Shown piece by piece: positions 1-59,426 of a stretch of DNA of 59,426 bases. Where the stretch lies: positions 1 through 59,426 of the forward strand of contig JAZGGI010000015.1 of NCBI GenBank assembly GCA_036480375.1, given 5' to 3'. The first letter of the stretch is position 1. Each line of letters begins with the position of its first letter. The position numbers were made by a program, and so were the translations under genes. The notes under the pieces were generated by a model that was not told the origin of the DNA, made no database searches, and saw only the letters and a list, made by a program, of their open reading frames with translations. The stretch is from Candidatus Zixiibacteriota bacterium. Lineage in GTDB: Bacteria; Zixibacteria; MSB-5A5; GN15; JAAZOE01.

Positions 1-72
1 AAAACAGCAGAAAATAAGGGAAAACCGGCGGGGGCCGGATTTCTATTGGTCTGATTATACTGCCATGGCCGC

Positions 73-124
73 GTGTCTGGTGCTTTCTGTTGTTCGGACG
101 TTTGAGCTGGCTCATAACCCGAAG
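73..124. repeat. 52-bp direct repeat, copy A (overlaps tRNA fragment)
   Basis: This stretch matches 1571-1622 in the same orientation at 43 of 52 positions by my hand alignment. The last 16 bases (GGCTCATAACCCGAAG) are identical and are the anticodon arm of an initiator-type tRNA. The two copies bracket about 1.45 kb holding an IS3 remnant and a DUF5680 gene. This looks like a duplication or an old integration boundary made at a tRNA gene. Direction and mechanism are inference. Confidence 0.65.
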
Positions 125-155
125 GTCGCAGGTTCAAATCCTGCCCCCGCTACCA
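109..155 (+). tRNA. tRNA-Met (initiator type), 3' half only
   Basis: The sequence has an anticodon arm with a CAT anticodon (109-124), a perfect T arm (GCAGG/CCTGC around loop TTCAAAT, 128-144), the acceptor 3' strand CCCCGC and an encoded CCA (153-155). This is how the 3' half of a bacterial initiator tRNA reads. No D arm or acceptor 5' strand sits at the normal distance. A GCGGGGG at 28-34 could pair with the 3' strand, but it lies about 50 bases too far upstream and no D arm lies between. I therefore read this as a tRNA 3' fragment, the kind of remnant left where an element integrated into a tRNA gene, and not as a working tRNA. Confidence 0.7.
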
Positions 156-236
156 AATCTGTTACCACTCTTTCATTTACGAATCACAACAATTCAAGTT
201 CTGTTGTGGGTCACCAGCCCGAAGGTCAAAATAATA

Positions 237-641
237 TTATCTAATATTTTCTGCTGACCTTTCTTGTTTGGGATATATCGACGACGCCTCACCCCAAGCC
301 AGCATACTTTTTTTCAAAAGACGATTCTTCAAGCTCAATTCAGCCACCAACTTTTTCAGCTGATCGTTCTCAGAACGAACATCACCAACCTCAGAGCTGC
401 TCGCCTCACGGACCGTATATCCAGAAAGACGTTTCTTGCCCGCCTCCAGGAAATCTTTGCTCCATCGATAATACAGAATACTGACGATCCCTTCCCGACG
501 ACATAGCTCGGATATGCTGACTTCCCCCTTAAGCCCTTCCAGAACAATGCGAATCTTCTCCTCGGTGGAATACTTACGTCTCGTCTTACGACGAATCTCT
601 CTGACTACTGATTCAGGACTCTGGTTTCTGTTGGCACTCAT
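237..641 (-). CDS. IS3-family transposase OrfA (element truncated)
   Basis: This 134-residue protein is a typical IS3-group OrfA. An N-terminal helix-turn-helix starts at RRKYSTEEKIRIVLEGLKG and includes the ELCRREG and YYRWSKDFLEAGKKRL segments. A C-terminal leucine-rich coiled coil (about residues 88-112, ending LLKKSM) serves for OrfA/OrfB assembly. In intact elements OrfA binds the ends and is joined to the OrfB integrase by programmed frameshifting. Here orfB is missing: the frame stops at 237 and unrelated sequence follows. The start sits behind a GAGGAG ribosome site. A minus-strand orfB pseudogene at 58.4-59.0 kb may be from a related copy, but the two cannot form one element. Confidence 0.8.
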   Translation of the reverse strand: MSANRNQSPESVVREIRRKTRRKYSTEEKIRIVLEGLKGEVSISELCRREGIVSILYYRWSKDFLEAGKKRLSGYTVREASSSEVGDVRSENDQLKKLVAELSLKNRLLKKSMLAWGEASSIYPKQERSAENIR

Positions 642-708
642 AACTAACTCCTCTCTGACATACCAAATCTACAAAACCTTCGTGTTCACTTTTGGCTGAA
701 ACGACACA
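237..708 (-). mobile_element. IS3-family insertion sequence remnant (5' end plus orfA)
   Basis: The element reads on the minus strand. Its 5' terminal repeat lies at 694-708 (GGCTGAAACGACACA on the plus strand), the same 15 bases as another IS end at 54622-54636. It keeps orfA and then breaks at about 237, where orfB should begin, so the copy is truncated and cannot move by itself. Confidence 0.7.
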
Positions 709-792
709 ACCCGATAGTCAATAAATCATATTCTTCGTTTATTTGTAGGTCCGCACGGTTGATTGCCATCAAGAGATATTACTGATTAAGGC

Positions 793-820
793 TTGATAAT
801 CTACTCGCAATGAGTATAAT
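793..820 (+). promoter_or_regulatory. Sigma-70-type promoter for DUF5680 gene
   Basis: TTGATA (793-798), 16-base spacer, TATAAT (815-820). It lies about 100 bases upstream of the start at 923 on the same strand. Confidence 0.55.
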
Positions 821-922
821 GATTCTGAAAAAGATTTATTTATTCTTGATTTTGATAAACGGATCGGGAATAGTGCGTGTCGTAGATTAGATATTGGGTC
901 TTATCGATAAAGGATCAACCAT

Positions 923-1405
923 ATGGACAAAATCGCTCTCATAGCGTTCATAGCCAAAGCACACAGACATACCTATGCGGCCACAGAAAAAATACGGAAA
1001 CAACATTTGTGCGAGATTCCGGTATCGCAAGGTCATACGGATCATGAGTATTCTGAGGGTGACTTGAGATATCATGATTCTTATGCGGGAAGTATCTGGG
1101 CTCCCGGAAGAGAGGTTGTCTTCTATAAAGAAGATCCTATCTGGTGTATGGCATATCAAGGACAAAATAATTCGGAGTATGGTGAACAGTTTTTTCAAGA
1201 ACAGGCATTCCCTTTTCTAAAAAGTGCTTTAATGAATTTTGAGGATGGTACTCCATTTCGAGGGCCAAGAGAGTTCTCTGAGGGCGATTTTAGGTATACA
1301 TTTGAAGTGCATGGAGGTTACGATTATTTCAAAGGCCAAGAGAGAATTTTCTACAAGGGAGACAGTGTCTTTTTTCAAGACGTTATGGGCTCATTAATAC
1401 GATAG
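923..1405 (+). CDS. DUF5680 domain protein
   Basis: The 160-residue protein matches the DUF5680 pattern over nearly its full length. It begins FIAKAHRHTYAA, continues with EYSEGDLRYHDSYAGS and REVVFYKEDPIWCMAYQG, and in the second half has TPFRGPREFSEGDFRY and YFKGQERIFYKGDSVF. The two EGD.RY...(E)..(F/Y)YK blocks look like an internal duplication. DUF5680 is known as a small stand-alone domain or fused to helix-turn-helix domains; its biochemical function is not known to me. No signal peptide or membrane segment is visible, so it is likely cytosolic. It lies alone between an IS3 remnant and a degenerate repeat, which suggests an accessory gene gained by transfer. The start at 923 has only a weak GGA-type ribosome site. 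Confidence 0.8.
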   Translation: MDKIALIAFIAKAHRHTYAATEKIRKQHLCEIPVSQGHTDHEYSEGDLRYHDSYAGSIWAPGREVVFYKEDPIWCMAYQGQNNSEYGEQFFQEQAFPFLKSALMNFEDGTPFRGPREFSEGDFRYTFEVHGGYDYFKGQERIFYKGDSVFFQDVMGSLIR

Positions 1406-1782
1406 GCATGCTGTTATGGTTGCCAACTTCCCCTATCGTGTTGGCGCCCATCTATGATAACATACACCTCTTTCTAACATTTTTCTAACAGAATTAGCCA
1501 AAATAGTAGATAATAAGAGAAAACACCAGACAAAAGGCTCAAGCTAAGTTGTTGCTATTATTACCTGTTAGTGTCTGATGCTTTCTACTGTTTGGACTTC
1601 TGTACAGGCTCATAACCCGAAGCTTGCTAATTAAATGCAAATCGATTTTTTCAATGGTCTGGTAATCAATGCACTATTATTGTGCCCAAAAAACAAGATG
1701 AAATATTTGAAACCTTCATGCTTTCCGCCCGTAATTATGATTAAGTTGTTCTAGTTTACAGAACAATTGGAGTAAAAGAGAT
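1406..1782. other. Gene-free stretch with repeat copy B
   Basis: No convincing gene is visible. Near 1465-1490 there is a near-duplicated phrase (TTTCTAACATTTTTCTAACA). The degenerate tRNA-derived repeat copy B occupies 1571-1622. Confidence 0.5.
1571..1622. repeat. 52-bp direct repeat, copy B
   Basis: Partner of 73-124 (43/52 identical). It ends in the same 16 bases of tRNA anticodon arm but then diverges, so no T arm or CCA follows. This is the degenerate side of the pair. Confidence 0.6.
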
Positions 1783-2040
1783 ATGAAATGGCTTTCAAGA
1801 AAAGAAAAACTGGTTTTGCACGGGAGGAGCATGTATGATGAGGCTATAAGATTACTGCGTTTGAACATCAATGAGCATCCAGAATCGGATTTTAACTGGG
1901 CCAACTTTGACGGTATTGGACAGGCGCATTTGGAACTTCGGGATACCACAAGAAGTATCGAGAACTTTCGAACGTCCCTGCAGTTGAATCCGGACAACAC
2001 AAACGCTGCAAAGATTCTTGAGCAACTCGATGACAACTGA
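1783..2040 (+). CDS. Small TPR protein, probably C-terminal fragment
   Basis: The 85-residue protein holds about two tetratricopeptide units: DEAIRLLRLNINEHPESDF... and AHLELRDTTRSIENFRTSLQLNPDNTNAAKILEQL. The arrangement (first unit with NINEHPES, last helix ending in KILEQL) is what is often seen at the C-terminus of exported serine hydrolases and similar proteins. I therefore suspect the remnant of a longer gene whose 5' part was lost. A reasonable ribosome site (GGAG, 1769-1772) lies about 10 bases before the ATG, so it may still be translated. No enzyme domain is present. TPRs bind other proteins; no partner can be named. Confidence 0.5.
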   Translation: MKWLSRKEKLVLHGRSMYDEAIRLLRLNINEHPESDFNWANFDGIGQAHLELRDTTRSIENFRTSLQLNPDNTNAAKILEQLDDN

Positions 2041-2080
2041 TACAATTTCACAGCCGCGCCAGTTTACGGGCAATTCATTA

Positions 2081-2194
2081 TTACGTTGCCCCAGCTTCAT
2101 AAATTGCCCCTTCGAAATTGATGATTGTGGAATCAAGACCATCTTCCGTCAGCAGAACAATGAGCTTTTCTGCCTGGTCGCTCCTGTCGGCCAT
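2081..2194 (-). pseudogene. Possible short coding remnant
   Basis: On the minus strand a 37-codon frame begins MADRSDQAEKLIVLLTEDGL and ends FEGAIYEAGAT. The composition looks like real protein (alternating hydrophobics, acidic residues, no low complexity), but it lacks a ribosome site, is very short, and sits in the leader of the plus-strand protease gene. I cannot assign it. It may be the last piece of a lost gene or chance. Confidence 0.2.
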
Positions 2195-2226
2195 GTTAAA
2201 GAAAAAAGATCTTAGAAGGAAACAAC

Positions 2227-3573
2227 ATGAAAACCACGTTGAAAATACTCGCCGTACTCGTTTTCGCAATGGGAGCCCTGGCTGCTATTGGCTTTTTCAG
2301 TGGAATCATTTCAACGGGCAATTCTGGATGCGGTGTCACAGTTTTGCCCGCCACAACACATGCTACTGTCGTCGATGCCTCCTATTTGCGAGCGTTGACT
2401 TTTATGGAGGCGGTAGAATCGTTTGTGTTGAATCCCCCGGCGCGGGCTTCTTTCACCCACGACCAACAAGCATATCTCCGCGCCCTGGAATCGGTTGAAT
2501 CGGCCCACTATTATGAAGCCGAGCCGTTGTTCTCTGAACTTCTGACCAGCGAGGATTCAACGGTGCGAAACTTGAGTCGGAAATCACTCGTAGAGATGTT
2601 TTGGGTTCAACAGAGATGGGAAGATCTCGTATCGTGGGCCCGCTCTGATCCAACGCTCATCAGCGATTCGATTCTCGAAGAGGGCGACCTGGTCTGTGCG
2701 CGTGCTTTTGAAACTTTCCCCCGGGAGGAGTATCGGATACCACCGGCACCGTTCACCCTTGCCACGTCCACTATCCCATCCGGACATGTAATGGTGGAAG
2801 TTGAGATTAACGGCCACAAGAAACAGTTCGCCCTTGATACTGGAGCCGATCTCACTGTAGTTACTGATGATATCGTTGAAGAATGCGGCGTAGAGGTGAT
2901 GGATCAAGTCGCCGAATCCGGTACCTCGACCGAAGCGACCGTCGAATTCCGCCCCGGAATGATTCGCGAAATGCGCGTCGGTGACATCCTGGTGAAGAAC
3001 CATCCAGTGTATGTGATGAATGGGGATGATTTCGAATTCTCGGTGGCCGGCGTCACGATTATTGACATCGATGGAATCATCGGCCTGCCATTCTATATGA
3101 AACTGGCGGTTACTCAGGACTTTGGTGCGGAACAAATCACGTTCGCTCGTCCGGAGGCGTCTGCGAAAAACAACATAAACCTCTTCTGGTTCGGTTCCCC
3201 GTTAGTTCGGCTTACCAGTGATAATGGCGTGCCCTTGGTCTTCTATCTGGACACCGGCGCCAACAGAACGAGAATTACGCGGCGCTTTATCGACCAGCTT
3301 TCAATTACGCGAGCGCGGACTATCACCGCCGAAGCCATGGGCGCGGGTGGCTCACAGGAATACGAGGCACTGGTGGTTGACAGCGTTTGGTTGTTGCTTG
3401 GTACGCACTCGATCTTTTTCGAGAAAGTGCGTACTCAGATCAACGATTCGTACGGCACCGTAATATCAGAGGATGGCCTTATGGGAATCGACGTGGCCTC
3501 AGGCGGTGCAATGCATATTGACTTTTCTAATGGCCGCTTGGATCTTAGTTTCTCCAAGAACAGGTCCGAATAG
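2227..3573 (+). CDS. Exported two-domain retropepsin-like aspartic protease
   Basis: This 448-residue protein has an N-terminal hydrophobic segment (about residues 5-30, a signal peptide or anchor), a helical region to about 170, then two retropepsin-like domains. The first has LDTGADLTVVTDDIV with catalytic-type Asp204; the second has LDTGANRTRITRRF with Asp342. Each motif is followed by the hydrophobic-Gly pattern of this fold (IDGIIGLPF near 290; LMGIDVASGG near 420). Ordinary bacterial retropepsin-like proteins carry one such domain and work as dimers. Two in one chain could form an intramolecular active site, as in pepsin; that is inference. The start has a good AGAAGGAAAC ribosome site. 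The gene is monocistronic as far as I can see and sits between fragments and IS debris. Confidence 0.8.
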   Translation: MKTTLKILAVLVFAMGALAAIGFFSGIISTGNSGCGVTVLPATTHATVVDASYLRALTFMEAVESFVLNPPARASFTHDQQAYLRALESVESAHYYEAEPLFSELLTSEDSTVRNLSRKSLVEMFWVQQRWEDLVSWARSDPTLISDSILEEGDLVCARAFETFPREEYRIPPAPFTLATSTIPSGHVMVEVEINGHKKQFALDTGADLTVVTDDIVEECGVEVMDQVAESGTSTEATVEFRPGMIREMRVGDILVKNHPVYVMNGDDFEFSVAGVTIIDIDGIIGLPFYMKLAVTQDFGAEQITFARPEASAKNNINLFWFGSPLVRLTSDNGVPLVFYLDTGANRTRITRRFIDQLSITRARTITAEAMGAGGSQEYEALVVDSVWLLLGTHSIFFEKVRTQINDSYGTVISEDGLMGIDVASGGAMHIDFSNGRLDLSFSKNRSE

Positions 3574-3594
3574 GACGGACTGGATGATCTTGGC

Positions 3595-3795
3595 ATGCCC
3601 GTGCCAGACAATAAGGGTCTGTTGCTGATCCTGACAAGTTGCGCTGAAGGCGGTTTCGATGTAGACTCAGAAAACACCGAAGTAGGCAGTCTAAGAGCGG
3701 TTATAGCCAGCGACTTCAGCGGTGATAGTGTGATAGACATTGTGATAGCCAGTGACACTAAGGCGTATGTCATCAGACAATTTGGATACGAGTAG
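3595..3795 (+). pseudogene. Fragment of unknown protein joined to an IS scar
   Basis: This 66-residue frame follows the protease stop, in the same frame, after a single TAG. It reads like protein (DNKGLLLILTSC, SLRAVIASDF, VIDIVIASDTKAYVI) but its last ~10 codons already lie in DNA shared with an IS3 3' end near 58.4 kb. It is probably the truncated end of a gene cut by the insertion sequence. I cannot identify the family. Confidence 0.3.
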
Positions 3796-3905
3796 TTAGA
3801 ATTTAAGCCATAGTCTGTCTTTCGGCAATGGTTTTTTTATATTCTCTTTTCCTCTTTTTCATCGTTCTTTCTTTAATTCTATTTCTTTCCTTCTGTATCC
3901 GCACG
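3768..3905 (-). mobile_element. Degenerate 3' end of an IS3-family element
   Basis: About 135 bases are clearly similar to 58390-58540, which encodes the C-terminus of an IS3 OrfB on the minus strand. The minus strand here still reads a related KERDRIKERTMK-like tail. The similarity starts near 3768 (ATCAGACAATTTGGAT) and stops abruptly at about 3905, the junction with a plus-strand transposase remnant. Confidence 0.65.
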
Positions 3906-4052
3906 GTGAAAAACGACAACACCGTCGCCCACAACAAAAAGCTCTACCAGATTAAGGAAAAGGTTATATCCCGGAAGGTGATCGTGGAAGAGAGGTTTAA
4001 TGGCTCTTTACATATCAGCCACGGTGGGGGTCAGTCTGAAGTACCGGGAAAT
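3905..4052 (+). pseudogene. C-terminal remnant of an ISNCY-like transposase
   Basis: From the junction at about 3905 the plus-strand frame reads RTVKNDNTVAHNKKLYQIKE, then KVIVEERFNGSLHISHGG. This matches my recollection of the C-terminal tail of ISNCY/IS1202-type transposases (NDxTV.Y.N.LYQI ... VxVEER.DGSLxI.Y.G). Only the tail survives and upstream sequence belongs to the IS3 scar, so one element appears to have landed in or recombined with the other. The frame continues to 4214 without further resemblance. Confidence 0.45.
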
Positions 4053-4173
4053 CTTGGAAAGATCGACTTGGAGGAGGTCGCTAAATTTGAAATCTATTGC
4101 ACGAATGAAGATGGATGCTCAATTAACAAAATAGGACATTTCCATTTTGCCTTGACAATTTTTGTTTGCTGTC

Positions 4174-4202
4174 TTGACTTTTGGGAGGGCAGAGAATATC
4201 TT
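4174..4202 (+). promoter_or_regulatory. Candidate valS promoter
   Basis: TTGACT (4174-4179), 17-base spacer, TATCTT (4197-4202), leaving about a 30-base leader to the valS ATG. I see no T-box or other leader structure. Confidence 0.5.
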
Positions 4203-4238
4203 TTATGGTTTTGAAAGAATTCGGGAGATTTTTTTGAC

Positions 4239-6896
4239 ATGGCTGAAGAAAATAAAAAGGGCAAGCCGTACAATCCGGTGGAAACCGAGGAAAAATGGTC
4301 CAAAAAATGGATAGAATCTGCAGCATTTCATGGAGATCCGAATACAGAGAAAAAACCGTTTACGATCGTTATTCCTCCTCCGAATGTAACCGACGTTCTC
4401 CATCTCGGCCATGCTCTCAATAATACTATACAGGATATTCTAATTCGCCATAAAAGAATGCAAGGCTATGAGGCTGAATGGCTTCCGGGTTCCGACCATG
4501 CCGGTATCGCGACCCAGGTGATCGTCGAAAAACAGCTTATTAAAGAAGGCACCACCCGGCGGGAGGTGGGCCGAGACAAATTTGTTGAACGAGTCTGGAC
4601 ATGGGCCAATCAGAATAAAGATACTATTCTTAATCAATTGAAAAAAATCGGAAGCTCCTGCGATTGGCAAAGAACCAGATTTACTTATGATGAAGATCTG
4701 TCAAATGCCGTTAAAGAGGTCTTCATTCGCCTGTATGAGAAAGGACTGATTTATCGCGGTCATAGGATTGTTAATTGGTGCCCCAAAGACCAAACGTCGA
4801 TCTCTGATGATGAAGTCGAACATAAAGAAATCGATAGCTATCTGTGGCATATCAGATATAAACTCAAAGGGAGCGATGATTATCTAACGGTCGCCACGAC
4901 TCGCCCTGAGACGATGCTTGGTGATACCGCTTTGGCGGTAAATCCCAAGGATGCTCGATATAAAAAGCTGGTCGGCAAAACCGTTATTTTGCCGATTCTG
5001 GAGCGTGAAATTCCCATCGTTGCTGACAATTTCGTCGATACGGAATTTGGAACCGGGGTGGTTAAAGTAACACCGGCTCACGATCCCAATGACTTCGAAA
5101 TCGGCCGCCGGCACGATTTGGAACAGGTCAATATCATGAACCTCGATGGAACGCTCAATGAAAACGCTGGTAAATATAAGGGATTTGATAGATTTGAGGG
5201 TCGTAAGCGGCTTTTGAAAGATCTTGATTCTAAAGGATATCTGGTTAAGACTGAAAAATACAAACTCTCGGTCGGTACTCACGACCGCTGCAGCACGATC
5301 ATTGAGCCGATGCTATCGGAGCAGTGGTTCGTCAAAATGGAGTCATTGGCCAAACCGGGTATTGAGGCGGTTAAATCGAGTAAAATTCGTTTCCATCCTG
5401 AGCATTGGACTAAAACCTATCTGCACTGGATGGAGAATATCCAGGACTGGTGTATTTCTCGTCAATTATGGTGGGGACATCGAATTCCGATTTACTATTG
5501 CCAGGAATGCGGAGAGACTATCGCGGCCCGAGTGCATCCGGAAAAATGTCCCAAATGTTCATCGGAAATCATCAATCAAGATGAAGATGTTCTTGATACC
5601 TGGTTTTCATCATGGCTGTGGCCTTTTTCGGTTTTCGGCTGGCCCAATCAGACCAAACTGCTGAAGACTTTTTATCCCACAGATGTTCTCGTCACCGGTC
5701 CGGATATCATCTTTCTCTGGGTCGCGCGTATGGTAATGGCCGGATATGAATTCTTGGGTAATCTGCCATTTACGGACGTATACATTCACGGTATGGTTCG
5801 CGATTCCGAAGGTGTCAAAATGTCCAAGTCGCTGGGCAACGGTATTGATCCGGTTTTAATTGTCAATCAGCACGGCGCTGACGCCCTACGAATATCTTTG
5901 ATACTGGCCACACCCGACGGGCAGGATCCTTGGATCGGGCATAATAGTTTCGAACTTGGACGCAATTTTAATAATAAACTCTGGAACGCCTCCCGCTTTG
6001 TAATGATGAATCTGGGTGAGGAAAAGCTTGATATTGATTCGTTACCGGATGAAAATTTAATTTTAATTGATAAATGGATTCTTTCCCGACTGGATAAAAC
6101 GATCAAAGGCGTTGACCGGCAATTCAATGAATTCCGCCTTAATAACGCCGCTAAAGTTTTGTATGATTTCGTCTGGAAAGATTTTTGTGACTGGTATATC
6201 GAGCTTATAAAGCCGAGACTCTATGATGGGACGAACGAAGAAAAACGTACCGCACGGCAAGTTGCCGGATATGTTCTCAAACGCATTTTGCGTTTGATGC
6301 ATCCCTTCATTCCATTTATGACCGAAGAAATTTATTCTCGTCTTAATGATGACGATAATGGGACTATCCTATTTGGTCCCTGGCCGGAGCAGGATGGACG
6401 ATTTGAAGACGAGGAACTGGAAACCCGCCTCAGCCGAATTCAGCAGGTTGTCAACGCTATCAGAAATATTCGCAGTGAAATGAACGTACCGCCGGGCAAA
6501 AAGGCAGAAGTTCATATTCGCGTCGAAGATGAGTCATTGGGCAAAATTCTGACCGAGTATTTTGATTATTACAAAGGTCTGGCCAAAATCGAAAAAGTTT
6601 CTATCGGAAGCGACATAAAAAAACCGCCCCTGTCGGCCTCGGCGGTTTTGCCGGGCGCGGAGATTTTTATTCCCCTTGAAGGCTTGATCGATATTGATTT
6701 TGAAAGAAAGCGCTTGCAGAAAGAACTGGGCGGTTTGCAAAATCAACTGGAGAAGTTATCTCGCAAGCTGGCCAATCCTGACTTTTTGGCCAACGCTCCC
6801 AAGGATGTCATCGAAAAAGATAAAAACAAAAAAGCCGACTATGAAGCCCGCGTCGAAAAACTCAACGAAAATCTCGAACAGTTGTTGAGTTGGTAG
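4239..6896 (+). CDS. valS: Valine--tRNA ligase
   Basis: ValRS (885 residues, normal length) charges tRNA-Val with valine in the cytoplasm. Class I signatures are clear: the HIGH-type motif HLGH at residues 55-58 after PPPNVT, and KMSKS at 527-531. The editing (CP1) domain lies between them and includes ATTRPETMLGDTA and GTGVVKVTPAHDPNDFEIG. A zinc-ribbon-like insertion has two CxxC pairs (CQEC, CPKC) near residues 423-445. The anticodon-binding domain follows, then the C-terminal coiled coil (about 815-885) found in ValRS that clamps the tRNA. The ATG has a GGGAG ribosome site 10 bases upstream. The gene stands alone with its own promoter and a downstream hairpin terminator, convergent with the glycosyltransferase gene. 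Confidence 0.98.
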   Translation: MAEENKKGKPYNPVETEEKWSKKWIESAAFHGDPNTEKKPFTIVIPPPNVTDVLHLGHALNNTIQDILIRHKRMQGYEAEWLPGSDHAGIATQVIVEKQLIKEGTTRREVGRDKFVERVWTWANQNKDTILNQLKKIGSSCDWQRTRFTYDEDLSNAVKEVFIRLYEKGLIYRGHRIVNWCPKDQTSISDDEVEHKEIDSYLWHIRYKLKGSDDYLTVATTRPETMLGDTALAVNPKDARYKKLVGKTVILPILEREIPIVADNFVDTEFGTGVVKVTPAHDPNDFEIGRRHDLEQVNIMNLDGTLNENAGKYKGFDRFEGRKRLLKDLDSKGYLVKTEKYKLSVGTHDRCSTIIEPMLSEQWFVKMESLAKPGIEAVKSSKIRFHPEHWTKTYLHWMENIQDWCISRQLWWGHRIPIYYCQECGETIAARVHPEKCPKCSSEIINQDEDVLDTWFSSWLWPFSVFGWPNQTKLLKTFYPTDVLVTGPDIIFLWVARMVMAGYEFLGNLPFTDVYIHGMVRDSEGVKMSKSLGNGIDPVLIVNQHGADALRISLILATPDGQDPWIGHNSFELGRNFNNKLWNASRFVMMNLGEEKLDIDSLPDENLILIDKWILSRLDKTIKGVDRQFNEFRLNNAAKVLYDFVWKDFCDWYIELIKPRLYDGTNEEKRTARQVAGYVLKRILRLMHPFIPFMTEEIYSRLNDDDNGTILFGPWPEQDGRFEDEELETRLSRIQQVVNAIRNIRSEMNVPPGKKAEVHIRVEDESLGKILTEYFDYYKGLAKIEKVSIGSDIKKPPLSASAVLPGAEIFIPLEGLIDIDFERKRLQKELGGLQNQLEKLSRKLANPDFLANAPKDVIEKDKNKKADYEARVEKLNENLEQLLSW

Positions 6897-6919
6897 GGTG
6901 AATACACAACCGCGATATG

Positions 6920-6952
6920 GCCCAATAAGATCATTTTTATTGGGCATTTTTA
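6920..6952 (+). terminator. Rho-independent terminator of valS
   Basis: Perfect 9-bp stem GCCCAATAA (6920-6928) / TTATTGGGC (6937-6945) with an 8-base loop, followed by ATTTTTAT. It separates convergent valS and the minus-strand gene ending at 6953. Confidence 0.8.
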
Positions 6953-9900
6953 TTATTCAACGTCAACGAAATTATCTCCCTCGTGATCATTAAATAAGGG
7001 GTGCCAGGGCGGGCCGCCGCTGACGAATACGGTTATTTCATATTTATAAGGTTCAAACTCAAGATTCAAAATTTGCCACGCGTAATTTGGGATATGATTT
7101 TTTAACTTTGGTATGGGTGGTAATGTATAAAAGGAATACGGAAAGGTCCCTCGATGTCGGAATTTTTCAGGAATATCATCTATTGACCTACCTGCAATAT
7201 TCAGGCTCAAAACATATTGTTTGTCCGCAATGTTATGCGGGATAAAAACTGATTCAAATAAATACTTCCCCGAATCTAATGGTATCAATCGGCTATCGAG
7301 TAGTTCCAGTTTTTTATTGCCAAAAGTTTGTATTCTATTATTCAATTTAATTGATTTTTTGACATTGCCCCTCAGCTTTCTCAATTGCATTAATGTGACT
7401 TGATCGTAGACATCCAATGAGTCAATCTTATCGACATAATCATAGTGGGGCAACAAATGAGTTATAAAGAATTTCTCAAAAGGTTTAAACTTTATTTTTG
7501 ATTCTCGATAAAAATGGCGGTAGAACTCAAGCATTTTGGTCAGGGGAAGATTTTTCCCATATTCCATAAGACTATTCTTGTGGAGATTCAGATATTCTAT
7601 CCAGGGCCGCATTTGTTCCAAGATTTTTCTTGGTTTCGGGTCGGAGGGATATGACTCAATCGCGCGATTAAAAAATTCAAATGCTTTTGAATGTGATTGC
7701 CATCCCGAATCAAGTGATTTTTGGGCTGCTGATATGTAATAACCATGCAGCGATTTTCCATAACCATTTATCATGTCATTTTGTGGCATAATTTGGCGCA
7801 TTGTCATTATTATCATCCATAAGGAATCATGATTTTTCTCAAATGACCATGATGCCCGGTCGCCCAGGAATTTTTTTGCCAAATCATTTATTTGGACTTT
7901 GCCTTCAGCGCTATTCCAGAAACCCCGAGATTCAAGATGCATCAATGAAGCATAGTCTTTTATGCCCGGGATAATATCTTTAAGCTTATTAAATGAGCTG
8001 ACAATCGCGTATAATTCATCATTACCTATATCGCAATCTCTAATGATCAATTTACTGGAATCGATATCTTCGTTATCCAATTGAATAGATAAGTACATTG
8101 AATCCCTGTCATTAGCATTCAGGGGGATAAAAACATTTTGGCAAATCATTTTATTGTCGTCCCAAATATCGGGTGGATACCACTCATAACCTATTTTAAA
8201 TAATGAATCAAATATTAGACTGCCATCGGGATCAGTTAAAGAAATATTAAGTTTGTCTAAACTTGGCTCAAGAAGGTCACCTTCCCAATACAAACAAATC
8301 GGAATCCTTGATGCCTTTGGAGAAATACGGTTAGGACAATAATAGGCATTCAAAGCAAATCCATCTCTTTTAATCGGTTTGGCAAAAAAGGGAATTTCAT
8401 CTCGCGCAATAATGTCTTTTCTCACATATTGTCCATCGTAGACATTTTCGCCAAAGTAGTTTTCATCAAGGTGACGCTCTTTGTAAGCCACATACATATT
8501 ATTAAATTTCGGATAATTACGCATTCGCGTAAATTGGGCGACCGCTCCCCCCTGATAACTGATAAAATCGGGGCGGCGTTCATCGAATACATAATCAGCG
8601 TAATAATCTTTGAATCGATAGCGAGCAAGATGATAATCGGCAAGAAGTCCAACATCATAAACGCGCAATCCTCCATAGTAACTTGTCGCGCCCACATCGG
8701 CACATAAAACGGTGGGGTGGACAATGCCAAGGGAATCTCCGAGATCGCGGTTCAAACCATGAATGGTTGACTGAATAGCCGTAAATGGAACCGTAAAATG
8801 AGATTTCTGATATTGATATTGCCGCTCAGATTTGAAAACCAAATACCCGGATAATAAGATGACTATTATTCCTGACAAGCCAACCAGTTTTTGCCGATTG
8901 CCGAGAAAATTAAAAACTGTAATAAATCCTAAACCGGCCAGAATTATTAATATCAGAATTAAGGGATGCAGAATGCGATACTGCATCATCCAATCACCCC
9001 AGGAAATAATGGGCAACGCCAAAGATATGAGTAGGGAAGCGAAAAAAATCGCAGCCAGTAGTTTTTTTCGACCCCAAAGGGCAGCGGCTGCCAGGGGAAT
9101 CAGAAGATATAAACCGTATGAGGAAAAACAGTTTCGTATATAAGCCCATCCGCCGCGATTAAACTCGGTCAATTTATAGAGTATTGGCACATCTCGGACT
9201 TTAGCGTAATATGTATTTGGCAGCCATTCAGAAAAATAGATATAATGCCAAAGATGGTAAACTCCAAAACAAGATAAAAACCACACCAGATTTAAAATAT
9301 AGATTTTAAATTGTTTTTTGTCGTGAATCCAAAACATCGAAATAAAAAATGCCGCGACAAAATAGACTATTCCTTCGGGTCGGGTAATGGCAATCAGAAA
9401 GTATATTAAGCCGGAAATGACAAATCGCTTATGATGCGTAAGTTCAATATACAACCGATATATTCCGGAAATTATCAAGAGACCATATAGTCCGTTTTCC
9501 AAACCGGATACGGCCCAGATCGTAAGAGACACATTGGTGACCAGCAGAATTGCTATAATTAAATATATCGGTGCCCGAATGGGATGTTCCGTGTATGTTC
9601 TGAATATGCGGTCGATAATCACCAGCATTAAAATCACAAAAAATATGGAAATGATTTTGGGAGTTATGACCGGATGGAAAATACCCACCTTGATAAAAAG
9701 AGCAAGTATAAATACCCAGAGGGGGTTAGAATACCCTTCGACTACTTCCCCGTCAATATTGTGAACAAGACCATGACCGGAAGCAAGGTTTTTCGCATAA
9801 GTGTAAGAAATGCCGGCGTCATCTATAATATAATTACCATATAGCAGGGCATGTCCCAAAAATACCAGGCAGGGAATTAGAATTATTGTAATCGCTATTG

Positions 9901-11305
9901 ATTTGTTAAGGGTGCTCGATTGTTTTTTCTTGAGATTCTCCACAAACGAGCGAAATCCAAGAATTAATTCACCGAATTTCCGGGATAAAGGAATAATCGA
10001 GACAATTAAAGAGGCAAATAGAATTATCCAAGCTATTTGATTGGGGTAATACACACGAGAACCTTGCCATTGAGCAAAGCCGCACAGGCAAATAAAGTAC
10101 AAATGAATTATGCCCAGGTAAATTCCTGTTGAATATTTTTTGCGAATAAATAATCCTGCCAGTCCCGCAATTCCGATCCAGAAACATAGTTGCGGAATTC
10201 GTGCCACTCGATAATGTCCCATACGACTCAGAATTTTATCCTTCAATTGAGGAAGTTGCGTCCTGTATAATTCATTTACCGAAATTATATTCCCCCAGAG
10301 CATATCTTTGTAGGCGTTTATCACGACGGTCGGATTTCTAAGAAACGACGAATACGCTTCTTTATAATATATTCGAGCGTAGTCTATATAGGGAAATTCC
10401 TTAATATTGTGTTTGTGTTTATACTTATTTACCCAACCAGTTACTATTTCCGAAGTGCTTTTTTGATTGACGCGCGATTCTGAGAGGGCGACAACTTTAC
10501 TAACTCCAACGGGGCCGGCCAAAGCCATCAACGGATAATCATGTTTAATATAATTGCGGCCGATCCAAACAGATATAAGAAGAAGCGCAATAACTGGGGC
10601 AATCCAGGCTCGCTTTAATCTGGTAAAACGGCTTTTCCACCATGATAAAGATTTATTATTTACAGGCAGGATAAAAATCAAAAGCAGCATCGCCAACGGC
10701 CATAATTGTCCGATTGATCGCACATAAGCCGACAGCCCGAGTATGATTCCTGAATAAATAAAATAGCGGCGGTTATCATGTTTTAGCGCTATGATAAAAA
10801 ACACATTCCCCAACAAGAATAAGAAAAAGAAAAGCGTATCCGACAGGACAATGTTTGCCAGTGAAATCGAAGTAAACGATATAGCCAATAAGTATCCGGC
10901 AATTAATCCGACTGCCTTTGATTCTGTCAGTTCTTTGCCGAGCTTATAAATCAAGAGACAACTCAGACTACTAATGATGATTTGAATGAGGAGCACTCCC
11001 AATGCGCCATTGCCGAAAAGGAAAAATACAATTGACAGAAAGAAACCATACCCGGGACCGAAAATTATAACGGCATTTTCATCCGGTACATCCAGATTTA
11101 GTATACCTTCGGCGATGTTAACGTATCGAATCGTATCGGGAGCTATTTCAAGAAGATGTGAATATTCTACCTGTCCCAGCATCAATGCCAGATAAATTAG
11201 TCGAATTACGATCGCTGTTATAAAAAGATATTGCAGGTCAAGGCGTGATTTGTAGTAGTATAATTTTTCGCGCCATCCCCTCATAAAGAATGTTTTCCCC
11301 AACAT
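6953..11305 (-). CDS. Double GT-C glycosyltransferase-like membrane protein
   Basis: This 1450-residue protein appears to be two lipid-phosphosugar-dependent GT-C units in one chain. The first (about 1-460) is PMT/ArnT-like (GT39): after the first membrane helix comes APDTIRY (55-61), matching the acidic first-loop motif, then roughly ten transmembrane helices and an AYVRS segment. The second begins near residue 465 with a new helix, then IDDAGISYTYAKNLASGHGL and VEGYSNPLW. That is the D-D...R/K-A.G.G...EGYxNxLW signature of mycobacterial AftB-like and related GT-C enzymes. More helices run to about 880, then a soluble region of about 570 residues. The likely role is transferring sugar from a polyprenyl carrier on the outer face of the inner membrane; donor and acceptor are unknown. 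The start could be residue 1 or Met8. It lies 14 bases after the symporter gene, so cotranscription is likely. Confidence 0.75.
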   Translation of the reverse strand: MLGKTFFMRGWREKLYYYKSRLDLQYLFITAIVIRLIYLALMLGQVEYSHLLEIAPDTIRYVNIAEGILNLDVPDENAVIIFGPGYGFFLSIVFFLFGNGALGVLLIQIIISSLSCLLIYKLGKELTESKAVGLIAGYLLAISFTSISLANIVLSDTLFFFLFLLGNVFFIIALKHDNRRYFIYSGIILGLSAYVRSIGQLWPLAMLLLIFILPVNNKSLSWWKSRFTRLKRAWIAPVIALLLISVWIGRNYIKHDYPLMALAGPVGVSKVVALSESRVNQKSTSEIVTGWVNKYKHKHNIKEFPYIDYARIYYKEAYSSFLRNPTVVINAYKDMLWGNIISVNELYRTQLPQLKDKILSRMGHYRVARIPQLCFWIGIAGLAGLFIRKKYSTGIYLGIIHLYFICLCGFAQWQGSRVYYPNQIAWIILFASLIVSIIPLSRKFGELILGFRSFVENLKKKQSSTLNKSIAITIILIPCLVFLGHALLYGNYIIDDAGISYTYAKNLASGHGLVHNIDGEVVEGYSNPLWVFILALFIKVGIFHPVITPKIISIFFVILMLVIIDRIFRTYTEHPIRAPIYLIIAILLVTNVSLTIWAVSGLENGLYGLLIISGIYRLYIELTHHKRFVISGLIYFLIAITRPEGIVYFVAAFFISMFWIHDKKQFKIYILNLVWFLSCFGVYHLWHYIYFSEWLPNTYYAKVRDVPILYKLTEFNRGGWAYIRNCFSSYGLYLLIPLAAAALWGRKKLLAAIFFASLLISLALPIISWGDWMMQYRILHPLILILIILAGLGFITVFNFLGNRQKLVGLSGIIVILLSGYLVFKSERQYQYQKSHFTVPFTAIQSTIHGLNRDLGDSLGIVHPTVLCADVGATSYYGGLRVYDVGLLADYHLARYRFKDYYADYVFDERRPDFISYQGGAVAQFTRMRNYPKFNNMYVAYKERHLDENYFGENVYDGQYVRKDIIARDEIPFFAKPIKRDGFALNAYYCPNRISPKASRIPICLYWEGDLLEPSLDKLNISLTDPDGSLIFDSLFKIGYEWYPPDIWDDNKMICQNVFIPLNANDRDSMYLSIQLDNEDIDSSKLIIRDCDIGNDELYAIVSSFNKLKDIIPGIKDYASLMHLESRGFWNSAEGKVQINDLAKKFLGDRASWSFEKNHDSLWMIIMTMRQIMPQNDMINGYGKSLHGYYISAAQKSLDSGWQSHSKAFEFFNRAIESYPSDPKPRKILEQMRPWIEYLNLHKNSLMEYGKNLPLTKMLEFYRHFYRESKIKFKPFEKFFITHLLPHYDYVDKIDSLDVYDQVTLMQLRKLRGNVKKSIKLNNRIQTFGNKKLELLDSRLIPLDSGKYLFESVFIPHNIADKQYVLSLNIAGRSIDDIPEKFRHRGTFPYSFYTLPPIPKLKNHIPNYAWQILNLEFEPYKYEITVFVSGGPPWHPLFNDHEGDNFVDVE

Positions 11306-11319
11306 CTAATTTAACCGAT

Positions 11320-12744
11320 CTATTTCTTCCTCGTCGCCAGGCTGACAAAGACGCAGGCCAACAGGGCAATGAAGAAGGCCGGGACGATTTCAAACAGAGT
11401 TGCTTTTAAAGCCGGAGTCAAACGCCAGATAATAGTTACGATTGTCCCGCACAGCATGCCGGCCATAGCACCTTCACGGGTGATTTTTTTCCACCACAAT
11501 GTTAAAAATAAAACCGGACCAAACGAGGCTCCCAGACCCGACCAGGCAAAACCGACCATTTTAAACACCAGATCTTCAGATATCAGCGCAATAATAAATG
11601 CGACCGCACCGACGCAGAGTGTAATAATGCGAGACATGCCGACCAGTGTTTTGTCGGCCGCTTGTTTATTCATCAGTTGGTGATAGATATCTTCGGATAG
11701 GGCCGAAGTCGTTACCAAAAGCTGGCTGTCGGCGGTTGACATCATTGCCGCCAATGCTCCGGCCAAAAGTATCCCGGCCAACCATCCCGGAAGGAGTTTT
11801 ATGGCTAAAAGCGGCATAACTTTTTCCTGATCGGCGGCGGCCTCGGGGTTATTGGCCAGAAGAATAAGCCCAAAAAGTCCGATAAACATGGCTCCCCAGA
11901 AGGCTATCACCGCCCAGCTAATTCCGATAACGGTTCCTTTGCGCAAATCATTGGGATTTTTGACAGCCATAAATCGCGTCAACAGATGCGGCTGTCCCAT
12001 GTAACCCAACCCCCAGGCTAATCCGGAGATGACTGACAGACAGGCGACGATTCCTGTTTGCCCGCCCAAAATATCAAGATGATTGGGACTGGCGATGGTA
12101 ATTTGTTCAATAGCGGAATTCCATCCGCCCAATTCCATGACAGCAACGATAGGAAGGATCACCAGTGTCGAAATCATTAAGATAGCCTGCACAAAATCGG
12201 TCCAGGCGACGGCCAGAAAGCCACCCATGAGAGTATAAAAGACGATTATCCCCCCACCGATAAACATCGCCGTCAATTCATTAATGGGAAGAAAGAGCGA
12301 AAATAGTTTTCCGGCCGCCATGAGCTGGGCGCAAACATAAAAAGTAAAAAAGAATGTGATGACAATACTGGCAAATATTCGCAAACCGTGTGTGTCATCG
12401 CCGAACCTTTTTTCCAGATAATCGGGAAGAGTCAGGGCGTTATATTTTCCGGTTTCAAGCCGCAATTTGCGAGCAATAAACATCCATGAAAATAAAATTC
12501 CCGAGGTGCATCCTACGGCGACCCATAATTCCATAAAACCAGAGGCGAAAAGGACGCCGGGGAGCCCGAGAAGCAGCCAGGCTGATTCGCCGGAAGCGCG
12601 TTCGGAAAAAGTGACGACCCAGACGCCAAGTTTTCGGCCCGCCAGAAGAAAATCACCCATGGTTTTATTAAAGCGGAATGAGTAGAAGGCGATGAAAATC
12701 AAAAATAATAAATATAGTACAAGCCCGATATGAATCGAATTCAT
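11320..12744 (-). CDS. Sodium/solute symporter, PutP-like (SSS family)
   Basis: This 474-residue polytopic protein of the sodium:solute symporter family resembles sodium/proline symporters. It has about 13 transmembrane segments, the early motif SFRFNKTMGDFLLAGRKLG, and SERASGESAWLLLGLPG in the second and third helices where PutP binds Na+ and proline. Further markers are YTLMGGFLAVAWTDFVQ and LLAGALAAMMSTADSQLLV, the conserved SSS core. It would import proline or a similar solute with Na+; the substrate is inferred. The ATG overlaps the stop of the 37-residue gene upstream (ATGA overlap) and has a GGGGG-containing ribosome site inside that gene, so the two are translationally coupled. The downstream glycosyltransferase gene begins 14 bases later. 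Confidence 0.9.
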   Translation of the reverse strand: MNSIHIGLVLYLLFLIFIAFYSFRFNKTMGDFLLAGRKLGVWVVTFSERASGESAWLLLGLPGVLFASGFMELWVAVGCTSGILFSWMFIARKLRLETGKYNALTLPDYLEKRFGDDTHGLRIFASIVITFFFTFYVCAQLMAAGKLFSLFLPINELTAMFIGGGIIVFYTLMGGFLAVAWTDFVQAILMISTLVILPIVAVMELGGWNSAIEQITIASPNHLDILGGQTGIVACLSVISGLAWGLGYMGQPHLLTRFMAVKNPNDLRKGTVIGISWAVIAFWGAMFIGLFGLILLANNPEAAADQEKVMPLLAIKLLPGWLAGILLAGALAAMMSTADSQLLVTTSALSEDIYHQLMNKQAADKTLVGMSRIITLCVGAVAFIIALISEDLVFKMVGFAWSGLGASFGPVLFLTLWWKKITREGAMAGMLCGTIVTIIWRLTPALKATLFEIVPAFFIALLACVFVSLATRKK

Positions 12745-12854
12745 GATTTATCCCCCGCCTCTTCGACCGGTGAAGTTACCAAGTAATAAATAATCCCGAT
12801 AACAACCAGAATTACCGGAGGCGCGAAAATCCAAAAATAAGCCCAGAAACTCAT
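12741..12854 (-). CDS. 37-residue symporter companion protein
   Basis: A short frame of 37 codons reads MSFWAYFWIFAPPVILVVIG, continues IIYYLVTSPVEEA and ends GDKS. It is one transmembrane helix with a short charged tail. It has a TTGGAA ribosome site and its TGA overlaps the ATG of the SSS symporter. Small single-helix proteins directly upstream of SSS symporters are a known pattern (NCBI has used the name symporter small accessory protein). The sequence shows size, topology and coupling; the accessory role is inferred from position. Confidence 0.7.
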   Translation of the reverse strand: MSFWAYFWIFAPPVILVVIGIIYYLVTSPVEEAGDKS

Positions 12855-12879
12855 TGTTTTTCCAATCTATATAAATCCG

Positions 12880-14004
12880 TTATTCTGCATCTTCATTAAT
12901 TGGAGGATTGGCGTAACCGTTGGAATTGTTAAGCGGATCTTCTTCGGTGATAAAATAATCGTCTTTCATTCGCCTGATAACAACGTAACCTCGTGCCAGT
13001 CCCGAAGAAATAATTGAGAGCGCATATCCGAGGATTAAGACAAACAATATAAAAAACGAAATCGCCAGAAGAATTGTACCGAGTGAAGGATCGCCGGCCT
13101 GGCTCCAGCGAGAGAATCCGAATCCAAAATCTACGCCGGGAAATATATTAAAAACAAATTTGGCAAGAGTTGAATCGGTTGGCAAGGAATTAACCGCCGA
13201 CGCGAACATGCGCGATATTTTTTCACCGCCCCCCGTATAAAGGATTAATCGCGAAAGCTGAATTGTTCTAAAAAACACATACGCCAGAATGAATGAAAAC
13301 AGCTTGGCTTGAATCAAGGTGAGGGCGAGATACCAGAAAAACCTCAACGGTTCTTTTATGAGAACTGAAAACATTTGCAGGAGCGGACCGAAAAGCTCCT
13401 TCTCTTTTCCTGCGGCGATTGTAACCGGAAATAAAAACACCGAGACGCACACCGCGAAAATTATAAAGACAACAAAAACCAGAGTTACGAATACCGGTAC
13501 CAGGTAAAACAGGCCAACCAGAACCTCTCCAATGAACGGAACGCGTGAAATCAAGCCGATTAAAAGACCAAGCAGATAGATAAAGCCGACAAAAGCGGCC
13601 ACCGAAACATAACCCAGAATCATTGTCGGTATTCGCGAAAAAGTAAATTTTATGGCATTAAAAGCGGAAAAGAAATAATTACCGCGTATTTCCTCGAAAT
13701 TGATAACCGCTCCGGCCATGATACCGGAAGATAAGGCCAGCGCGGCGAAGACGAGACCGAATGCCTGAATTATCGATCCGATAACGGTATCAAACGGGTA
13801 AATACGAAAAGGAAAAGCGCCGTACGATTGCCAGATATATTCAAAGCTAACGCTATCGTACAATAGAGCCAGGTAAGTGAACGCGGTATAAAGAATATAC
13901 CCGATGAGCAGATAAAAAGTACCGGCAAAAATTTTCTTCAGTGCCAGTCCTTTGGCGCCCGCGGTAAATACCGCTCTGACATCATGCGGAAAAGGAGCTT
14001 TCAT
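12880..14004 (-). CDS. Polytopic membrane protein of unknown function
   Basis: This 374-residue protein has six or seven predicted transmembrane segments, around residues 27-47, 80-100, 133-155, 165-190, 220-245 and 315-340. Glycine-rich hydrophobic stretches such as GLLIGLISRVPFIGEVLVG separate them. The tail after about 345 is acidic and hydrophilic (ITEEDPLNNSNGYANPPINE). I see no catalytic motif or transporter signature. It lies 25 bases upstream of the symporter companion gene and may be the first gene of that group. No Shine-Dalgarno sequence precedes the ATG. Confidence 0.6.
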   Translation of the reverse strand: MKAPFPHDVRAVFTAGAKGLALKKIFAGTFYLLIGYILYTAFTYLALLYDSVSFEYIWQSYGAFPFRIYPFDTVIGSIIQAFGLVFAALALSSGIMAGAVINFEEIRGNYFFSAFNAIKFTFSRIPTMILGYVSVAAFVGFIYLLGLLIGLISRVPFIGEVLVGLFYLVPVFVTLVFVVFIIFAVCVSVFLFPVTIAAGKEKELFGPLLQMFSVLIKEPLRFFWYLALTLIQAKLFSFILAYVFFRTIQLSRLILYTGGGEKISRMFASAVNSLPTDSTLAKFVFNIFPGVDFGFGFSRWSQAGDPSLGTILLAISFFILFVLILGYALSIISSGLARGYVVIRRMKDDYFITEEDPLNNSNGYANPPINEDAE

Positions 14005-14123
14005 GATATTGAAATAGTATTGGAGCGCGATGCAATAGTCAAGAAAAAATAACCTGTTTTTGTCTCAAGTGTGATTCGCAAACGGCCGATACCTTTATTG
14101 CAAGTAATGTGAAGGAGTCGAAA

Positions 14124-14786
14124 ATGAACAATCGCCGTATGCGATCTAAAATCATTTTTAACATCGGCAAATGGCTTAAGCCAATTTCACTGACTTATCT
14201 TGTGATAGCATTGATGTTCATTTTTATAACTCCCTTTCTTTATCTCAATCGAAACATAGTAAGCCTGAATAAATCAGGCTCTTTTTTTGACCTTGCGGCG
14301 GGAATTTTTCCGGTAATCGCGGGGATCATCGTTTTAGTTGGTTCAATTCTTTTGATTTTGACAATAAGAAAATGTACTCATTGTATCATGGGACCGGGAA
14401 AACGGCTCTCAACCGCTATTGATAAAATGAGTAAAGGTGATTTTGGCTGGAAATTGACTCTCCGGCGCGGCGATGAATTAGCCGAGGTTGCCGACTCCAT
14501 CACCCAGGCCAGCCAATCATTGGCAGGTCGCATTGGAAAATTGCAATCGGAAATGAAGGGGCTCACGGAAATCGAAGATTATCTTTTGGATTCGATTGGC
14601 TCCACACAGGATATCAATCCTTATTTTATCAAGGCACTAAGAAGACTTAAGATTTGTACCAATCGATTAAATGCCGACTTAAATGAATTCCATATTTCAA
14701 TGAACGATGCATTTCCTGACAAAGAATCCCGTCGGATTACCATAAACCAATCACAGCGGGCTCAATCAGTCGGCGGCCAATATTAA
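14124..14786 (+). CDS. Membrane protein with two helices and a HAMP domain
   Basis: This 220-residue protein has two transmembrane helices (about 20-40 and 58-80) followed by a HAMP-type linker: GPGKRLSTAIDKMSKGDFGW, KLTLRRGDELAEVADSITQA, then a coiled stretch to about 165. There is no kinase, cyclase, phosphatase or methyl-accepting domain after HAMP, so the usual output is missing. It may form hetero-oligomers with another receptor or act as a scaffold; that is inference. I chose ATG 14124 because an ideal AAGGAG (14112-14117) sits 6 bases before it; a GTG at 14109 would put that ribosome site inside the gene. Cysteines at the end of the second helix (RKCTHC) are unusual and could be modified or bind metal. 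Confidence 0.65.
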   Translation: MNNRRMRSKIIFNIGKWLKPISLTYLVIALMFIFITPFLYLNRNIVSLNKSGSFFDLAAGIFPVIAGIIVLVGSILLILTIRKCTHCIMGPGKRLSTAIDKMSKGDFGWKLTLRRGDELAEVADSITQASQSLAGRIGKLQSEMKGLTEIEDYLLDSIGSTQDINPYFIKALRRLKICTNRLNADLNEFHISMNDAFPDKESRRITINQSQRAQSVGGQY

Positions 14787-14886
14787 TGCGCCTTATTTTG
14801 ACGCCTCACTATTTTCTCATAACTCAATTTGAATGCTCAATTAATTCTCTTGGCGAAAGTTCAGATAAATTACGCGACAGCCAAAA

Positions 14887-14969
14887 ACAGGCCTTCGCCT
14901 GTGACATCCCCGGATTTGTAGGTTGAAATCCCTGCGGTTTCGACAATGGGACAACTCGAGAGTTGTCCC
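14887..14969. repeat. Dispersed palindromic repeats between genes
   Basis: Two short palindromes lie here: ACAGGC-cttc-GCCTGT (14887-14902) and a 22-base hairpin with arms GGGACAACTC/GAGTTGTCCC (14948-14969). Both recur at 16.7 kb, and the first type again at 50.3-50.7 kb. They behave like REP-type intergenic repeats. Confidence 0.65.
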
Positions 14970-14999
14970 TACTGGATAGTACGATGTTTCCCAATGTGC

Positions 15000-16463
15000 C
15001 TAATCGTTCATTAAATCCAATATCCATTGCCTAAGGACAATAACCTCTGATTTGTCCATTGAATATTTTTGAGCACTATCACAACTATTCAATGCCTCAT
15101 CAAATCGATTGAGTACGCCCAGCGCAATACCGCGATTGTACCAAGCGTTGTGGTTGTCTGGTTTATAAACCAGAGCGCTGTCATAACTGGCAATCTCTTC
15201 TTTATGAAAACCGAGTTCAGATAGCGCAATGCCGCGGTTATACCAGGCATCTTGGAAGTCAGGTTTGTAGGCAAGAGCGCTGTCATAACTATTCAATGCC
15301 TCATCAAATCGATTGAGTCTGCCCAGCGCAATGCCACGGTTGGACCACGCTTCATTGTCGTCAGGTTTATAAACCAGAGCGCTGTCATAACTGGCAATCG
15401 ACTCCCTGTGAAGGCCAAGTTTATGAAGCGCATTACCACGGTTATGCCACGCTTTATGGCCGTCAGGTTTATAAACCAGAGCACTGTCATAACTGGCAAT
15501 CGACTCCTCGTAAAGATTGAGTTTGCCCAGCGCAATACCGCGATTGTACCAAGCTTCGTGCTTGTCAGGTTTATAAACCAGAGCGCTGTCATAACTGGCA
15601 ATCGACTCCTCGTAAAGATTGAGATTGTCCAGCGCATTACCACGATTGTACCAAGCTTCATGGTAATTAGGTTTATAAACCAGAGCGCTGTCATAACTGG
15701 CAATCCCTTCTTTATGAAAACCGAGTTCAGATAGCGCAATACCGCGGTTATACCAGGCATCTTGGAAGTCAGGTTTGTAGGCAAGAGCGCTGTCATAACT
15801 ATTCAATGCCTCATCAAATCGATTGAGTCTGGACAGCGCAGAGCCTCGGTTATTCCACGCTCCGTATTTTCTTGGATCATCTGTTATACAACTGTCATAT
15901 AATTCAAACGCCAGTATGTACTCCCCTCGTTTGGAGTGAATGAGCCCGATATAGAATAAAACCTTGGCACGCTGGATTAGGTTTTCGCCTGCCGCCTTCA
16001 GGGCAATATCTAGAAGAGTCAGGGCCTCATCATACTTTTGTAAACCGATTGCCACGATTCCTTTATCAAGCGCTGTCTCGACGATCCCCTCCAGGCATTC
16101 CGCCTGCGAACGGGCTTCCGCCAGGAAAGAACTATCGGGTTCGGGCTGACCGGCAGTCTTCTTAATTAGCGCTTCAAGTCTGTCCATGCGGCAAGTGACC
16201 TCCTCGTGGTCACTGTCGAGTTTGACAAAGATATCTGTCTGAAGGCTGTCCACTTTTTCGGATATGATACTGCTAACATCGGAAGGAGTTGCGGGTTTGT
16301 CGGAAGGCCAGAAGCCGAGGATAGCGATAAGCACTCCGGTCGCCTCAATCAAGACGCCGAGATGCCAACTCCACCGTTTTAGCGATACACTACGCTCGCT
16401 AAGCTTTTTGACCAGCCCAGCCACGGCAGTCGTTAGAATTAGAATTGCTATGAATGTACCCAA
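15000..16463 (-). CDS. Membrane-anchored TPR-array protein
   Basis: This 487-residue protein has an N-terminal helix (about 3-17), a second hydrophobic segment (about 33-50), a coiled linker (about 60-130), then about ten tetratricopeptide repeats to the end. Eight of them are nearly uniform 34-residue units with the core SYDSALVYKPD and AWYNRGIALG. TPRs are protein-binding scaffolds; the partner is unknown. The start is TTG (16461-16463) preceded by GAGGAGG seven bases upstream, a strong reason to accept the non-ATG start. The 102-base DNA repeats are almost identical, which points to recent amplification or gene conversion, and they generate long antisense frames that are not genes. Confidence 0.8.
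   Translation of the reverse strand: MGTFIAILILTTAVAGLVKKLSERSVSLKRWSWHLGVLIEATGVLIAILGFWPSDKPATPSDVSSIISEKVDSLQTDIFVKLDSDHEEVTCRMDRLEALIKKTAGQPEPDSSFLAEARSQAECLEGIVETALDKGIVAIGLQKYDEALTLLDIALKAAGENLIQRAKVLFYIGLIHSKRGEYILAFELYDSCITDDPRKYGAWNNRGSALSRLNRFDEALNSYDSALAYKPDFQDAWYNRGIALSELGFHKEGIASYDSALVYKPNYHEAWYNRGNALDNLNLYEESIASYDSALVYKPDKHEAWYNRGIALGKLNLYEESIASYDSALVYKPDGHKAWHNRGNALHKLGLHRESIASYDSALVYKPDDNEAWSNRGIALGRLNRFDEALNSYDSALAYKPDFQDAWYNRGIALSELGFHKEEIASYDSALVYKPDNHNAWYNRGIALGVLNRFDEALNSCDSAQKYSMDKSEVIVLRQWILDLMND
15100..15850. repeat. 102-bp tandem coding repeats (TPR units)
   Basis: Near-identical 102-base units encode the TPR array. A segment of over 100 bases is essentially repeated at about 15190-15320 and 15700-15830, 510 bases (five units) apart, suggesting duplication of a multi-unit block. 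Confidence 0.75.
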
Positions 16464-16961
16464 GCGTCAACCTCCTCTATAATAATATAAGGTTTCCCCG
16501 ATTTTTGCACAACAACTAAATCTTGTCGCTGTCGGAGTGGTTATACTTGACCCGGTTGCTCCCCCGAAAGAACTAAATTCTCCGAGTGTGTTCCTGAAAG
16601 GTGCACATACATTTATCCAACCAATCCCACATTGTTTCCGAATAACCCGCAGTTAGTAGTATGGATTATATAAATGATATACATAACCGCAGGGGCTTGT
16701 CGCGACGAGCCCGCGTTTGCGAGTATTTGCAATTTCAGGACAACTCGAGAGTTGTCCCTACAAAAAAACAGGCCCTCGCCTGTCGTATTTACCACCGACT
16801 TGATATGACCAAAAACGTTAATCTGAGGAAACAAACCCATTTTGAGAAATGTTCTCTACCCGTAACAGAGAAAGCTCTTGGAAATTTCTCGGAATTTAGA
16901 AATTGCTTTTTATTACCTGATTCTTATTATTGATACTAAACATTATTGAGGGAATTAGGCC
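16464..16961. other. Gene-free spacer with a mosaic of dispersed repeats
   Basis: No gene is supported. The spacer holds three palindromes: GGGCTTGTCG/CGACGAGCCC (16693-16712), the GACAACTC/GAGTTGTC type (16738-16760) and ACAGGC/GCCTGT (16768-16783). A 53-base block (16791-16844) recurs inverted at 50571-50623. It is a landing site for small repeats between two divergent genes. Confidence 0.6.
16791..16844 (-). repeat. 53-bp dispersed repeat, copy 1 (inverted relative to 50.57 kb)
   Basis: The reverse complement matches 50571-50623 with one or two differences by eye (core TCCTCAGATTAACG). There is no coding sense in either copy. Confidence 0.7.
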
Positions 16962-18200
16962 ATGCAGGAATATATTCAAAATTGGTTAACCGGGCTGGGT
17001 TTCTCGGAAGCGTTATCAGTGATATCAAGCTGGATAATGCTCGCGCTGGGACTAATTATTCTGGCGGCAATCGCTAATTTGGCAGCCAGAAGAATCCTGG
17101 TTTCGATTATTTCTTATGTAGTTAAAAGAAGTAAAACACAATGGGACGATATTCTTCTCAGGCATAAAGTTTTTTCCCGCCTGTCTCACCTGGCCCCCGC
17201 CCTTGTACTGTATTTCTGCGCTGATTTTTTCCCTGAGATCTCGGTTTATCTGAAAAGGTTTTCTGTGGCCTATATGGCCCTGACCGGAATGTCTGCCTTT
17301 AACGCTTTTCTGAATGCCGTCATTGATATTTATGGCACCTTTGAGATGTCCCGGCAAAAACCTATCAAAGGTTATATTCAGATTGTAAAAATAATCGGAG
17401 TTATCGCCGTAGCCATTATAACTGTCGCAACCATCATGGGGCAAAAACCCTGGGCTCTACTAACCGGCCTGGGGGCGATAACGGCCGTTATTATGCTGGT
17501 TTTTAAGGATTCCATTTTGGGATTGGCGGCCGGTATTCAATTATCGGCTAATGATATGATTAGAATTGGCGATTGGATCGAAATGCCCAAATACGGAATC
17601 GACGGTGATGTTATAGATGTCTCTCTCCACACCGTCAAAGTTCAAAATTGGGATAAAACAATTTCTTCCATACCCGCTTATACACTGGTATCCGACACGT
17701 TCAAAAACTGGCGGGGAATGTCCGATTCGGGAGGGCGCCGGATTAAACGAGCCATTAATATCGATATTAACAGCATTAAATTCTGCACCGAAGATATGAT
17801 TGCCGAATTTGAAAAAATAATAATGCTGTCCGAATATATTCAAAACAAACGGATCGAATTAAAAACTCACAATGAGAAATTGGGAATCTCAGGTTCAAAC
17901 CTTGCCGACGCGCGCAATCTGACTAATATCGGAACCCTGCGGGCCTATATCGCGGCCTACCTGCGAAACCATCCGATGATAAACAAAGACATGACGTTTC
18001 TAATCCGCCAGCTCCAACCGGGAGAGCATGGATTACCGTTAGAAATCTATGTTTTCAGCTCGGACAAAGATTGGATTAGATATGAGGGAATTCAATCGGA
18101 TATTTTTGATCATTTTTTGGCCGCCATCCCATTATTCGATTTGAAAGTATTTCAATATCCGACCGGAATCGATATTCAAAACGTATTAAGCAAAAAATAG
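16962..18200 (+). CDS. ybdG: MscS-family mechanosensitive channel, YbdG type
   Basis: The protein has 412 residues, close to E. coli YbdG (415). Membrane helices lie at about 20-45, 68-85, 100-120, 145-165 and 170-190. The last pair contains the MscS core AVIMLVFKDSILGLAAGIQL, the pore helix and its link to the beta domain. The following NDMIRIGDWIEMPKYGIDGD is the beta-domain signature, and VSDTFKNWRGMSDSGGRRIK is characteristic of the YbdG subgroup. It should open under membrane tension and protect against hypo-osmotic shock from the inner membrane. The gene stands alone. Confidence 0.9.
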   Translation: MQEYIQNWLTGLGFSEALSVISSWIMLALGLIILAAIANLAARRILVSIISYVVKRSKTQWDDILLRHKVFSRLSHLAPALVLYFCADFFPEISVYLKRFSVAYMALTGMSAFNAFLNAVIDIYGTFEMSRQKPIKGYIQIVKIIGVIAVAIITVATIMGQKPWALLTGLGAITAVIMLVFKDSILGLAAGIQLSANDMIRIGDWIEMPKYGIDGDVIDVSLHTVKVQNWDKTISSIPAYTLVSDTFKNWRGMSDSGGRRIKRAINIDINSIKFCTEDMIAEFEKIIMLSEYIQNKRIELKTHNEKLGISGSNLADARNLTNIGTLRAYIAAYLRNHPMINKDMTFLIRQLQPGEHGLPLEIYVFSSDKDWIRYEGIQSDIFDHFLAAIPLFDLKVFQYPTGIDIQNVLSKK

Positions 18201-18377
18201 TTGGCAGTTTCGGAGGTAGCTCAAATATAAAATAGGTTTAGTTTTTTGGCTTCTAAAATCATCTCTTAAATCGTATATATTTTGGAGTTAGGTCTTTCCG
18301 GACTGATTCATAGATTCCAGACAACTCGACAAAATAAATTATTCCGCGCTCAGGGAGTTTTACAGGGAGGTTGTTTT

Positions 18378-18698
18378 ATGAAAACATTTGTTTTAATGAC
18401 AAAAATAACAAAGGCGGATGCCAATCTGATTGAAGTTGCCTCAAAACTTAGAGACCGCGAAGGCGAAGCGCGGACATGGCTTACCGAAATTAAACAAAAA
18501 TGCCCTGAAGTAACATTCCTGGCGCATTATGCGCTTCTGGGTACCTGGGATTTTATGGATATATATGAGGCCCCTGATGAAGAAACCGCGGTTAAAGTTT
18601 CCCTTATTACCCGGTCTCACGGCGCTCATGTAGTCGAAAGCTGGCCCGCGATCCCCAATGACAGGATTATGGAATTGACAAAAGAGCTGCAGGATTAA
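18378..18698 (+). CDS. GYD/Lrp-ligand-like small domain protein
   Basis: This 106-residue protein begins MKTFVLMTKITKADANLIEV and contains CPEVTFLAHYALLGTWDFMD and IYEAPDEETAVKVSLI. That is the GYD-domain pattern (beta strand, L.G..D......D.e.a..). GYD proteins are small ferredoxin-fold ligand-binding or oligomerising domains without a firm function. I start at ATG 18378 because GGGAGG lies 7 bases upstream; the frame is open further 5' but has no ribosome site there. No membrane segment. Confidence 0.8.
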   Translation: MKTFVLMTKITKADANLIEVASKLRDREGEARTWLTEIKQKCPEVTFLAHYALLGTWDFMDIYEAPDEETAVKVSLITRSHGAHVVESWPAIPNDRIMELTKELQD

Positions 18699-18904
18699 TT
18701 AGGTTTTTATATATCAATTAGTATGTGAACATCCACAAAGTACCTGAAAAATCCACTAATTTCGTCAAAAATCAATCCATTTCTCAAGATTTCTTAAAAT
18801 TATTGATAAATTCATTGTGTTTCATAAAATAATTCAATATTATATTGAACAATTTTAATGTTTGATCGTACAAGATATTAAGAATATTAATCGGAGGGAA
18901 TAAA

Positions 18905-19273
18905 ATGGCACACGATTGGCAGGAATTAACCAGGCTTACCGGGAATGAAGAAATTGTCATAAAGAAGGTCGGATTGGCCAATACCGGAATTGAAATAAAC
19001 GGCGAATTTGATTTACCGCCTTTGGCAAGATTAACTGCCGATGAGCAAATATTTATTGCCGCTTTCGTTCGCTGTCACGGCTCAATTACGCAAATGGAGA
19101 AGTTTTTTGGTATCAGTTACCCGACGGTAAAAAACCGATTGAATAAAATATCATCATCTCTCGATTTTATCGAGATCAACCCCACATCCGGGTCTATCGA
19201 GATTCTTAACAGCATTGAACGGGGCGAAATTTCGGTTAAAGAAGCTTTGAAAATAATGGAGAAAGGAGAATAG
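18905..19273 (+). CDS. DUF2089 family protein lacking the zinc ribbon
   Basis: This 122-residue protein has the DUF2089 core: GIEINGEFDLPPLARLTADE, then QIFIAAFVRCHGSITQMEKF and FGISYPTVKNRLNKI, a helix-turn-helix-like DNA-binding segment. A short C-terminal helix pair (ILNSIERGEISVKEALKIME) follows. Family members usually begin with a zinc ribbon of four cysteines; here the N-terminus (DWQELTRLTGNEE) has none. It is probably a transcriptional regulator, by fold. Ribosome site GGAGGG. The next gene starts two bases after its stop, and both carry the same RGEIS/EGKIT-x-EEA helix pair, so they likely work as a pair. Confidence 0.8.
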   Translation: MAHDWQELTRLTGNEEIVIKKVGLANTGIEINGEFDLPPLARLTADEQIFIAAFVRCHGSITQMEKFFGISYPTVKNRLNKISSSLDFIEINPTSGSIEILNSIERGEISVKEALKIMEKGE

Positions 19274-19275
19274 TC

Positions 19276-19713
19276 ATGTCAGAAGAAAGACTAAAAATCC
19301 TCAACATGGTCGCCGAGGGGAAAATCACGGCCGAAGAGGCGGAGAAATTGCTTGACGCTCTGGACCAAGAACAAAACGACGCAGCGGTTGCATCAACCAA
19401 AACAAAAACACGAAAACCAAAAAGTTTAAGAATCATGGTTGAGCCTAAAAATGGCCAAGGCGCCGGAGGCCGCCATGGAGACTGGGTCAATATTAAAGTA
19501 CCGATAATGCTTATCAAGGCTGGCATGAAGCTCGGCTCTATTCTGCCGAATGGCCACAAGGAAAAAATCAGCAATCATTTCAAAGATAAAGGAATTAATA
19601 TTGACCTCAATAACCTCGACTCCAATGCCATCGACAATCTTTTGATGGGATTAAAAGAAACCAGCATAGTCGTCGATGACGAAAAAGAAACCGTAAAGAT
19701 ATTCTGCGAATAA
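19276..19713 (+). CDS. SHOCT-like domain protein, partner of DUF2089
   Basis: This 145-residue protein opens with MSEERLKILNMVAEGKITAE and EAEKLLDAL, the short helical hairpin (SHOCT-like) seen in YvlB and DUF2089-linked proteins. A basic linker follows (TKTKTRKPKSLRIMVEP), then a conserved C-terminal part with WVNIKVPIMLIKAGMKLGSI and LDSNAIDNLLMGLKETSIVV. The pattern is widespread next to DUF2089 genes and may form a regulator/anti-regulator pair; that is inference. Ribosome site AGGAG. It ends 12 bases before a hairpin. Confidence 0.8.
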   Translation: MSEERLKILNMVAEGKITAEEAEKLLDALDQEQNDAAVASTKTKTRKPKSLRIMVEPKNGQGAGGRHGDWVNIKVPIMLIKAGMKLGSILPNGHKEKISNHFKDKGINIDLNNLDSNAIDNLLMGLKETSIVVDDEKETVKIFCE

Positions 19714-19725
19714 TCACAAATGAAA

Positions 19726-19751
19726 TTCCCGATGATAATTGCCATCGGGAA
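19726..19751 (+). terminator. Hairpin after the DUF2089 operon
   Basis: Perfect 9-bp stem TTCCCGATG / CATCGGGAA with an 8-base loop. The T-run after it is short (TTAAAA), so termination may be partial. Confidence 0.5.
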
Positions 19752-19831
19752 TTAAAACGGCGGGCGTCAAGGTTACGTCCGCGATGCCAAATAATCTTAT
19801 TTAATCCACGTACTAATATTACTCGTATAAA

Positions 19832-19950
19832 AAAAGTGCCCGATCGAACTGGAGGCGCAGTGCTCTTATGCGCTCTTGGGGGGGAATGCGCCGCCGAGGG
19901 GATCCGTTCGAAACGAGCACATTTGTAGTTTACAATAAAATGTGTTTTAG
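19832..19950. ncRNA. Possible structured RNA element of unknown type
   Basis: An outer pair CGAAC/GTTCG encloses GGCGCA/TGCGCC, with an alternative GCGCA/TGCGC pairing and a G7 run. A hairpin TTGTA-GTT-TACAA inside CACATTT/AAATGTG follows. The two exclusive pairings could be a switch or chance in G+C-rich DNA. It is not adjacent to a plus-strand gene it could control, and I could not match it to a known riboswitch. Confidence 0.2.
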
Positions 19951-20092
19951 GCATTTGGCAAGAGGGTAATTTTGGGCATTTATAGGGTACGATATATACC
20001 TTATTTTATATACGATTAATGACACAGTTATTAGTTGTTTCTAAAATCTCTTATTTAACAATGAGTTGCATATCATTACCTTAAGTTTTGGC

Positions 20093-20320
20093 TTACTTCA
20101 TTGATTGAAGATATGATGCGAGGTTTACCTTTTTATTATTTATACCTAATTTTTTTCTTATAATTGACCGCTGTTTCAGAACAGTTTGTGGTGAAATACT
20201 TAATGAAAGTGCAATTTGTTTGCAGCTCATACCGTTTTTAATAAGGGTACAGACTTCCACCTCCCGTAGGGTAAGATGTGAGTATTCGCTTTCAAGTTGA
20301 TTAGCGAATGGTGCCGCATA
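20093..20320 (-). pseudogene. Remnant of a PAS-LuxR regulator (HTH domain only)
   Basis: On the minus strand about 75 codons (from APFANQLESEYSHLTL to NLASYLQSMK) are a close copy of the C-terminus of the regulator at 21911-23233. They include the whole LuxR-type helix-turn-helix (GMSCKQIALSLSISPQTVLK). Similarity stops just upstream at about 20320, there is no ribosome site, and a strong terminator for the gene upstream lies immediately before it. I read it as the tail of a lost paralogue, not an expressed gene. Confidence 0.65.
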
Positions 20321-20341
20321 GTAGAATGAAATTATAAACAA

Positions 20342-20369
20342 AAAAGCCCGATGAGAGTATCGGGCTTTT
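20342..20369 (-). terminator. Rho-independent terminator of the lipoprotein gene
   Basis: Stem AAAAGCCCGAT (20342-20352) / ATCGGGCTTTT (20359-20369), loop GAGAGT. On the minus strand it is followed by a run of T, about 24 bases after the stop at 20393. The symmetrical A/T flanks make it usable in both directions. Confidence 0.8.
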
Positions 20370-20392
20370 TAATAATTTACGCATTAATAAAT

Positions 20393-21454
20393 TTATTGGC
20401 CAACTCCCTCAGAATCATTAAATGAATGAGACGGTTTACGGCAGCGTTGTTTCCAAATTCCGCTCAAAGGCAGTTCCAAAATTGTGGGATCAATGGCCAT
20501 ATCGCCGAATTCACCGGCGATATTACCGTGAGTACCGTCCATAATATTACGATAATATCCCATGAAGACGCCATGCGATTCACCGCACATCGGGCACAAT
20601 CTCAAATCATCATAATACCAGCAACCTTTGACTTCGGCAATTACGTGGTCGGTAATATAACCCGAAACGCTCCCAAAAAATCTTCCACGGCCACTGTCAT
20701 CAGTCCAGAACATACCCGTGAAATAACCAAACGGTTCGCCAAAACGATCAATCCAGAGAGCCTCAATTCTCCCTTTACCTGATCCAAATGATTCTTTTAT
20801 CCATTTACCTTCCATTAATCCACCCTGGCAATTGTTATCCCATACCAGGCGGGAGTGAATCCCGACGCCGCCGCTATTACTGGTGGGATAATAGGCGTCA
20901 AGTTTAGCCAGTTTTTCAAAGGGAAATTCAAGAGTAATTTGTTCGGTTTTAAAGGTCAAAATCGGCGCGGCAAAATAATAAACACTCTTATCGAAAAATA
21001 CCAAAAAGCTGATGCCGTCCAAATCCAAACCAGTATATGAAACCCATGATTCCGAAGTAGGAATATTATCAAACAGTAATTCATCTTGGCCTCGCTCAAA
21101 ATCAATTAGGAAAGAAACCTTGATTTCTCCGACGCCATTGAATGACAGACTGCCCGACCAATCATCGAGAGCATTATCAATATCAGTTCCCGGCATGAAA
21201 TTACCCCAAAGGAGCGTCACGGAATATATGTCATAGTCTCCGGATAATGTTTCGGTAATGTTTCCGGAAGCGTCAAGGCTGTTTTCGGTCCAATTTTCCT
21301 CATCGGGGACATACTGTTCCATAATCTTTAGGACGTCTTCCGGAACAATTTCCGGATTTTCAATTGCGGGAGATACCGGATCGATATTTTTCTCACCGCA
21401 TCCGGAGAACGCAATTAATACGCATAATATTGGAAGAAAGAATAATTTTCGCAT
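20393..21454 (-). CDS. Predicted lipoprotein of unknown function
   Basis: This 353-residue protein has a lipoprotein signal peptide (MRKLFFLPILCVLIAFSGCG; lipidated Cys19), so it is anchored at the envelope. The mature part is rich in aromatics and Gly, with beta-type spacing and no recognised domain. A motif CPMCGESHG near residue 290 could bind metal. Repeated phrases such as GYFTGMFWTDDSGRGRFFGS and GVFMGYYRNIMDGTHGNIAG look like beta-hairpins of a repeated barrel or sheet. It has its own terminator. Confidence 0.65.
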   Translation of the reverse strand: MRKLFFLPILCVLIAFSGCGEKNIDPVSPAIENPEIVPEDVLKIMEQYVPDEENWTENSLDASGNITETLSGDYDIYSVTLLWGNFMPGTDIDNALDDWSGSLSFNGVGEIKVSFLIDFERGQDELLFDNIPTSESWVSYTGLDLDGISFLVFFDKSVYYFAAPILTFKTEQITLEFPFEKLAKLDAYYPTSNSGGVGIHSRLVWDNNCQGGLMEGKWIKESFGSGKGRIEALWIDRFGEPFGYFTGMFWTDDSGRGRFFGSVSGYITDHVIAEVKGCWYYDDLRLCPMCGESHGVFMGYYRNIMDGTHGNIAGEFGDMAIDPTILELPLSGIWKQRCRKPSHSFNDSEGVGQ

Positions 21455-21649
21455 AACCTCACCTCATTTTTTTAAGCTCTGGCAGCGTTAGCTGTAGCAA
21501 AGAAGATATAATTTTAGCCACCCCTATAATTATAATTCGAGCGATCTGTTTATCCAAGAGATTTTTATTACAGAAAATCAGTTAATTCCGGTTGAATATT
21601 TTAAGGGCGGTTTTGTATATTTATTGATGATTATAAAAAGGAGGGAATT

Positions 21650-21874
21650 ATGGAACCTAATATGGAATATATCGCGGTCGCAATTGTTCTGGCCATACTT
21701 ATACCCTTGGTTCCCTACATCGTGAAAGTCAGAATCCGTGTACTCAATTGGTTGAGATTAAAAGGCTTGGCAAAGGTACATGAAAAAGGATTCAGGCCTA
21801 TAGTAATTACTATTCGAAGCCTTTTGCTCGTTCTGGCAGTTTATCTTCTTCTTCTCGGTTTTAATGTCGTTTAA
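21650..21874 (+). CDS. Small two-helix membrane protein
   Basis: This 74-residue protein has two hydrophobic helices (about 6-25 and 50-72) joined by a basic loop (KVRIRVLNWLRLKGLAKVHE), which by the positive-inside rule puts the loop in the cytoplasm. A strong AAGGAGGG ribosome site lies 6-7 bases before the ATG, which supports expression. No family recognised. Confidence 0.6.
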   Translation: MEPNMEYIAVAIVLAILIPLVPYIVKVRIRVLNWLRLKGLAKVHEKGFRPIVITIRSLLLVLAVYLLLLGFNVV

Positions 21875-21910
21875 TTTTGATCTATGATGTTCTCAGCTTG
21901 AAAATTTTAA

Positions 21911-23233
21911 TTACGTTTTTATTTTACTCATGGAATGTAAATATGACGCGAGATTTATTTTTTTATTGGATAGTCCCAATTTTTTACGAATGAGCGTCCG
22001 TTGTTTTAAAACCGTCTGGACCGAAATATTCAAGGAGGCGGAAATCTCTTTGCAACTCATCCCGCTTTTTACCATGTTGCAAATTTCCATCTGACGTAAA
22101 GTAAGGTGGGAATATTCAGACTCGAGATGACCAATAAAGGGAGATGTGATATCCGAAAGACTGCTTTTCAAAAGTCTGACATAGCTATCCATATCACTCG
22201 AGGATTTATCGGATAGGCCGTTAATAATCGGAATGATGATTCGGTCGATATTTGCCTTTATTTGCCCGGCCAGCCGATCCTTACCGGCTTCAATTTGTTC
22301 GAGTACCTCTTTGAGAGCGATATTTTTCTGATGGAGCGCCTGCCGCTCAATACGTAATTCCTCGTTGTAGGTTCGGAGCTTTTCTTCACTCTTTCTCAGC
22401 GCCTCTTCCACCCGCTTACGCTCGGTGATGTCTGTAAGAGTACCTATAAAGCCGATTATATTTTCATTCTGATCTATTAAAGCCGAGAAGTTGCTCGACA
22501 CCCAGGTAGTCTTCCTGTACTCATCCTGAGAGATGAACCTGAACTCGATGTCAAAACTGCTTTCTCCCTTTATTGTCTGATGCCATACATGATAGACTTC
22601 TTCCCGCTCATCAGGATGTATCGCCCTGGCCCATCCATCGCCATAATGCTCTTCTACTTTCATGCCGGTGAATTTGCAGATCAGTTCATTTACATAGATA
22701 CCGTTACCATGCGCATCTGCCTGGAAAATGCCAACCGGGCTGAGTGATGTCAATGAACGAAAACGCTCTTCACTCTCTCGTATTGTTTCTTCGGCTCGCT
22801 GCAGATGTGTAACATCACGCACAATACCGCAGATAGCTTTGATGTTTCCCTTTGAATCGAAAACAGGCGTTTGAACCGTGTGAAATGTTCGCTCAATACC
22901 ATTGATCCTGAGGGTTCTTTTCGCATTAACGGTTTGACCCTCTAAAACAGGCTTATCTACCGATGCGATTATCCTGGCCTCATCTTCGCCGAATACCTCT
23001 ACTGGTGCTTTTCCGATTAGCTCTGAAGCCAGCATGCCAAGCGTGCGTTCCATGGCGGGATTCACAAAGGTATATCTGAAATCAATACCTTTAATAAAGA
23101 TTGAATCTTCCGCCGTGTCGGTAATAGCCTCGAGCGCTTCCTTGGACTCTGTTAAACTCGCGACCATACCTTCAAGTTCATTAACTCGCTTTATTAGCTT
23201 TTGAATTTCGACTTCGCGTTCAGTTTCGCTCAT
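21911..23233 (-). CDS. PAS-PAS-LuxR one-component transcription regulator
   Basis: This 440-residue soluble protein has an N-terminal coiled coil (about 1-35), PAS 1 (about 40-145; FIKGIDFRYTFVNPAMERTL), PAS 2 with PAC (about 158-275; PVGIFQADAHGNGIYVNELI and GFIGTLTDITERKR), a long coil (about 275-340), and a C-terminal LuxR-type helix-turn-helix (GMSCKEISASLNISVQTVLK). There is no kinase or receiver domain, so the PAS sensors appear wired directly to DNA binding. I start at the second Met (23233) because GGAGG sits 8 bases upstream of it; the first possible ATG (23251) has no ribosome site. The ghost of a second copy's DNA-binding domain lies at 20.1 kb. Confidence 0.85.
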   Translation of the reverse strand: MSETEREVEIQKLIKRVNELEGMVASLTESKEALEAITDTAEDSIFIKGIDFRYTFVNPAMERTLGMLASELIGKAPVEVFGEDEARIIASVDKPVLEGQTVNAKRTLRINGIERTFHTVQTPVFDSKGNIKAICGIVRDVTHLQRAEETIRESEERFRSLTSLSPVGIFQADAHGNGIYVNELICKFTGMKVEEHYGDGWARAIHPDEREEVYHVWHQTIKGESSFDIEFRFISQDEYRKTTWVSSNFSALIDQNENIIGFIGTLTDITERKRVEEALRKSEEKLRTYNEELRIERQALHQKNIALKEVLEQIEAGKDRLAGQIKANIDRIIIPIINGLSDKSSSDMDSYVRLLKSSLSDITSPFIGHLESEYSHLTLRQMEICNMVKSGMSCKEISASLNISVQTVLKQRTLIRKKLGLSNKKINLASYLHSMSKIKT

Positions 23234-23551
23234 AAATTTATCCTCCGGCATATAAAACTCCGACCGCCCGATTTATTCCGGCTAAAACGATGAAATTACA
23301 TCTCCCGGTTAAACCTACTCCATTAATAATGAGCGCAAGATTATTTTTGTCAACACGTTATATTGAATCTCTGATGATGGACACACCGCACCATGAATGT
23401 ACGGAATTAGCCGTTTACCCAAATTTGAGCCGGTAATTTCCCCCCAAATGAAATTTCGATATCCTTATAAAATCACCAGTTAAGCCAACATGAGTCACAA
23501 AAAAAAGGATGGAAGATCAATTTTCTTCCACCATTTCCAATTACCTAAATA
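23234..23551. other. Gene-free spacer
   Basis: No gene is supported on either strand. The only visible structure is a hairpin with an A/T tract near its right end (23499-23530). Confidence 0.4.
23499..23530 (-). terminator. Minus-strand terminator-like hairpin with no obvious gene
   Basis: Stem TGGAAGA (23510-23516) / TCTTCCA (23524-23530). Read on the minus strand it is followed, after three bases, by eight T. No intact minus-strand gene now feeds into it, apart from the methyltransferase beyond the transposon. Confidence 0.4.
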
Positions 23552-23828
23552 GTGTTTTCATCCTCTTTTTGGCATAGAGAACGAATTCATATTGAAGTCC
23601 GAACACGATCACTCTTTGCCTACTTCATCCGACGACAACTCAGTGGAGCTTTCACGACGCCGGAAAAACAGGCAACGATGCAGCAGGCCGGAGATTATCA
23701 AGTGGCTCTCATGTTTCTCTTGGACTTGGACTGGAAGATAGCCAGTGATTGGCAACAAGTACGCGATCGCGAAAAGACCCTGAAGGAGTTGAAGAAGGCG
23801 GTTGGTGCCGAGGTTTTCGGGAATTTTA
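23552..23828 (+). pseudogene. 5' part of an unknown gene interrupted by the IS1-like element
   Basis: This frame reads RTRSLFAYFIRRQLSGAF, then a helical part (TLKELKKAVGAEVFGNF) and runs into the transposon end in the target duplication GAATTTTA. Removing the element and one duplication copy joins it in frame to 26389-26591. The combined frame has about 160 codons. The first codon is a GTG without a ribosome site, so the true start may be lost. I do not recognise the family. Confidence 0.45.
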
Positions 23829-23844
23829 GGTACTGTCCTAATTT
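23829..23844 (+). repeat. Left terminal inverted repeat of the IS1-like element
   Basis: GGTACTGTCCTAATTT, directly after the 8-bp target duplication GAATTTTA at 23821-23828. The exact reverse complement is at 26365-26380. Confidence 0.92.
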
Positions 23845-23888
23845 CAGGCTGATTAAGTATTTACCGATAAGTTGATAAAGGAGATAAA

Positions 23889-24146
23889 ATGACATTTGAT
23901 ACAAAAATACGAGCTAAGGCTGAAGGATTAAAAAAATTACTCCAGCAGGAATATCCTGAACTCTTAAATAAAAAGGCGAGCATTAAAAATGGCTCGCCTG
24001 AATCAGGTTATTGGTATTTGGGCTATTATGTAGCCCTATGTGATGTTCTTCGTCTGATGGATGAAGAACTTGAAAACGCTACAAGCGGGTGCAATTCGGT
24101 ACTGGACAGGGATAGTTTGTTCCGTCCGGCGTGTCCGGGTGATTAG
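23889..24146 (+). CDS. Cargo gene 1, 85-residue protein of unknown function
   Basis: The start has a strong AAAGGAG ribosome site (AAAGGAGATAAAATG). The sequence is a charged helical region (KIRAKAEGLKKLLQQEYPEL) followed by SGYWYLGYYVALCDVLRLMD and EELENA, which looks like an all-helical small protein. The C-terminal ~20 codons overlap the end of the convergent GIY-YIG-like gene by 68 bases and look less constrained. No family recognised. It lies just inside the left inverted repeat. Confidence 0.6.
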   Translation: MTFDTKIRAKAEGLKKLLQQEYPELLNKKASIKNGSPESGYWYLGYYVALCDVLRLMDEELENATSGCNSVLDRDSLFRPACPGD

Positions 24147-24432
24147 GATTATTCTTCGGTCTAAATGCGTGCCATATTTTGCATTCATACTCATAGCATT
24201 CTTTAGATGTCCCAAGAAACCCATATTTATAAGTCCTATATTTCTTGAGAGGTAAATATTGGTGCAACCGATTATTAAGGTTGTCATCTGAACGCCCGAT
24301 TCTTTGAACATGAAATGTCCCATCCGTTCCAACATAACCCAGGGCGTATGCCCCAATTCCCACTTGGTCAACATGGGTATCTATCCCTTCGCTGGTTAAT
24401 AGATACGGCCCATGCAATCTTGTCGAAGGCAT
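24079..24432 (-). CDS. Cargo gene 2, GIY-YIG-like protein
   Basis: This 117-residue protein matches the outline of the GIY-YIG fold. GAYALGYVGTDG and VQRIGRSDDNLNNRLHQY stand for the GIY/YIG strands and the following Arg-bearing helix. YRTYKYGFLGTSKECYEYEC follows, with a glutamate where the catalytic Glu usually sits. The C-terminus (HPDTPDGTNYPCPVPNC) has two Cys that may bind metal. GIY-YIG proteins are often nucleases, but the exact GIY and YIG triplets are altered, so activity is uncertain. I start at ATG 24432 because AAAGGAGG lies 6 bases upstream; the frame is open further upstream without such a site. It is read against the transposase. Confidence 0.6.
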   Translation of the reverse strand: MPSTRLHGPYLLTSEGIDTHVDQVGIGAYALGYVGTDGTFHVQRIGRSDDNLNNRLHQYLPLKKYRTYKYGFLGTSKECYEYECKIWHAFRPKNNPNHPDTPDGTNYPCPVPNCTRL

Positions 24433-24486
24433 GATTTGCCTCCTTTCTGGGGATATACTCCCCCCTCTGCATTTTATCAAAAACGC

Positions 24487-24515
24487 TTGACAAAACTATT
24501 AAAAATGTTTACTAT
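24487..24515 (+). promoter_or_regulatory. Near-perfect promoter for a short RNA
   Basis: TTGACA (24487-24492), 17-base spacer, TACTAT (24510-24515). The predicted start is near 24522. No coding frame with a ribosome site follows before the terminator at 24603-24636. Confidence 0.7.
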
Positions 24516-24521
24516 GGATAA

Positions 24522-24636
24522 AGCGTTACCGGCCAATCCAGTCTGTCCCAGTCGGCATTGTGTTTTTACTGGCGACTGGATCAGCCAGTAGGTAAATTAT
24601 CCAAACCCAGAGTCCTCACAAGATTCTGGGTTTTTT
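24522..24636 (+). ncRNA. Candidate transposon-encoded small RNA, about 115 nt
   Basis: A consensus promoter and an intrinsic terminator bound this stretch, and it folds into one long interrupted hairpin. The pairs are TTACC/GGTAA (24526-24530 with 24591-24595), GGC/GCC (24531-24533 with 24584-24586), ATCCAGTC/GACTGGAT (24536-24543 with 24574-24581) and CCAGT/ACTGG (24548-24552 with 24568-24572). The loop is 15 bases. A separate terminator hairpin follows. There is no convincing reading frame. Possible roles are a regulator of transposition or of a host gene, or a guide-like RNA for cargo. I cannot match it to a known family. Confidence 0.6.
24603..24636 (+). terminator. Rho-independent terminator of the small RNA
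   Basis: AAACCCAGA (24603-24611) pairs with TCTGGGTTT (24625-24633) around a 13-base loop, ending in six T. Confidence 0.8.
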
Positions 24637-24764
24637 CACTCATCAAGATAATAGTTCAAAAACCGAAATGCAACATAAAAATAAAAAATAATGAGCCCCC
24701 CTCTTTCAGATTTTTCAGATTCTTTCGTTTTCTTCGTTTTTTCTCACTTTTTTCTCATTTCCCC

Positions 24765-24793
24765 TTGACAGAGAATAAAAATATCCGTATATT
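24765..24793 (+). promoter_or_regulatory. Consensus promoter for cargo gene 3
   Basis: TTGACA (24765-24770), 17-base spacer, TATATT (24788-24793), about 30 bases before the GGAGG ribosome site of the gene at 24830. It may also serve the transposase leader. Confidence 0.7.
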
Positions 24794-24829
24794 TGGATGA
24801 GCGAAAAGAATTTGTTTTGGAGGTAAAAA

Positions 24830-25225
24830 ATGTTACTGTCTATGCAGGCCCTGATTGAAACTGAACAAAAGCTAAGAGCAATTATTGACCACGCTCAGCA
24901 AGAGCTTGAAGCTGTTCAGTTATTAATTAAAGGTCATGAATTACGTAGTGAGGAAGCTGATAGTGGCTCTAAGAAACAAACACTACATCAATCAATGCTA
25001 TATCAGATTGAACGTTTTCAAGGTAAATGGTTTACGGGTCGGCAAATTACAGACCGCCTTATTTCGGCGGGAATAAGAAAAGAAACTGAAAGAGCCAGAG
25101 TTCAATCAATTCTCGCAAACTACCTGAAAAAATTAAGTGATAAGGGCAAATTGGAAAGAAAAAATGTAAAACCTGAGAGTCAGCGAGGCAGATTCGAATA
25201 TAGGCAAATAACTAAAGAGGATTGA
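24830..25225 (+). CDS. Cargo gene 3, coiled-coil plus winged-helix-like protein
   Basis: The first ~45 residues of this 131-residue protein form an amphipathic helix (ETEQKLRAIIDHAQQELEAV). The second half reads like a winged helix: LYQIERFQGKWFTGRQITDR, LISAGIRKETERARVQSILA, then NYLKKLSDKGKLERKNV and a C-terminal GRFEYRQI strand pair. That layout suggests a DNA-binding protein, perhaps a transposition regulator. The ATG is 6 bases after GGAGG. It is the second promoter-driven unit inside the element and lies about 80 bases upstream of the leader peptide. Confidence 0.6.
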   Translation: MLLSMQALIETEQKLRAIIDHAQQELEAVQLLIKGHELRSEEADSGSKKQTLHQSMLYQIERFQGKWFTGRQITDRLISAGIRKETERARVQSILANYLKKLSDKGKLERKNVKPESQRGRFEYRQITKED

Positions 25226-25234
25226 CATTAAAAA

Positions 25235-25258
25235 AGCTGAGCGTGGTAGCGCTCAGCT
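25235..25258 (+). terminator. Hairpin after cargo gene 3
   Basis: Perfect 9-bp stem AGCTGAGCG/CGCTCAGCT around TGGTAG. No T-run follows, so it may be a processing or pausing hairpin and not a full terminator. Confidence 0.45.
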
Positions 25259-25307
25259 AAAACCCGGAAAACGACAAGACGAAAAAAATTTATTATGAGG
25301 CTTTCCT

Positions 25308-25376
25308 ATGTCAAGATACAAATTATTAAACATGCTGTCAAGCACTAATTGCTTGGCGCGTCCGCCACCACCATAA
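25308..25376 (+). CDS. Candidate 22-residue leader peptide ending in PPPP
   Basis: ATG follows GAGG (25297-25300) at a 7-base distance. The frame reads MSRYKLLNMLSSTNC then LARPPPP and stops. Four consecutive prolines before a stop codon are a classic condition for ribosome stalling that EF-P relieves. The peptide ends about 15 bases before a set of hairpins that leads to the transposase start. I infer a regulatory leader; the sequence shows only the frame, the ribosome site and the proline run. Confidence 0.45.
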   Translation: MSRYKLLNMLSSTNCLARPPPP

Positions 25377-25390
25377 TCCCTAAAAATACA

Positions 25391-25525
25391 GGCTCAGGGC
25401 GGTAATAATGCCGCTCTGGGCCGCCTTTAAACACCCGCCCGATGCGCGAACATCGGGACGGGGTAGCATTAACTGCACGGACAGGCCGTACAGCCAAGCA
25501 TATAAAATATCGGCTTTCCCGTGCA
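25391..25525 (+). promoter_or_regulatory. Three-hairpin leader of the transposase gene
   Basis: Hairpin 1 pairs 25391-25402 with 25411-25422 (12 bp with two G-U). Hairpin 2 pairs 25434-25444 with 25451-25462 (11 bp, one bulged A). Hairpin 3 pairs TGCACGG (25474-25480) with CCGTGCA (25519-25525) and closes just before the GAGGAAAG ribosome site. Stable, consecutive structures like these between a peptide frame and a transposase suggest control of transposase translation. Confidence 0.5.
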
Positions 25526-25544
25526 AAAAGTCAAGAGGAAAGCC

Positions 25545-26360
25545 ATGAACCAACTTAAATGCGAGAAACAGAAAATGGTCTTGAGCCTTTTAGTCGAAGG
25601 AAATAGTATTCGCGGAATCGAAAGAATTACTGGTTCCCATCGTGATACAATTACCCGTTTAATGATTTCGGTTAGTGAGGCTTGCAGATATGATATGTAT
25701 AACAGATTCCGCAATCTTAAATGTAATTATATTGAGGTTGATGAAATTTGGACTTACGTCGCTAAAAAGCAAAAGCGGTTAACAGAGGCCGAATTGAATA
25801 ATGGTTGTCAAAAGGGCGATCAATACGTTTTTGTGGCTTTAGACCGTGAAACTAAACTTGTCCCCGCATTTTATATTGGAAAGCGAAACAATCTAAGTAC
25901 TTATAGTTTTATTGCCGAATTGAGCAAGCGGATTAATGGCCGCTTCCAATTGACAACTGATATGTACCGACCTTATATCGATGCTGTAATTTGGACTTTT
26001 GGCCGCTCAGTCAATTACGCCATGCTTAGAAAGCTCTATCATGGTGATGGCTCTGGCCGCGAGGGTTATAGCCCATCCCGGTTACGGGGAACTGATACAA
26101 GCATAATAGTAGGCGATCCCAAACCTGAAAAGATTTGTACGTCATATATTGAGAGGCAAAACTTGACGATACGTACACAACTCAGGCGATTTACACGGTT
26201 AACCAATGCTTTTTCTAAGACGGTCGAGAATCTAAAGGCGGCCATTGCCCTGCATTTTTGGCATTATAATTTTATGAGAATCCATAGTACCCTGAAAATG
26301 ACTCCGGCTATGGCGGCGGGAATTAAAAATAATATTGCAATTTGGGATGAAGTTTTGTAA
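25545..26360 (+). CDS. IS1-family-like DDE transposase
   Basis: This 271-residue single-frame transposase has an N-terminal helix-turn-helix (residues ~5-50; LLVEGNSIRGIERITG, HRDTITRLM), then a DDE-type core: YIEVDEIWTYV (first Asp), LTTDMYRPYIDAV (second Asp) and SYIERQNLTIRTQLRR (Glu). The tail NFMRIHSTLKMTPAMAAGI is typical for this group. The classical IS1 frameshift between two frames is absent. It cuts and joins the ends at 23829 and 26380. I chose ATG 25545 because GAGGAAAG precedes it; a GTG at 25521 has the third leader hairpin over it and no ribosome site. It ends only 20 bases from the right element end. Confidence 0.88.
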   Translation: MNQLKCEKQKMVLSLLVEGNSIRGIERITGSHRDTITRLMISVSEACRYDMYNRFRNLKCNYIEVDEIWTYVAKKQKRLTEAELNNGCQKGDQYVFVALDRETKLVPAFYIGKRNNLSTYSFIAELSKRINGRFQLTTDMYRPYIDAVIWTFGRSVNYAMLRKLYHGDGSGREGYSPSRLRGTDTSIIVGDPKPEKICTSYIERQNLTIRTQLRRFTRLTNAFSKTVENLKAAIALHFWHYNFMRIHSTLKMTPAMAAGIKNNIAIWDEVL

Positions 26361-26364
26361 GTTC

Positions 26365-26380
26365 AAATTAGGACAGTACC
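26365..26380 (-). repeat. Right terminal inverted repeat of the IS1-like element
   Basis: Exact reverse complement of 23829-23844, directly followed by the second copy of the target duplication GAATTTTA (26381-26388). Confidence 0.92.
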
Positions 26381-26388
26381 GAATTTTA

Positions 26389-26591
26389 TTGGTAAGGCCT
26401 CAGACGACAACACCATCGACGCTGCAGTGATTCGAGAATTGGAGACTGCGTTACAGGCAGAAGCACCGCCATCACTAACCTACTTGGAATCGATTTATAC
26501 GGAAGCCGGGGTAGTCCTGCCTGGGTTATCCTGCGCTGTAAGAGGAATAGTGCTATGTAATTATAGGGATTCTTTCAAAATATCGAGCTAA
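26389..26591 (+). pseudogene. 3' part of the gene interrupted by the IS1-like element
   Basis: This is in frame with 23552-23828 once the element and one duplication copy are removed. It reads DDNTIDAAVIRELETALQAE, then APPSLTYLESIYTEAGVVLP and ends FKISS. There is no start codon with a ribosome site here, so it is a severed tail. No family recognised. Confidence 0.45.
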
Positions 26592-26620
26592 TAATGTTGA
26601 GGTTGTGCACGTCCCGTTGA

Positions 26621-27286
26621 TTAATTACTTGATTGCCGAGCGACGTAGATCTTAAATAATATATTATCGTCGCGGCCTTTCTCACCATCGGGAATTAAAA
26701 TCTTCTGAATTTTTATCATCTCAAAATTATGGCCTTTTAACAGTCTCATTATGTAGCTGTCATAATGCACGATTATCGGCTCACCCCATGAAGTTGGCTT
26801 TTCCATGTATTCGGGATTACTCCCGTCCTTTGTTTTTATGTCGATTGTATCCGGGGCACCAATCGTAAATGCAAAAATGCCGTTTGGCTTGATAATGCGG
26901 TTAACGTCATTAAAAATCGATGTCAACTCGCCAAAAAAATGGAATACACTGCACGAAATCACGTAGTCAAAAAAGTTATCACCATAAGGATAAGGCGGAT
27001 TGAGAATATCATGTTTTTTCAGTTCTCTGGCAAAAGATTTTGAGTCACATATTTTGAGCATTTTCGTCGATCCATCGAATCCATAAACCTGCAAACCAGC
27101 CTTTGCAAATGGCAGGGAGGCCAAACCGGTGCCAATGCCTATATCAAGTAAATACTGGTTTTCGTTTATGAATTCGTAGCACATTCCAAAGAGAATATCG
27201 TGAACATAATATTCGTAGTCGCGAACCTGCTGGTCATATTGAGAGGCTTCTCTGTCATGGGTATTTATCACATCTCTTTTTTTCAT
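26621..27286 (-). CDS. Class I SAM-dependent methyltransferase
   Basis: This 221-residue protein has the Rossmann methyltransferase signatures: motif I YLLDIGIGTGLASLPF (about 44-59), the acidic end of strand 2 at VYGFDGSTKML, and DNFFDYVISCSVFHFFGE (motif IV region). IIKPNGIFAFTIG follows. It would transfer a methyl group from S-adenosylmethionine; the acceptor is unknown and such proteins range from small-molecule to protein modifiers. An AAGAAG ribosome site precedes the ATG. It faces away from the transposon's transposase and has no visible operon partners. Confidence 0.8.
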   Translation of the reverse strand: MKKRDVINTHDREASQYDQQVRDYEYYVHDILFGMCYEFINENQYLLDIGIGTGLASLPFAKAGLQVYGFDGSTKMLKICDSKSFARELKKHDILNPPYPYGDNFFDYVISCSVFHFFGELTSIFNDVNRIIKPNGIFAFTIGAPDTIDIKTKDGSNPEYMEKPTSWGEPIIVHYDSYIMRLLKGHNFEMIKIQKILIPDGEKGRDDNILFKIYVARQSSN

Positions 27287-27444
27287 ATGATACTTCTTTC
27301 CCTAATAGATAAGTCTATATTAATTCTTATTAGTGGTTTAAGCAACCAATATTGTTTTAGCGAGTAGGGCAGAAGTTGAAAACTCCTGCTCTACACTTTT
27401 GTTTGCGCACGTGGACGTATGCCAATCATGAATAATGGATTCCA

Positions 27445-27473
27445 TTGACGGGGCGTTTTAATTTTGGATAAAC
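27445..27473 (+). promoter_or_regulatory. Candidate promoter for SnoaL-like lipoprotein gene
   Basis: TTGACG (27445-27450), 17-base spacer, ATAAAC (27468-27473), or GATAAA one base earlier. About 70 bases before the start. Confidence 0.4.
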
Positions 27474-27544
27474 TACTGATAAAATCGTCATCTATAAGAA
27501 TAAGGTCAATCTAAATCCAGGGGACATTGGGGAGGAGGATATGT

Positions 27545-28042
27545 ATGATATACAAGTCACTTTTCATTCTGCTCACTCTATTTTTAATACTAACAGGAGG
27601 ATGTCAGGAAATGAGTCACGAAGAAACTTCGGCTGTCGAATTGCCGGTAATTGAAAAAGTAATTCACGCCAGTATCGGCTGGGCAGGAAATAAGGATAAA
27701 GATTTACTCTATAGCGGCATGGCTGATGATGAAAAATTGTTCTGGTTTTCACCCGACAATGCCGGTACGATTAAAGGCCGCAAGGCATTCGAAAACCTGA
27801 CGGAAAACTTCTTCATGCTTGAAGATTTCAAAGCCGTCAGATACGAAATCAAGGAACTGGAAATAAACTTTTCTCAATCAGGTGATGTGGCCTGGTATCA
27901 TGCGCGACTTGATGATTATAATACATGGAAGGGACAGCCGGCCAACTGGGAAGACGTTCGTTGGACAGGTGTCTTGGAAAAACGGGGTGGTAACTGGGTA
28001 ATAGTTCAGATGCATTTTTCAGACGCGACAGATAAAAAATAA
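27545..28042 (+). CDS. SnoaL/NTF2-like lipoprotein
   Basis: This 165-residue protein has a lipoprotein signal (LFLILTGGC, Cys20) and one NTF2-fold domain. The marks are a long first helix (IEKVIHASIGWAGNKDKDLL), the FSPDNAGTIKGRKAFENL segment, then beta strands with VAWYHARLDDY and NWVIVQMHFS. SnoaL-like domains bind small hydrophobic ligands and can be enzymes or binding proteins; no catalytic role is evident. I chose ATG 27545, 6 bases after GAGGAGG. The gene ends in a strong terminator and is convergent with rpoD. Confidence 0.8.
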   Translation: MIYKSLFILLTLFLILTGGCQEMSHEETSAVELPVIEKVIHASIGWAGNKDKDLLYSGMADDEKLFWFSPDNAGTIKGRKAFENLTENFFMLEDFKAVRYEIKELEINFSQSGDVAWYHARLDDYNTWKGQPANWEDVRWTGVLEKRGGNWVIVQMHFSDATDKK

Positions 28043-28065
28043 TATTGTTATGTGCGGACAAAATA

Positions 28066-28096
28066 AAAACCCCCGCCTTTTCAAGCGGGGGTTTTT
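28066..28096. terminator. Bidirectional Rho-independent terminator
   Basis: AAAACCCCCGC (28066-28076) / GCGGGGGTTTT, with T on one side and A on the other. It serves both the lipoprotein gene and the convergent sigma factor gene. Confidence 0.85.
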
Positions 28097-28121
28097 GATT
28101 TAGACATAAATTGGTTTTTTC

Positions 28122-28976
28122 TTAACTCAAATATGCTCGAAGCGAGCGGCTGCGCGAAGCATGGCGCAAACGCCGAATCGCTTTTTCTTTAATCTGCCGG
28201 ACTCGTTCACGGGTCAGATTAAAACGGGTGCCGATTTCTTCCAGCGTCAGCGCTTTTTCCGCGTTGAGGCCGAAATAGAGGTTGATGACCTCGGCTTCAC
28301 GAGGCGTCAGAGTATCCAAAGCCTTGTCGATTTCTACCCGGAGCGACATATCCAGAAGCGCTTCATCGGGTCCCGGCTGATACTCATCCTCGAGAATATC
28401 AATCAGCGAATTATCTTCGGAGACCGAAAACGGCTGATCCAAAGACAGATGCGTGTTGGAAATCTTCAGCGTATCCGACACTTCGTTTTCGGAAAGCTCC
28501 AGCTTTTTGGCAATTTCCTCGGGCGACGGATTGCGTCCGTAGGTTTGCTCGAGGCGGGATGATACCTTGCCGATTTTGTGCAGGGTACCGACCCGGTTCA
28601 GGGGAAGCCTGACGATCCGGCTCTGTTCGGCCAGAGCCTGCAAAATCGCCTGACGTATCCACCAGACCGCGTACGAAATGAACTTAAAACCGCGCGTTTC
28701 ATCAAAACGCTTGGCGGCTTTAATAAGGCCGATATTCCCCTCATTGATTAAATCCGCCAGAGAGAGACCCTGATTCTGGTAATTTTTGGCCACGCTGACA
28801 ACGAAGCGCAAATTGGCTTTGGTCAGTTTTTCCAAAGCGGTTTTGTCGCCTTTGCGAATGCGTTGGGCCAACTTAACTTCCTCCTGAGCGGTGATCAACG
28901 GGGTGGATCCTATTTCACGCAAGTACAGATCCAGGGAACGGTCTTCGTCCCGATATCGTCTCGATTGTTTAGCCAC
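28122..28976 (-). CDS. rpoD: RNA polymerase principal sigma factor (short FCB type)
   Basis: This 284-residue sigma-70 factor lacks region 1.1, as principal sigma factors of Bacteroidetes-like bacteria do. Region 1.2 starts at [10 protein letters not shown]. Region 2 has [20 protein letters not shown] and [20 protein letters not shown] (core binding, -10 recognition). Region 3 follows ([13 protein letters not shown]), and region 4 ends with [20 protein letters not shown] for -35 binding. It would direct most transcription, fitting the TTGACA/TATAAT-type promoters in this window. The start is GTG with AAGGAGGAG upstream at a longish distance. It begins 41 bases after degQ and shares its orientation, so the two may be cotranscribed. 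I use rpoD for the principal-type architecture; a second copy elsewhere cannot be excluded. Confidence 0.85.
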
Positions 28977-29017
28977 TTAGTTTAAGGCTCCTCCTTCATC
29001 TATATGTTATGGGAAAA

Positions 29018-30514
29018 CTACCGATTTGGTCTGATGCCAACCCAGCGAGTATTTCCCTCGGTATCGTAGATTATAAACGAAATTGATTTTTTTCTATCTG
29101 TCAATTTATCCACCGCTTCGCGATAATCGCGAATATCGTTTATCTCAAATCTGTCGATCTCTACTATAACTACGCCGGGAACGATGTTTCTGTTGTAGGC
29201 CGGTGAACCAACGGCTACATTGGTCACGATTACCCCTCCCGACGGAGGACAATCAACGCCGAGTTGATTGGCAACTTGGGGCGAACAATCAGCAACTTCC
29301 ATGCCCAGCCAGTAATCTTCGGAATAAGGCTGCTGGCGCGGTGAATTAACCGTTTGAAGGGCAAGGTTTCTATTGCCGATCAAAGCTTTGAGATTTAATG
29401 GTTCGCCGTTTCGCACTAATTCCAGGTCAACCGTATCGCCGATGGGAGTACTGGCGACCTGGAAACTGAAATCATCGGAATTTTTAATCGAATGTCCGTC
29501 GAATTTTACCAGAATATCCCGTGGTTTCAAACCCGCTCTTGATGCCGGCGAGTTGCGTAGAACCTGCTCAAACATCACCGCCTGTCCTTCAATATTCAGT
29601 TCTTCCGCCATTTCATAAGGGACGTCAATGGCGCTGACACCCAGCCATCCGCGCGAGACGTTTCCGTGAGCGATTAAATCAGGAACGATGGCTCGTGCGA
29701 AATCGATAGGGATCGCAAATCCGATACCGACCGAAACCCCCGTTGGGGACGAGATCGCGGCGTTAACTCCAATAGCTTCTCCCTTAAGATTTAGAAGCGG
29801 CCCGCCCGAGTTTCCGGGATTAATTGTGGCGTCGGTTTGAATATAGTCCTGGTAAATGACATTGCCGTCGGCAAAGCGAAAGTTGCGCCGCCCGGTCGCC
29901 GATACGACTCCGGCGGTGACGGTCCTGTCAAGCCCTGTCTGAGGGAAGGGATTACCAATAGCGACAACCCATTCTCCGATTTGCAAATCTTTAGAATGTC
30001 CGAATGGAATTACCGGCAAGTCGCTGCGAGGCTTAATTTTCAAAACGGCTAAATCGGTTTCGGGATCGTTTCCGATCACTTCAGCCTCATAAACGGCATT
30101 GTCCGAAGTGGTTACCTGAACTCGGTCGGAGCCGGAGATGACATGATTATTTGTCAGGATATAGCCATCTTCCCGGAAGATAAATCCGGTTCCAAAAGAT
30201 TTTTGCGTCCGGGGATGTTGCAGTCCAAAAAATCGGAAATATTCATCGATTCCATATCCGCGACGTTCGGATTCCGCCGTAATATTCACTACCGCATCGC
30301 GAGCCTTTGAGACAACTTCGATAAAAGGAGTCGAAAAATCAACCGGACGGTCGGAAGTTGAATCCTGAGTGTTAAAATCGGTTCTGTTCTCGGCCACCGG
30401 TTTTGCCGGCAGATCAATCATTGAAGCGATGATGATGCCGACGAAAATATACAATATGGCAAACAGCACTGAAGAAACAAAGCGCCTTCTGGCGCCAAAA
30501 ATCCCCGCTCTCAA
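29018..30514 (-). CDS. degQ: HtrA/DegQ-type periplasmic serine protease
   Basis: This 498-residue protein has an N-terminal membrane anchor (about 12-33), a trypsin-like domain and two PDZ domains. The catalytic triad reads His124 (NNHVISG), Asp154 (PETDLAVLKI) and Ser236 (PGNSGGPLL). PDZ 1 covers about 275-380 (GWLGVSAIDVPYEMAEEL, SPASRAGLKPRDILVKFDG) and PDZ 2 about 395-498. HtrA proteases degrade or chaperone misfolded envelope proteins. The start is TTG (30512-30514) with TTGGAGG nearby, and a good promoter lies upstream. The neighbouring sigma factor gene suggests coordinated envelope stress and housekeeping expression; that link is inference. The symbol is chosen within the degP/degQ group without firm evidence between them. 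Confidence 0.9.
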   Translation of the reverse strand: MRAGIFGARRRFVSSVLFAILYIFVGIIIASMIDLPAKPVAENRTDFNTQDSTSDRPVDFSTPFIEVVSKARDAVVNITAESERRGYGIDEYFRFFGLQHPRTQKSFGTGFIFREDGYILTNNHVISGSDRVQVTTSDNAVYEAEVIGNDPETDLAVLKIKPRSDLPVIPFGHSKDLQIGEWVVAIGNPFPQTGLDRTVTAGVVSATGRRNFRFADGNVIYQDYIQTDATINPGNSGGPLLNLKGEAIGVNAAISSPTGVSVGIGFAIPIDFARAIVPDLIAHGNVSRGWLGVSAIDVPYEMAEELNIEGQAVMFEQVLRNSPASRAGLKPRDILVKFDGHSIKNSDDFSFQVASTPIGDTVDLELVRNGEPLNLKALIGNRNLALQTVNSPRQQPYSEDYWLGMEVADCSPQVANQLGVDCPPSGGVIVTNVAVGSPAYNRNIVPGVVIVEIDRFEINDIRDYREAVDKLTDRKKSISFIIYDTEGNTRWVGIRPNR

Positions 30515-30544
30515 TTTGTTTCCTCCAAAAATGGATAGCTTCTT

Positions 30545-30572
30545 ATAATAAGACTATTTTTCTCTCTGTCAA
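30545..30572 (-). promoter_or_regulatory. Promoter of degQ (minus strand)
   Basis: On the minus strand TTGACA (30572-30567), 16-base spacer, TATTAT (30550-30545). It lies 31 bases from the TTG start. Confidence 0.65.
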
Positions 30573-30715
30573 GTTTAAAATTAATTTTCATCACACTCAA
30601 TATTCTTTTTACGGAATTTGACACAACCCGGTTCCGTCCGATTTAAAATATTAATACGTCGGCAAAAGTTCCCAAATTATACGATTTTTCACAAATTTAG
30701 TTGGATTTTTTTGGT

Positions 30716-31996
30716 TTATTGGCCCGTGGAATGACTGGGAATGACCAAAACTCTAACAATTCTTTGGCCGTCGAGTTGCGTTACGGTGAGTTTGCAGTTC
30801 TTCCAGTGGAGCGAAGCGCCTTCTGAGGGAACCGAGCCGACCTCATCGTAAATCATTCCCCCGACGGTCTCAAAATCTTTCTGTTGCAGCTCAATTTCGA
30901 GTTCATCGGCGAGGTCTTCCAGTGGACAGGTACCGGAAACTTCGAGGTTTCCGTTGTCCAATCTGACAATATCGCGTACGTGTTCAGGATCGTGCTCGTC
31001 TTCGATTTCACCGACAATTTCCTCAAGGATATCTTCCAGCGTGACAAGACCGGAAACTCCCCCAAATTCGTCAATAACGATAGCCAGATGGGTCTTTGCT
31101 TTTCTAAATTCAGCCAGAAGCTCGTCGATTTTCCTGTGCTCACCGATAACCAAAGGCTGGCGAATATGGTCTTTTAATGTGAAATTCTTTCTGGCCGACT
31201 CATTCAGGAGGAGCAGGTCTTTAACATATAGCACCCCGATGATATTGTCAATCGATTCCTTGTAAACGGGATAACGAGAATATCCGAATTCTCCGACGGT
31301 TTTTTGTATTTCGCCAAGCGTAGCGTTTATCTCAATTCCGGTGATATAAACGCGGGGAATCATAATCTCTTCAGCCTCGGTTACGTCAAGCTGGAAAATC
31401 TGATGAATCATCTCCTTCTCGTCTTCTTCAATGATTGGCGAAGAAATCCCGGCTGATTCGGCGAGGGTTTCGATGGCTCTTTCGACGATATCATCTTTTT
31501 GCTCTTCAGTAATGTCTTCGGGCTGATCCGAAGGAGAGATTCTCGATAAAACTCTGATAGCGGGTGAGAACAGGATGTAAATTAGATTCATTAAAGGAAG
31601 AAAGCGGATTAGCTTGCTGTGGGCTTGCTCAATGGTAATTCTGCGGGGCAAATATATAAAAAACGTCGCCGTCAATATCCAGAATAATGGAATTATGATG
31701 ACATAAAGACCAAAAGAAGGCATAAGATTTAGCTGCTCCAGATCCAAAACCGTCAGAATAGCAACAGCTCCCAAAAGGATTGAAACCGAAACGCGTATCA
31801 GTCTGCCAATTTGAAAAAAGACCCTGGGATTGGAGATAAATTTCTCCAGTCGTTGCCGTTTGCGGTCTGAAATTTCAGGAAATATCTCTTTGACCTCATC
31901 GGGATCGATATAGATGGCGTTCGTATAAACCGAAACCAGATAGCCCAAAAATAGCAAAATACCAGAACCAATTATATAGAATAATAATTCAAGCAT
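30716..31996 (-). CDS. CBS-pair/CorC_HlyC membrane protein (hemolysin C/CorC type)
   Basis: This 426-residue protein has an N-terminal membrane part (about 3-25, 65-85, 95-120), a linker and a CBS pair (about 200-320: IMIPRVYITGIEINATLGEI, YVKDLLLLNESARKN, FGGVSGLVTLEDILEEIVGE). The C-terminal CorC_HlyC domain (about 340-420) includes YDEVGSVPSEGASL. The family is linked to Mg/Co efflux or membrane regulation, despite the old hemolysin name. It is the last gene of aspS-phoH-pgpH-ybeY-hlyC and its start overlaps the ybeY stop by 8 bases. No terminator of the simple kind is visible after it. Confidence 0.85.
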   Translation of the reverse strand: MLELLFYIIGSGILLFLGYLVSVYTNAIYIDPDEVKEIFPEISDRKRQRLEKFISNPRVFFQIGRLIRVSVSILLGAVAILTVLDLEQLNLMPSFGLYVIIIPLFWILTATFFIYLPRRITIEQAHSKLIRFLPLMNLIYILFSPAIRVLSRISPSDQPEDITEEQKDDIVERAIETLAESAGISSPIIEEDEKEMIHQIFQLDVTEAEEIMIPRVYITGIEINATLGEIQKTVGEFGYSRYPVYKESIDNIIGVLYVKDLLLLNESARKNFTLKDHIRQPLVIGEHRKIDELLAEFRKAKTHLAIVIDEFGGVSGLVTLEDILEEIVGEIEDEHDPEHVRDIVRLDNGNLEVSGTCPLEDLADELEIELQQKDFETVGGMIYDEVGSVPSEGASLHWKNCKLTVTQLDGQRIVRVLVIPSHSTGQ

Positions 31997-32414
31997 TTTT
32001 CAACTCGGTGAATTTGGATAAATACTTATCTTCAAAGTTTCTCATGTTTTCTCTATCAGCCTTTTTTGAATGCTCATAACCGCATAAATGTAAAACGCCG
32101 TGACAAACCAGGCGCAGGATTTCATTTCTCAAAGGGACGCAATAGTCGTTTGCCTGTCGCCGGGCAGTATCAATGGAAACGTAAATTTCGCCCAATATTT
32201 CCAGTTCCGGGTCAGAATTGAATGATAATACATCGGTGGGTTGGTGTTTTTGTCGGAACCGGGAGTTGAGTTCGGTAATATATGCGTCATCGGTGAAAAT
32301 TATATTAACCGGGAGTTTTACTTTTTCTTTGCGAATGATATAATCAGCCAGGGCAATTGATTCCTTTCGGGGGAGTCGGCCGCGCTGATTGGAAAATAAT
32401 CGACTTTCGTCCAT
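31989..32414 (-). CDS. ybeY: rRNA maturation endoribonuclease YbeY
   Basis: This 141-residue single-domain protein has the zinc motif HGVLHLCGYEH (three His, from about residue 105) that defines the UPF0054/YbeY family. FRQKHQPTDVLSFNSDPELE and LGEIYVSIDTARRQAND precede it. YbeY takes part in 16S rRNA 3' maturation and late 70S quality control. Its ATG shares one base with the pgpH stop. The conserved phoH-pgpH-ybeY-CBS order is a well-known bacterial cluster. Confidence 0.95.
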   Translation of the reverse strand: MDESRLFSNQRGRLPRKESIALADYIIRKEKVKLPVNIIFTDDAYITELNSRFRQKHQPTDVLSFNSDPELEILGEIYVSIDTARRQANDYCVPLRNEILRLVCHGVLHLCGYEHSKKADRENMRNFEDKYLSKFTELKNA

Positions 32415-34651
32415 TATTCGACTTCTTCTCCTTCTTTTTTTGGATAGGGGATTCGATGATGAAAAACGCCGATGAGTATTTTGACAAAGGCTTCACGGAT
32501 ATCATTTAAATCTTTTAATGTCAACTCACATTGGGTTAGTTCGCCGGAAGTAAACTTGTTATTGATCAGTTTCTGTATCAGGTTTTTAATTCGAGCCGAG
32601 GTGGGGTTATCGAGAGTACGACTGGCGGCTTCGGTGGAATCAGCCAGCATAATAATCGCCGTTTCCTTTGATTGAGGTTTTGGGCCGGGGTAACGAAAAT
32701 CATCATCCGAATCAATTGGCAAATCCATTTCCCTGGCCTTATTGTAAAAATAAGACATCTGAGTTGTCCCGTGATGTTCATCAATAAAACTCAATACGGC
32801 ATCGGGCAGCCCGGCTTCTTCACCAAATAATCGGCCTTTTTTGACGTGAGAAGCCAGAACCAGGGCGGACATTGTCGGATTGAGCGAATCATGTTTTGAC
32901 TTAATACCCAGCTGGTTTTCAACAAAATACTCGGGTATGTCCATTTTTCCGATATCATGATAATAGGCTCCGACCCGGGCCAGAAGAGGATTGGCGCCGA
33001 TGTCTTTGGCGGCCGCTTCACCCAGGTTTCCGACGATGATGGAATGATGATACGTGCCGGGCGCTTCCATGGCCAGTCTCTTTAATAAAGGCTGATTCAA
33101 ATCCGCCAATTCCAGAAGAGTGATATTAGTAGAAAATCCGAATAATGATTCAAAAAACGGCAAGATTCCGATAGTCAATAGGGGCGCGATGAGGCCATTT
33201 GCCAAACCGTAACCGACATTGGTCCATAAATCCTCAGCAGGGGATAATTTCAACGATTCCACAACCGCCGCTATGATAGCATAAGAGAGAGACAGCGTAA
33301 TTATAATGCGATAAAATTCGCTTCGCCGCCTGACTTCACCGGCAGAGAAGCAGGCGACGCAGCCGGCAATGGCGGTTATCAAAGTTATGGAAAAATTGAA
33401 ACGATTCAATATTCCCAACAGAAGCGCGACTAACAATGTGACAAGAATGCCCAGGCGGGCATCAAAAAGAACCGAAATTAAGATTGATAAGATTGCAATA
33501 GGGTAGAGATAGACCGACGGAACCAATCGCACACCAACGAAATTTACAAGAAAAAGTTCCAGGCCGATTATAATCAAAACCGCCAGCATCTTATTATTTG
33601 ACCAATAGACATCGGGACGGAAATGGTAAAAGAATAAGTAGAGCAGAAGAATGACCGAAAAGACCAAAACCAGCCTTGATAAAATCGGCAATATGGCTTG
33701 GAACCAGCCTCTTTCGGCCGCCTGTTTTTGAAGTTCCAGGGCGTAGGCATCCAATATACCGGCTTGGGAGGCATCAACCCTAACGCCGCGTCTAATAATT
33801 AAATCCCCACTAGAAACATGCTTTTCGATGGTTGATATATTCGCCACCGAACTATCCCGGGCGGCATTGGTCGTTTCCGCGTTGAAGCTGGCATTTGGCA
33901 ATATAAAATGGCGACTTATTTGATACAGCGTTTCCAGTTCCTGGTCGGATATATCGGGATAATTAGTCATTGTTTCCAATAACTTATTATAGGCGCCCTG
34001 AAGATCAATCAACTGATTGCGAATCATCAGAAGATACCGTCCGGGCTTTTTCATAATAATTGAATTGAATTCGGACGGAGGCATAGTCGCGCGATCATTT
34101 ATCACTCCATAATAATAAATGCTGTCGGTTAATATTGTGTCAAGCAATCCCGCGAATTTTAGCGGATCATCGTGATTTACTAAACTCTCCAGCCATCTTG
34201 ATGGAATAAAGGAAAAATCCTCGGTCAGGATTTTTATGGTTGAATCGATAGATAGGTCCGGCAAAGACTTCAAAGAGTCAGCCATAATAAACAAGAGATT
34301 AAGATCCCTTTTGCTGTTACTCGCGACTTCTTCTCGGTAATTAAAAAACAGCGGTGTACTGCGAATAGCCAGCGTTCGTTCCTCTTCAAGCTGGGCGCGA
34401 TCTTTCTGAATATCAAACGAGAAATCCGCAATAATATTATCGAGGGCAATTTCCCCTTCAATCGGGACATCGAGCGGACCGCGCATGTCTTTTAAAGGAT
34501 AAAGCAAAGTGATGAGAATAATCGAGATAATACCCATGAGGAATTTGACCAGCAGGCGGCTGCGTTTCTGAGCCGCAACCATGTCAATTTCCTCTTTGAC
34601 CTTAAAAGTGCGCTTTATAACACGCTTAAGTTTTAGGAGCGGTATTCTCAT
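32414..34651 (-). CDS. pgpH: 7TM-HD phosphohydrolase, PgpH/YqfF family
   Basis: This 745-residue protein has an N-terminal membrane helix (about 34-52), an extracytoplasmic region to about 310 (7TMR-HDED type), seven membrane helices (about 315-500) and a C-terminal cytosolic HD domain. The domain has YHHSIIVGNLGEAAAKDIGA and ARVGAYYHDIGKM with the His-Asp pair and downstream HHGTTQMSYF. In Listeria PgpH is a cyclic-di-AMP phosphodiesterase; the same activity is inferred here, and the window shows no cyclase. It sits 24 bases downstream of phoH. Confidence 0.92.
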   Translation of the reverse strand: MRIPLLKLKRVIKRTFKVKEEIDMVAAQKRSRLLVKFLMGIISIILITLLYPLKDMRGPLDVPIEGEIALDNIIADFSFDIQKDRAQLEEERTLAIRSTPLFFNYREEVASNSKRDLNLLFIMADSLKSLPDLSIDSTIKILTEDFSFIPSRWLESLVNHDDPLKFAGLLDTILTDSIYYYGVINDRATMPPSEFNSIIMKKPGRYLLMIRNQLIDLQGAYNKLLETMTNYPDISDQELETLYQISRHFILPNASFNAETTNAARDSSVANISTIEKHVSSGDLIIRRGVRVDASQAGILDAYALELQKQAAERGWFQAILPILSRLVLVFSVILLLYLFFYHFRPDVYWSNNKMLAVLIIIGLELFLVNFVGVRLVPSVYLYPIAILSILISVLFDARLGILVTLLVALLLGILNRFNFSITLITAIAGCVACFSAGEVRRRSEFYRIIITLSLSYAIIAAVVESLKLSPAEDLWTNVGYGLANGLIAPLLTIGILPFFESLFGFSTNITLLELADLNQPLLKRLAMEAPGTYHHSIIVGNLGEAAAKDIGANPLLARVGAYYHDIGKMDIPEYFVENQLGIKSKHDSLNPTMSALVLASHVKKGRLFGEEAGLPDAVLSFIDEHHGTTQMSYFYNKAREMDLPIDSDDDFRYPGPKPQSKETAIIMLADSTEAASRTLDNPTSARIKNLIQKLINNKFTSGELTQCELTLKDLNDIREAFVKILIGVFHHRIPYPKKEGEEVE

Positions 34652-34675
34652 CCTTGTTTTTTTAACCGCCTGAGT

Positions 34676-35659
34676 TTAATTGCCCCTGGCCCGTTTTCCC
34701 TTGTCTTCATAACGGGCGTACGCATTGATTATTTCCTGCACCAATCGATGCCGGACGACATCTTTTGAGGTCAGGTAAACGAACTTTATTCCTTTAATGC
34801 CTTCGAGAATCTTACGAATTTTTACCAATCCCGAAGGAGTTTTTTTATCGAGATCAATCTGAGTAATATCACCGGTTATTATTGCTTTGGATCCTTCTCC
34901 GAGTCGGGTCAAAAACATTTTCATTTGGCCGAGGGTCGTGTTCTGTGCTTCATCGAGAATGACAAACGAGCGGTTAAGGGTCCGTCCCCGCATGAACGCC
35001 AGGGGACAGATTTCAATTATGCCAAGGTCTATTAATTTGGTGATTTTTTCGGCCGGCATTAGTTCATGCAAGGCGTCATAGACCGGTCGCAGATAAGGAT
35101 CAATTTTGGCCTTGATATCACCGGGCAGAAATCCCAGCGATTCGCCCGCTTCGACCGCCGGTCGCACGAGAATAACTCGTTTGACAGATTTCTTTTTTAA
35201 CTCGGCTACCGCCTGGGCCACGGCCAGAAAAGTTTTTCCGGTACCGGCCGGGCCGATGGAGAAAACAATATCAAATTTATCGATTGCTTCCAGATATTTT
35301 TTTTGGCCGATGGTGCGAGCGTCAACAATGCGGGCCGTAGAATTATTTATAGCTCCGTTCAGAGATTCGGCCGGACCGTGACCCTCTTCTTTGACCATAT
35401 CTATGGCGTAACGCAGATAACGTTCAGAAAGATCATGCCCGGCGCTCATTCGTACAATCATATCGTTAAGGAGGAGAATGACGTTTTCGACCTCATTACG
35501 TTTTCCCTCGACTGTAGCTTTCTCGCCTCGGGCGATAATTTTTACATTGAATTGGGATTCGATTAACCGACTGTATATGTCATTTTGGCCGAACAACACC
35601 CGTTGGTCAACATCGTGCAGCTCGAATTCTCTCATTATTGTCGATTTAACGGTCGCCAC
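34676..35659 (-). CDS. phoH: PhoH-like ATPase
   Basis: This 327-residue protein has an N-terminal region resembling the KH-like part of PhoH, then a RecA-like ATPase with Walker A GPAGTGKTFLAVAQAV (about residue 138 on) and Walker B FVILDEAQNTT. PhoH proteins are RNA-linked ATPases induced by phosphate limitation in E. coli, with a conserved place next to ybeY. The start is GTG directly after the aspS stop (TGAGTG), which suggests translational coupling. Confidence 0.93.
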   Translation of the reverse strand: MATVKSTIMREFELHDVDQRVLFGQNDIYSRLIESQFNVKIIARGEKATVEGKRNEVENVILLLNDMIVRMSAGHDLSERYLRYAIDMVKEEGHGPAESLNGAINNSTARIVDARTIGQKKYLEAIDKFDIVFSIGPAGTGKTFLAVAQAVAELKKKSVKRVILVRPAVEAGESLGFLPGDIKAKIDPYLRPVYDALHELMPAEKITKLIDLGIIEICPLAFMRGRTLNRSFVILDEAQNTTLGQMKMFLTRLGEGSKAIITGDITQIDLDKKTPSGLVKIRKILEGIKGIKFVYLTSKDVVRHRLVQEIINAYARYEDKGKRARGN

Positions 35660-37489
35660 TCATTCCTCTGATTTATATACGATTTTCAGACCCAGTTCGC
35701 GCAACTGTTCTTCATCTATGAAATCCGGGGCTCCATCCATTAAAGACGACGCATTGGTTGTTTTGGGAAACGCAATTACATCGCGGATCGAATCGGATCC
35801 GGTCATGAGAGCGACGATCCGATCCAAACCGGGAGCCAGTCCGCCGTGAGGTGGTGCGCCGTATTTGAGGGCTTTTAACAAAAAACCGAACATTCTTTCA
35901 GCCCGTTTATCAGACATCCCCAGGATATTCAGTATTTTCTTCTGCAATTCGCTGCGATGAATTCGAATACCTCCCGATGCAATCTCGCTTCCGTTTAATA
36001 CCAGATCGTATTGTTCGGCTCGTACTTTCCGCCAGGGATGATTGATATCGGACGGAGATAAATCGGTGGCAAAACCCTGCTCGATCAGATCCATATCTTC
36101 TTCGCAGGGGCTTGAAACAATATTATGCATGGCGTCGAATCTGTTTTCTTCTTCATTGTATTCAAAGAGTGGGAATTTTGTGACCCATAAAAATTCCCAA
36201 CGAGATTTATCGATTAAGTTGCCTTGTTTACCCAAATGCAATCGCAATTGTCCCAGTATTGATTCGGTTTTAATAGGCCTATCGGCGATGATAAAAACGG
36301 CGTCGCCCGATTCCGCCCTGGCTTTTTGGAAAATTCTTCCGGCTGTCTCTTCGCCTACAAATTTCATGATAGGGCTTTTGTCGCCTCCCTCGGCACGGAG
36401 AAAATATGCCAGGCCCCCAGCGCCGAATTCTTTAGCCAGTTTTTCCAGTTCGCCGACCTGTTTGCGTGATAATGAGCCGCCACCATTATAAGTTATCCCC
36501 TTTACTCGACCGCCCGCTTTGAGCGTTGATGTAAACACATTGAAGCCGCAATCGGCAACAATATCGCCCAAATCGAATAGCTCCATGCCGAAGCGTAAAT
36601 CAGGTTTGTCAATGCCCCAACGATTCATTACTTCATCATACGTATAGCGGGGGAAAGGCGTTTTTATATCAATATTTAGTACTTTTTTCCAAAGATGCGT
36701 GAACATGCCTTCAGCGTTGGCGAATACATCATCTTCGGTAACAAATGACATTTCCATGTCAATCTGGGTATGTTCCGGCTGGCGGTCGGCCCTCAAATCT
36801 TCATCGCGCAGGCACCGCGCCAGCTGAAAATATTTATCGTATCCGGAGATCATTAAAATCTGTTTTAAGAGCTGCGGCGACTGGGGGAGAGCATAGAATT
36901 TCCCTGGCTGAACGCGGCTGGGGACGACAAAGTCGCGCGCTCCTTCCGGAGTGGATCGCATCATAAGGGGGGTCTCAATTTCATAAAAACCCTGGCCGGA
37001 CAAATATTCCCTGACCGCCATTGTTGCCTCGTGGCGAATTCGCATTTTTTCCTGAAGCGGATTACGACGCAAGTCGAGATAGCGATATTCAAGTCGCAGT
37101 TCTTCCCGGGCATTGGTCTCATCGGCAATTTCAAAGGGAGGCGTTTCCGATTCGGATAGTATTTCAATTTCGTCGCATTCGACTTCAATTTCACCCGTTT
37201 TCATTTTGGGATTGACGGTTCCTTTGGGACGAGCGTTGACAACGCCTTTGACGGCGATTACAAATTCATGCCGGCAGGAGGCGGCTTTTTGCATAATATC
37301 TTTGGAAACATGCTCGGGGTGGAAAACGACCTGAGTAATGCCGTAGCGGTCGCGCAAATCTATAAACAGAAGTCCGCCCAGGTTGCGATATTCCTGAACC
37401 CATCCGTTTAGTATTACCTTATTCCCGATGTGTAATTGAGTTAATTCACCGCAAGTCGCGGTTCTTTTGAATTCGGAATATTTGGCCAA
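35660..37489 (-). CDS. aspS: Aspartate--tRNA ligase
   Basis: This 609-residue bacterial-type AspRS has an N-terminal OB-fold anticodon-binding domain (GWVQEYRNLGGLLFIDLRDR), then the class II core with motif 2 (FQLARCLRDEDLRADRQPEH), the bacterial GAD insertion (about 300-420), and motif 3 with GGLAPGLDRIVALM near the end. It charges tRNA-Asp; whether it also charges tRNA-Asn (non-discriminating type) cannot be decided by eye. The start is TTG (37487-37489), with AAGGAG 7 bases upstream; no ATG fits. It heads the phoH-pgpH-ybeY-CBS series. Confidence 0.96.
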   Translation of the reverse strand: MAKYSEFKRTATCGELTQLHIGNKVILNGWVQEYRNLGGLLFIDLRDRYGITQVVFHPEHVSKDIMQKAASCRHEFVIAVKGVVNARPKGTVNPKMKTGEIEVECDEIEILSESETPPFEIADETNAREELRLEYRYLDLRRNPLQEKMRIRHEATMAVREYLSGQGFYEIETPLMMRSTPEGARDFVVPSRVQPGKFYALPQSPQLLKQILMISGYDKYFQLARCLRDEDLRADRQPEHTQIDMEMSFVTEDDVFANAEGMFTHLWKKVLNIDIKTPFPRYTYDEVMNRWGIDKPDLRFGMELFDLGDIVADCGFNVFTSTLKAGGRVKGITYNGGGSLSRKQVGELEKLAKEFGAGGLAYFLRAEGGDKSPIMKFVGEETAGRIFQKARAESGDAVFIIADRPIKTESILGQLRLHLGKQGNLIDKSRWEFLWVTKFPLFEYNEEENRFDAMHNIVSSPCEEDMDLIEQGFATDLSPSDINHPWRKVRAEQYDLVLNGSEIASGGIRIHRSELQKKILNILGMSDKRAERMFGFLLKALKYGAPPHGGLAPGLDRIVALMTGSDSIRDVIAFPKTTNASSLMDGAPDFIDEEQLRELGLKIVYKSEE

Positions 37490-37685
37490 TTATTCTCCTT
37501 AATTAAACTGAAATCGATATATCTGTGTTTATTCCCTATAAATCGGAATGTTTTAGTCAAAGATTAACAGTCCTGAGGCACTCCTTTTGAGTCCATCCGC
37601 AGCAAAAACTATTTAATTCGATATACGATGTCAAGGGCGATGACCGCATTTAATTTCATCACATCGGAACTTTTGATGAACGCTC

Positions 37686-37714
37686 TTGACTGAAAAGCGT
37701 TTATGGCTTATAGT
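37686..37714 (+). promoter_or_regulatory. Promoter of the PtsN-like gene
   Basis: TTGACT (37686-37691), 17-base spacer, TATAGT (37709-37714), about 40 bases before the ATG at 37754. Confidence 0.65.
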
Positions 37715-37753
37715 AGTCTAATTTTTGGGCGGCTTTGACCGATAAATAAAGTT

Positions 37754-38260
37754 ATGGGATTTAACATATCGCGACATATGAATGCGGAGCTGATAAAGCT
37801 ACACCTGTCCACCGAATTACCGGAGATAGCCGAAAACGGCAGTCGAAAAAAGTGGATCGTGTCGGCCAAGGAAGCTCTTTTGACCGAGTTGATTAACGTC
37901 CTTGATCCGGCTGATAAAATTGGAAACAAGAAAAAGCTGTTTCTTGATTTTATTAATCGCGAAAAGAAAGCTTCCACGGGAATCGGAAGCGGCTTTGCCG
38001 TGCCGCATATTCGCTCGATGCAAGCCAAAGAATTTATGATTGGGTACGGCCGCAGTCTTGAGGGATATGAATATGACGCCATTGACGGGTTGCCCGTTAA
38101 TCATTTTTTTATTATGGCCGCCCCGCCATATGATGACGCTCTATACTTAAAAGTATTTAAATCTTTATCTGAAATGATAATGTTTGACAGCCTCAGCGAA
38201 AGACTGATGGCCGCCAAAGAACCGTATGATGTGATAAAAGCAATTCGTGATTTGGAGTAA
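37754..38260 (+). CDS. PTS EIIA-like protein (PtsN/fructose type)
   Basis: This 168-residue single-domain EIIA of the fructose/nitrogen type has a long N-terminal part, then NREKKASTGIGSGFAVPHIR, whose His is the usual phosphorylation site. NHFFIMAAPPYDDALYLKVF (about 120-140) and KSLSEMIMFD follow. Such stand-alone EIIA proteins act in nitrogen-PTS regulation and not in sugar uptake. No EI, HPr or EIIBC genes lie nearby. The ribosome site is weak; Met9 is an alternative start. Confidence 0.82.
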   Translation: MGFNISRHMNAELIKLHLSTELPEIAENGSRKKWIVSAKEALLTELINVLDPADKIGNKKKLFLDFINREKKASTGIGSGFAVPHIRSMQAKEFMIGYGRSLEGYEYDAIDGLPVNHFFIMAAPPYDDALYLKVFKSLSEMIMFDSLSERLMAAKEPYDVIKAIRDLE

Positions 38261-38427
38261 TAAATCTGAAGCATTGATTAGGAATATTTGCTTTTTATTT
38301 GTTTTCATATATTATCATCCCGACGATAAAAAATAACCAAACTTGAATAATCAGCACGCAAATCACTTGCGCTCTTAGTGATTATTTATTATTATAACTA
38401 ATAATTTTTTGGCAGATTTGGGTAATT

Positions 38428-39312
38428 ATGAAGAGTCATCTTGGGATATTCTTTTTCCTCACTCTCCTTTTATGTGTTTGTACTTCGACTCATGCCAGTA
38501 TAGTTATTTTAAAAAACGGTGAGCAAATTATTACTAGCCACTTCGAGTTCGATGCTGAGAATAGAGTGCTTATAGTTTCAGTCAACGGCAAGCCAGAATA
38601 TTTCAGTATAACCGCAATTGAAAAAGTAATTGATGATAAAGGCAAAGACATCACTGAAAGCCTGGTAGAGACAAGTAATCCTTTTGTGATGAGATCCAAG
38701 CGAAAACTACCCTGGAATGTGACATTTACCATAGCCGGAAACTATGTCAAACCAACCGGGCAATACTATGAATTTGTAAGTTCTGGTCCCGGTTTTGAAG
38801 GACATTTACGAATTGCCCTAAATCCACGACATGCCCTTAGAATTGGTTTTATAAAGTCCGGGATTAATTATGGCAACGATGTTTTTCTTTTCCTGTTTGA
38901 TGATATGGATTTTATTGTAATACCCGAGCCCGAGCTTTCGGTGTTTCATTATTATATTGCCCTAAATTGGTATGATCTCGACAAGCCAATTAAACCTAAT
39001 GAAGTCAGGGCAAATATATATGCTGGCATCGGAGGAGTAAGCCACACAATAAAAGGTGATAAATGGCGCGTTGACGCGAATTCTGAAGCGATTGAATTTA
39101 TTGGCAAAGTGATGGAAAAGGAAACCAAATTTACTTTTGTAGGCGGTTTTGAACTGGAATATAGTTTTTCAGAACGAGTATATCTTGCTTTTTTAAGTGG
39201 ACTCGAAGGCGTGTGGACAAAGGTGTATAATGTTGAAGACCCGACTAAAACCAGGCATGCTATAAAAGGTGTAAATTTCAGATTCTCGTTGGGATTTACA
39301 TTTGCAATGTAA
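38428..39312 (+). CDS. Exported beta-rich protein, probable outer-membrane barrel
   Basis: This 294-residue protein has a signal peptide (about 1-23, FFLTLLLCVCTSTHA). The first ~75 residues resemble a small periplasmic domain (IVILKNGEQIITSHFEFDAE, ITAIEKVIDDKGKDI). From about residue 90 alternating beta strands take over (LRIALNPRHALRIGFI, VHHYYIALNWYDL-like, FELEYSFSERVYLAFLSG) and the chain ends RFSLGFTFAM. The final Met/aromatic pattern fits an outer-membrane beta barrel. No specific family recognised. The next gene follows after 5 bases, so the two likely form a pair. Confidence 0.65.
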   Translation: MKSHLGIFFFLTLLLCVCTSTHASIVILKNGEQIITSHFEFDAENRVLIVSVNGKPEYFSITAIEKVIDDKGKDITESLVETSNPFVMRSKRKLPWNVTFTIAGNYVKPTGQYYEFVSSGPGFEGHLRIALNPRHALRIGFIKSGINYGNDVFLFLFDDMDFIVIPEPELSVFHYYIALNWYDLDKPIKPNEVRANIYAGIGGVSHTIKGDKWRVDANSEAIEFIGKVMEKETKFTFVGGFELEYSFSERVYLAFLSGLEGVWTKVYNVEDPTKTRHAIKGVNFRFSLGFTFAM

Positions 39313-39317
39313 TTGGG

Positions 39318-40160
39318 GTGGAAAATTTGAAGGCGCACAAAAATCGAATCTGTGAAAATTTATGGACTATTTGTGCTTTGATTGGTACTTGTCTATATTT
39401 TGCATCTTGTGCGCCCTCCTTTAAATATATATCGCAATCCCCGCCCCTTGATTCCAAACCTGAAGATTGCGTAATTGAAGTTTATTCAATGGCCCAGCCT
39501 ACACCGACTGCTTATACTGTTCTGGGCAAGTTGAAAATGGGTGATACAGGTTTATCTGTCAATTGTAGTTACGATGACTTAATTAGACTTGCGATGAAGA
39601 AAGCCTGCGAAGTTGGCGGAGACGCAATATTGATAACTTCAATTGAAGAGCCTAATCTCTGGAGTTCTTGCTATCGCATTAAGGCCGATATCATCGCATT
39701 TTCCGTAATTTCGGATTGGCCAAAATTAAAATGGTCAATCGCCGATTGGGAAAAGTATTTTTTGTCACCGGATATTATACCTGATAAATTTGAGGGATTC
39801 TGGAATGCCGTTGACAGCTTAGGTAATATAAGTGATAGCGCTACAATTAAGAATGGACTTACCAGGAGATGGGGAAATAAATTCGCAATTAAACGGATGC
39901 CCTCAGATGCGATATATCAAATTTACTCATTGAATCCAATTAATAATAAATACGCCGAAAGTTCATTAGTCGCCATATTGAAGCTGACACCATACTCATC
40001 CATCTATACTGGAATATGGTATTCAGATGAACGCAACGGCATAAATGGACATTTTTTAATGCATAAAAATGGATTACTTAAATTTATTCCTTTCCGTGAT
40101 TCAAAAGTTAACGTACCGAAAAAAGAGCTAACGCTTAAAAGACAATTTAATTATAATTAG
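39318..40160 (+). CDS. Predicted lipoprotein with DUF4156-like core
   Basis: The 280-residue protein carries a lipoprotein-type signal (LYFASC, Cys31 counted from the GTG start). The core YTVLGKLKMGDTGLSVNCSY, DDLIRLAMKKACEVGGDAIL, ITSIEEP resembles the small domain in YbjQ/DUF4156-type envelope proteins. The C-terminal half (about 140-280) has no match I can name and ends in basic residues. The start may be GTG 39318 or TTG 39327; GGGGTGG precedes the latter. Cotranscribed with 38428-39312. Confidence 0.6.
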   Translation: MENLKAHKNRICENLWTICALIGTCLYFASCAPSFKYISQSPPLDSKPEDCVIEVYSMAQPTPTAYTVLGKLKMGDTGLSVNCSYDDLIRLAMKKACEVGGDAILITSIEEPNLWSSCYRIKADIIAFSVISDWPKLKWSIADWEKYFLSPDIIPDKFEGFWNAVDSLGNISDSATIKNGLTRRWGNKFAIKRMPSDAIYQIYSLNPINNKYAESSLVAILKLTPYSSIYTGIWYSDERNGINGHFLMHKNGLLKFIPFRDSKVNVPKKELTLKRQFNYN

Positions 40161-40179
40161 TACGCTTGAATGAGTCAGT

Positions 40180-40440
40180 TCCTCAAAAAAACCATATCAA
40201 CTCCAATTTAGTTTTCATAAGGCCATCGAATTTGGGATATTCCGATGAAAAATAGAAATAAGACGCCTGTTCCACAGGTGGAGTAAGAATAATAGTTTCG
40301 GTTCTGCCGGATATGTTATTAGATATCATCAATCCCAAATCCAAAGCTACGTCTTTAGCCAAATGCATAAGTAGTCTGCCGTCCGATTTGAGCTGCTAAA
40401 GCATCAAGTTTTTTCTTGAAATAGGTTCCGTATTTGACTA
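40180..40440 (-). pseudogene. Possible degraded small gene under the lpxC promoter
   Basis: On the minus strand one frame reads SWYIVKYGTYFKKKLDALAA and a shifted frame continues with LAKDVALDLGLMISN and SGRTETIILTPPVEQASYFY. The two look like one protein broken by a frameshift near 40385. No ribosome site or start is evident and the lpxC promoter lies over it. Low confidence. Confidence 0.2.
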
Positions 40441-40444
40441 TATA
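40416..40444 (+). promoter_or_regulatory. Promoter of the lpxC operon
   Basis: TTGAAA (40416-40421), 17-base spacer, TATATA (40439-40444), 25 bases before the lpxC ATG, with AGGGTAGG as ribosome site. Confidence 0.65.
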
Positions 40445-40469
40445 CCAAGACTAACTTTTAGGGTAGGAT

Positions 40470-41861
40470 ATGTACACAAAAAAGAGAAGTATAACACGCG
40501 AAATTAGCTTTGAAGGAGTCGGCCTGCACACCGGCGAAAATTGCCGCATAACGTTTAAACCGGCCAAGCCTGATCATGGAATAAAATTCATTCGGGCTGA
40601 TATACCGGATTCCGAACCGATTCCGGCGGATATTGACCATGTCATTGATATCGCCCGGGGCACGACGATCGGAATTGGCGAAGCCAAGGTGCACACAGTC
40701 GAACATGTTCTGGCGGCCCTGACCGGTCTCGGAATCGACAACATCCTCATTGAGTTGTCCGGCCCCGAACCACCGGTCGGTGACGGTTCGGCGATGCCAT
40801 TTGTCGAATTGTTGCAAAAAGCCGGATTTCATGATTTTGAGGAAGATAAAGAGTATCTCGAAATTGACACGCCGATGTCGTATTCGGAGCCGGGCCGGAA
40901 AGTTGATATTGTCGTGACGCCATCGACCGATTTTCGCCTGACTTTTATGATTGATTATGCCAATCCGGCCCTGGGGACGCAATATACTTCGCTTGTCAAT
41001 CTCGAAGAAGAATTCGCAGCCGAGTTTGCCTCCGCCCGAACTTTTTGTTTTCTTTCGGAAGCGGAGGAGCTCAGGAGACAGGGGCTTGTAAAGGGCGGCA
41101 GCATCGATAATGCCATTGTCATTTATGATTTGAATGGCGGCCAGATAGAGGTTGATCGTATTCGCGAAGCGCTCGATTTGAAAGATAAAATTTTTGTAGG
41201 CAAAACCGGCATAATAAACGATATCCCTCTGCGATATGATAACGAACCGGTCCGGCACAAGGCTCTCGATTTGATCGGTGATTTGACATTGATCGGCGTG
41301 CCTATCAAGGGCCATATCCTGGCGGCCCGGTCGGGACATAAAGCCAATGTTGAACTGGTCAAAAAGCTGCGCTCGCTCTACCAGAAAAAGCAAATTGCCA
41401 GCCGGTTCCAGACCAAAAAATCAAAGGCCTTTATGGATATCAACGGCATATTAAAAATTATGCCGCATCGTTATCCGTTTTTACTTATTGATAGAATTAT
41501 TGACCTGGAACCTGAAAAGCGGGTCGTGGCAATGAAAAATGTGACGATCAATGAACCGTTTTTCATTGGTCATTTTCCCGAACATCCGATTATGCCCGGC
41601 GTTTTGATAGTCGAAGCGATGGCTCAGGCCGGTGGATTACTGTTGCTAAACGCCATTGAAAAACCGGAAACCAAAATTGTCTATTTTATGTCGATGGATG
41701 ATGTCAAATTCCGCAAGCCGGTGGAGCCGGGCGATCAGCTTCGGTTTGAAATTGAAATGGTCTCACTGCGGAGGGGAACCTGCCGTATGGAAGGCAAAAC
41801 ATTCGTTGATGATAAACTTGTAACCGAAGCCAAATTTATGGCGGCAATAATTGACCGATGA
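40470..41861 (+). CDS. lpxC/fabZ: Bifunctional LpxC-FabZ
   Basis: This 463-residue fusion joins UDP-3-O-acyl-GlcNAc deacetylase (LpxC, about 1-300) to 3-hydroxyacyl-ACP dehydratase (FabZ, about 315-463). LpxC zinc and catalytic residues are in VHTVEHVLAAL (Glu78, His79, same numbering as E. coli) and RYDNEPVRHKALDLIGDL. FabZ has MPHRYPFLLIDRI and the active-site FFIGHFPEHPIMPG (His368). LpxC commits to lipid A synthesis; FabZ pulls the same hydroxyacyl-ACP pool into fatty acids. The fusion is known in Bacteroidetes and other FCB bacteria and would coordinate the two uses. First gene of the lpx operon. Confidence 0.96.
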   Translation: MYTKKRSITREISFEGVGLHTGENCRITFKPAKPDHGIKFIRADIPDSEPIPADIDHVIDIARGTTIGIGEAKVHTVEHVLAALTGLGIDNILIELSGPEPPVGDGSAMPFVELLQKAGFHDFEEDKEYLEIDTPMSYSEPGRKVDIVVTPSTDFRLTFMIDYANPALGTQYTSLVNLEEEFAAEFASARTFCFLSEAEELRRQGLVKGGSIDNAIVIYDLNGGQIEVDRIREALDLKDKIFVGKTGIINDIPLRYDNEPVRHKALDLIGDLTLIGVPIKGHILAARSGHKANVELVKKLRSLYQKKQIASRFQTKKSKAFMDINGILKIMPHRYPFLLIDRIIDLEPEKRVVAMKNVTINEPFFIGHFPEHPIMPGVLIVEAMAQAGGLLLLNAIEKPETKIVYFMSMDDVKFRKPVEPGDQLRFEIEMVSLRRGTCRMEGKTFVDDKLVTEAKFMAAIIDR

Positions 41862-42628
41862 TTCACAAAACCGCGATTATATCGGAAGATGCCCGGCTGC
41901 ATGAAACGGTCGAAGTCGGACCGTATGCGATAATAGAAGGTAATGTCGAGATAGATGAAGGTTGCAGTATCGGACCTCACGTCCAGATTGCGCCCGGAGC
42001 CCGTCTCGGCAAAAATGTTCAGGTATTCCAGGGCGCTGTCGTTGGTTCCATCCCGCAGGATTTGAAATTCGAAGGGGAAGAGTCGCTGGCTATTATCGGC
42101 GATGGAACGAGAATAAGAGAATACGCTACCGTTAATCGGGGTACTTCGGAAAGTGGTTCGACCGATGTCGGTGAAAATTGCCTTTTGATGGCTTATGCTC
42201 ATGTCGCCCATGACTGCAAATTAGGCGATAACGTTATCATGGCCAATTCGGTCAATTTGGGTGGGCACGTTTATATCGGCGATTACGCCATTGTTGGCGG
42301 CGTGGTTCCAGTACATCAATTTGTAAAAATCGGGACGCATTCCATGGTCGGCGGTGGCTTTCGAGTGGTGCAGGACTTATGCCCTTATTCAATGGCGGGA
42401 GGATACCCCCTCAAAATAGCGGGACTGAATATTATCGGTCTGCGTCGGAGGGATTTCCCCCGAGAATCAATAAAAATACTGCGGGAAGTATTTAAAATAC
42501 TGTTTTTTTCGAATTTGAATACATCACAGGCGGTAGAAAAAATAAAGAACGAGATTGAACTTATTGATGAAGTTAATGAAATTTTTCAATTTATTAAGGC
42601 GTCAACGCGAGGGCTGGTCAAAGCGTAA
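41858..42628 (+). CDS. lpxA: UDP-GlcNAc acyltransferase
   Basis: This 256-residue left-handed beta-helix enzyme has hexapeptide repeats throughout (KTAIISEDARLHETVEVGPY) and the catalytic His in LLMAYAHVAHDCKLGD (His118, equivalent to E. coli His125). Its C-terminal helical part (about 190-256) includes GLRRRDFPRESIKILREVFK. It adds the first hydroxyacyl chain to UDP-GlcNAc or a 3-amino variant. It overlaps lpxC/fabZ by 4 bases (ATGA). Confidence 0.96.
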   Translation: MIHKTAIISEDARLHETVEVGPYAIIEGNVEIDEGCSIGPHVQIAPGARLGKNVQVFQGAVVGSIPQDLKFEGEESLAIIGDGTRIREYATVNRGTSESGSTDVGENCLLMAYAHVAHDCKLGDNVIMANSVNLGGHVYIGDYAIVGGVVPVHQFVKIGTHSMVGGGFRVVQDLCPYSMAGGYPLKIAGLNIIGLRRRDFPRESIKILREVFKILFFSNLNTSQAVEKIKNEIELIDEVNEIFQFIKASTRGLVKA

Positions 42629-42656
42629 ATAGGTTCAGTAAATTCTTAAATTTTTG

Positions 42657-42680
42657 CCGCCCTTAGGGGTGGTTTTGTTT
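42657..42680 (+). terminator. Weak terminator-like hairpin between lpxA and the oxidoreductase gene
   Basis: CCGCCC (42657-42662) / GGGTGG (42667-42672) with a tight loop, then TTTTGTTT. It may attenuate downstream lpx genes. Confidence 0.4.
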
Positions 42681-42690
42681 ATATAGTGAT

Positions 42691-43686
42691 ATGGATAAAA
42701 TAAAATATGGAGTTATAGGAGTCGGAGCCCTGGGACGGCATCATGCCCGATGGGCCGGTCAAATATCATTATTTGATTTTCAGGGCATCTATGATATCGA
42801 TAACGCCTGCATGGAGGAAGTGTCGCGCGAAATTGGTTGCAGGACTTTTGTGAGTTCTGACGAATTAATCAAAAATTGTGATGCCGTGTCAATCGCCGCG
42901 ACGACGTCATATCATTATGATATTGCCCTGAAAGTAATTGCACAAAACAAACATCTCCTGATCGAAAAACCGATTACGGCTACAATCGAACAAGCCGATG
43001 AGATTATCAAATACGCCGAGGAAGCGGGAGTCAAGCTCATGGTTGGGCATATCGAGAGGTTTAATCCGGCCGTTGAAAAGTTAAGCGATTTCGATATTCG
43101 TCCCAGTTTTATCGAAGCTCATCGCTTAGCCAAATTTAATCCTCGCGGAGCCGACGTCGCCGTTGTTCTGGATTTGATGATTCACGATATCGACCTGTCG
43201 CTTTATTTTATAAAATCGCCAATTAAAGAAATTTCCGCCTCAGCGGTAAAAATCGTTTCCGACAGTGAGGATATCGCCAACGCTCGGCTGATTTTTGAAA
43301 ACGGCGCCGTGGCCAATCTGACCGCCAGCCGTATTTCACTGAACGCTATGCGAAAGTTGCGGATATTCCAAACATCCGGTTATTTTTCACTCGATCTGGC
43401 TGAAAAACAGGTCGATGTTTACCGGCTGGTCGACCGGTCGTCATCTCCATCAGGGGATTCTATGATTCCACTGGGGGATTCGGGAAAAAATATCGGATAC
43501 CGGCAGTTGGGCGATAAACAGGTCGACATGCTTGAGGCCGAATTGATATCGTTTGGCGAATCGATTATAAATGACGCGCCGGTCGCTATATCGGGACGCG
43601 AAGGACGCGATGCCCTTGCGGTCGCATTGGATGTAATCGCCAAAAGCAGGATCGCAGCCGACAGGCTAAAAGCCAATGAGCGATAA
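42691..43686 (+). CDS. Gfo/Idh/MocA-family oxidoreductase in the lpx operon
   Basis: This 331-residue NAD-dependent oxidoreductase has the Rossmann motif GVIGVGALGRHHARW at the N-terminus, KHLLIEKPITAT at the usual Lys position and HIERFNPAVEKL. The family oxidises sugar nucleotides. Members within lpx operons include GnnA, which with the aminotransferase GnnB makes UDP-GlcNAc3N for amide-linked lipid A. No gnnB lies here, so the product is uncertain. It overlaps lpxB by 11 bases. Confidence 0.88.
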   Translation: MDKIKYGVIGVGALGRHHARWAGQISLFDFQGIYDIDNACMEEVSREIGCRTFVSSDELIKNCDAVSIAATTSYHYDIALKVIAQNKHLLIEKPITATIEQADEIIKYAEEAGVKLMVGHIERFNPAVEKLSDFDIRPSFIEAHRLAKFNPRGADVAVVLDLMIHDIDLSLYFIKSPIKEISASAVKIVSDSEDIANARLIFENGAVANLTASRISLNAMRKLRIFQTSGYFSLDLAEKQVDVYRLVDRSSSPSGDSMIPLGDSGKNIGYRQLGDKQVDMLEAELISFGESIINDAPVAISGREGRDALAVALDVIAKSRIAADRLKANER

Positions 43687-44815
43687 AAAATCCATATTTA
43701 TCTGTGCCGGAGATCCTTCAGCCGATTTCCCCGGAAAAAACCTCATTGAGGAAATAAAACGCTGCGATAGTAATATAGACATTTTCGGGCTGGGTGGTCC
43801 GATAATGCAGGAGGCGGGGTTATCCTCGCTGGCCGATTATAAAAAACTTGCCGTTTTGGGATTCTGGGAAATTATCCCGCAGGTATTTTTCTTTAGAAAA
43901 TTGTTAAAACAGGCTGTTATAAAAATTGAAAATAGCAATCCAATGGCGGTAATACTAATCGATTATCCCGGATTTAATCTTCGATTAGCTCGGCGAATCA
44001 AACATCTTGGTATCCCGATTATTTACTATATTTCGCCCCAGGTGTGGGCCTGGGGTAAAAAGCGACTGGCTCAAATAAAATATCTGGTTGATCTGATGCT
44101 CGTTATTTTCCCCTTTGAGGAAGAATTTTATCGGCGACATCAAATACCTGTCAAATTCGTTGGCCATCCGATTATAGATCGATATCAGGACTTTCCTGAT
44201 GCCGAAACATGCCGGGATAAATTGAAAATTGAATCGGGCAAAAAACTTATCGCATTACTGCCCGGGTCCCGAATTCAGGAAGTCAAGCGAATGCTTCCGG
44301 TAATGATTGAATCGGCAAAACGCTTATCGCATTATGAATCTCATCCGGAATTTATTGTTGCGGGAGTGGATAATGTCCCTCGTTCCATTTATGATAATAT
44401 TATCTCCGGTTCAGAAATAAGGATGATAATCGGGCAAACGCCGGAGATAATCAATGCCGCTGATTTGGTAATTACATCATCGGGAACGGCGACGGTCGAA
44501 ATCGCCTATTTCGGCACCCCCATGGTGGTAATATATAAAACCGGCGTATTGACATTCCGCATCGCCAAATGGCTGATATCTCTCGATTCAATTGCGATGG
44601 TGAATATCATTGCGGGGAGAAAAATCGTTCCTGAATTGATTCAGGATGATGCGTCGGTCGCGAATATCACCCGGGAGGCAATTTCATTTTTGTCTGATAA
44701 TGAAAAATATAATCGTACCGTAAAAGATTTGAACGCGGTTCAGATAAAACTGGGAGAAGGCGATAGCGGTCGTCGTACAGTTGAGGCAATTAACGAAATT
44801 ATTTCGATATGCTAA
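43676..44815 (+). CDS. lpxB: Lipid-A-disaccharide synthase
   Basis: This 379-residue GT19 enzyme has the early SIFICAGDPSADFPGKNLIE motif, YYISPQVWAWGKKRL (about 118-132), FVGHPIIDRY, ALLPGSRIQEVKRMLP and the C-terminal SGTATVEIAYFGTPMVV. It joins UDP-2,3-diacyl-GlcN to lipid X on the inner membrane. The start overlaps the upstream gene; the next gene overlaps it by 7 bases. Confidence 0.96.
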   Translation: MSDKKSIFICAGDPSADFPGKNLIEEIKRCDSNIDIFGLGGPIMQEAGLSSLADYKKLAVLGFWEIIPQVFFFRKLLKQAVIKIENSNPMAVILIDYPGFNLRLARRIKHLGIPIIYYISPQVWAWGKKRLAQIKYLVDLMLVIFPFEEEFYRRHQIPVKFVGHPIIDRYQDFPDAETCRDKLKIESGKKLIALLPGSRIQEVKRMLPVMIESAKRLSHYESHPEFIVAGVDNVPRSIYDNIISGSEIRMIIGQTPEIINAADLVITSSGTATVEIAYFGTPMVVIYKTGVLTFRIAKWLISLDSIAMVNIIAGRKIVPELIQDDASVANITREAISFLSDNEKYNRTVKDLNAVQIKLGEGDSGRRTVEAINEIISIC

Positions 44816-46086
44816 TTGTTTACAAGATAATATTGAATGTAGGATATTTGTTGTGCTGGCCATACTTCGCAATTAAAACCGGCACAAGCGAGGAATGGCG
44901 ACAGCGGCGCGCGATAACTCCTGAAAAATATCTACCCACTGATACCTATCAGGATGAAGAAATCACCAAAAAAATATTGCTCTGGCTCCATGCGTCTTCG
45001 GTGGGTGAAATAAAAGTTCTGGAACGATTGATAATGGCGCTTAAAAAAACTGATAATAAATTTGAGTATTGTGTTTCTACCTATACCAGAACCGGACAGG
45101 AATTAGCCCGTACTGTTTTCTCAGACGCTCGGGCGGTTTTTTATTTTCCCCTTGATTGTTATTTTCCGCTCAGAAGATTATTCAATAAGTTCAAACCAGA
45201 TGGCATTGTGATTGTCGAAACTGAAATCTGGCCTTATTTTTTGAGTTTCTGCCGCATAAAGGATATTCCGATTATTCTTGCCAACGGCCGTCTGTCCGAA
45301 AAATCGCAGAGGAGGTATCGTATATTTAAGATCGCGCTGAAAGGGTTATTTTCAATTTACAGGAAATTTGTTGTTCAGACGGATACGGATGCCAAACGAA
45401 TGGAAGCTATCGGGGCTAATCCGGATAAAATAATTATCGGCGGCAATATCAAACATGATAGCAATAATATTGATGAGCAAGGTAATTCAAGAAAGACAGT
45501 TCGGGGAAAGCTCGATATAGATAATGATGCAACATTTTTTATCGCCGCATCCACCCGTACGGGCGAAGAAGAACAGATTTGCAAAGCTCTGAAACAAATA
45601 AAGCGCTTTCCGAGAAATGTTAAAACACTTATCGCTCCCAGGCATTTGGAGAGAATAAGCGAAGTAAAAGATATTCTTAACTCTTTTGATTATTCATTTA
45701 TTTTATATTCGGAATTAAATGAGCGGAAGCAAGCTCCCGACGAGATCATCCTTATGGATCGCATGGGCGTTCTGGCTGATTTATTTTACGGCGCGAATAT
45801 TGCCTTTGTGGGAGGAACTCTGGCGGATATCGGCGGTCACAATATAATGGAGCCGGTTTTGGCCGGCACGCCGGTTTTATTTGGGCCGTCACTTAACAAC
45901 GTCCGCGACGCATCCGAGCAAATCCTGGCCAATAATTGGGGCGCGATGATAAGGAATGGTGAAAACCTTACGGAGATGCTGGAGCAGTTCGTAAATGGTA
46001 ACCTGAAATTCGAGAAGTATGCGGCAAATAATAAATCAGTAGCCGATATGACCGCCGAAATTATTGTCAGGGAATTCGGGTTATGA
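44809..46086 (+). CDS. waaA: Kdo transferase
   Basis: This 425-residue WaaA/KdtA has a membrane-anchoring N-terminus (IILNVGYLLCWPYFAI), LHASSVGEIKVLE with the catalytic Glu, IVIVETEIWPYFLSFC, IIIGGNIKHD and the C-terminal FVGGTLADIGGHNIMEPVLA. It adds Kdo to lipid IVA. It overlaps lpxB by 7 and lpxK by 4 bases. Confidence 0.95.
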   Translation: MLIVYKIILNVGYLLCWPYFAIKTGTSEEWRQRRAITPEKYLPTDTYQDEEITKKILLWLHASSVGEIKVLERLIMALKKTDNKFEYCVSTYTRTGQELARTVFSDARAVFYFPLDCYFPLRRLFNKFKPDGIVIVETEIWPYFLSFCRIKDIPIILANGRLSEKSQRRYRIFKIALKGLFSIYRKFVVQTDTDAKRMEAIGANPDKIIIGGNIKHDSNNIDEQGNSRKTVRGKLDIDNDATFFIAASTRTGEEEQICKALKQIKRFPRNVKTLIAPRHLERISEVKDILNSFDYSFILYSELNERKQAPDEIILMDRMGVLADLFYGANIAFVGGTLADIGGHNIMEPVLAGTPVLFGPSLNNVRDASEQILANNWGAMIRNGENLTEMLEQFVNGNLKFEKYAANNKSVADMTAEIIVREFGL

Positions 46087-47180
46087 AAAGGTTCTGGGAA
46101 ATTATCATTGATTCTCGAGGAAGCGACCGCTTTTATTGCTTTCCGTTTCTGATTTTATTCAGAATTATTACGCCTATTTATCGGTTTTTCTCCGGGCTTA
46201 ATTTGAGTAAACGAAAAAAGCGATGCTCACGTGAATGGGAAGCCCGTATTATATCGGTGGGGAATATATCCGTCGGCGGAACGGGAAAGACGCCGATTGT
46301 CATATGGCTGGCACGATATTTTCTGGAACGAGGCAAAAAAGTCGCTATTGTTCATTCCGGTTACGGGCGTTCATCGGATGATAACATTATAATTGGGCCA
46401 GGCGTATCTGACAGGATTAATTATAAGGCTGTCGGGGATGAAACGGCCATGATGGCGACGCATCTACCGGATGCGGGATTTGCCGTCGGCCGGGATAAGA
46501 AAAAAATGGTCAGACTGGCCGATGAAAAATTATCGCCCGATATTATCATAATCGATGACGGCTATCAGCGGCTTGATGTTCAAAAAGACCTTGATTTGGT
46601 AATTTTACCTGTGGGAATATTCAATAACAATTCGAAAATTGCCAAACGGACTTATCGAATGTTTCCTTCCGGAAGATTGCGTGAACCTCTTGATTCAATA
46701 TCCCGAGCAGACGGGATAATGTTCGTCCAAAGCGGGGATAAAGATATCGATAATTCCATTCAAAGATATCGAGATTTTAATATCAAAGCTCCCTGCCTGA
46801 TTTGGGAATTTTCACTGGAAGGCGTAACGCTTGATAATCGACAAGTAACGTTATCAGAGTTAAAAAATCGCAAGCCGTTTTTATTTGCCGGAATCGGTTC
46901 ATTTTCTCGCCTGATTACGATGCTTGCGGAGTGCGAAGTCGAATTGGCGGGCTCGTATAGTTTTGGTGATCATTACAACTATGATAAATTGGATTTCTCT
47001 CATCTCCGGGATTTATCCAATAGTTGCGGGGCCGACTGCTATTTGACAACCGCCAAAGACATGGTTAAATTACCGCTTGAAGGTCTTGATAATCCGATTT
47101 ATACGCTGGCTCTTAACGTAGAACCGGCTGACGAGGCGATTCTGAACAATATTCTAAGTAGAGTGGACAATGAAAAATGA
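46083..47180 (+). CDS. lpxK: Tetraacyldisaccharide 4'-kinase
   Basis: This 365-residue P-loop kinase has an N-terminal membrane segment, ISVGNISVGGTGKTPIVIW (Walker A, about 60-78), IVHSGYGRSSDDN, VGDETAMMA and IIIDDGYQRLDVQKDLD. It phosphorylates the lipid A disaccharide. The start overlaps waaA and the end overlaps nadB by 11 bases. Confidence 0.95.
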   Translation: MKRFWEIIIDSRGSDRFYCFPFLILFRIITPIYRFFSGLNLSKRKKRCSREWEARIISVGNISVGGTGKTPIVIWLARYFLERGKKVAIVHSGYGRSSDDNIIIGPGVSDRINYKAVGDETAMMATHLPDAGFAVGRDKKKMVRLADEKLSPDIIIIDDGYQRLDVQKDLDLVILPVGIFNNNSKIAKRTYRMFPSGRLREPLDSISRADGIMFVQSGDKDIDNSIQRYRDFNIKAPCLIWEFSLEGVTLDNRQVTLSELKNRKPFLFAGIGSFSRLITMLAECEVELAGSYSFGDHYNYDKLDFSHLRDLSNSCGADCYLTTAKDMVKLPLEGLDNPIYTLALNVEPADEAILNNILSRVDNEK

Positions 47181-48786
47181 ATATGATTTTCTCATTATAG
47201 GTTCCGGAATCGCGGGATTGTCATTCGCGTTGAAAGTGGCCGATTATGGCAGCGTCGCGATTATTACCAAAAAGGAAGAAACGGAATCGAATACCAACTA
47301 TGCCCAGGGGGGAATTGCTTCGGTTATGTCTCCCCATGACAGCTTTGAATCGCATCTGGCCGATACTCTAACAGCCGGGGCCGGGCTATGTAAAGAGGAA
47401 GTCGTTGAAACGATTATCAAGGCCGGCCCGGCCTGCGTTGAGCGATTAAAAGAGATTGGCGTCAAATTCACCCGAAACCGAGTCGGAGATCGCTTTTCTC
47501 TGGGGCGCGAAGGAGGGCATTCTCATAAACGAGTCGTCCACGCCGATGATCTGACCGGTCGGGAAATTGAGAGAGCCCTGGTGACGGCCTGCCACGAGCA
47601 TAAAAACATATCCCTGTTTTCCAATCATATCGCCGTCGATTTGATAGCATTTGAATTTCAAGGGAAAACAATTTGCGGCGGAGCTTATGTATTTAATCCT
47701 CATAATCAAGATCGGATAACCATCCGTTCGGCAATTACAATGCTTGCCGCCGGCGGAAGCGGGCAGGTTTATCGGCATACCACCAATCCCCGTATTGCCA
47801 CCGGCGATGGCGTTGCCATGGCGTTTCGGGCCGGAGCCGACGTTGCCAATATGGAATTTATTCAGTTTCATCCCACGACGCTATCGGTCATCGGTAAAAG
47901 GACTTTTTTGATTTCCGAGGCAGTTCGGGGCGAGGGCGCCGTTTTGCGTACCAGCGACGGTGAGGCATTCATGGAAAAATATCATCCCATGAAGGACTTA
48001 GCGCCCAGGGATATTGTCGCGCGCGCAATAGATACCGAATTGAAGCAATCGGGACAGGATAATGTCTGGCTGGATTTAAGGCATATTTCGTCCGAACACA
48101 TAAAAACTCGATTCCCCAATATTTATATACACTGCCTCGAAGAAGGCATCGATATTACCCGTGATTTAATCTCGGTTGTTCCGGCCGCGCATTATCTTTG
48201 CGGTGGAGTCGTGGCCGATATCCGCGGGCGGACTGGGATCGATCGATTATTCGCATGTGGTGAAACTGCCTGTACCGGAATGCATGGCGCCAATCGTCTG
48301 GCCTCTAATTCGCTTCTGGAAGCGGTCGCTACCGCCGAAATGGCCGCCGATCAGGCAGTGACGGATTTCAAATCATCCGAATTACCCGAACCGCCTAAAT
48401 TAGTTTTCCCTCATCCCGGACAACCGAAAGCTCCTCGCGAACGAGTCATTTTGATGCATAACCGACGCGAACTTAAACGAATCTTGTGGGATTGTGTTGG
48501 CATCGTCCGCAGTTCATATCTTCTCGAAGAAGCCGCCGAGCGTATGGCGGTAGTCAGAACCAGCGTCAGCCGCTATTTTCAATCGCATTCATTATCATAT
48601 CCGAGTATTGAACTGCGAAACATGGCTCTGATCGCTTGTCTTATAATCGAAGGAGCGAGTATGCGCAAGGAATCGCGCGGTCTGCATTATACGACAGATT
48701 ATCCCGATATGGACGATGCCAATTGGAAGAAGGATACGGTCTTAAACAAAAAAGGGACGTGCCGATGGATCGACAGCATGAACTGA
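47170..48786 (+). CDS. nadB: L-aspartate oxidase
   Basis: This 538-residue flavoprotein has the FAD motif FLIIGSGIAGLSFALKVAD at the N-terminus, TNYAQGGIASVM, GGHSHKRVVHADDLTGREIE and ANMEFIQFHPTTL. YLCGGVVADIRGRTG and RLASNSLLEAVA follow, then the C-terminal helical domain. It makes iminoaspartate for NAD synthesis with NadA. nadA and nadC are not in the window. It overlaps lpxK by 11 bases and guaA by 22, so it appears to be part of the same transcript. Confidence 0.95.
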   Translation: MKNEYDFLIIGSGIAGLSFALKVADYGSVAIITKKEETESNTNYAQGGIASVMSPHDSFESHLADTLTAGAGLCKEEVVETIIKAGPACVERLKEIGVKFTRNRVGDRFSLGREGGHSHKRVVHADDLTGREIERALVTACHEHKNISLFSNHIAVDLIAFEFQGKTICGGAYVFNPHNQDRITIRSAITMLAAGGSGQVYRHTTNPRIATGDGVAMAFRAGADVANMEFIQFHPTTLSVIGKRTFLISEAVRGEGAVLRTSDGEAFMEKYHPMKDLAPRDIVARAIDTELKQSGQDNVWLDLRHISSEHIKTRFPNIYIHCLEEGIDITRDLISVVPAAHYLCGGVVADIRGRTGIDRLFACGETACTGMHGANRLASNSLLEAVATAEMAADQAVTDFKSSELPEPPKLVFPHPGQPKAPRERVILMHNRRELKRILWDCVGIVRSSYLLEEAAERMAVVRTSVSRYFQSHSLSYPSIELRNMALIACLIIEGASMRKESRGLHYTTDYPDMDDANWKKDTVLNKKGTCRWIDSMN

Positions 48787-50306
48787 TACTGATTTTAGAT
48801 TTTGGTTCTCAATATACACAGCTTATCGCCCGACGTGTGCGGGAACAAAATGTCTATTGCGAAATTGTGCCATTTAACGCCGATTTATTAAAGTATGATG
48901 AGGCAAACCTAAAAGGATATATCCTTTCCGGCGGTCCGGCTTCGGTTCTCGACAATGACGCTCCCCGATTGCCTGCTTCATTTTTTGATTGTGATCTTCC
49001 GATTCTCGGCATCTGTTACGGACTGCATCTCATGGCCTTTAGGTTGGGCGGCGAATTATCCCGGGCCCAAAAGCGCGAATATGGTCGGGCTATGATTGAC
49101 ATCAAAAACGGCAGCGCGTTTTTGAAAGATGTGAATTCTCCCAGCCAGGTATGGATGAGCCACGGCGATTCTCTAACAAAGATGCCTGACGGATTTCAGA
49201 TTCTGGCTTCGACATCGGATATCCCGTATGCCGCTGTCGCCAACGAAGCAAGAAGGTTTTATGGCGTCCAGTTTCATCCCGAAGTCAAACACACTGATGA
49301 GGGCGCAAAAATAATTAAGAATTTCCTGTTTGATATATGCGGCGTATCCGGCGACTGGACGACCGAATCATTTATTGAATCATCGGTTAAATCGCTGCGT
49401 GCAACAATCGGCGATGACAAAGTTATTCTGGGAATCTCCGGCGGTGTGGATTCGACCGTTACGGCGGCGCTTTTGCAAAAAGCAGTCGGGAATCAAATGA
49501 CGGCGATTTTCGTCAATAACGGCCTTCTGCGCAAGGATGAATATGAAGATGTCATCGAATCATATAAGTCAATGGGGATAAATCTCAAATCGATGGACGC
49601 CTCGAAAAAATTTCTTGATAATTTGTCCGGTGTAGTCGATCCCGAAAAGAAACGCAAAATTATCGGGGAGACGTTTATCGAAGTCTTCGAAGATGCCGCT
49701 CGCGACGATGGTGATGCGAAGTATCTCGCCCAGGGGACACTTTATCCCGATGTAATCGAGTCGGTCAGCTTCAAAGGCCCGTCGGCGACGATTAAATCGC
49801 ATCATAACGTCGGGGGACTTCCCGAAAAGATGAATCTCAAAATCATCGAGCCGCTGCGGGAACTGTTCAAAGACGAGGTGCGTGCGCTGGGCCGCAAACT
49901 CGATCTTGCTCAGCAACTAATCGGGCGGCATCCGTTTCCAGGGCCGGGTCTGGCGGTTCGCATTCTCGGCGATATTACTGAAGAACGGTTGACTGTCTTG
50001 CGCGAAGCCGACGTGATTTATATATCGGAGCTTAAGGCGACCGGTCAGTATGATAAAATCTGGCAGGCGTTCGCGGTACTTCTTCCGGTGCAGTCGGTCG
50101 GCGTCATGGGCGATGAACGGACTTATGAAAACACGATCGCTCTTCGCGCGGTGACTTCCACCGATGGTATGACGGCTGACTGGGCGCATATTCCCAATGA
50201 TATTCTGGCTCGCATTTCAAATCGTATCATCAATGAAGTCAAAGGCGTCAACCGCGTCTGCTACGATATTTCCTCCAAACCCCCGGCCACAATAGAGTGG
50301 GAGTAG
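48765..50306 (+). CDS. guaA: GMP synthase (glutamine-hydrolysing)
   Basis: This 513-residue protein has a class I glutamine amidotransferase domain (ILGICYGLHLM with Cys84; QFHPEVKHT) and an ATP pyrophosphatase domain (P-loop ISGGVDSTVTAALL near residue 222), then the dimerisation domain with SHHNVGGLPEKMNLKIIEPL and IGRHPFPGPGLAVRILGD. It converts XMP to GMP. I start at ATG 48765 (MDRQHELILILDFGSQYTQL), which fits the family and follows GGGAC. The frame is open further upstream only because it overlaps nadB. Confidence 0.97.
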   Translation: MDRQHELILILDFGSQYTQLIARRVREQNVYCEIVPFNADLLKYDEANLKGYILSGGPASVLDNDAPRLPASFFDCDLPILGICYGLHLMAFRLGGELSRAQKREYGRAMIDIKNGSAFLKDVNSPSQVWMSHGDSLTKMPDGFQILASTSDIPYAAVANEARRFYGVQFHPEVKHTDEGAKIIKNFLFDICGVSGDWTTESFIESSVKSLRATIGDDKVILGISGGVDSTVTAALLQKAVGNQMTAIFVNNGLLRKDEYEDVIESYKSMGINLKSMDASKKFLDNLSGVVDPEKKRKIIGETFIEVFEDAARDDGDAKYLAQGTLYPDVIESVSFKGPSATIKSHHNVGGLPEKMNLKIIEPLRELFKDEVRALGRKLDLAQQLIGRHPFPGPGLAVRILGDITEERLTVLREADVIYISELKATGQYDKIWQAFAVLLPVQSVGVMGDERTYENTIALRAVTSTDGMTADWAHIPNDILARISNRIINEVKGVNRVCYDISSKPPATIEWE

Positions 50307-50308
50307 CG

Positions 50309-50327
50309 CAGGCAAAGGCCTGTTTTT
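50309..50327 (+). terminator. Terminator-like hairpin after guaA
   Basis: CAGGC (50309-50313) / GCCTG (50318-50322), then five T. It also belongs to the dispersed ACAGGC/GCCTGT repeat family, so the repeat may double as a terminator. Confidence 0.55.
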
Positions 50328-50344
50328 GTGCTGTCACGCGGTCA

Positions 50345-50442
50345 ATTCGATTTTTTCAATAGTTATCCACATTTTCATTTTTGAAAATTCCTTGTAATTT
50401 ATTGTTGTGTATTTGGTTGCGGGGAATTGGGTTCGTTTTGTC
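50345..50442 (+). repeat. 98-bp dispersed repeat copy 1, with a DnaA-box match
   Basis: It matches 59152-59250 in the same direction over nearly the whole length. The first ~60 bases are almost identical, the last part shares GAATTGGGTTCGTTTTGT. Both contain TTATCCACA (50363-50371), an exact match to the E. coli DnaA-box consensus. Confidence 0.75.
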
Positions 50443-50570
50443 CTTTTCGCAGGCGGGGGTCTGTTTTCTGCTGTCGGGGATGTCATGGCTGTCGCGCGGT
50501 CTATCTGGTTTTGTTGCCAATTGATATATTTGACAGGATCGCAGAGTTTATATGCTATGGTACTATTGTG

Positions 50571-50623
50571 AAAATGGGTTTGTTTCCTCAGATTAACGTT
50601 TTTGGTCATATCAACTCGGTGGT
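50571..50623 (+). repeat. 53-bp dispersed repeat, copy 2
   Basis: Inverted copy of 16791-16844 (core TCCTCAGATTAACG). Non-coding. Confidence 0.7.
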
Positions 50624-50810
50624 GATTCTTAACAGGCGTATGCCTTTCCCACGATGGATTTTCCCCTACCAGGCCCCCGCCTGTCTTGAGAGGGCAGGCT
50701 CGCCTGGTTGTGCCCAGCGTAACCGGACGGGGTGTGTTTAGTTTATTTGCCTGTTCCATCTTACTAATGCGGATTGTTTCGGAAACAACGGGGAACTTAA
50801 TGAATAATTG

Positions 50811-50839
50811 TTGACAAATCTGGCGATAATCTGTATTTT
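50811..50839 (+). promoter_or_regulatory. Promoter of the secreted propeller gene
   Basis: TTGACA (50811-50816), 17-base spacer, TATTTT (50834-50839), about 90 bases before the ATG at 50927. Confidence 0.65.
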
Positions 50840-50926
50840 ATTCATGATTGCTACTCTTCTTGTGTGATTGCAGCGGCAAATGTATAATACTTATTGATTA
50901 GCCATAAATATTTAAAGGGCGTAAGT

Positions 50927-53900
50927 ATGCGTCTGGTCATAAGTTCATTTATAGCAGTTTTGGTGTCTTTTTTATTTAATTATTCGATAGTTTCCGCCCA
51001 AACCTGGGAGCAAACTAATGGGCCGTATGGGGGATACGTGAGCTGTTTGGCCACTAACTCCTCCGGTGACGTTTTTGCCATTGTAAATGGTGATGTATTT
51101 CGTTCTATGGACAATGGCGATAATTGGACACAGATTAATAATAATCAACCACCTAATGACGTTTTAGTTCTTGCCATCAACTCCTCCGATGACGTTTTTG
51201 CCGGAACTGAGGGTGGTGTTTATCGTTCCACTGACAATGGTGATAATTGGACAATAACTGGGCTGACAGATAAAAGTGTACAGGCTCTGGCCATCAACTC
51301 TTCCGATGAAGTTTTTGCCGTGACTCATGACCATGAATTAAATGGTGTTTATCGTTCCACAGATAATGGCGATAATTGGACACAAATCAACAGCGGACTG
51401 ACAGATCTACATAAATACGCTTTGGCCATCAACTCCTCCGATGACGTTTTTGCCGGAACCGGTGGTGGTGGTGTTTTTCGTTCTACGGACAATGGCGATA
51501 ATTGGACACAAATCAACAACGGGTTGACATATACTTCTGTACGTGCTCTGGCCATAAACTCCTCCGGTGACGTTTTTGCGGGGACTTATGGTGGTGGTGT
51601 TTATCGTTCTACGGACAATGGCGATAATTGGACCCAAATCAACAATGGGCTGACACATAAATGGGTCTACTCTCTGGCCATTAATTCATCCGGTGATATT
51701 TTTGCCGGTACTTATGGTGGTGGTGTTCATCGTTCTACGGACAATGGCGATAATTGGACACAAATCAACAATGGGCTGATGAATAAAGAGGTACTGGCTC
51801 TGGCCATCAACTCAACCGGTGATATTTTTGCCGGGATTCGTGGTTATGGTATTTATCGTTCCACTGATAACGGCGATAATTGGATACAAATCAACAATGG
51901 GCTGAGGAGAATTTATATACTGTCTCTGGCCATCAACTCCTCCAGTGATATTTTCGCCGGGACTTTTGAAGGTGTTTATCGTTCTACGGACAATGGCGAT
52001 AAATGGACACAGACCAACTTTGGGCCGGCATATACTTCGGTATATGCTCTGGCCATTGACTCCTCCGGTAGCATTTTTGCTGGGACTCATGTATGGGGTG
52101 TTTTCCGTTCTACTAACAATGGCGATAGTTGGACACAAATCAATAATGGGCTGACAAATCTTTTTGTAGAGGCTCTGGCCATCAACTCAACCGGTGACGT
52201 TTTTGTCGGGACTTGGGGTGGTGCTTATCGTTCTACAGACAATGGCGATAATTGGGATCAAATTAGCAATGGCTTGCCACATTCTCAGATACTCTCTCTG
52301 GCCATCAACTCCTCCGGTGACGTTTTTGCCGGGATTTATGGTTATGGTATTTATCGTTCTACTGACAATGGCTATAATTGGACAATAACTGGGCCGACAA
52401 TTGCAAGGGTAGAAGCTCTGGCCATCAACTCCACCGGTGACATTTTTGCCGGGACTAATTTCGGTGGTGCTTATCGTTCTACAGACAATGGCGATAATTG
52501 GGATCAAATTAGCAATGGCTTGACACATTCTCATATCCTCTCTCTGGCCATTAACTCTTCCGGTGATGCTTTTGCCGGGCTTGGTGGTGGTGGTGTTTAT
52601 CGTTCTACTGACAATGGCGATAATTGGACAATAACTGGGCTGATAATTGAAAGGGTAGAAGCTCTGGCCATCAACTCCATCGGTGATGTTTTTGCCGGGA
52701 CTCATTATGGTGTTTATCGAAGGATTTGTTTATCGGATATTGATGCCGACGGCTTTTGCGACGAGACTGATAACTGCCCTTACATACCTAACGTGGTACA
52801 AGAAGATAGTGATGGCGATAATGTTGGCGATAGTTGCGATAATTGTATTAACACCTATAATCCCGATCAATCCGACAATGATGGTGATGGGAGTGGTGAC
52901 GCTTGTGATGATGACGATGATAATGATGGCGTAAATGATGTAGAAGATAATTGTATTAGCACCTATAATCCCGATCAAGCTGACAATGATGATGATGGGG
53001 ATGGTGACGCTTGTGATGATGACGACGACAATGACGGCGTAAATGATGTAGAAGATAATTGCCCCTACATTTATAATCCTGATCAAACTGATACAGATCA
53101 AAATGGTGTTGGAGATGTTTGTGATTTCATCTGTGGAGACGCCAATGGTGATGGATCTTTCAATTTAGGGGATGCCGTATTCTTAGGGAATTATATATTC
53201 GGAGGCGGTTCCCCTCCTGATCCTATGGGAGAAGGCGATGCCAGTAACGACGGAATTATTAACATTGGTGACCCCGTATATATTTGGAACTTTGTGTTTA
53301 GGGGAGGACCGGAACCTTGTACTCAATCTTTTGGCTACACTTCTGATCCGGGAATCCCGGATACTGTAAGAATTGAGTCAATTACAATTCCTTCCGGAAG
53401 TGCGGAGTCCTTTGCGGTTGAGATATATCTTTATAACGATGAAGAATTAGGAGGTCTTGGCTTACCAATCACATGGAGTTCATCTGAGGTATTTTGTGAT
53501 TCCATTTCATTTATTGGATCGCGTGATGAATCAGGCTCAGCGAATTTATATGAAGTTGATAATCCTGTGCAAAAGCTCCAGGTCGGTAGGGTGTTTATCT
53601 CAGACCCACTTCCCCCTAGTTCCGGGAATATCTGTACAATGTACTTTTCAGCTTCTGCGGCAACACCTGGCCAGGTAATAAATTTTGATTCTACCTCATT
53701 TTCTGTGCATTCTCCTTTTGTTCTTGCGCTTATAGATGGGCATATCATAGTCCCCCAATTTGAAGCGGGAAGTATTGAGATTGAAAGAGACTCTGAGGAT
53801 TATGATAATGATGGCATAACCAACGATGTTGATAATTGCCCCTATGAAGCCAACCCACTGCAGGAAGATTCCAATGGGGATGATATTGGAGACGCCTGCA

Positions 53901-54502
53901 CTTTTGCCGAAACGACGACGGATGGTCAGAATGTTGAGATCAGCCTTGGAGATGACGTAGATATCACATTTGGTGATGTCTCTAATTCCGGGACAACCGA
54001 AATGACAATAACAGCCACAGGTCCCGTTGGTCCATCTTCTTATCAGATTGTTCCGGTCAATGTGCCAACGTATTACAACTTAACTACTACAGCAACTTAC
54101 AATGGGGATATTGAAGTATGTATTAGTTATGATGATTTCGGTATGACTCTCGAAGAGGAACAGGCGTTGCAGTTATTGCATTATGATGGATTTGAATGGG
54201 TTGATATCACAACTTCTCGCGATGACGTTTTAAATATCATATGCGGCCTCACTACTTCATTATCACCTTTTATAATCGCGTTACCTATTTCTTATACGTG
54301 CGGAGACGCCAACGGAGACGGGAATGTTAATGTCGGTGACGCAGTTTATATCATCAATCATGTCTTCAAAGGAGGCCCGGCACCAGATCCGATTGAAGCT
54401 TGCGATTCCAACTGCGATGACCAATGCAACGTGGGAGATGCTGTCTATCTAATAAATCATGTATTCAGAGGTGGCCCCGAGCCGTGCGCGGGGTGTAAGT
54501 AA
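50927..54502 (+). CDS. Secreted multi-domain protein: propeller, TSP3, cohesin-like, dockerin
   Basis: This 1191-residue protein has a signal peptide (about 1-25, ending SIVSAQ). Then come 13 near-identical 40-44 residue units with (V/I)YRSTDNGDNWTQINNGL and LAINSSGDVFAGT, a BNR/sortilin-like beta-propeller pattern, to about residue 600. Next are three thrombospondin type 3 calcium-binding repeats (about 603-730; DSDGDNVGDSCDNC, rich in Asp), a first dockerin-like pair (about 735-795; GDANGDGSFNLGDAVF), a cohesin-like beta domain (about 808-945), another TSP3 repeat, a beta domain and a C-terminal dockerin pair (about 1125-1191; NVGDAVYIINHVFKGG). I chose ATG 50927 because AAAGGGCG lies just before it. 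The role is probably cell-surface or secreted binding; ligand unknown. Confidence 0.8.
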   Translation: MRLVISSFIAVLVSFLFNYSIVSAQTWEQTNGPYGGYVSCLATNSSGDVFAIVNGDVFRSMDNGDNWTQINNNQPPNDVLVLAINSSDDVFAGTEGGVYRSTDNGDNWTITGLTDKSVQALAINSSDEVFAVTHDHELNGVYRSTDNGDNWTQINSGLTDLHKYALAINSSDDVFAGTGGGGVFRSTDNGDNWTQINNGLTYTSVRALAINSSGDVFAGTYGGGVYRSTDNGDNWTQINNGLTHKWVYSLAINSSGDIFAGTYGGGVHRSTDNGDNWTQINNGLMNKEVLALAINSTGDIFAGIRGYGIYRSTDNGDNWIQINNGLRRIYILSLAINSSSDIFAGTFEGVYRSTDNGDKWTQTNFGPAYTSVYALAIDSSGSIFAGTHVWGVFRSTNNGDSWTQINNGLTNLFVEALAINSTGDVFVGTWGGAYRSTDNGDNWDQISNGLPHSQILSLAINSSGDVFAGIYGYGIYRSTDNGYNWTITGPTIARVEALAINSTGDIFAGTNFGGAYRSTDNGDNWDQISNGLTHSHILSLAINSSGDAFAGLGGGGVYRSTDNGDNWTITGLIIERVEALAINSIGDVFAGTHYGVYRRICLSDIDADGFCDETDNCPYIPNVVQEDSDGDNVGDSCDNCINTYNPDQSDNDGDGSGDACDDDDDNDGVNDVEDNCISTYNPDQADNDDDGDGDACDDDDDNDGVNDVEDNCPYIYNPDQTDTDQNGVGDVCDFICGDANGDGSFNLGDAVFLGNYIFGGGSPPDPMGEGDASNDGIINIGDPVYIWNFVFRGGPEPCTQSFGYTSDPGIPDTVRIESITIPSGSAESFAVEIYLYNDEELGGLGLPITWSSSEVFCDSISFIGSRDESGSANLYEVDNPVQKLQVGRVFISDPLPPSSGNICTMYFSASAATPGQVINFDSTSFSVHSPFVLALIDGHIIVPQFEAGSIEIERDSEDYDNDGITNDVDNCPYEANPLQEDSNGDDIGDACTFAETTTDGQNVEISLGDDVDITFGDVSNSGTTEMTITATGPVGPSSYQIVPVNVPTYYNLTTTATYNGDIEVCISYDDFGMTLEEEQALQLLHYDGFEWVDITTSRDDVLNIICGLTTSLSPFIIALPISYTCGDANGDGNVNVGDAVYIINHVFKGGPAPDPIEACDSNCDDQCNVGDAVYLINHVFRGGPEPCAGCK

Positions 54503-54621
54503 GGATCAAATTGGGGCCGGCAGCCCAATTTGCCCTGTGGCCCGTCCGAAAAATAAGCGTAGCGATTTTTCGAGTGGATTCCCGCAGGGGGCTTAACTTC
54601 AAGCCATTCCTGTCCACTTTA

Positions 54622-54636
54622 GGCTGAAACGACACA
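54622..54636 (-). mobile_element. IS3-family terminal repeat remnant
   Basis: GGCTGAAACGACACA is identical to the 5' end of the IS3 remnant at 694-708 and in the same orientation, preceded by a similar CCACTTTA. No transposase frame follows on the minus strand before the dockerin gene, so only the tip survives. Confidence 0.5.
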
Positions 54637-54923
54637 GGCTGTTGTAAAAGATTTTCTTTTCTCCCTATATACTGCGTTAAAAAGTTGCCCAAGACAATTG
54701 TGACCATGATTGTGAGTGCTGGTTCGAGAAAACCTCAGGGTATCCCAAAGAGATACAATAGGTTACAGGAATCCGTGCCTCGGTTAAAGACCTTCGAAAT
54801 TTTTTTAAGGCGGGCGGGATAAGGGGCTCCGTATTTCATATGATTTTATTGTGCAGCTACCTGCGCGTAATACGATCCCTCTGAGTGAGGTCGGATGCCG
54901 TATTTCAATTGCTACTTTTAGTA

Positions 54924-54951
54924 TTGACACAATACTCGATTATGCTATATT
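54924..54951 (+). promoter_or_regulatory. Promoter of the truncated propeller paralogue
   Basis: TTGACA (54924-54929), 16-base spacer, TATATT (54946-54951), 80 bases before the ATG at 55031. Confidence 0.55.
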
Positions 54952-55030
54952 GAAAAAGAGTCAGTTTACAGCACAGGAAATTCATTTCAAAATTAGATCG
55001 TACTCTTACCGTGCAATCAAAGGGGAAGGC

Positions 55031-55309
55031 ATGAATAGTCTGCTTATCCATCCAGACATAGTATTCCGGAGAAAATACGCTGAAGCTACCATATTCCCGG
55101 TCATTGTATTCGTATTTGCCCTATGCTCAACAATTAGTGCCCAGACCTGGGAGCAGACTAATGGGCCGTATGGAGGATTGATAAAATCAATGGCTGTAAG
55201 CTCAAATGGGTATATCTCTGCCGCGACTTATAATTATGGCGGTATCTTTCGTTCGATAGACAATGGCAATAACTGGACACACATTGGTTTGGCAAATCAT
55301 GGCTGGTAG
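55031..55309 (+). pseudogene. Truncated copy of the secreted propeller gene
   Basis: This 92-codon frame contains a signal peptide (IFPVIVFVFALCSTISAQ) and the same mature start TWEQTNGPYGG as the 50927 gene, with one propeller unit (GIFRSIDNGNNWTHIGL), then a TAG. The DNA around TGGGAGCA-ACTAATGGGCCGTATGG is nearly identical in the two genes. It keeps a good promoter and a GGGGAAGG ribosome site, so a short secreted peptide may still be made. The downstream repeats are absent, so I call it a decayed paralogue. Confidence 0.65.
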
Positions 55310-55423
55310 TTTCCTTGATATATTGAATGAAGGGTGCTCAGACATCACGGGTCAATTATGGTCGAGTGTTAGCAGAAATATCGAATCAAATTGCAGGAAA
55401 TACTTATAGTCAAAGGAGTAATT

Positions 55424-57508
55424 ATGCGAAAGATATGGATTGCAGTCGTTCCGGCGATGACAATACTGTGTTTTGCCTTGATTGCCATATGGCCGGTAAC
55501 AGGATCAGACGCCGAGACAGTAAAGCGAAACTTTGGCCCCCAAAAGGTGGGCGATATTTCAGGGGCAGGCGAAATGTCACAGTTAAAATCACTTCAAGCG
55601 GGATGTGAATTGCTTGAATATACATGCAACATTACTTACTTCTGGCCCCTTCCCAGTGAATATGGCGACGATTTTTATAATATGCGCTTTACGCCGCCTG
55701 AGCCCACGGGATGTACCTTGACACAGATTCAGATGGCATTCCACGAGGATGGAAGCATCAATGTATCGTGGCAGGGAATCGACGTCTATGTCTGGGAAGA
55801 TGATGGTTCCGGATTTCCCGGTACCGTTTTGGATATTATTCGTATTCCCGCCGAAGCTATTGCATGGTATCCATCGACTGTGATAGCTGTCCCGAATTAT
55901 CCGATCGTCCTTGGTAATGATTTCCATATCGGATATACCACGGTTGAACAGGAGGTCGATGTTTTCGCCCTCTTATCCGATGACGGTTCCTGCGGTAACC
56001 TGCGTTCATCATATTATATTGCAGGGGGCTGGCATGAGTTATTTATTGATTACGACATCGATGTCAATTTTCTGATTGCCGCCGAGATATGTTGCCCCGC
56101 CAGTACCAACGAAGTTCCTCATGTGACCAACCATCCGGAAATACTAAATCAGAGTTATTGCAGCAATCTTTACTATGATTATTTCGGTGAAGATCCCGAA
56201 GAGGACGAGATCTGGTTTGAATTTTTATCGGGGCCGGGAACCATGGACAGCGCCACCGGTGAATGGAGTTATCAGCCATCGGAAAGCGATATCGGTGATC
56301 ATCAGCTTGCCTATCAGGTCTGCGATGCGTCCGGTTGTTCGGACATAATGTACACAACCTTGATCATCGAGAATTACGAGCCGCAGATTGTCAGTCCCTG
56401 TGGCACTATCATTGAAGGCACCGCCGGTGATCGGATTCAGTATATAGTCGAGGCCATCGGTCCTGAACGCTGTGATGACCTGACTTATTATATGATGGCC
56501 GGCCCGGGGACAATTGATGCCTCCACCGGAGTATATAGCTGGGAAACAGGGCCTTCGAGTGCAGGCGTGGATATAGTAACGATTGGAGTAAGCGACGGTT
56601 TTACGGATGTTGCGTGCGATTTCATTGTCGATGTGGCTGAAGAGGGCGTCTGCGGCGATGCCAACGGCGATGGAAGTATAAATGTCGGTGATGCGGTGTT
56701 TCTCATAAGCCATGTCTTTAAGGGTGGTCCTCCACCCGATCCCTTTTCATCCGGTGACGCCAACGGCGATGGAGGTGTAAATGTTGGTGACGCGGTGTAT
56801 ATTATCAGCCATGTTTTCAAGGACGGGCCGGAACCGTGTGCCATTGTGGAACCTTGTTGCGATGCGCCCCCTTGTATGCCTAATCCCGTCATTCCGGTTA
56901 CATATGACAAAATTGCCAGTCCCACGGCCAATTGCGGCGGGAATTTCGGCTTGTGGGAAGGCTGGACAATGACTGCCCAATACGCAGCCTGTTGCCTTGA
57001 CGGAGTTACCTGGCAAATGCGCGTGGAAAAAGTTAGGCGCCCATATTCCATTTCGGTCTGTGCGCGGGGCAGAACCGATATCAATTCGGCGGATGATGTC
57101 GACAATGTTGCCGACTGCCAAAGTGTTGTTGCCGATCTTGAATTCACTGGAGCTCCGGCCCCGGGCAGGCCTGCCAAGGTCACCTATACCTCTACTGATT
57201 GCACCGAGGACCATGAGCAGAAACATCAGGACGAATCCCAAACGGCCATCGATGCCGCCTGGGTGGCAGGCGAAGCCGCTATCGAAGCTCTCACAGTGGC
57301 ATGTGTCGTACCAGAATGCGATACGCCGGCCGAAGCGGTAGCGGCTATGATAGCGGCAGCGAATGCATCACTTGCGGCGACGCAGGCAACCGCGTGGGCC
57401 AATACTCCCAACCATGGCCCGCCGGATACCAGCGGCGCCTACGCGGCTCAAAAGGCATGTCATGATGCCCTCATAGCCGCCTTGAAGGCTGCTCATCCCG
57501 GATGCTGA
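55424..57508 (+). CDS. Secreted dockerin protein with C-terminal HExxH domain
   Basis: This 694-residue protein has a signal peptide (about 1-30), a beta domain (about 60-225; TPPEPTGCTLTQIQMAFHED, IDVYVWEDDGSGFPGTVLDI), two Ig/cadherin-like domains (about 225-405; GPGTMDSATGEWSYQPSESD, GPGTIDASTGVYSWETGPSS) and a dockerin pair (about 408-470; GDANGDGSINVGDAVFLISH). The Cys-rich C-terminal domain contains DHEQKHQDE (His597, Glu598, His601), an HExxH zinc-protease motif, then an Ala-rich helical part with paired Cys. Metallopeptidase activity is inferred from that motif and the Cys-flanked setting. The start at 55424 follows AAAGGAG. The dockerin would tether it to a cohesin partner, perhaps the cohesin-like domain of the gene upstream. 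Confidence 0.72.
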   Translation: MRKIWIAVVPAMTILCFALIAIWPVTGSDAETVKRNFGPQKVGDISGAGEMSQLKSLQAGCELLEYTCNITYFWPLPSEYGDDFYNMRFTPPEPTGCTLTQIQMAFHEDGSINVSWQGIDVYVWEDDGSGFPGTVLDIIRIPAEAIAWYPSTVIAVPNYPIVLGNDFHIGYTTVEQEVDVFALLSDDGSCGNLRSSYYIAGGWHELFIDYDIDVNFLIAAEICCPASTNEVPHVTNHPEILNQSYCSNLYYDYFGEDPEEDEIWFEFLSGPGTMDSATGEWSYQPSESDIGDHQLAYQVCDASGCSDIMYTTLIIENYEPQIVSPCGTIIEGTAGDRIQYIVEAIGPERCDDLTYYMMAGPGTIDASTGVYSWETGPSSAGVDIVTIGVSDGFTDVACDFIVDVAEEGVCGDANGDGSINVGDAVFLISHVFKGGPPPDPFSSGDANGDGGVNVGDAVYIISHVFKDGPEPCAIVEPCCDAPPCMPNPVIPVTYDKIASPTANCGGNFGLWEGWTMTAQYAACCLDGVTWQMRVEKVRRPYSISVCARGRTDINSADDVDNVADCQSVVADLEFTGAPAPGRPAKVTYTSTDCTEDHEQKHQDESQTAIDAAWVAGEAAIEALTVACVVPECDTPAEAVAAMIAAANASLAATQATAWANTPNHGPPDTSGAYAAQKACHDALIAALKAAHPGC

Positions 57509-57540
57509 AGAAGATAGAAGTGTATTAAAGGGAGTAAAAA

Positions 57541-58326
57541 GTGCGAAAACGTAGATATATAAGCATATACCTGATTTCATTCTTTTTCGTCGTATGTATG
57601 TCGGCAAAACTCCTGGGAGACGCTCCGCGACAGCCAACCTCTCAGGAGTTGCTGGCCGGCATGGGATATGACGCAACCAACGAAGGGTTGGGCAAAGCCC
57701 TTGACAGCAGTGATCCATGGGCCCAGATCTATTCCCTGATGATCCTTCAGGAAAACAATGATCCTACTTATCTGGAGGTGGCGATATCATTATTGGGATC
57801 GACATCCGTCAAAGTTCAGCTCGAGGCTGCCAAGCTTCTGTCTCAGTTTGATCGTATTAAGGGAATCAGATGGCTGGAGAAATGGGAAGATTTTGAGACT
57901 GACTGGTCTTCTCCCTTTACCGATACCGCCCACGCCGTACTTGACGCCGCCAGCGCCCTGGCTGCCAGAGGTGACGAACGATTGCACATGCACATCCGGC
58001 CATTACTACAGCACAAGTTTTGGTCGGTCCGCATGCATGCCGCGCGTGCTCTGGGTGATTTTGGGAATACTGACGATCCGGAACTTGAGGCCACCTGGAT
58101 AATATCTGTCGATGTGGCCCTGGAAGCATTAAAAGGCGGGACTGACAGAGAGGATTTCGTTGAACTTTATCTCACCTGGTTAGTTAGCTCTCTCTTCCGG
58201 CAAGCCAATATAACGCCAGGTATGACCGAGAAGTTTGCCGAACTTGCCGCATACGATCACCCGGTTGTCTGCAATACAATTGGAAAAAAGATATCAGAAT
58301 ACGATGCCAATAGCGATGAAAATTAG
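57541..58326 (+). CDS. Exported HEAT-repeat protein
   Basis: This 261-residue protein has a signal peptide or anchor (about 7-26, YISIYLISFFFVVCMSAKLL) followed by helical HEAT-like repeats: SDPWAQIYSLMILQENNDPT, STSVKVQLEAAKLLSQFDRI, HKFWSVRMHAARALGDFGNT. HEAT arrays bind proteins. The start is GTG with GGGAG upstream, 32 bases after the HExxH gene, so the two are probably cotranscribed. An IS3 remnant follows directly. Confidence 0.75.
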   Translation: MRKRRYISIYLISFFFVVCMSAKLLGDAPRQPTSQELLAGMGYDATNEGLGKALDSSDPWAQIYSLMILQENNDPTYLEVAISLLGSTSVKVQLEAAKLLSQFDRIKGIRWLEKWEDFETDWSSPFTDTAHAVLDAASALAARGDERLHMHIRPLLQHKFWSVRMHAARALGDFGNTDDPELEATWIISVDVALEALKGGTDREDFVELYLTWLVSSLFRQANITPGMTEKFAELAAYDHPVVCNTIGKKISEYDANSDEN

Positions 58327-58391
58327 GACGATAATCATCACGAGCATTGATGGTATATAATCCCCAGCCATGAATGGATTGGGTTACCGGG

Positions 58392-59040
58392 TGTACGTCG
58401 TCAGACAATTCGGACAAGTTGTATTAAAATTTAAGACATAGTTTGTCTCATGGCAATAGCTTTTTTGTAGTTTCGTTTTCTTTGTTTCATCGTTCGTTCT
58501 TTGATTCGATCCCTTTCCTTCAGTATTCGCACCGCCCGGCCAGTGTAGACATCGACCGGGGTCACATTGTCCAGCGATTCATGGTATCTTTCATAATTGT
58601 AGTATTCCACAAAGGATTCAATCTGAGCCTTCAAATCATCCGGTGAATAATAGTTGTCCAAGAGAAGGATGTTTTTCATCGACCGATGATAGCGCTCGAT
58701 CTTCCCCTGAGTCATGGGATGATATGGCCGACCACGAGTGTGTGTCAGTCCATTGTCAGCCAGGTAGTTCTTCAGCTCACCGGAGATATAACACGGGCCA
58801 TTGTCGGACAGCAATCTCGGCCGGTGCCGGACATAGGCATGATCTACGCCTGATTCAGCGATGGCCATGTCGATCGTCTACTTGACATCCATTGCTGACA
58901 TGCCACGGCAGAGTCTCCACGACAAAATATACCGGGAATAATCATCCAGCACCGTCGACAGGTAATACCAATCCCAGTGGACCACTTTCAGGTAAGTGAA
59001 ATCGGTTTGCCACATCTGGTTGATGCGAGTTGTCGGCGAA
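58392..59040 (-). mobile_element. IS3-family element, truncated orfB part
   Basis: It reads on the minus strand. The 3' end lies near 58392 (TGTACGTCGTCAGAC, loosely inverted to the other IS end). The 5' side breaks at about 59040, where palindromic repeat DNA begins. orfA is missing. Related to the scar at 3768-3905. Confidence 0.65.
58431..59040 (-). pseudogene. IS3-family OrfB transposase, nonsense-disrupted and truncated
   Basis: The integrase core is clear. MWQTDFTYLKV (first Asp), VLDDYSRYILSW, LLSDNGPCYISGEL (second Asp), GKIERYHRSMKNILLLD (Glu), YNYERYHESLDNVTPVDVY is the usual IS3 C-terminus. A TAG at 58878-58880 (minus strand) splits the frame between the first and second catalytic Asp, and the 5' end is missing from about 59040. 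It cannot make an active transposase. Confidence 0.8.
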
Positions 59041-59368
59041 AACATTATTTCGTCATTGCGAATTCCCCGTAAAACGGGGAATGTGGCAATCTATGGCTTT
59101 AAAATACAGATCGCCACGTTAGCCGTCGGTCTCCTCGTGATAACCGGATTTATTCGATTTTTTCAATAGTTATCCACATTTTCATTTTTGAAAAATCCCT
59201 GTAATTTATAATTGTCTATAGGGTTGTGGCGAATTGGGTTCGTTTTGTTCTTTTTAGTACTTGCCCTGCTTGTTCCTTTTATTTTGCGGCATAATATGAA
59301 GAGGTGGTTGCAGGATTTTGGACAATGTGTTAAGGTGGAAATGAGACATTATTATGAGGAGCTTAAGT
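59041..59368. other. Repeat-rich spacer between two transposase remnants
   Basis: It contains a palindrome ATTCCCCGT/ACGGGGAAT (59062-59082), the second 98-base dispersed repeat (59152-59250) with its DnaA-box match, and about 120 bases without assignable content before the next transposase start. Confidence 0.5.
59152..59250 (+). repeat. 98-bp dispersed repeat copy 2, with a DnaA-box match
   Basis: Copy of 50345-50442. TTATCCACA at 59170-59178. Differences accumulate toward the right end. Confidence 0.75.
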
Positions 59369-59426
59369 ATGAGAAAGCGACGAAGTTTTTCCGCCGAATT
59401 TAAGTTCCGAGTTGCGCTTGAGGCAT
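59369..59426 (+). CDS. Start of another IS3-type OrfA (runs off the window)
   Basis: Nineteen codons, MRKRRSFSAEFKFRVALEA, match the beginning of IS3-family OrfA proteins (RR.FSAEFKA.VALEAL). A GAGGAG ribosome site lies 7 bases upstream. The rest is beyond the window, so completeness is unknown. Confidence 0.7.
   Translation, partial: MRKRRSFSAEFKFRVALEA

Follow-up and report, generated by a model that had tools for sequence, protein, structure and literature searches.

An element of 2,552 bp lies at positions 23829–26380 of the window, the 59,426-nucleotide stretch of Candidatus Zixiibacteriota DNA that was analysed. The left inverted repeat, GGTACTGTCCTAATTT (23829–23844, plus strand), is matched at 16/16 positions by its perfect reverse complement at the right end (26365–26380, minus strand), and at 17/18 when the ends are extended to 18 bp. 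The element is flanked by an exact 8-bp target duplication, GAATTTTA, with identical copies at 23821–23828 and 26381–26388. To gauge chance, 60 anchors were drawn at random from the rest of the window and the same space was searched around each; among inverted pairs accompanied by an exact 8-bp duplication, the best matched at 12/18 positions. The original prediction of an IS1-type element with perfect ends and an 8-bp duplication, both unmutated, was thus borne out; the passenger DNA amounts to 1.7 kb, and not to about 1.4 kb as had been estimated. The window contains a single full pair of ends with one matching duplication, and the genome contains one full copy of the element. No RNA family was matched in an Rfam scan of the element.

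The element interrupts a gene remnant. In silico removal of the element and one duplication rejoined an open frame, and homologues of this frame in two related genomes (G083 and G130) align over the junction with no insert, which supplies the uninterrupted counterparts of the target site that the original prediction had proposed to look for. A recent insertion is consistent with these observations, which cover one genome of the species.

The transposase gene (25545–26360, plus strand) is a single uninterrupted frame of 271 codons. The 271-residue product scored 36.5 bits against Pfam DDE_Tnp_IS1 (PF03400; cut-off 24.1), and D66, D139, and E203 of the DDE triad are invariant across 10 transposase homologues, in agreement with the predicted IS1-type DDE transposase in one frame. 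Its score against the NCBIfam IS1 equivalog was 68.3 bits, below the cut-off of 100, which places the transposase in an outlying subgroup and not in classical IS1. Single-ORF members of the IS1 family are known. The ends, GGTACTGTCC, start with GG, and this IS1-family trait is shared, together with a duplication of 8–9 bp, with 36 other delimited elements; the records of plasmid relatives annotate the gene as "IS1 family transposase". The element resembles the single-ORF, ISMhu11-like group in its DDE_Tnp_IS1 domain, ends, duplication, and single transposase. In contrast to classical IS1, it does not have the overlapping InsA/InsB' frames with a programmed frameshift or the InsA-type N-terminal zinc finger, and it measures 2.55 kb as against approximately 0.8 kb. 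By analogy with the family, the single DDE transposase would act on the 16-bp ends and insert into 8-bp targets. Upstream of the transposase gene, a leader hairpin (25434–25461, plus strand) is conserved with compensatory changes (in a comparison of 3 sequences, both partners differed in 4 of the 11 pairs), and a long-range stem (25475–25524, plus strand) adjoins the ribosome-binding region, with 97% of cells paired over the window element, G002, and G025. The structured leader may damp translation of the transposase.

Three further ORFs lie between the ends, all of which have homologues away from any transposase. The element is therefore a single-ORF IS1-family "transporter IS" (tIS), the term for an IS copy whose ends enclose passenger genes that have no part in transposition (PMC3129680, PMC9330008). 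The cargo consists of two modules, namely a pair of convergent genes and a coiled-coil winged-helix gene. None of the cargo proteins matched defence or toxin-antitoxin profiles, and neither module is present in any defence library; the functions proposed below for this cargo are inferred.

The first module comprises an 85-residue ORF (23889–24146, plus strand) and a GIY-YIG-like ORF (24079–24432, minus strand; 117 residues from the ATG at 24432), the 3' ends of which overlap. This convergent arrangement is conserved in four independent contexts: the window, two genomes (G054 and G123), and a viral contig (L159), the last three of which carry the pair without a transposase. The GxYxLG, YVGR, R, E, and N positions of the GIY-YIG-like protein are conserved in most of 6 homologues, and the best of five AF2 models shows a b-b-a-b-a topology (pLDDT 83.5). 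The motif residues and the predicted topology agree with the label that had been proposed, but neither Pfam nor Foldseek confirmed it: the only Pfam GIY-YIG hit was reached by a homologue at an E value of 0.059, below the cut-off, and the model gave no significant Foldseek match. Because of this Foldseek result and the poor quality of the other four models, the GIY-YIG fold remains a suggestion. No match was returned when plasmids and phages were queried with this protein, or by a PDB sequence search. As a candidate toxin-antitoxin module, the pair shows conserved convergent linkage in the four contexts; it is most likely a nuclease-and-partner conflict module.

In regards to the second module, the 131-residue protein encoded at 24830–25225 (plus strand) was modelled by AF2 as a long helix (residues 5–44) followed by a winged helix (pLDDT 81.6). 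The best Foldseek matches of the model were a bacterial transcription factor (6abt) and the PadR family (probability 0.99–1.00, E 0.03–0.07), and the predicted structure thus supports the winged-helix-like label given earlier. The coiled-coil winged-helix architecture recurs in 20 other loci. A tRNA gene lies downstream of the winged-helix gene in 12/21 loci (16/21 with relaxed scoring), as compared with 0/268 in the background. These tRNAs are unusual, often having an anticodon that does not fit the body type or a missing arm. The tRNA is missing from the window copy of the gene but present at another copy within this genome. The gene also occurs without any transposase at five loci (C47, G054, G036, G060, and G038), where it is accompanied by a tRNA or tRNA-like sequence, and in one element (L037) both the gene and the tRNA are inverted relative to the transposase. 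For these two reasons, we rejected the idea that the tRNA forms part of the transposase leader. The passenger in the window would be a winged-helix regulator that is normally accompanied by a tRNA gene, which this copy appears to have lost.

The region around the winged-helix gene contains further features. A promoter-like site, TTGACA-17-TATATT (24765–24793, plus strand), precedes the gene and matches the consensus at 11/12 positions, as a sequence match; the predicted cargo promoters are represented to this extent, but the total of 9 promoter-like sites is not above that in shuffled sequences (6.0 ± 2.7). A hairpin with a 9-pair stem directly follows the gene (25235–25258), and in most homologous loci the gene is likewise followed by a hairpin. 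Further downstream lies the conserved box GCGCGTCCGCCACCA (25356–25370, plus strand), the consensus of which, GCKCGHCCGCCACCA, occupies the same place in C47, G036, G060, and G013. Outside these loci, the box pattern showed no enrichment over a reversed control, and most matches fell in coding DNA; the GCCACCA box was thus rejected as a genome-wide marker of the module. A second hairpin was found at 25391–25422 by sequence reading, and comparison with C47 indicates that the tRNA of that sister module would come after this point.

We delimited 37 elements by their ends and duplications in Zixiibacteriota genomes, alphaproteobacterial plasmids, and viral contigs. The elements range from 1,271 to 4,286 bp (median 3,143), and all have 510 bp or more of DNA in addition to the transposase; none of the 37 is free of cargo. 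Elements of this kind in cultured hosts lie on plasmid p_1 of Mesorhizobium loti 582 (CP050295.1, 470343–473712) and in Hoeflea IMCC20628 (NZ_CP011481.1, 34698–38921). The target duplication is exactly 8 bp in 36 elements and 9 bp in one. Toxin-antitoxin, anti-phage, or restriction genes (PD-lambda-2-like, SecB-chaperone type, SocA/Panacea, PemK, and HicB) were found in at least 18 of the 37 elements, and the remaining half or so carry cargo that is unrelated or has no recognisable conflict genes. Profile matches among the 148 cargo ORFs were IrrE/M78 (10), SocA-Panacea (4), SDH protease (3), NYN (2), HigB (2), and PemK, HicB, ParE, HipA, and SecB (1 each); the Pfam tallies were made per set, and single matches were placed on elements partly by reading sequences. 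PADLOC PD-Lambda-2_B matched 7 cargo proteins (best 1e-49) and 0 of 148 flanking ORFs. These results show a widespread clade in which each delimited element has a short stretch of passenger DNA whose content varies and often includes conflict genes. The viral-contig copies could bias the sample to conflict genes, but the Zixiibacteriota genomes alone give the same pattern.

The idea in the original prediction that the three cargo genes make up a single set moving with this transposase is not supported by the relatives. The element with the closest transposase (G002, 85% identity) has a wholly different cargo: a proteasome-like protein, an HTH protein of the small excisionase type, and a protein of 289 residues. 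In G054, all three cargo genes of the window are found side by side with no transposase. Moreover, cargo types are spread over the transposase tree as if at random: the numbers of changes observed and with shuffled labels were 9 and 8.7 for M78, 7 and 8.0 for winged-helix, and 10 and 11.4 for the small KGG-like protein.

The best explanation overall, which we consider probable, is that the element is an IS1-family transporter IS of a cargo-carrying clade, a compact courier of conflict modules, of which the window copy carries a nuclease-partner pair and a tRNA-less winged-helix regulator. The passengers would persist by making loss of the element costly or by protecting the host from phage. 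This courier would operate like the toxin-antitoxin-bearing Tn3 elements, with one transposase and no resolvase. The passengers might instead be accidental, with tolerant ends picking up nearby DNA and toxin-antitoxin genes being frequent because they are small, abundant, and mobile. The randomness of cargo on the tree and the half of the elements that have no recognisable conflict gene are in line with this explanation, but no cargo-free element was delimited, the flanking genes, which sample local DNA, are almost devoid of these families, and cargo often occupies fixed slots, such as that of the small KGG-like protein (16/37 elements, usually near the left end). We therefore regard accidental capture as doubtful.

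It is somewhat less likely still that the winged-helix protein is a transposition accessory, either a repressor or a target selector, with the GIY-YIG-like pair as the only cargo. Its predicted DNA-binding fold would suit such a role, as would its presence, often just ahead of the transposase, in 12 or more elements that belong to several sub-clades; its absence from most elements, its inversion in L037, and its transposase-free occurrences speak against it. A composite of two nested insertions, suggested by a 12-bp internal match to the right end and duplication at 24093–24104, is highly improbable and the match was rejected as chance, since approximately 0.4 such matches are expected by chance (an estimate), one full pair of ends and one matching duplication are present, no internal duplication pair was found, and 36 relatives share the unit structure.

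Beyond the courier explanation, we tentatively propose, at less than even confidence, that the clade serves specifically to move exchangeable conflict modules among bacteria, plasmids, and phages, and that one module is new, the coiled-coil winged-helix protein with its unusual downstream tRNA gene forming an RNA-linked addiction or immunity system of which the window copy is a derivative minus the tRNA.

Unlike tIS copies in general, the cargo in this clade appears obligatory and is enriched in conflict genes; we found no paper describing such cargo, or passengers, for the IS1 family. Toxin-antitoxin pairs beside the resolution site were reported in 39 of 190 Tn3-family elements (Lima-Mendez et al. 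2020, PMC7157771). Exchangeable toxin-antitoxin modules are likewise part of the transposon here and the "take me or die" model applies, whereas the present elements are one-gene transposons that lack a resolvase, bear cargo in each copy delimited, and include PD-lambda-2-like and chaperone systems among that cargo. PD-lambda-2 is defined as HigB, a HigA-peptidase, and a third gene (PMC9519451), and this gene set is found in the relatives L034, L036, and L105. A PD-T4-9_C SecB-type chaperone with HicB-like genes, as in PD-T4-9/CmdTAC (PMC9519451), is found in L039. The window element has neither system.

These findings take the idea of toxin-antitoxin genes in transposons beyond Tn3 elements, to a transposon that ranks among the simplest known and that bears cargo in each copy delimited. 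As the element has short ends and a single transposase, a small construct would be enough for testing "take me or die". Our literature search returned nothing relevant on a winged-helix/tRNA pair or on tRNAs beside transposases, and this linkage could represent a new kind of RNA-linked module. Furthermore, the elements offer a possible route by which defence systems of the PD-lambda-2-like and chaperone types could pass among chromosomes, plasmids, and phages, and members of this clade may be couriers of bacterial immunity.

The element (23829-26380; 2,552 bp) is bounded by inverted repeats, GGTACTGTCCTAATTT, perfect over 16 bp at both ends, and is flanked by exact copies of GAATTTTA, the 8-bp target duplication; both features had been claimed in the original prediction. 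Its ends match at 17/18 positions with the exact duplication, whereas an identical search from 60 random anchors in the remainder of the window gave, for inverted pairs flanked by exact 8-bp duplications, at most 12/18. The transposase (25545-26360) is a single intact frame that scored over the cut-off of the Pfam IS1 DDE domain and under that of the stricter NCBIfam IS1 model, and its three acidic residues are invariant across ten homologues, in agreement with the predicted IS1-type DDE enzyme. The window's own genome (3.59 Mb, 50 contigs) contains one full copy. A decayed relative inside this genome is a truncated sister-clade transposase on contig C12 (6291-6827; 48% identity); a GGTAGTGGGTCAGTTT right end lies at C12:7578.

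Removing the element with one duplication from the sequence restores an open frame, whose homologues in genomes G083 (contig C209) and G130 (contig C30) align to the left and right of the junction with no insert there. These homologues are open frames of 610-666 codons. The window gene itself is a shortened remnant (23552-23827 and 26381-26591), indicating that the element either inserted into a gene remnant or contributed to its formation. Because G083 and G130 are other genera and not strains, the anticipated empty target site is represented by an uninterrupted homologous gene rather than by the exact ancestral site.

Of 132 genomes from the phylum, 18 matched the transposase profile, which also hit 64 viral-contig loci, and a single-protein search matched several alphaproteobacterial plasmids. 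Inverted ends plus duplication delimited 37 elements: 14 in Zixiibacteriota genomes (including the window), three on plasmids (Mesorhizobium, Hoeflea, and Acidiphilium), and 20 on viral contigs. The duplication was exactly 8 bp in 36, including locus L085 with its mutated first end base, and 9 bp in L130. The elements have a unit structure of 1,271-4,286 bp (median 3,143), with at least 510 bp beyond the transposase; in a search able to detect bare elements, or sizes up to ~11 kb, every delimited copy carried cargo. L133 (genome G106; 7342-8612; 1,271 bp), with perfect ends and an 8-bp duplication, retains just a fragment of the transposase alongside a single cargo protein of 307 residues and is a non-autonomous carrier.

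The suggestion that the three window cargo genes travel as one set with the transposase was not supported. The nearest transposase (G002, 85% identity) is accompanied by a proteasome-like protein, a small excisionase-type HTH protein, and a 289-residue protein, and the next nearest (G025, 65%) by a SocA/Panacea protein with a small partner and a winged-helix gene. The 3' ends of gene 1 (85 residues) and gene 2 (GIY-YIG-like, opposite strand) overlap, and convergent homologues occur in G054, in G123 (between dnaK- and dnaJ-like genes), and on viral contig L159. This shared arrangement indicates that genes 1 and 2 are a conserved pair independent of the window's transposase, and such conserved gene pairs are demonstrable in the cargo. 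G054 holds genes 1, 2, and 3 together, with neither transposase nor recognisable ends. Gene 2 retains the GIY-YIG nuclease motif residues and its predicted topology is compatible with that fold; the Pfam GIY-YIG score was under the cut-off and Foldseek gave no match to the predicted structure. The predicted gene 3 product has a long helix with a winged helix after it.

In a maximum-likelihood tree built from 66 transposases, the IrrE/M78 peptidase, winged-helix, and small KGG-like protein labels changed 9, 7, and 10 times, respectively, compared with 8.7, 8.0, and 11.4 times when shuffled. Since the labels change as often as shuffled ones, a transposase and its cargo are passed on almost independently of each other. 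These results show that cargo is exchanged between elements of the clade. About half of the elements, irrespective of other cargo, encode a small basic protein containing GRLGGLKGGKARAKK repeats and labelled 'histone H1' in one record, usually near the left end (L034, L035, L036, L039, L071, L095, L134, and others).

At 12 of 21 coiled-coil winged-helix loci, ARAGORN placed a tRNA within the 520 nt downstream of the gene, on its strand, and at 16 with a 90% threshold (L081 being weak); among other ORFs of comparable length at these loci the figure was 0 of 268. The counts are somewhat biased because L069, L078, and L115 were recognised via the tRNA. The tRNA-bearing loci include these three, L032, L037, L040, L041, L131, and L099. 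The cleanest test is provided by G060, G038, G013, and G095, found by protein profile alone and left out of profile building, where the tRNA was present in 2/4 (strict) and 4/4 (relaxed). The tRNAs tested scored 42-68 bits with the Rfam model. In L037, gene and tRNA are jointly inverted relative to the transposase, and the pair occurs without a transposase on contig C47 and in G054 (L153:2790-2863), G060 (L177:2185-2270), G038 (L179:2267-2353), and, with a tRNA-like sequence, G036.

Many linked tRNAs combine anticodon and body unusually: GCU (Ser) anticodons carried by short-armed bodies, UGC in a Leu-type body, and four-base anticodon calls. Another, tRNA-like form lacks a normal D-arm and has the loop GGGTTTGCACC; it recurs downstream of winged-helix genes in L040 (7701-7769 of the reverse complement), L041, L154 (G036), and L176 (G095), and two of these RNAs weakly match the tmRNA model. 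Long-armed (Leu-type) tRNAs with anticodon UUA occur in two distinct elements (L088:5776-5859 and L085:5781-5866, the latter the same element as L082), 135-142 nt ahead of the transposase; this anticodon would read the stop codon UAA.

The window copy of the module retains a hairpin, a GCCACCA box, and a second hairpin, and no tRNA follows its winged-helix gene. A second module in the same genome (C47, ~29,985-30,690; L048:7985-8688, L192) contains the winged-helix gene together with the GCCACCA box and a tRNA; next comes the AATATCGGCTTTCC leader that also precedes the window's transposase, with no transposase match after it. We read the window module as a tRNA-less derivative.

In the window's sub-clade, the transposase is preceded by a leader whose two hairpins are supported by compensatory changes: across three sequences, both partners are altered at 5 base pairs, compared with 0-1 in slid controls. 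In the sister clade, the end of a sigma-70-like promoter often lies 2-14 nt upstream of the start codon (23/66 transposase genes overall vs 7/1,300 control ATGs), which implies a leaderless mRNA. A GGTCA box resembling the element ends accompanied 21/66 transposase genes and 28/1,300 controls. Both arrangements, structured leader and leaderless, look like ways of keeping the transposase scarce.

Toxin-antitoxin, anti-phage, and restriction (conflict) genes are enriched in the clade's cargo. Among 148 cargo ORFs, Pfam identified IrrE/M78 peptidases (10), SocA-Panacea (4), SDH proteases (3), NYN (2), HigB (2), and PemK, HicB, ParE, HipA, and SecB (1 each); NCBIfam assigned HigA-family antitoxins to 7. 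PADLOC PD-Lambda-2_B matched 7 cargo ORFs (best 1e-49) and 0 of 148 flanking ORFs, and PADLOC families numbered 105 in cargo vs only 14, scattered, in the flanks. PD-lambda-2 consists of HigB, HigA fused to a peptidase, and a third gene needed for defence (PMC9519451); L034, L036, and L105 carry a HigB-like gene, a HigA-peptidase gene, and a third gene of 160-180 residues with no family assigned. In L039, a SecB-type chaperone with HicB-like neighbours matches PD-T4-9_C. A gene of recognisable toxin-antitoxin, defence, or restriction type (M78, Panacea, PemK/HipA, HicB/SecB, ParE, or methyltransferase) is present in at least 18 of the 37 elements, the profile tallies being per set and the assignment per element partly from clusters and sequence reading. 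L104 (viral contig IMGVR_UViG_3300014158_000003), with Panacea and an SDH protease, lies inside a large phage-type tRNA array, and L105 is situated near another; such transposons ride on phages.

The structure of the window element is covered by the transporter IS concept of passenger genes in IS copies (PMC3129680, PMC9330008). The nearest published idea is that of toxin-antitoxin modules in Tn3 transposons (39/190 elements; PMC7157771). Our literature search, with most subscription papers and ISfinder outside it, found neither conflict cargo in IS1-family elements nor, with the same papers outside it, the winged-helix/tRNA pair. Most likely, the transposase would cut and join the 16-bp ends and so move the whole unit. 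The window's own cargo is only putatively of the conflict class; the passengers of these elements would most likely be retained because they penalise element loss or protect against phage.
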